NCBI GenBank assembly: GCA_946886065.1
Contig: CAMPHU010000075.1
Location: forward strand, 1-19,468
Length of the DNA: 19,468 nt
Source of the DNA: an uncultured Massilia sp.
GTDB lineage: Bacteria > Pseudomonadota > Gammaproteobacteria > Burkholderiales > Burkholderiaceae
Reading direction: 5' to 3'
Below the pieces are notes generated by a model. It made no database searches. It was not told where the DNA came from and worked only from the letters and a program-made list of their open reading frames with translations. How positions within the stretch are numbered: the stretch's first letter is position 1; every line of letters starts with the position of its first letter. Below, in pieces: positions 1-19,468 of this stretch. The position numbers and the translations under genes were made by a program.

Positions 1-2140
1 GGTTCGAGCTTGATGCCGATGTCCGCCCAGGTGCGCGCCGCCAGCACGTCGCCGCCGGGAAGCGGGTCGCGGCGCGGGTCTTGATGTCGGCGTAGACGCG
101 CTCGCGCGCCGGCGTGCCGCGCACCACGCGGCGCAGGTGCTCGCGGGTGCCGTCCAGGAGACTGAGCTTGAGCGCCACCTGGGGCCAGGCCGGGTCCTGG
201 ATCTGGGCCAGGTGGAAGGTCAGCAGGCGCTCCGCGCTGCGGATCATCTGCTCGCGGGGCATGGCGCCGCGGTTCGCCTCCAGCCAGTTGCGCCAGTAGC
301 GCGTCAGCTGGTCGTTCAGGTGGCCCGGCTCCGCGTGGCTTTTATCGCCCAGCATCAGGTAGGTCTTGAGGGCGTTGTAGGCGTCGCCGACGTTGGTTGG
401 CGAGACGTCCTGATAAGGCCGGCCGGGTTTTGCCGCCGGCGTGCCGGCCTGGCCCGCCGGGTCGAGCTGGCCGTCGCTGGCATTGACTTCCTGGAGCATG
501 GTTTCCAGCGCCGCCGTCACCGGTTCGACCATCACCGCGCGCACGCCGGCGAAGTATTCGTCGCGCAGCTTGCGTTCCAGCTCCCCGCCCTGGTACAGGC
601 CGAAGGCGAGCGCCCAGGGCTGGTCGTTCCCGTAGCGCTCCAGCTGCTCGATGCGGTCCTGCAGGATGTCGAGCGCTTCCAGGCGCGCCTGCAGGTCGAT
701 CCGGCCGGCCTGCAGCTTCCTGACCTTGTCCAGGTCGGACTGCACGTTGGCCACCAGCTGGCGGTTGCCCATAAAGGACCAGGACCAGGCGCCCATGGCC
801 GCGCCCAGCAGGACCGTGGCGCCGAAGAAGGCCGCGATCGTCCAGCGGCCGGCGGCGGGATTGGTGTAGCGCTTGACCAGCTCCCTGTCGGCGAAGATCA
901 CCTTGCGGAACAGCTCCAGCAGGAAGTAGCCGGATTGCTCTTCCACCTCGCCGGCTTGCTGCTCGCGCAGCGCCAGGTCGAAGCGGCTGGCCACGCGCTT
1001 GCTCGACAGGTCCTGCACCCTGCCTTCCTGGAGCGCGCTGGTGAGGTAGAAGCCCCGGAACACCGGCTTGAACTGGTAGGTATTCTCCTCGAACAGCGTG
1101 GCCAGGAAGGCGCGCAGCGGGGTCTTGATGGCGGCAAATTCCAGCGGGAAGGTGAACACGCCGGGGCGCATGGCGCTCCCGCCCTTGCCCAATGCGCTGC
1201 CCATGCTGGCCAGGCTCATTTCCTTGAGGCCGTCGTGCAGCTCGTCGAAATGCTCGTCGAAGAAGCCCAGCACGTCCTGCGGCGCGCTGCGCCGGTTGTA
1301 GCGCAGGGTCGCCCCCCAGATGCGGTCGCGTTCCGAGCGCTCGGTGCAGTGGAAGAAGTCGGTGAATCCGGCGATCAGGTCGGCCTTGGTGAAGACCACG
1401 TACACCGGCGCATGCACGCCGAGCCGCTCGGTCAGTTCCTGCACCCGGGTGCGCAGGTTCTTCGCCAGCTCGTGCGAGGCCTTGGTGGGCCCGGCCACGA
1501 GTTCGGCCACGCTGACGGCGATCAGGATGCCGTTGATCGGCGCCCGGCTGCGGTGCTTCCGCAGGAGGTCGAGGAAGCTGAACCACTCGGCGCGGTCGTC
1601 CTCCTGCACCGAATAGCGCCCCGCCGTGTCGAGCAGGATGCCGTCGGTGGTGAAGAACCAGTCGCAGTTGCGCGTTCCCCCCACGCCCTGCAAGGCCTTG
1701 TTGCCGGGGATCGGAAAGCTCAGGCCGGAATGGACGATGGCGCTGCTCTTGCCGGCCGCCGGGTTCCCGATGATCATGTACCAGGGCAGCTCGTAGAGCG
1801 CCGCGGCGCCGCGGGTCAGGCCGAGCTTGGAGGTCTTGATGGTGGAGATGGCCTCGCCCAGGTTCTTGCGCAGGACCGCTAGCTCGTCCTTGCCGGTATC
1901 CGTACCGGACTCGCCCCGGGCGATCGCCTCCCCGAGCCGCGCCGCCGCCCTGCCGCGCAGCCAGCGCCGCACGGCCCACCAGGTGCCCCAGCCGGCCAGC
2001 AAGGCGAGGCCGGCAATCGCGGCCCAGATCATGCCGGCGCCGAGCACTTCGGCGCCGATCACCAGGATTGCCGCCAGCGCGGCCACACCAGTCGCGACAA
2101 GCACACGCCTGTCGGTCAGAAATTGCCAGAGTCGTGCCAT
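1..2140 (-). CDS. tssM: Type VI secretion system membrane subunit TssM (IcmF/ImpL family), 3'-truncated by window edge, probable frameshift near 55
   Basis: TssM is the large inner-membrane subunit of the T6SS trans-envelope complex (with TssL and TssJ). The start at 2140 gives MARLWQFLTDRR. Two membrane segments lie at about residues 13-60. A cytoplasmic GTPase-like domain follows: Walker A GNPAAGKSS (K131), DTAG (171-174) and TKAD (251-254). A third membrane segment lies at about 431-458 (AAFFGATVLLGAAMGAWSW), after which the periplasmic region begins. About 700 residues are visible; family members usually have 1100-1300. No strong Shine-Dalgarno precedes the ATG, but the next in-frame stop upstream is only about 35 bases away. 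From about position 58 to the left, the frame used so far becomes Arg/Ser-rich with A/T third positions. The frame with codons starting one base over reads GDVLAARTWADIGIKLE with almost pure G/C third positions. The gene is therefore probably frameshifted here, by nature or by error. The M15 peptidase gene lies 123 bp upstream on the same strand. Confidence 0.93.
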   Translation of the reverse strand, partial: MARLWQFLTDRRVLVATGVAALAAILVIGAEVLGAGMIWAAIAGLALLAGWGTWWAVRRWLRGRAAARLGEAIARGESGTDTGKDELAVLRKNLGEAISTIKTSKLGLTRGAAALYELPWYMIIGNPAAGKSSAIVHSGLSFPIPGNKALQGVGGTRNCDWFFTTDGILLDTAGRYSVQEDDRAEWFSFLDLLRKHRSRAPINGILIAVSVAELVAGPTKASHELAKNLRTRVQELTERLGVHAPVYVVFTKADLIAGFTDFFHCTERSERDRIWGATLRYNRRSAPQDVLGFFDEHFDELHDGLKEMSLASMGSALGKGGSAMRPGVFTFPLEFAAIKTPLRAFLATLFEENTYQFKPVFRGFYLTSALQEGRVQDLSSKRVASRFDLALREQQAGEVEEQSGYFLLELFRKVIFADRELVKRYTNPAAGRWTIAAFFGATVLLGAAMGAWSWSFMGNRQLVANVQSDLDKVRKLQAGRIDLQARLEALDILQDRIEQLERYGNDQPWALAFGLYQGGELERKLRDEYFAGVRAVMVEPVTAALETMLQEVNASDGQLDPAGQAGTPAAKPGRPYQDVSPTNVGDAYNALKTYLMLGDKSHAEPGHLNDQLTRYWRNWLEANRGAMPREQMIRSAERLLTFHLAQIQDPAWPQVALKLSLLDGTREHLRRVVRGTPARERVYADIKTRAATRFPAATCWRRAPGRTSASSSN

Positions 2141-2243
2141 GACGGGATCAGGTTGAGGGTTGCGAAATAAGTCCTACAGGAAATGCTCGCACGCCTGCGC
2201 CGGCCTGCACTTGAGACTGCGCAACTGTCAGGGAAGACCATGC

Positions 2244-2262
2244 CGCCCGGGTGTCCCGGGCG
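2244..2262. repeat. Perfect 8-bp hairpin between the M15 peptidase gene and tssM
   Basis: CGCCCGGG (2244-2251), loop TGT, CCCGGGCG (2255-2262). It begins one base after the peptidase stop codon. No T-run follows on either strand, so it is not a classic intrinsic terminator. It could protect the upstream mRNA end or reduce read-through into tssM. Confidence 0.6.
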
Positions 2263-2263
2263 T

Positions 2264-3106
2264 TCAAGGGCGCATCACGCCGCGCATGCGCAGCTCGATG
2301 TGGCCAAAATCCATCATGGTCCAGCGTCCGCCCCAGGTCAGCCCCAGCGACTCGGCCACCTCGCCGTACAGCTGGTAGCCGCGCATGGCCCACGGATCCT
2401 TTTCCGAGATCACCAGTTTCCCCTCGCGCAGGAAGGCGCAGTCGGCGGCCAGGCCGTACTGGTGCCAGCTCTGGAAGGCGCGCGCATTGGTGACGTGGCC
2501 GCCGGCCTTGGCCAGCTGGTCCTGGCGCGCCGGGCTGCGGTAGCCTTCCAGCAGGGCCATGTCGTAGCCGTGCTTTTCCTTCATGATCTTGAAAGCCAGC
2601 AGCAGGCGCTGGCTGAAATCCGGGTGCAGCAAGCCCCAGTTGCGGCTGGCGTCGGCCAGCATCGGGCGCACCAGTTCCACTTCGCGCGTGGTGAAGACCA
2701 GCGGCGGCAAGGCCACCGGCGGCACCAGGTGCTCGCCCTTGAGCAGGGCCGCCACCTGGGCGTCCGGCAGCGCCTCGGCGCTCTCGTAGACCGGCAGCAT
2801 GGCCGGGTTGCTCAGGGCCAGGGCCAGCAGCGGCGGGATCAGCACCAGCGGCGTGCCGATCGCGAACGCCACTTGATGCAGCTTGACGAAGCCGAGCAGC
2901 CGCTCCCGGAAGTCCGACGCCATGCTCGCGCGCAGCATGCCGGCATGGCGGTCCCCGGCCTGCCGCCATGCCTGGCTGCGCTGCTCCACACGGCTGCGCA
3001 GGCCGAGCAGGCCGCGCGCGATCGCACTGCGCCCGCTTGGGAACAGCACAAGCCAGATCACGGCCGACGCCAGGCAAACGTACAGAAGGGCGACAAAGAT
3101 CAGCAT
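2264..3106 (-). CDS. Membrane-anchored M15-family metallopeptidase (peptidoglycan peptidase), T6SS-associated
   Basis: 280 aa. The likely role is zinc-dependent cleavage of peptidoglycan peptides in the periplasm. Residues 1-24 form a membrane anchor (MLIFVALLYVCLASAVIWLV). A basic stretch follows, then a second hydrophobic stretch at about 80-103 (FAIGTPLVLIPPLLALAL). The C-terminal half carries the M15/VanY signature: EGYRSPARQ, then SWHQYGLAAD with H215 and D222 as metal ligands, and DFGHIEL with H269 as third ligand and D266 preceding it. The start has AGGGAG just upstream. The gene precedes tssM on the same strand. M15_4-type enzymes occur in T6SS clusters of Acinetobacter (TagX), where they are thought to open the wall for the apparatus; that role here is inferred from context. 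A housekeeping carboxypeptidase or an endolysin-like enzyme is the alternative. Confidence 0.85.
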   Translation of the reverse strand: MLIFVALLYVCLASAVIWLVLFPSGRSAIARGLLGLRSRVEQRSQAWRQAGDRHAGMLRASMASDFRERLLGFVKLHQVAFAIGTPLVLIPPLLALALSNPAMLPVYESAEALPDAQVAALLKGEHLVPPVALPPLVFTTREVELVRPMLADASRNWGLLHPDFSQRLLLAFKIMKEKHGYDMALLEGYRSPARQDQLAKAGGHVTNARAFQSWHQYGLAADCAFLREGKLVISEKDPWAMRGYQLYGEVAESLGLTWGGRWTMMDFGHIELRMRGVMRP

Positions 3107-3165
3107 CGAGACTCCCTAAATTGTTTCTAATCAGAACCAGGAAAGCCCATCTTAGGAGTACTGCC

Positions 3166-3861
3166 GTGCGTCCTTCAGACGAACATCAAGCCACCTCCAC
3201 GCGCCCCAACCTGATGTCCTCTTCCAGGTCCGGCGCCAGCCGCCACGGCGAAGACAGCATCCTGGCCAAGCTCGAACGCGGCCCCGCGCGCCGCCACGGC
3301 CGACGCTCCGTGCTGCGCAGGATCGGCTACGGCGCGGGCGTGCTGGTCGCGGTCGCGCTCACGGCCACCCTGGCCTGGCTGGCCGCCGACAACGGCAAGC
3401 CGCCGCCGACGCTGGCCCAGGCAGCCGTGCCCGTCACGCCGCCCGCGATGGTGACGGCGCCGCCGCCACGGCAAGGGGGCGCCGCCGCCCTGATCGACGA
3501 ACCGCCTCCACCGCCGCCGCCCTTGCGTCTGCTGGAAGGACCACGGATGGCCGCACCGGCGCCCGAGCCCGCCCCGTCCGCCGTGCCGGACCGGCGCCCC
3601 GCGCCGCACCCCGTGGCCGCGGCAGCCGTCCGGCCCAGGCCCTTGGCGGCCACCACCCGCGCCGAGCGGCCGGCCGCCAGGCCGCGGCCGCAAGCCACGC
3701 GCCCCGCTTCCCGCCCCGCCGCGCGGCCCGCGCGCGCCGCGACGCCCGCGAAGCAGGCCGAGCCGCCGGTCGACAGCGACGTTGCCCTGATCTCGGCCGT
3801 CATCGTGCACGCCAACGGCCACGCGGATGCGCGCGAGGAGGAAGCCCGCGTCCGGGATTGA
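3166..3861 (+). CDS. Proline/alanine/arginine-rich single-pass membrane protein, function unknown
   Basis: 231 aa from a GTG start at 3166, chosen because a clean AGGAG (3154-3158) lies 7 bases upstream. Residues 1-50 are polar and basic (SILAKLERGP, RRHGRRSVLRR). One transmembrane helix follows at about 56-76 (YGAGVLVAVALTATLAWLA). The rest is a low-complexity Pro/Ala/Arg region with a run of seven prolines (DEPPPPPPPLRL). A short, more ordered tail, DSDVALISAVIVHANGH, comes near the C-terminus. By the positive-inside rule the N-terminus is cytoplasmic and the proline-rich part spans the periplasm. The layout recalls TonB- or GspB-like linkers, but no TonB C-terminal domain is visible. It is divergent from the M15 peptidase gene with a 59-bp gap. 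I do not recognise a family. Confidence 0.75.
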   Translation: MRPSDEHQATSTRPNLMSSSRSGASRHGEDSILAKLERGPARRHGRRSVLRRIGYGAGVLVAVALTATLAWLAADNGKPPPTLAQAAVPVTPPAMVTAPPPRQGGAAALIDEPPPPPPPLRLLEGPRMAAPAPEPAPSAVPDRRPAPHPVAAAAVRPRPLAATTRAERPAARPRPQATRPASRPAARPARAATPAKQAEPPVDSDVALISAVIVHANGHADAREEEARVRD

Positions 3862-3938
3862 GCTTGCCGCGCGTGGTAAAAAGCCCGCGCTGGTGTCTTG
3901 ACAGGGCGAAACTGCTGGGTGTTCGCCGCGCGGGACGT

Positions 3939-3944
3939 TATACT
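3939..3944 (+). promoter_or_regulatory. Probable -10 element of the fan1-helicase operon
   Basis: TATACT matches the sigma-70 -10 consensus in five of six positions and lies 28 bases before the fan1 ATG. The -35 region at about 3915-3921 is a poor match. It overlaps the LexA box, as expected for a repressed promoter. Confidence 0.55.
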
Positions 3945-3960
3945 GTACATAAGCACAGTA
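3941..3960. promoter_or_regulatory. LexA-binding SOS box upstream of fan1
   Basis: TACTGTACATAAGCACAGTA contains the exact CTGT-N8-ACAG core and both outer TA pairs of the E. coli LexA consensus. LexA of beta- and gammaproteobacteria recognises this motif. It overlaps the -10 and sits 12 bases before the fan1 start codon, so bound LexA should block RNA polymerase. A ribosome binding site, AGGA (3960-3963), follows directly. This predicts induction of the operon by DNA damage. Confidence 0.88.
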
Positions 3961-3972
3961 GGACGTTCCGTC

Positions 3973-5625
3973 ATGATCAGGGTTCTGGAAAACGAGTTTT
4001 ATTATCTGGACAATTTCCAGCGCGTCCTCGACTGGATCGGGGAACGCTATGGCGATTTGCTCGACGAAGCCGAGCACGCCTTCCTGGCCGCCTTCCCCCT
4101 GCTTCCGCGCAATGCGCGCGCCCTGTTCGTGCGCATGGTCATGCGCAAGGGCGAGCTGTTCCGCGCCAGTAAGCTGAACTATGCCGAGATCGGCTGCCCG
4201 GTCGAGGCTGCCGGTCACCTGCTCGGCACCGGCTGGGTCGTGGCCGATCCCGAGATCTCCCTCGACGAGTTGTTCGACCTGCTGTCCAAGCCCGAGCTCC
4301 TGGAAGCCTTCGGGCCGCGGCTGCGCGTGAAAAACGCGCGCAAGGCCGAGCAACTGGAAGCCCTGCGCGAGGAATGCGCCGACAGCCTGCCGTTTTCGCA
4401 CTGGTACACGCACTGCAGCGACCTGGCGCTGCGCATCCTGGTCAAGCCCCTGTGCGACCGCCTGCGCCTGATCTTCTTCGGCAACCTGCACCAGGACTGG
4501 ACCGAATTCGTGCTGTCCGACCTTGGCCTGTTCCGCTACGAGCAGGTCGAGTTCTCGCCCGATTCGCGCGGATTCCGCCGGCGCCGCGACGTCGACCACT
4601 ATCTGCAGCTGCACGCCTGCAAGGAGCGCTTCGCCGCCGGCGAGCCGCTCGACGACGTGGTGGAGGACTTGCCCTGGCACGCCTTCGACAACGACTGGCT
4701 GGACAGCCGCCGCGAAAAGCTGCTGTTCCAGGTCGGCCAGCACTACGAAAAGCTGAAGGACTGGGACAAGGCCTACGGCGTCTATGCGCGCTGCCGTTTC
4801 CCGGGTGCGCGTGGCCGCGCCATCCGTGTGCTGGAAAAACACGAGCGCTTCGACCTGGCCTACGAGCTCCTCACCAGCGCCCAGGCCGCGCCCGAAAGCG
4901 AGGCCGAGCGCCAGCAGCTGGCGCGCATCGCGCCGCGTCTGGCGCGCAAGCTGGGCCACGCCAGGCTTGCGCAGGTTAATCGGCGCAACCAGTTGTTCGA
5001 GCGCATCGACCTGTGCCTGCCCCTACCCACGGAGGATTGGTGGGTCGAAGGCGTGGTACGCGACCACCTGGCCGCCGAGGAAGCCCCGGTGTTCTACGTC
5101 GAGAATGCGCTCGCCAACTCCCTGTTCGGCCTGCTGTGCTGGCGCGCCGTGTTCGCCGCGATCCCGGGGGCCTTCTTCCACCCCTTCCACCGCGGCCCGG
5201 CCGACCTGCACAGCCTCGACTTCCACCAGCGCCGCGCGCCCGAGTTCGCGGCCTGCCTGGCCGAGCTGGACGACGGCCGCTACCAGCACACGATCCGCCG
5301 CAACTACGCCGAAAAATCCGGGATCAGCACGCCCTTCGTGTACTGGGACGCCCTGACGCCGGAACTCCTCGACCTGGCCCTGGCCTGCATCCCGGCCACC
5401 CACCTGCGCCGCTGGTGCGAGCGCATCCTGGCCGACGTCAAGGCCAACCGCAGCGGCTTTCCGGACCTGATCCAGTTCTGGCCGCGCGAAGGCCGCTACA
5501 CGATGATCGAAGTAAAGGGCCCGGGCGACCGCCTGCAGGACAACCAGCTGCGCTGGATCGAGTACTGCGCGGCCCACGACATGCCTGTGGCGGTGTGCTA
5601 CCTGCAATGGGAGCAGGCAGCTTGA
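3973..5625 (+). CDS. fan1: FAN1-type VRR-NUC domain structure-specific nuclease
   Basis: 550 aa, close to the length of characterised bacterial FAN1 proteins (Pseudomonas aeruginosa FAN1, about 560). FAN1 cuts 5' flaps and unhooks DNA interstrand cross-links. The C-terminal VRR-NUC domain carries the PD-(D/E)XK site: GFPDLIQFW with D498, then YTMIEVKGPGDRLQDNQ with E513 and K515. The N-terminal half (from ENEFYYLDNFQRVLDWI) is the helical DNA-binding region. The middle, about 230-330, has TPR-like helices (HYEKLKDWDKAYGVYARCRF). The ATG is preceded by AGGA at 9 bases; the LexA box and -10 end just upstream, leaving a leader of about 20 nt. The stop codon overlaps the start of the helicase gene, so the two are co-translated. 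The domain assignment is seen in the sequence; SOS control is inferred from the operator. Confidence 0.95.
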   Translation: MIRVLENEFYYLDNFQRVLDWIGERYGDLLDEAEHAFLAAFPLLPRNARALFVRMVMRKGELFRASKLNYAEIGCPVEAAGHLLGTGWVVADPEISLDELFDLLSKPELLEAFGPRLRVKNARKAEQLEALREECADSLPFSHWYTHCSDLALRILVKPLCDRLRLIFFGNLHQDWTEFVLSDLGLFRYEQVEFSPDSRGFRRRRDVDHYLQLHACKERFAAGEPLDDVVEDLPWHAFDNDWLDSRREKLLFQVGQHYEKLKDWDKAYGVYARCRFPGARGRAIRVLEKHERFDLAYELLTSAQAAPESEAERQQLARIAPRLARKLGHARLAQVNRRNQLFERIDLCLPLPTEDWWVEGVVRDHLAAEEAPVFYVENALANSLFGLLCWRAVFAAIPGAFFHPFHRGPADLHSLDFHQRRAPEFAACLAELDDGRYQHTIRRNYAEKSGISTPFVYWDALTPELLDLALACIPATHLRRWCERILADVKANRSGFPDLIQFWPREGRYTMIEVKGPGDRLQDNQLRWIEYCAAHDMPVAVCYLQWEQAA

Positions 5626-7898
5626 CCGCTGTGGCCAGCTACACGGTCGCCGTGCGCGCCCTGTGCGAGTTCACCGCCAAGCAGGGCGACCTCGACCTGC
5701 GCTTCACGCCCTCCCCCAGCGCCCAGGAAGGCATCGCCGGACACGCCGTGGTCGCGTCCCGCCGCGGCGGCAACTACCGCAGCGAAGTCGCGCTGTCCGG
5801 CCAGTGGAAGGCGCTGACGGTGCGCGGCCGCGCCGACGGCTACGATCCGGACGAAAACCTGATCGAAGAGGTCAAGACCCATCGCGGCAAGGCCGATTCC
5901 ATCCCCGACAACCACCGCCACCTGCACTGGGCCCAGCTGCGCGTCTACGGCCACCTGATGTGCGTGGAGCTGGGCATGGAGCGCGTCAACCTGGCCCTGG
6001 TCTACTACGACATCGGCAGCGGCCATGAAACCGTGCTGCGCGAAAGCCGCGATGCGGGCTGGCTGCGCGAGCACTTCGAGCAGCTGTGCGAGCGCTTTTC
6101 CAGCTGGGCCGCCAGCGAAGCCGCGCACCGCGCCGCGCGCGACGCGGCCCTGAGTGAACTGCGCTTCCCCCATGCCGGCTTCCGTCCCGGCCAGCGCCAG
6201 CTGGCCGAGGGCATCTACCGCGCCAACGCCGGCAAGCGCTGCCTGCTGGCCCAGGCGCCCACCGGCATCGGCAAGACCGTGGGCAGCCTGTTTCCGGTGC
6301 TGAAGGCCATGCCCCAGCAAGGCATCGACAAGGCTTTCTTCCTGGCCGCCAAGACGCCGGGGCGCCAGCTGGCCTTGCATGCCGCCGCCAGCCTCGGCGC
6401 CGGTGCGAGCCCGGCCGCGGGTTGGTTGCCGCTGCGGGTGCTGGAACTGACCGCGCGCGACAAGCTGTGCGAGCATCCGGACAAGGCCTGCCACGGCGAG
6501 TCCTGCCCGCTGGCCAAGGGCTTCTACGACCGCCTGCCGGCCGCCCGCGCCGATGCGGCCACCGTCCCGGTGCTGGACCAGCAGGGCCTGCGCGAGGTGG
6601 CGGCCCGGCACGAAGTCTGCCCCTACTACCTGGGCAGCGAGATGGCGCGCTGGTCGGACCTGATGGTGGGCGACTACAACTATTACTTCGACGGCGGCGC
6701 GATGCTGTACGCGCTGGGCCTGAACAACGGCTGGAAAGTCAGCGTGCTGGTCGACGAGGCCCACAACATGGTGTCGCGCGCACGTTCCATGTACACGGCC
6801 GAGATCAGCCGCGAGCTGCTGCGCAGCGCCCGCGCCGGCGCCCCGCCGGTACTCAAGAAGGCCCTGGAAAAGGTCGGCCGCGCCTGGACCGACGTCGACC
6901 GCGGCGCCGCCGCGCCCTACCAGGTGCTGGACGGCGTGCCCGAGAAGCTGGTCAACGCCCTGCAGAACGCCGGGAGCGCGGTCAACGACTACCTGGCCGA
7001 GTTCCCGGGGCCGCTCGATCCGGACCTGCAGCGCTTTCACTTCGACGCCCTCGCCTTCGTGCGCCTGGCCGAATCCTTCGGCGAGCATTCGCTGTGCGAC
7101 CTGGCGCGCGAAGGGGTCCGGGACTCGACGATCTGCATCCGCAACGTGGTGCCCGCGCCCTTCCTCGGTCCGCGTTTCGCCTTCGCCCACTCGACCACCC
7201 TGTTCTCGGCCACGCTCAGCCCCTGGCATTATTTCTGCGACCTGCTCGGCATGCCGGCCGACACCGCCTGGGTCGACGTCGAATCGCCCTTCCAGGCGCA
7301 CCAGCTGCAGGTGCACGTCGCCGGCACGATCTCCACGCGCTACCAGCACCGCAAGGCCTCGGTCGGCCCGATCGCCGGGCTGATCGCGCGCCAGTACCGC
7401 GAACAGGCGGGCAACTACCTGGCCTTCTTCAGCAGTTTCGACTACCTCGACCAGGTCGCGGCCGAGCTGGCGGAGCACTACCCGGATGTCCCGTCCTGGC
7501 GCCAGGAGCGGCGCATGAGCGAAGCCGAACGCCAGGCCTTCCTCGACCGCTTCGCGCCCGGCGGCGCCGGTGTGGGTTTCGCCGTGCTGGGCGGCGCCTT
7601 CGGCGAAGGGGTGGACCTGCCGGGAGACCGCCTGATCGGGGCCTTCGTCGCCACCCTCGGGCTGCCGCAGGTGAACCCGGTCAACGAGCAGCTGCGCGAA
7701 CGCATGCAGAAGCTGTTCGGGGCCGGCTACGACTACACCTATCTCTATCCCGGCATCCAGAAGGTGGTACAGGCGGCCGGCCGCGTGATCCGCACCGAAA
7801 GCGACCGCGGCGTGGTGTGGCTGATCGACGACCGCTTCGCCCAGCCGGGCATCCGTGCGCTGATGCCGGCCTGGTGGGAACTCGATGCGCCGGCCTAG
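5622..7898 (+). CDS. XPD/DinG-type Fe-S DNA helicase with N-terminal RecB/Cas4-like PD-(D/E)XK nuclease domain
   Basis: 758 aa from the TTG at 5622, which overlaps the fan1 stop as TTGA and has GGGAG 8 bases upstream; the GTG at 5631 is the alternative start. The N-terminal domain shows a nuclease core: D72, then E83-V-K85, and a RecB-type QxxxY (Q105, Y109). The helicase has Walker A QAPTGIGKT (211-219), four cysteines C283, C290, C295 and C333 placed like the XPD/DinG 4Fe-4S cluster, DEAH (378-381), a motif near SATLSPW, and a final QAAGRVIRTESDRG. XPD-family helicases move 5' to 3' on single-stranded DNA; the fused nuclease suggests coupled unwinding and trimming. Its operon partner is FAN1, pointing to cross-link or fork repair. 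The 3' end overlaps the convergent lytTR gene by four bases. Confidence 0.93.
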   Translation: MTAVASYTVAVRALCEFTAKQGDLDLRFTPSPSAQEGIAGHAVVASRRGGNYRSEVALSGQWKALTVRGRADGYDPDENLIEEVKTHRGKADSIPDNHRHLHWAQLRVYGHLMCVELGMERVNLALVYYDIGSGHETVLRESRDAGWLREHFEQLCERFSSWAASEAAHRAARDAALSELRFPHAGFRPGQRQLAEGIYRANAGKRCLLAQAPTGIGKTVGSLFPVLKAMPQQGIDKAFFLAAKTPGRQLALHAAASLGAGASPAAGWLPLRVLELTARDKLCEHPDKACHGESCPLAKGFYDRLPAARADAATVPVLDQQGLREVAARHEVCPYYLGSEMARWSDLMVGDYNYYFDGGAMLYALGLNNGWKVSVLVDEAHNMVSRARSMYTAEISRELLRSARAGAPPVLKKALEKVGRAWTDVDRGAAAPYQVLDGVPEKLVNALQNAGSAVNDYLAEFPGPLDPDLQRFHFDALAFVRLAESFGEHSLCDLAREGVRDSTICIRNVVPAPFLGPRFAFAHSTTLFSATLSPWHYFCDLLGMPADTAWVDVESPFQAHQLQVHVAGTISTRYQHRKASVGPIAGLIARQYREQAGNYLAFFSSFDYLDQVAAELAEHYPDVPSWRQERRMSEAERQAFLDRFAPGGAGVGFAVLGGAFGEGVDLPGDRLIGAFVATLGLPQVNPVNEQLRERMQKLFGAGYDYTYLYPGIQKVVQAAGRVIRTESDRGVVWLIDDRFAQPGIRALMPAWWELDAPA

Positions 7899-8623
7899 CC
7901 CAGGCGTTCGCGCACTTTCGCATAGCTGCCGCGGCTGATCGGCAGGCGCGCGCCGCTGTGCAGCACGGCGCAGTGGCTGTCCTTGCTGACCGCTTCGATG
8001 CGCGCGATGGCGCCGACCTTGACGATGTAGGAACGGTGGATGCGCAGGAAAGCGCCGGGTTCGAGCTGGCTTTCCAGCTCCGACAGGCGCTGGTTCTTCA
8101 GCCAGGTTTTCCCGCCCGCCGCGATCTGCACGTAATCGTCCTGGGCCTCGATGTAGTCGATCTCCGCGGCCGGCACCACGTGCACACGCGCACCGTCGCG
8201 GATCAGGATGCGCTCGAGCGGCGCGTGGCGCTGCGCCGCCTCGGCCACGACCGCCTCGATCCGGGCCGGCTGCGGCGCGCGCGAGCGGGCATGCGCCAGT
8301 GCCTGGGCCAGGCGCTCGCGCGAGAACGGCTTGAGCAGGTAGTCGATGGCGTGCACCTCGAAGGCCCGCAGCGCGAACTGGTCGTAGGCCGTGGCGAAGA
8401 TGTAGTGCGGCTTGCTGCCTGCCAGCTCCACCACTTCGAAGCCGTCCAGCTTGGGCATCTGGATGTCGAGGAAGACCAGGTCCGGATCGTGCTCCGCGAT
8501 CGCCTTGACGGCCTCGAAGCCGTTCGCGCATTCGCCCACGATCTCGATGTCCGCATGCCCGGCCAGGAATTCGCGCAGCAGCATGCGCGCCAGCTGTTCA
8601 TCGTCGACGATCAGTACCCGCAT
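7895..8623 (-). CDS. LytTR-family response regulator (AlgR/LytR type)
   Basis: 242 aa. The receiver domain (1 to about 120) has the acidic pocket D7-D8, the phospho-acceptor D53 in DLVFLDIQMPKLDG, the ATAYD switch region and the LLKPF lysine. The LytTR DNA-binding domain follows at about 138-240 (RILIRDGARVHVVPAAEIDYIEAQDDYVQI, then FLRIHRSYIVKV and ISRGSYAKVRERL). It is a DNA-binding transcription regulator phosphorylated by the sensor kinase encoded just upstream, whose stop lies 14 bases before this start. GGGGAGA about 10 bases upstream is the ribosome binding site. It is the last gene of a four-gene operon. The stop codons of this gene and of the helicase lie on the same CTAG. Likely DNA targets are the direct repeats upstream of the operon. 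Confidence 0.95.
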   Translation of the reverse strand: MRVLIVDDEQLARMLLREFLAGHADIEIVGECANGFEAVKAIAEHDPDLVFLDIQMPKLDGFEVVELAGSKPHYIFATAYDQFALRAFEVHAIDYLLKPFSRERLAQALAHARSRAPQPARIEAVVAEAAQRHAPLERILIRDGARVHVVPAAEIDYIEAQDDYVQIAAGGKTWLKNQRLSELESQLEPGAFLRIHRSYIVKVGAIARIEAVSKDSHCAVLHSGARLPISRGSYAKVRERLG

Positions 8624-8637
8624 GTTTCGTTCTCCCC

Positions 8638-9702
8638 TCAGTCGCCTGTCTCGGCGGGCAGCACCAGGTCTACCCGGAATAATTGTTGTTCGCGCGCCCA
8701 GTGTACGCTGGCCTCGATGCCATAGGCCGCCGCCAGCCGCTGGCGCACATTGAGCAGGCCGATGCCTGCGCCGCCCCCGGTGTGCGCATCGTCGTCGGCC
8801 TCGTTCTCGACCCGGATGCGCAGCAGCGAGCCGGCCCGTTGCGCACGCACGGTCACGAGGCCCCCTTCGAGCCGCTGGCCGATGCCGTGCTTGACCGCGT
8901 TCTCCACCAGGGGTTGCAGGATCATCGGCGGCAGCTTGCAGCGCGCCGCTTCCGGATCAAGCTCGCAGGCGAAACCGAGGCGCGGCCCGAAGCGCACCTG
9001 CTCGATCGCCAGGAATTGCTCCACCAGCGCAACCTCGTCCGCCAGCGCCACCTTGCGGTGCGCTTCGAGTCCCAGGGTATGGCGGAAGAAGCCCGCCAGC
9101 TTCAGGGTCATGTCGCGCGCCCTGCCCGCGTCGATGGCGGTCAGCGCGCTGATGGAATTCAGGCTGTTGAACAGGAAGTGGGGATCGACCTGGGTGCGCA
9201 GCATGCGCAGCTCGGCGTCCTGGGCCAGCAGCCTGAGTTCCAGCTCGCGCGTCTCGGCGCGCCGGGCGCGTTCGAATTCGAGCACCAGGTAATGCGCCGC
9301 GCCGGCCATCCCGTAGAGCAGCACACCGACCCCGAACATCACCGCCGCGAAGGGCCGCGACATCCTGACCGCTTCCCATTCCGGGGCCAGCGCCTGCCCC
9401 AGCGCCGCCCAGGCCGCGCCCGCCGCGCACCATAGCACCGAGGCCGTCACCGCGCTGAAAGCGAACACCGCCAGCACCGATCCCAGCGGTTTGCCGGCCA
9501 GCGGATACGCGCGGCACAGGTAATAGGCCGAGAAGCCGCAGGCGCTGGCGTAGGCCAGGCTCAGGGGTACCGCGAACAGCAGGCTGGCGACCATGCTCGC
9601 GCCGGTCGTCGCGTTGATCAGCCCGGAAAGCAGCAGGCCCAGCATCAGCCAGGCCAGCAGGTAGAGCACGGCGCTGCGCCGCGCCCAGAAGCTTTCGCCC
9701 AT
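8638..9702 (-). CDS. LytS/AlgZ-type sensor histidine kinase
   Basis: 354 aa. About five hydrophobic segments fill the first ~140 residues (for example VLYLLAWLMLGLLLSGLI and PFAAVMFGVGVLLYGMAG). A short coiled linker rich in Glu/Arg/Leu follows, then the His_kinase (PF06580) H-box RTQVDPHFLFNSLNSI with phospho-acceptor H175, and the ATPase domain with N-box LQPLVENAVKHGIG and G-box GAGIGLLNVRQRL. No extracellular sensor domain is evident, so a signal is probably perceived in the membrane or through the LiaF-like partners. The ATG shares one base with the preceding gene's TGA (TGATG), indicating translational coupling. It pairs with the downstream LytTR regulator. Confidence 0.94.
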   Translation of the reverse strand: MGESFWARRSAVLYLLAWLMLGLLLSGLINATTGASMVASLLFAVPLSLAYASACGFSAYYLCRAYPLAGKPLGSVLAVFAFSAVTASVLWCAAGAAWAALGQALAPEWEAVRMSRPFAAVMFGVGVLLYGMAGAAHYLVLEFERARRAETRELELRLLAQDAELRMLRTQVDPHFLFNSLNSISALTAIDAGRARDMTLKLAGFFRHTLGLEAHRKVALADEVALVEQFLAIEQVRFGPRLGFACELDPEAARCKLPPMILQPLVENAVKHGIGQRLEGGLVTVRAQRAGSLLRIRVENEADDDAHTGGGAGIGLLNVRQRLAAAYGIEASVHWAREQQLFRVDLVLPAETGD

Positions 9703-10412
9703 CAGTTGCGCACTTCCACGCCGCCCATGATCGCGTAGCCCCGGATCACCAGCCGCTTGGCGCCGGCCGGCGGCTGGATGGTCTTGTCCTCGAAGCCGCC
9801 CAGGATCGGGGTGCCCTGCAGGATCACGGTCCAGTCGGGCGGGCACTTGATGGTGACGCCGCCCCAGAACGCGAAGACATTGATCACGGCTTCGCCCCCG
9901 GGCTGGATCGCGCAGCTGCGCATGTCGAGCGAGCAGCCGCCCATCACCGCCGTGATTTCGCCGCCGCGGAAGGCCTGGCTGTTGACCCGGCGCTCGAAGC
10001 CGCCCATGATCGCGGTGCTGTCGATGATATCGTCTGCGATGGCGTCCTTCGAGCCGCCCGCCACCATGCGCCGTCCGCGCGCCGCCTTCACCAGCATCAG
10101 GGCGCCGAGGCCGATCAGCGCCAGCGGCCACACGGCGCGCCAGCTGAACTCGATGATGTCCATGCGGTCGAGGGTGAGCAGCAGGCCGATGCCGAGCAGG
10201 ACTGCGCCCACCAGGCGGCCGCCCGGGGTGGCGGTGTCGCACAGCTTGACCGTGCCGACCACGATGAAGAGCGTCGGCCAGAACGAGAACGCGCGGTGCA
10301 TGTCGAGGATGCCGAGGTTATCGAGCAGGAACAGGAGTCCCATCGCGATCACCAGGAAGCCCAGGACCACCTGGCTGGTCATGCCGCTGCGCGGCTGGAT
10401 ATTATCCTTCAT
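9702..10412 (-). CDS. LiaF-like membrane protein (four TM segments plus cell-wall-stress response C-terminal domain)
   Basis: 236 aa. Four transmembrane helices lie in the first ~115 residues (VVLGFLVIAMGLLFLLDNL, FWPTLFIVVG, LVGAVLLGIGLLLTL, PLALIGLGALMLV); the repeated pattern is typical of the LiaI/LiaF-like TM region (DUF5668). The C-terminal half is a beta-rich repeat of the LiaF C-terminal type, with recurring IMGG/VMGG/FWGG/ILGG turns (for example STAIMGGFERR, ITAVMGGCSLD, YAIMGGVEVRN). In Firmicutes LiaF represses the LiaS kinase until the envelope is damaged. Here the protein sits directly before a LytS-type kinase and overlaps it by one base, so a modulator role is inferred. It overlaps the upstream gene by 11 bases. 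Confidence 0.87.
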   Translation of the reverse strand: MKDNIQPRSGMTSQVVLGFLVIAMGLLFLLDNLGILDMHRAFSFWPTLFIVVGTVKLCDTATPGGRLVGAVLLGIGLLLTLDRMDIIEFSWRAVWPLALIGLGALMLVKAARGRRMVAGGSKDAIADDIIDSTAIMGGFERRVNSQAFRGGEITAVMGGCSLDMRSCAIQPGGEAVINVFAFWGGVTIKCPPDWTVILQGTPILGGFEDKTIQPPAGAKRLVIRGYAIMGGVEVRN

Positions 10413-10776
10413 GGCGGTTCCCCTGGTTGTTGGCGAAGCGGCGGGTGATGAAGGGGTCGAGGACCAGCTTCACGCCCCAGGCCAGGATGAACAGCGGCCA
10501 GCTGTTGCGGAAGGTGAGGCCGAACAGGTGCTCGAACACCGCGAACAGCCACAGGCCGATGAAGACCAGCCACAGCCCGCCGCCGAATTCCTTCGGACTC
10601 GGATAGCCGATGGTCTGGTTGATGCCCACCGCGACCAGCAGCAGCGGCCAGTAGCGCCACAGGGATTCCACATCCATGTAGCCGAGGCGGTCGAGCAGCA
10701 CGGCGCCGCCGACCAGGATCAGGATCAGGCCCCACACGACCTGCTTGCGCAACCGGTATGCGTCTTCGGTATTCAT
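10402..10776 (-). CDS. Small four-TM LiaI/LiaF-like (DUF5668) membrane protein
   Basis: 124 aa, first gene of the operon. Four hydrophobic segments: QVVWGLILILVGGAVLLDRL, YWPLLLVAVGINQTIG, GLWLVFIGLWLFAVFEHLF and SWPLFILAWGVKLVLDPF. The arrangement of two GxxLLLDRLG-YWPLLL units matches the LiaI-LiaF-like TM region, as in the next gene but without its C-terminal domain. The start at 10776 has GGGAG 7 bases upstream; a longer upstream reading has no such site. The 3' end overlaps the LiaF-like gene by 11 bases, so the two proteins are probably made together and may form a membrane complex with the kinase. The exact function is unknown. Confidence 0.85.
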   Translation of the reverse strand: MNTEDAYRLRKQVVWGLILILVGGAVLLDRLGYMDVESLWRYWPLLLVAVGINQTIGYPSPKEFGGGLWLVFIGLWLFAVFEHLFGLTFRNSWPLFILAWGVKLVLDPFITRRFANNQGNRHEG

Positions 10777-10848
10777 GTTCTTGCTCCCTTGTGTTATCGA
10801 ACTGGAAGCACGATACCGGATGCCGTGGCGGGAGCGGAAGCGCTTTTC

Positions 10849-10918
10849 GGCGAATGGCGGACGGTGGACGGCGAATGGCGAAGAATTCGGCCGGCCGCGA
10901 CGCAGGGGCGGCGAACGG
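10849..10918. promoter_or_regulatory. Candidate LytTR (AlgR-like) binding-site array upstream of the liaF-like/lytSR operon
   Basis: GGCGAATGG occurs at 10849-10857 and 10870-10878, inside a 12-bp perfect direct repeat CGGCGAATGGCG (10848-10859, 10869-10880) with 21-bp period. GGCGAACGG follows at 10910-10918. Read toward the operon they are CCATTCGCC, CCATTCGCC and CCGTTCGCC, which match the AlgR site CCGTTCGTC at 7, 7 and 8 of 9 positions. Two boxes about two helical turns apart are the usual LytTR arrangement. Binding by the operon's own regulator is inferred. Confidence 0.5.
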
Positions 10919-10953
10919 CGGCGCAAGGTATGCGCAATGGATAGGGACAGACG

Positions 10954-10983
10954 AAAAAAAAGCCCGCCTCATCAGGGCGGGCT
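10954..10983 (-). terminator. Intrinsic terminator of the 57-aa small-protein gene
   Basis: AGCCCGCC (10961-10968) pairs with GGCGGGCT (10976-10983) over a 7-base loop. The A-run at 10954-10961 becomes a U-tract on the minus strand. It lies 18 bases after the stop codon at 11002. Confidence 0.9.
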
Positions 10984-11001
10984 CTTCGGAACCGAAGCGG
11001 A

Positions 11002-11175
11002 TCAGGCGGAGGCGGCAGCCTCGCGTGCAGCCTGCCCCTTGGGCTGGTTGCGGTACTTGGCGCGCGCCTCGGCCTGGCGCACGGCTTCGCGGGCGACGTT
11101 CGAGCGCTTGATCTCCAGCCTTTCCTTCTTGCCGCGGTGCTGTGCTTCGTTCTTGTTGCCGATCTTGTGGGTCAT
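11002..11175 (-). CDS. Small basic hypothetical protein (57 aa)
   Basis: 57 aa, rich in Lys, Arg, Ala and Gln (MTHKIGNKNEAQHRGKKERL, then REAVRQAEARAKYRNQPKGQ). It is very basic, has no cysteines or membrane segment, and is predicted helical or disordered. An AGGAGG lies 4 bases before the ATG, and a strong terminator follows the stop; both support a real, well-translated gene. Charge suggests nucleic-acid or ribosome contact, but no domain is recognised. The other small gene lies 65 bp upstream on the same strand and may be co-transcribed. Confidence 0.75.
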   Translation of the reverse strand: MTHKIGNKNEAQHRGKKERLEIKRSNVAREAVRQAEARAKYRNQPKGQAAREAAASA

Positions 11176-11240
11176 GATGCCTCCTGGTGTGTGCCGATCA
11201 CTGAAACGGCGCGCGCCTTGCGCAGGCGGCGCCGCGTAGC

Positions 11241-11402
11241 CTACGAGCGGTTGGTTCCCATCTTGAGGTCCGCAGGCATCAGCATACCCCAGCCAAGCTG
11301 GCGCCGGATTTCCTCCGGAGTCGGGGGCGGTTTGGGATCGCGCGAGCGGCGCTCGAGGTATTCGCGAACCAGGTGCTTGGGTGGGTGCTTGACGTCGGAC
11401 AT
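11241..11402 (-). CDS. Small hypothetical protein (53 aa) with PPTPEEIRRQLGW motif
   Basis: 53 aa from the ATG at 11402, chosen because GGAGG lies 5 bases upstream; a longer reading to about 11540 has an Arg-rich N-terminus and no such site. The sequence MSDVKHPPKHLVREYLERRS is followed by DPKPPPTPEEIRRQLGWGML. It is basic, Pro-rich and has one likely amphipathic helix, EEIRRQLGWGM. I do not recognise a function. It has no terminator before the 57-aa gene downstream, so the two may form one transcript. Confidence 0.65.
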   Translation of the reverse strand: MSDVKHPPKHLVREYLERRSRDPKPPPTPEEIRRQLGWGMLMPADLKMGTNRS

Positions 11403-11658
11403 GGCGACCTCCGCTTCGTTGAGGGCCGCCGCTCGCTTGCGCTCGCAACGGCCCGAATTCTGGTGCCGGTCCTCGAGGCGACCGGCTAACCTGCTGAGGT
11501 GTCGGAACACGCCGAATCGAATCGCACGTCCCTCACTCACACGGCTTCATGATAGCGGCGCAGCGCCTGCGTTACCGTTAGGTGGCGCACACTTGCTTGT
11601 CGGACGACACGCCGTCCGCATGACAGCGCATTTAACGTCGAGTCAACCGGGCATGGGA
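11403..11658. other. Intergenic stretch upstream of the small-protein genes
   Basis: No convincing gene is seen. It must contain the promoter of the minus-strand 53-aa gene. A TATCAT (minus strand, about 11550) could be a -10, but its -35 is poor. Otherwise nothing recognisable lies here until the receptor terminator. Confidence 0.4.
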
Positions 11659-11660
11659 AT

Positions 11661-11687
11661 AAAAAAAGGGGAGCCGAAGCTCCCCTT
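11661..11687 (-). terminator. Intrinsic terminator of the TonB-dependent receptor gene
   Basis: AAGGGGAGC (11666-11674), loop CGAA, GCTCCCCTT (11679-11687): a 9-bp perfect stem. The A-run at 11661-11667 gives a U-tract on the minus strand. It starts 25 bases after the receptor stop codon. Confidence 0.93.
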
Positions 11688-11711
11688 GCATCGCATCGCT
11701 GCGTCAGGCGA

Positions 11712-14700
11712 TCAGAACTTGTAGCGCAGGTTCAGGAAGTACTGGCGGCCGCTGACGTCCAGCTTCTGCTGCTCTTCCGTGCTGTAACGGTATTGAGCGC
11801 GCTTGGCGTTGGTCAGGTTGGTCGCGCTGAACGCGAGTTCCAGGTTCTGCGTGATGTAGTAGTTCGCGTTGAATGCGAGCGTGGTCACGCCGTCGGCATA
11901 GGTCGGCGCGGTCGGCATCAGGATGCCGTTGATGGTCGACAGGCCCTGGCTGTTCGCGGTCGGCGACGGCGCGGTGCTGCTGTTCACGTACTCGCCGCGG
12001 TAGTTGGCCACCAGGCGGGTCGACAGCTTGTCGTCCTCGTAGTACAGGCCGATGTTGCCGGCCCACTCCGACGCACCGACCATCGGGCGGCCGTCATCCA
12101 CCTTGGTCTTGGCGCGGCTGACGTTCGAGGTGAAGCCGAAGTTGGTCTTGCCGAACGGCTGCTCGTACGAGACCTCGATGCCGCTGATCTTCGCGCCCTG
12201 TTGCGAGGACGTGTTGATCGCGAATTCCTTGACCGCGTTGTCGCGCGGGTCGGTCAGCTGGATGGTCGAGGTGCCTGTGGCGCCGGTCTTCGGATAGCCA
12301 TTGATCTTCGAATGGAACACGCTCACCGAGACAGCCGAACGCGGCGCGAAGTACCAGCCCCAGGACAGGTCGACGTTATCCGAGGTCAGCGGCTCCATGT
12401 CCGGATTCGGGCCGGTCACGCGGCAGCCGTTGGCGTCGCAGGTCGGGGTGCCGAAGCCGCTGCCCAGGACGTTGTAGTTCTGGCGGCCGATGGTGCGGCT
12501 GGCGCCGAAGCGCGCGATCATGTCGCTGGTCAGCTCGTAGCGGATGTTCATGCTCGGCAGCCAGTTGTCGAAGTGGCGGTCGGTCGGCGTCTTGTAGTAC
12601 ATCGTGCCGCTCAGGGGATCGAACGGCACGCCGTCCGGAATGCCCACGGCGTCGCCCGCGTCGGTGATCGCGCCCGGGAAGGCGGCGCAGGTGGTGGCCG
12701 GCTGGCCCGGCGCGGAGCGCAGGCAGGCGCTGCGCGGGTTGATCGGGGTGGCGATATTGGCCTTGACGTTGGTGCGCACGAAGCGCAGGCCGACGTTGCC
12801 CGACCAGCGTTCCGCCTCCAGGTTCGCCATCCAGTAGACGGCTGCCTGGCGCTCCTTCATGTCGATCTCGGAACCGACACGGCGCTCCCATTCCGGGGTG
12901 GTTTCCTTGGTGTTCGCCGAGATATAATCCTTGGTCGCGTCGCGGGTGTAGGTGAAGCCGGTGTTGTCCCAGGCGCCGCCGCCCAGGCCATCGCCGAAAT
13001 CGCCCGGGTACGGCGCCCAGCCGTCAGTCGGGGTCACCGGGTTGCCGATCAGGGCGCCGGTGGTGCCGTTGACCAGGCTGGCGCGGAAGGCCGGGCCCCG
13101 GCGTGCGCTGGTGCGCTTGTGTTCGGACACGCGCACGCCGGTCTCGAGCGACTGCACCCAGCCGTAGTTCAGCTTGTGCTCGGCGTCGAACTGGGCGCTC
13201 CACTCCTTGTCCTCGGTGCGGATGCCGGAAGCGGCGCGGTCGACGATGCGGTAGCCGCTGCCGTCCGGGTTCAGGCCCGGCTGGTTGCTGCCGGCGCCGT
13301 GGTATTCGACGAAAGGCGCGTCGTGCAGGCCGCCCAGCGCGTAGGAGATGCCGGTGCCGTAGCGGGCCAGGGTCAGGCCCTGGTCGAGCTCGGTCTTGCC
13401 GACGCCGCGGGTGGCCGACAGCAGGGTCTTGACGGTCAGGTCGTCGTTGACGCGGTACTTGGCGTCCAGGTCGAGGAAGGAGCTGGTGGCGTTGGCGCCG
13501 TCGCGGAAGAAGCCTTCCGAATTGCCGACATACTGGGGCGTGGTGCCGTCCGGGAAGACAACGTCGGCCGACTTCAGCACGCGCAGCTGGTGGCCGTACA
13601 CCGTGGTCTCGTTGACGATCACCGGATTGCGGATCTGGGCATAGACGCGCTGGCCGTTGGAATTGGTGTTGATCGCGGACGCGCCAGTCGAGCCCAGCGG
13701 GTGGTTCTTACCGAGCAGCATCGAGTACATGGCGCTCGAGGTCAGGCGGCCGTGGTTGTCCGCGTCCAGCGAGGAGTGGAAGCCGGTGACGTTGACTTCG
13801 AAGTCGTTGTTCGGCTTGAACTGCAGCGCGATCATGCCGCCCTTGCGGTCGCGCACGGACTCGACGAATTCCGAGCTCATCGAGCCCGGCATGCGCACGC
13901 CGTTCAGGTCCGCGGCGGTGTAGCCGGTGCCGGCGAGCGAGGCATCGGTGATGCCCAGCATGGTCGAGGTGTTGATCACGTCCCAGCCGCTGCTGGTGCC
14001 GTAGGCGAAGCGCGACACCGAATCGCGGCGCACGAAGCGCTTCTCGGCGAACAGCGAGGCGATCACGCCGAAGGTATTGGCTTCGTTCTTCCAGGTGACG
14101 GAGCCGTTCAGGTCCGGCGCATAGCGGTCGGCAAGGTCGACGTAGCTGCCGCCCACGCTGACCACGCCCGATACGCGTTCCTTCTGCTGCAAGGGCTTGC
14201 GGGTGGTGACGTTGATGGTGCCGGCCAGGCCGCCGTCGACGATGTTGGCCTGCGACGTCTTGTAGACGACCGCCTGGTTCAGCACGTGCGAAGGCATCAG
14301 GGAGAGGCTGGTCGAGCGCGAGCTCGACGCCTGGTCGGCGACGTACCAGTCGGCGCTCGAGACGGCGTGGCCGTTGAAGATGATCAGGGACATGTCCGGG
14401 TTGGTACCGCGCATCGACACCTTCTCGGCTTCGTCGTAGTCGGTACGCACCGCCACGCCGGCCAGGCGCTGCAGCGAGTCGGCCAGGTTCTTGTCCGGCA
14501 TCTTGCCGACGTCCTCGGCGGTGATCACTTCGACGTTGGCGGTGGCGTCGCGCTTGACAGCCAGCGACTTGGCCATCGAAGCGCGGATACCGGTCACTTC
14601 GACAGTCTGGATCTGGGTTCCGGCCGGGATTTCCTGCGCCATGGCCGGCAGCGTCGCGAGGCTCCACACCGCCATCGACACGGCCGCGGCGAGCGGCTTC

Positions 14701-14714
14701 TGTTTGAACATCAT
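11712..14714 (-). CDS. TonB-dependent outer-membrane receptor (TonB-Xanth-Caul / carbohydrate-type)
   Basis: 1000 aa from the first of two adjacent ATGs (14714, 14711); AGGAG is 4 and 7 bases away, so the second may be used. The signal peptide is residues 1-26 with cleavage after AMA. A TonB-box-like QTVEVTGIRAS follows, then the plug domain (about 55-185: VITAEDVGKMPDKNLADSLQ, SMRGTNPDMSLIIFNG, GGLAGTINVTTRKPL). The 22-strand barrel ends in YFLNLRYKF with the usual terminal aromatic residue. The plug pattern fits the TIGR01782-type receptors of Xanthomonas, Caulobacter and Massilia, often used for oligosaccharide uptake driven by TonB-ExbBD. The substrate is not evident: no transporter or glycoside hydrolase lies beside it. 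It is a single transcription unit with its own terminator. Confidence 0.95.
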   Translation of the reverse strand: MMFKQKPLAAAVSMAVWSLATLPAMAQEIPAGTQIQTVEVTGIRASMAKSLAVKRDATANVEVITAEDVGKMPDKNLADSLQRLAGVAVRTDYDEAEKVSMRGTNPDMSLIIFNGHAVSSADWYVADQASSSRSTSLSLMPSHVLNQAVVYKTSQANIVDGGLAGTINVTTRKPLQQKERVSGVVSVGGSYVDLADRYAPDLNGSVTWKNEANTFGVIASLFAEKRFVRRDSVSRFAYGTSSGWDVINTSTMLGITDASLAGTGYTAADLNGVRMPGSMSSEFVESVRDRKGGMIALQFKPNNDFEVNVTGFHSSLDADNHGRLTSSAMYSMLLGKNHPLGSTGASAINTNSNGQRVYAQIRNPVIVNETTVYGHQLRVLKSADVVFPDGTTPQYVGNSEGFFRDGANATSSFLDLDAKYRVNDDLTVKTLLSATRGVGKTELDQGLTLARYGTGISYALGGLHDAPFVEYHGAGSNQPGLNPDGSGYRIVDRAASGIRTEDKEWSAQFDAEHKLNYGWVQSLETGVRVSEHKRTSARRGPAFRASLVNGTTGALIGNPVTPTDGWAPYPGDFGDGLGGGAWDNTGFTYTRDATKDYISANTKETTPEWERRVGSEIDMKERQAAVYWMANLEAERWSGNVGLRFVRTNVKANIATPINPRSACLRSAPGQPATTCAAFPGAITDAGDAVGIPDGVPFDPLSGTMYYKTPTDRHFDNWLPSMNIRYELTSDMIARFGASRTIGRQNYNVLGSGFGTPTCDANGCRVTGPNPDMEPLTSDNVDLSWGWYFAPRSAVSVSVFHSKINGYPKTGATGTSTIQLTDPRDNAVKEFAINTSSQQGAKISGIEVSYEQPFGKTNFGFTSNVSRAKTKVDDGRPMVGASEWAGNIGLYYEDDKLSTRLVANYRGEYVNSSTAPSPTANSQGLSTINGILMPTAPTYADGVTTLAFNANYYITQNLELAFSATNLTNAKRAQYRYSTEEQQKLDVSGRQYFLNLRYKF

Positions 14715-14997
14715 CTCTCTCCTGGAAAGGGTGCTAATGGATCTTGCATAGGCAGGCAAACGACTGCCCTGAGCGGAGTATTGATGATCCGTCAATGAGC
14801 GAATAATGACTTGTGTTAACCGCTATATAACTTGGAGGAATGTACATATTCAGCTTGCCGGGAAGAAGCCCCTGTGCAGACCGCTTGCATACCGCTACCA
14901 TTCCAAGGGTTATGGGCGCATGCTGAAAAATCATTACCTATGCATACCGTCCAAGGCGTAACTTGATGTTTTTTCACCACACCTACGGGACACCGCC
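14715..14997. promoter_or_regulatory. Divergent regulatory region between the TonB receptor and the DUF1460 lipoprotein
   Basis: This stretch is visibly richer in A/T than its flanks. For the receptor, CTGAAT and TTATAT on the minus strand (14853-14825) with 17-bp spacing form a weak promoter. TGCATACCG occurs twice (14886-14894 and 14941-14949), each followed by CCAAGG within 10 bases; TTGCATA appears again at 14744. These may be operator half-sites for a sugar-responsive regulator, but none is encoded nearby. Confidence 0.35.
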
Positions 14998-15966
14998 ATG
15001 CGTTTCGCCGCCCTGTTTCCTCCGCTGCTGCTGGCCGCCGCCCTGGCCGGCTGCGCTTCCCAGCCTGCTTCCCAGCCTGCTCCCGGGTCCGGGCCGGCCG
15101 CTCCGCTGCCGCTGGCGCAGGTCCTGCAAAAGCAGATCTATCAGATGAGCCCCGCCGAGGCCGGGCGCTACATCGCCCACATCCACGATGCCGAGCCGGA
15201 CCTGCGCAAGCGCATCGCGGCGATCGGCCGCAAGAACATCGGCCAGCCCTATTCCCTGCACCTGCTGGGCGAATTCCCGTATGAGATCCACGACCAGCTG
15301 CCCCTGTTCAGCCTGGCGCAGAGCGACTGCGTGGTGTTCGCCGAGCACACCTACGCGATGGCGCTCTCGCAATCGTGGGAGGAATTCTTCTGGATGCTGC
15401 AGCGCATCCGCTACCGCGACGGCGTGATCGGGGTGGCCACCCGCAACCACTACACCGAGATGGACTGGAACGTGGCCAACCGCTGGCTGGTCAGCGACAT
15501 CAGCGCCGAACTGGCCGGGCCGGGCGGCCCCGCCTACGACATGCAGGTCGACCGCGCGCGCTTCCTGCGCACCCGCCACAACACGCTGCGCGAGATCCCG
15601 GTCGAGACCAGCCGCCAGGCCTATGTGCCGAAGGACCAGGTGGCGGCCATCGCCGCCCAGCTGCAGGAAGGCGACTTCGTGAACGTGATCTCGACCCGCG
15701 ACGGCGAGTACTGGGCCTCGCATGTGGGCCTGGTGGTGCTGGGGCCGGACGGCGAGCGCCGCTTCCTGCATTCGTCCGAACCGCAGGTGCGCGAGGAAAG
15801 CTTCGGCGCCTTCATGGCGCGCGCGGCCGAGCGCGAAGCGCGCAACGCCAGGGAGGGCAAGCGCGGGCAAGTGCTGGCCGGCTTCAAGTTCCTGCGCCTG
15901 AACGAGCAGATCGAGGTGCCGCCGATGGCGCCGCAGCCGCGCCCGGGCCGCAGCGGCGGCGCCTGA
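14998..15966 (+). CDS. DUF1460 (amidase-like, NlpC/P60-fold) outer-membrane lipoprotein
   Basis: 322 aa. The signal peptide ends in a lipobox LAGC with lipidated C19; Ala at +2 suggests outer-membrane sorting. A Pro/Ala/Ser/Gln linker follows (20-38). The globular part matches DUF1460 (N-acetylmuramoyl-L-alanine amidase-like, PF07313). Candidate catalytic residues are C111 in AQSDCVVFAEHTYAMALS, H242 in ASHVGLVV, and the polar FLHSSEP segment around H258. A peptidoglycan-amidase or peptidase role is inferred from the fold; substrate specificity is unknown. The start has only a weak ACGGGA upstream. The C-terminal tail is Pro/Arg/Gly-rich. The gene is divergent from the receptor and has its own terminator. 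Confidence 0.87.
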   Translation: MRFAALFPPLLLAAALAGCASQPASQPAPGSGPAAPLPLAQVLQKQIYQMSPAEAGRYIAHIHDAEPDLRKRIAAIGRKNIGQPYSLHLLGEFPYEIHDQLPLFSLAQSDCVVFAEHTYAMALSQSWEEFFWMLQRIRYRDGVIGVATRNHYTEMDWNVANRWLVSDISAELAGPGGPAYDMQVDRARFLRTRHNTLREIPVETSRQAYVPKDQVAAIAAQLQEGDFVNVISTRDGEYWASHVGLVVLGPDGERRFLHSSEPQVREESFGAFMARAAEREARNAREGKRGQVLAGFKFLRLNEQIEVPPMAPQPRPGRSGGA

Positions 15967-16017
15967 TTTTCCTGCGCCGCGGGCCGGCGTGACGGCGCCG
16001 GCGTTCCGGCAGCCGCG

Positions 16018-16044
16018 GAAGCGCGGGTGCGGCGCTTCTCTTTT
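16018..16044 (+). terminator. Intrinsic terminator of the DUF1460 lipoprotein gene
   Basis: GAAGCGC (16018-16024) pairs with GCGCTTC (16032-16038) over a 7-base loop, followed by TCTTTT. It lies about 50 bases after the stop codon. The U-tract is short, so termination may be partial. Confidence 0.7.
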
Positions 16045-16116
16045 CCTGCCGGCGGCGGAATGGCGGCCGTGTTCGCAGTGGGTGCTGTCTTCGCGGTGCT
16101 TCCGCCCGCGCTCTCT

Positions 16117-16184
16117 GCCTGCCGCCTCCGCATTGCCTGCCGCCTTCGCATTGGCCGGCGCCTGAGCGCTCGCCGCCTTCGCAT
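16117..16184. repeat. Short tandem repeat, 18-bp unit
   Basis: GCCTGCCGCCTCCGCATT (16117-16134) is followed directly by the same unit with one C-to-T change (16135-16152). A degenerate third copy sharing GCCGCCTTCGCAT ends at 16184, 33 bases on. No gene is supported here. Confidence 0.7.
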
Positions 16185-16388
16185 CGTTTGGTGCCGCCCA
16201 TCGCCCAGTCCCTGCGGAGAGGCACGTCACCGCCCTTCGGTCCAATCTTCCCGCTTTGCCTCCTCGCTCATCTCCTGCCGCCGCACTCTTTGCCTCTCTT
16301 ATCCGCCCGCCATTTGTGCACTGCATTTCCGCATTTATTACCGTCCTGCCCCCGTTTTCATTCTATTTCTTCCAGCAGGAAATAACCG

Positions 16389-16433
16389 ATCAGAAATATT
16401 ATCCTGGAACATTTCTAGCTTCCAATTTCTGAT
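16389..16433. repeat. 9-bp perfect inverted repeat in the polysaccharide leader
   Basis: ATCAGAAAT (16389-16397) and ATTTCTGAT (16425-16433) are exact reverse complements 27 bases apart. An extra ATTTCT lies between them (16411-16416). It is a candidate regulator-binding site, about 210 bases upstream of the dehydratase start. Confidence 0.4.
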
Positions 16434-16583
16434 TTTCAATTGGGTCCGATTTCGAGCATTTATTCCAACGCCGTTGAGTGACCTCAAACTCAGCCTCCAA
16501 CGCGGCACAGATAATAAACTTACAAATAAGCCCCCAGTCTAATCGAAGCATTATTTTTATCAGGAAAAGCCTTGAGTTATAGC

Positions 16584-16610
16584 GCGCATTACGCATGCAG
16601 CGTTATGCGC
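16584..16610. promoter_or_regulatory. 11-bp inverted repeat just upstream of the capD/wbpM-like gene
   Basis: GCGCATTACGC (16584-16594), centre ATGCA, GCGTTATGCGC (16600-16610); 10 of 11 positions pair. The centre contains an in-frame ATG (16595) that would lie in the loop, which argues for the later start at 16643. It could be a repressor operator or an mRNA hairpin controlling translation. Confidence 0.5.
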
Positions 16611-16642
16611 ACCATGCTCACTCAGCTGAAAAGCCAGAAACC

Positions 16643-18607
16643 ATGTCCATTCAAAGCCGTCATATCTTCAGCGTGCTGGTTGCGCGACTGGTACAGATGA
16701 ACCGCAGGGCCAAGGTAACGCTGATGGTCGCGGCCGACCTGGTAATGCTCCCCCTCTGTTTTCTTATCGCCATGATATTGCGCGGTGGCGATTTAAAATT
16801 GGCCATGGGATTTGGGCCGGGCTCTTATTTCCTCATTGCCGCTTTAACTGTCATCGCATTTTCCATGGCCGATTTATACCGGGCGGTGATCCGCTTTATC
16901 GACCAGCGATTATTGAGCATCTCCGGATTATCCCTGGCCATTGCCATTTTCTGCGCTTACCTGGCCCTGCTGGCACTGAACGAAATCAGCTTCCCGCGCA
17001 GCGCGCTCACGATTTACTGGTTTATCGCGTTTTCCTATGTCGTCGTTTCGCGCATCGGCTTGCGCAATCTGCTGCGCACCCACCGCGGCCGCGCCGCCAA
17101 GGCGGTCCCGGTAGCGATTTACGGCGCCGGCGAGGCCGGAGCCCGGCTGGCCCAGGCCCTGCGCGACAGCGACGATTACCGCGCCCTGTGCTTCTTCGAC
17201 GACAAGCGCGCCCTGCACGAGCGCACGGTCGCCGGGCTGCGCGTGTTCCCGACCGCACGCCTGAGCGAGATGGCGCCCGTGCTCGGCATCCGCACGACCG
17301 TCATCGCCCTGCCGACGGCGGCGCCGGAACGCCTGCGCGACATCATGCAGCGGCTCGGCCAGGCCGGCGTGCCGGCCAAGATCCTCGGGCGGCTGGTCGA
17401 CCTCGACGGCGACAAGGCCGCGCCGCGTGACGCCATCCGCGAGCTGAAGTTCGAGGACCTGCTCGGCCGCCCGCCGGTGCCGCCGCGGCTGGACCTGTTC
17501 GCCCGCTGCGTGCGCGGCAAGAGCGTGCTGGTGACCGGCGCCGGCGGATCCATCGGTAGCGAGCTGTGCCGCCAGATCGTCACCCTGACCCCGGCCCGCC
17601 TGCACCTGCTCGACCACTCCGAATTCGCGCTCTACACCATCCGCCAGGAGCTCGCCACGCGTTTTCCCGAGCTGGCCATCCAGGCGCACCTGGGTTCGGT
17701 CTGCAACGCCGACCTGGTCGACCACATCCTGGGCGACGGCCAGGTCGACACCGTCTACCATGCGGCCGCCTACAAGCACGTGCCGCTGGTGGAAGCCAAT
17801 ATCGTCGAGGGCCTGCGCAACAACGTGCTGGGCGCCCAGGTCATCGCCGCCAGCGCCGCTCGCCACGCGGTGCGCACCTGCGTGCTGATCTCGAGCGACA
17901 AGGCGGTGCGCCCGACCAACATCATGGGCGCCAGCAAGCGCATCGCCGAACTGATCTTCCAGGCCGCGGCCGCCCGCGGCGGTGCCGCGACCACCTTCTG
18001 CATGGTCCGTTTCGGCAACGTGCTCGGTTCGTCCGGCTCGGTCATCCCCCTGTTCCAGCGCCAGATCGCCCGCGGCGGCCCGGTCACGATCACCCATCCC
18101 GAGGTGTCGCGCTACTTCATGCTGATCGCCGAAGCGGCCCAGCTGGTGATCCAGGCCGGCGCCATGGCCAAGGGAGGCGACGTGTTCGTGCTCGACATGG
18201 GCGAACCGGTGCGCATCGTCGACCTGGCCCGCACCATGATCGCCATGCATGGCCTGACCGAGCGCAGCCCGCAGAATCCGCGTGGCGACATCGAGATCCA
18301 GTTCGTCGGCCTGTTCCCGGGCGAGAAGCTGCACGAGGAGCTGCTGACCGACGGCGTGGTCTTCCCCAGCGAACATCCGCGCATCATGCGGATGAAGGAA
18401 AGCGCCCTGCGTCCGAGCGTGCTGGAAACCTGCATCACCTGCCTGATGATGGCCTGCGACACCCACGAACGCGGGACCATCGAATCGATGGTCAAGGCCA
18501 TCGTCGCCGAATACGTGCCGCAGGCGCCGCAAGCGGCTCCGGCCGCCGAAGAACAGGCCGCCGCGAGCACCGGCCTGAACAGGAAGTTCGTACCCTTCCG
18601 CATCTGA
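16643..18607 (+). CDS. Membrane-bound nucleotide-sugar 4,6-dehydratase (CapD/WbpM/PglF family)
   Basis: 654 aa from the ATG at 16643; WbpM is of similar length. Neither this start nor the in-frame ATG at 16595 has a strong Shine-Dalgarno. Four transmembrane helices occupy the first ~150 residues (LMVAADLVMLPLCFLIAMIL through ALTIYWFIAFSYVVVS). A first Rossmann domain has VAIYGAGEAGARLA. The catalytic SDR domain has KSVLVTGAGGSIGSELCRQI, HAAAYKHVPLVE, and SSDKAVRPTNIMGASKR, where Met replaces the usual SDR Tyr as in this family. Members convert UDP-GlcNAc to the 4-keto-6-deoxy sugar that leads to QuiNAc, bacillosamine and related sugars for O-antigen, capsule or exopolysaccharide. The exact product cannot be read from sequence. 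The next gene follows after 58 bases without terminator. Confidence 0.93.
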   Translation: MSIQSRHIFSVLVARLVQMNRRAKVTLMVAADLVMLPLCFLIAMILRGGDLKLAMGFGPGSYFLIAALTVIAFSMADLYRAVIRFIDQRLLSISGLSLAIAIFCAYLALLALNEISFPRSALTIYWFIAFSYVVVSRIGLRNLLRTHRGRAAKAVPVAIYGAGEAGARLAQALRDSDDYRALCFFDDKRALHERTVAGLRVFPTARLSEMAPVLGIRTTVIALPTAAPERLRDIMQRLGQAGVPAKILGRLVDLDGDKAAPRDAIRELKFEDLLGRPPVPPRLDLFARCVRGKSVLVTGAGGSIGSELCRQIVTLTPARLHLLDHSEFALYTIRQELATRFPELAIQAHLGSVCNADLVDHILGDGQVDTVYHAAAYKHVPLVEANIVEGLRNNVLGAQVIAASAARHAVRTCVLISSDKAVRPTNIMGASKRIAELIFQAAAARGGAATTFCMVRFGNVLGSSGSVIPLFQRQIARGGPVTITHPEVSRYFMLIAEAAQLVIQAGAMAKGGDVFVLDMGEPVRIVDLARTMIAMHGLTERSPQNPRGDIEIQFVGLFPGEKLHEELLTDGVVFPSEHPRIMRMKESALRPSVLETCITCLMMACDTHERGTIESMVKAIVAEYVPQAPQAAPAAEEQAAASTGLNRKFVPFRI

Positions 18608-18665
18608 GCGCAGCTGAGCGAACCCGACCACCCCATCACTCTCTTTGTCACCGGCGAGGATATCC

Positions 18666-19468
18666 ATGCGAGACGAGAACCAATCAGACCACCTGAAGCA
18701 GCTCATGGCGAGGCTGCAAGACCGTAGCGCCGTGATCGGCATTGTAGGCCTCGGCTATGTCGGGCTGCCGCTGGCGCTGCGCTATGCGGCGGAAGGCTTT
18801 CGGGTTCTCGGGATCGACATCGACGCCGCCAAGGTCGCCACGCTCAACCGCGGCGCCAGCTACATCGCGCACATCCAGTCCGATACCATCGAGGCGGCGC
18901 GCGCCCACGGCTTCAGCGCCAGCACCGAGTTCGCCCGCGCAAGCGAGGCCGATGCGCTCGTCATCTGCGTCCCCACGCCCCTGAGTCCCTATCGCGAGCC
19001 CGACCTGTCCTACGTGCTGGGCACGGCCGACGCCCTGCTGCCGCACATGCGCGCAGGCCAGATCCTGTCGCTCGAGAGCACCACCTATCCCGGCACCACC
19101 GAGGAAGAGCTGCGTCCGCGCCTGGAAGCGCGCGGCTTCACGGTCGGACAGGACGTCTTCCTGGTGTTCTCGCCGGAGCGCGAGGACCCCGGCAATCCCG
19201 ATTTCCACACCCGCACGATTCCCAAGGTATGCGGTGGCTCCACCGCCGCCTGCCTGGAAGCCGGCCTGGCCCTGTACCGCCAGGCGATCGACACCGTGGT
19301 CCCGGTCAGCTCCACCCGCGCGGCCGAGCTCACCAAACTGCTCGAAAACATCCACCGCGCCGTCAACATCGGACTGGTCAACGAAATGAAGATCATTGCC
19401 GACCGCATGGGCATCGACATCCACGAGGTGATCCGCGCGGCCGCCACCAAGCCCTTCGGCTTCACGCC
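18666..19468 (+). CDS. UDP-sugar 6-dehydrogenase (WbpA/WecC family), 3'-truncated by window end
   Basis: The first 267 residues are visible. The start is preceded by GAGGA at 5 bases. The NAD-binding Rossmann motif is [19 protein letters not shown] (about 23-41). Family motifs follow: [35 protein letters not shown], and the helix [20 protein letters not shown] with the conserved active-site lysine. The catalytic cysteine region (GGHC type) lies beyond the window. These enzymes oxidise C6 of UDP-GlcNAc or related sugars to the uronic acid in two NAD-dependent steps. SPEREDPGN and ATKPFGF favour the HexNAc-type (WbpA-like) group over UDP-glucose dehydrogenase. It lies directly downstream of the 4,6-dehydratase, marking a surface-polysaccharide operon. 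Confidence 0.93.

Follow-up and report, generated by a model that had tools for sequence, protein, structure and literature searches.

FAN1, a nuclease, is best known from cross-link repair in humans, and little is known of how bacteria deploy it. In a 19,468-nucleotide stretch of DNA from an uncultured Massilia sp. (the window), a fan1 gene stands directly behind a candidate SOS box, which raises the question of whether this box is a LexA operator through which the gene and its helicase partner respond to DNA damage. The candidate operator, TACTGTACATAAGCACAGTA, lies at 3941..3960 and was annotated, without a strand, on the basis of its sequence and its conservation in relatives. As the preliminary description had claimed, it contains the exact CTGT-N8-ACAG core with TA on both sides and lies 12 nt 5' of the fan1 ATG (3973-3975). 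We consider it very probable that TACTGTACATAAGCACAGTA is a LexA operator and that fan1 and the helicase gene would form an operon that is repressed by LexA and derepressed upon damage.

The earlier naming of the two genes, a FAN1 nuclease followed by an XPD/Rad3-type helicase, was right. The fan1 gene (3973..5625, + strand) encodes a FAN1-family nuclease of 550 amino acids with FAN1_HTH, FANC_SAP and VRR_NUC domains, all above the Pfam cut-offs, and residues 5-547 align with the solved homologues 4r89 and 5y7g. D498, E513 and K515, which we take to be the PD-(D/E)XK catalytic residues of FAN1, are invariant in 24 aligned sequences, and the strict pattern G-x-PD...EVKGPxD is present in the fan1 loci of 141 of 146 relatives. 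The structure listing names 4r89 only 'Uncharacterized protein'; we assume that it is PA1865 of Pseudomonas aeruginosa. The title of a published reference attributes cross-link unhooking to the bacterial FAN1 homologue. A phage origin of fan1 was considered and rejected, there being no match among 50,697 phage-collection records.

The helicase gene (5607..7898, + strand) starts with an ATG at 5607, inside the 3' end of fan1, and encodes 763 amino acids with DEAD_2 and Helicase_C_2 domains, both above cut-off. A solved relative is 9kqh, a 'DNA 5'-3' helicase' (residues 14-757), and its top NCBIfam model is rad3, at 111 bits and under the cut-off of 246.95. The NCBIfam equivalog scores for DinG (72.4 of 598 bits) and YoaA (83.7 of 680) fall far under their cut-offs; we therefore rejected a DinG/YoaA identity, and with it the argument that the operon is under SOS control because its helicase is dinG. 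Four cysteines (C288, C295, C300 and C338), presumably the Fe-S cysteines of an XPD-type helicase, are invariant in 24 sequences. The first ~190 amino acids (window 5607-6176) have no Pfam match up to an E value of 1. Within this part D77, E88-x-K90 and Q110-xxx-Y114, which we take for a Cas4/RecB-type nuclease motif, are invariant in the 24 sequences, and the segment is probably a nuclease module fused to the XPD-type helicase. The gene pair is conserved: the helicase gene lies no more than 160 nt behind fan1, and on the same strand, in all 80 named loci (the best 80 of 582 relatives) and in 63 of 66 loci of the family sample.

On the - strand, a LytTR response regulator gene (7895-8623) is convergent with the helicase gene, and the ORF upstream of it resembles, by eye, its histidine kinase. 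At the other end (2-3106, - strand), a 713-aa ORF that in our reading resembles TssM/IcmF of type VI secretion runs off the window beside an M15 peptidase gene (2264-3106).

Could the box be a chance palindrome in a promoter, with no regulatory role? The exact TACTGT-N8-ACAGTA form occurs once in the window, and none of 200 shuffles of the window contained any match. The bare core CTGT-N8-ACAG likewise occurs once, against 0.15 expected, and is not improbable in a window of 19 kb because 27 of the 200 shuffles contained at least one, a figure that speaks for chance as far as the core is concerned. The case for the box is thus made by its TA flanks, by where it lies and most of all by its conservation at orthologous fan1 genes, rather than by the bare core.

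For the conservation we compared two sets. The named relatives, Massilia and its neighbours in the Oxalobacteraceae, are the best 80 of 582 by protein similarity (the closest an 87% match among the matches listed) and may overlap the second set, a sample of 145 genomes of the family, of which 66 have fan1. The nearest genome, G001, shares 21% of sampled words with the window, and its FAN1 is 94% identical. Two of the 66 fan1 genomes (L057 and L080) have too little upstream sequence, so that family counts refer to 64 genomes for 250 nt and 63 for 520 nt. The preliminary description had suggested scanning fan1 upstream regions in related genomes for the motif, whose absence from them would have refuted its reading, and the motif is there: an exact CTGT-N8-ACAG core stands within 250 nt upstream of fan1 in all 80 named loci (best 80 of 582), in 46/64 family genomes and in 4/4 Burkholderia records. 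Within 520 nt, 50/63 family genomes have the exact core, 55/63 CTGT-N9-CAG and 58/63 CTG-N10-CAG, although the looser forms can be chance at such length.

The control patterns behaved quite differently. When all 256 four-base palindromes with an eight-base gap were counted in the same way, the runner-up reached 6/64 in the family sample and 6/80 in the named set (best 80 of 582). With gaps of 0-16 in these 80 loci, the next patterns were mostly parts of the same box (ACTG-N10 in 68/80, TGTA-N6 in 38, TACT-N12 in 24 and ATAC-N1 in 22), and others after them reached up to 18/80. The remaining, mostly coding, locus sequence held four exact cores in 218,551 bases for the family set and two in 901,617 bases for the named set (best 80 of 582). 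With the window included, the distance from the first base of the box to the start codon is 27 to 67 nt in 80 of 81 rows and 160 nt in one. Dereplication to less than 70% identity over the box and 40 nt on each side left 38 of the 81 rows, in which the four core-flanking bases carry a mean of 1.05 bits, the inner eight 1.17 and the far flanks 0.25, the eight core columns being fixed by construction. This conservation is strong evidence for the box. Given these controls at orthologous fan1 genes, the presence of the core in 80/80 named relatives and its recurrence in other groups, we rejected chance, to which we attach almost no probability.

The box is not universal in the family. An exact core is lacking before fan1 in 18/64 family genomes within 250 nt and in 13/63 within 520 nt. 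Four of these 18 (G019, G145, G120 and G038) carry the CTGT-N9-CAG form, and in another four (G025, G059, G010 and G061) the best site has one mismatch and lies at -199, -133, -73 and -267, respectively; in G129, G081, G116, G104 and G082 nothing near fan1 was convincing as a box. Some genomes have the exact box at a greater distance, namely four of the g15 group (L064, L066, L070 and L082) at 419-500 nt before fan1 rather than 25-70 nt, and L054 at -348. In the four g15 genomes, box and fan1 may be separated by a small gene or an extended leader. Two genomes were seen to have two exact boxes before fan1, at -236/-58 (L052) and -218/-68 (L069).

We then considered whether the motif at fan1 is the one that LexA reads in this clade. 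In 14 family genomes, picked mostly for a fan1 without an exact box nearby, lexA itself is preceded, at no more than 300 nt, by the exact core CTGT-N8-ACAG in 14/14; the nine genomes named above with at best a one-mismatch site near fan1 have exact boxes at their own lexA. At recA the box is exact in 10/13 of these genomes and reads CTGG-N8-ACAG in 3/13, one genome being without a recA match; in the genus of G001, recA has CTGG-N8-ACAG in 5/6 genomes. Across the genome of G001, 29 exact cores against 23 for a reversed-pattern control are barely an enrichment, so that the bare core by itself means little there too. Its exact cores include sites before lexA, a DinB-type polymerase gene, ruvC and a PHP/DNA_pol3_alpha gene, as well as before a radical-SAM gene and an NAD kinase gene; at several other exact-core sites in G001 no SOS target was recognisable.

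The same palindrome might be read by another repressor of the CI/LexA class, with the operon still damage-inducible. Among 30 genomes scanned, a second LexA-domain match was found at 62.8-66.7 bits in three (G779, G627 and G731) and weakly in six (G116, G104, G025, G800, G059 and G082), and the P. aeruginosa FAN1 gene PA1865 is placed, in the passages available of PMC12796719, in none of the known regulons of LexA, Prt and Alp. These points could be accommodated by such a repressor, but the box has the sequence of the family's own lexA operators and is met again before fan1 in several groups far from the family, and we regard a reader other than LexA as very unlikely. The same classification agrees with the preliminary description, which knew of no bacterial FAN1 among the standard SOS genes.

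If LexA is the reader, the position of the box suggests how it would act. A -10-like hexamer, TATACT (3939..3944, + strand), reaches into the box from the left, sharing four bases with it, and a weak -35-like element, TGGGTG (3916..3921, + strand), stands upstream with a 17 bp spacer. A strict scan of 3840-4000 returned no sigma-70 promoter. In relatives, TATACTGT occupies the -10-like place in 58/81 rows (window included) and in 24/38 after dereplication. Counted back from the box core in the 38 rows left after dereplication, C-T-G-G occupies columns -28 to -25, each base at 63-87%, so that the weak -35-like element lies at a conserved place, and T-A-T-A occupies columns -4 to -1 (68-100%). 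We infer from this geometry that box-bound LexA would stand in the way of RNA polymerase. In an undamaged cell, LexA would cover the -10 hexamer together with the likely transcription start, which would hold the fan1-helicase operon down; RecA on single-stranded DNA would lead to LexA self-cleavage and derepress it. FAN1 might then incise or unhook DNA that carries cross-links or flaps, and its helicase partner, probably with an N-terminal nuclease module, might open or process the region.

How much of the expression would depend on this switch is a separate matter. The operator could be real and its control modest: if the promoter leaks, or if transcription running on from the + strand ORF upstream makes fan1 constitutive, the SOS response would add little. 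This ORF (2968-3861) stops 79 nt before the box, no terminator was detected in 3840-4000, and several family genomes retain fan1 without a clear box. Against this, the box is conserved and selection on it is implied. In addition, PMC8526614, citing Murray et al., lists in the passages available eight genes raised by ciprofloxacin in P. aeruginosa PA14 (recA, recX, PA3413, sulA, lexA, PA2288, PA1865 and recN), with a mean induction of ~6-fold for the set. Modest control is compatible with a LexA operator, so that the probabilities of the two are not exclusive; we think it unlikely, though clearly less so than a different repressor.

We extended the search beyond the family, where fan1 was found in 19/369 genomes of the class sample and 55/398 of the phylum sample. 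The outside-family set comprised 62 fan1 genomes, with the weak matches G866, G623, G781 and G761 left out and two of the 62 having less than 250 nt upstream. Within 250 nt before fan1, 10/62 have the exact core and 23/62 the CTGT-N9-CAG form. The distribution is uneven. In the order's two other families (f220 and f108) the exact core is present in 4/4, and the four Burkholderia records combine the exact box with a helicase gene downstream in every case. In family f161 fan1 has the exact core in 3/16 and CTGT-N9-CAG in 15/16. One Pseudomonas-like genus of f161 has fan1 in 25/25 genomes, with CTGT-N9-CAG at -25 to -48 in 25/25; the fan1 of G903, which is in two frames, yielded two loci. The CTGT-N9-CAG form, with its CCAG right half, is seen at lexA too in f161. 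In one f161 genome, G898, the FAN1 sequence is almost the same as 4r89 (1138.8 bits over 541 residues) and the fan1 box is exact, ATCTGTATGCATGAACAGTA; judging from this near-identity, f161 would be the Pseudomonadaceae.

Exact cores were absent from the fan1 upstream regions of f172 (0/8), f204 (0/6) and f207 (0/3), and the remaining groups were scattered. In three of the eight f172 genomes (L124, L128 and L129) we saw a common ATGGAT-N2-ATGAACAG ~30 nt before fan1, two mismatches from the SOS core; the lexA sites of f172 are likewise divergent. Two Vibrio records (2 of 5 listed) are both without box and without helicase, and one Bradyrhizobium record (1 of 2 listed) has no box.

A second gene architecture appears in Pseudoalteromonas, where both records considered (2 of 3 listed) have the exact core. 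In L330 (3501-5666), FAN1 is fused to an RNase_T (DnaQ-type) exonuclease domain by Pfam and preceded by an SOS box, and no helicase gene was found within the 8.6 kb locus. The 30 best matches to this fusion (f140, L340-L369) are ORFs of similar length, and from their length we presume the same fusion. Among these best 30 matches the exact core is present in 15/30 and a one-mismatch core in 13 of the other 15; the next palindrome reaches four. From these comparisons of sequence, we lean, by a modest margin over the opposite view, towards fan1 being a recurrent SOS gene in several beta- and gamma-proteobacterial groups. LexA would have kept control of it in two FAN1 architectures, one with a nuclease-like XPD helicase next to FAN1 and one in which FAN1 and a DnaQ-type exonuclease are fused, and the gene would provide a damage-inducible route of cross-link repair. 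Our confidence in this wider reading is slightly lowered because only 10/62 genomes outside the family have the exact core.

One of the closest known systems is P. aeruginosa FAN1 itself (PA1865; 4r89, 5y7g). It is a homologue along nearly its whole length, and the near-identical gene of G898 has an exact box. According to the passages of PMC12796719, PA1865 is induced by UV-C and ciprofloxacin and repressed by hydrogen peroxide, and P. aeruginosa has 15 known SOS genes; the difference from our locus is that PA1865 is described there as lying outside the known LexA regulon. A recurrent SOS fan1, if true, would account for the damage induction of PA1865, which has so far been unassigned.

The fan1 locus shares with the LexA/RecA regulon of beta- and gamma-proteobacteria the CTGT-N8-ACAG operator, its place over a -10-like hexamer, the repair genes downstream and the motif at lexA. 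It differs in that fan1 is not among the members named in the literature passages searched, none of which names fan1 as a LexA target, and the LexA site at fan1 is a prediction from sequence. SOS control of a nuclease of this kind has a parallel in MmcB of Caulobacter, which we take to be a different protein from FAN1. Like FAN1, MmcB is a PD-(D/E)XK nuclease with a proposed cross-link role and with SOS control (for fan1 predicted); the passages available describe it as SOS-regulated, serving in mitomycin C resistance and proposed to act on interstrand cross-links (PMC9578287). The helicase may have been noticed before: a 2012 study (PMC3323433) predicts, in the part available, that 'Helicase c2' genes of beta-proteobacteria have LexA sites. 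In four Burkholderia records fan1 is followed by a relative of the Helicase_C_2 protein of the window. A text search of PMC3323433 for 'vrr-nuc' and 'nuclease' returned nothing.

In conclusion, our results support an extension of the SOS regulon by a gene pair that is conserved in the Oxalobacteraceae and present in some other families, rather than a new kind of system. FAN1 probably belongs to the SOS damage response of bacteria, though this has been little noted, and a conserved LexA operator would place fan1 among the damage-inducible repair genes. It would also make testable whether, besides nucleotide excision repair, an inducible step for interstrand cross-links is part of the SOS response.
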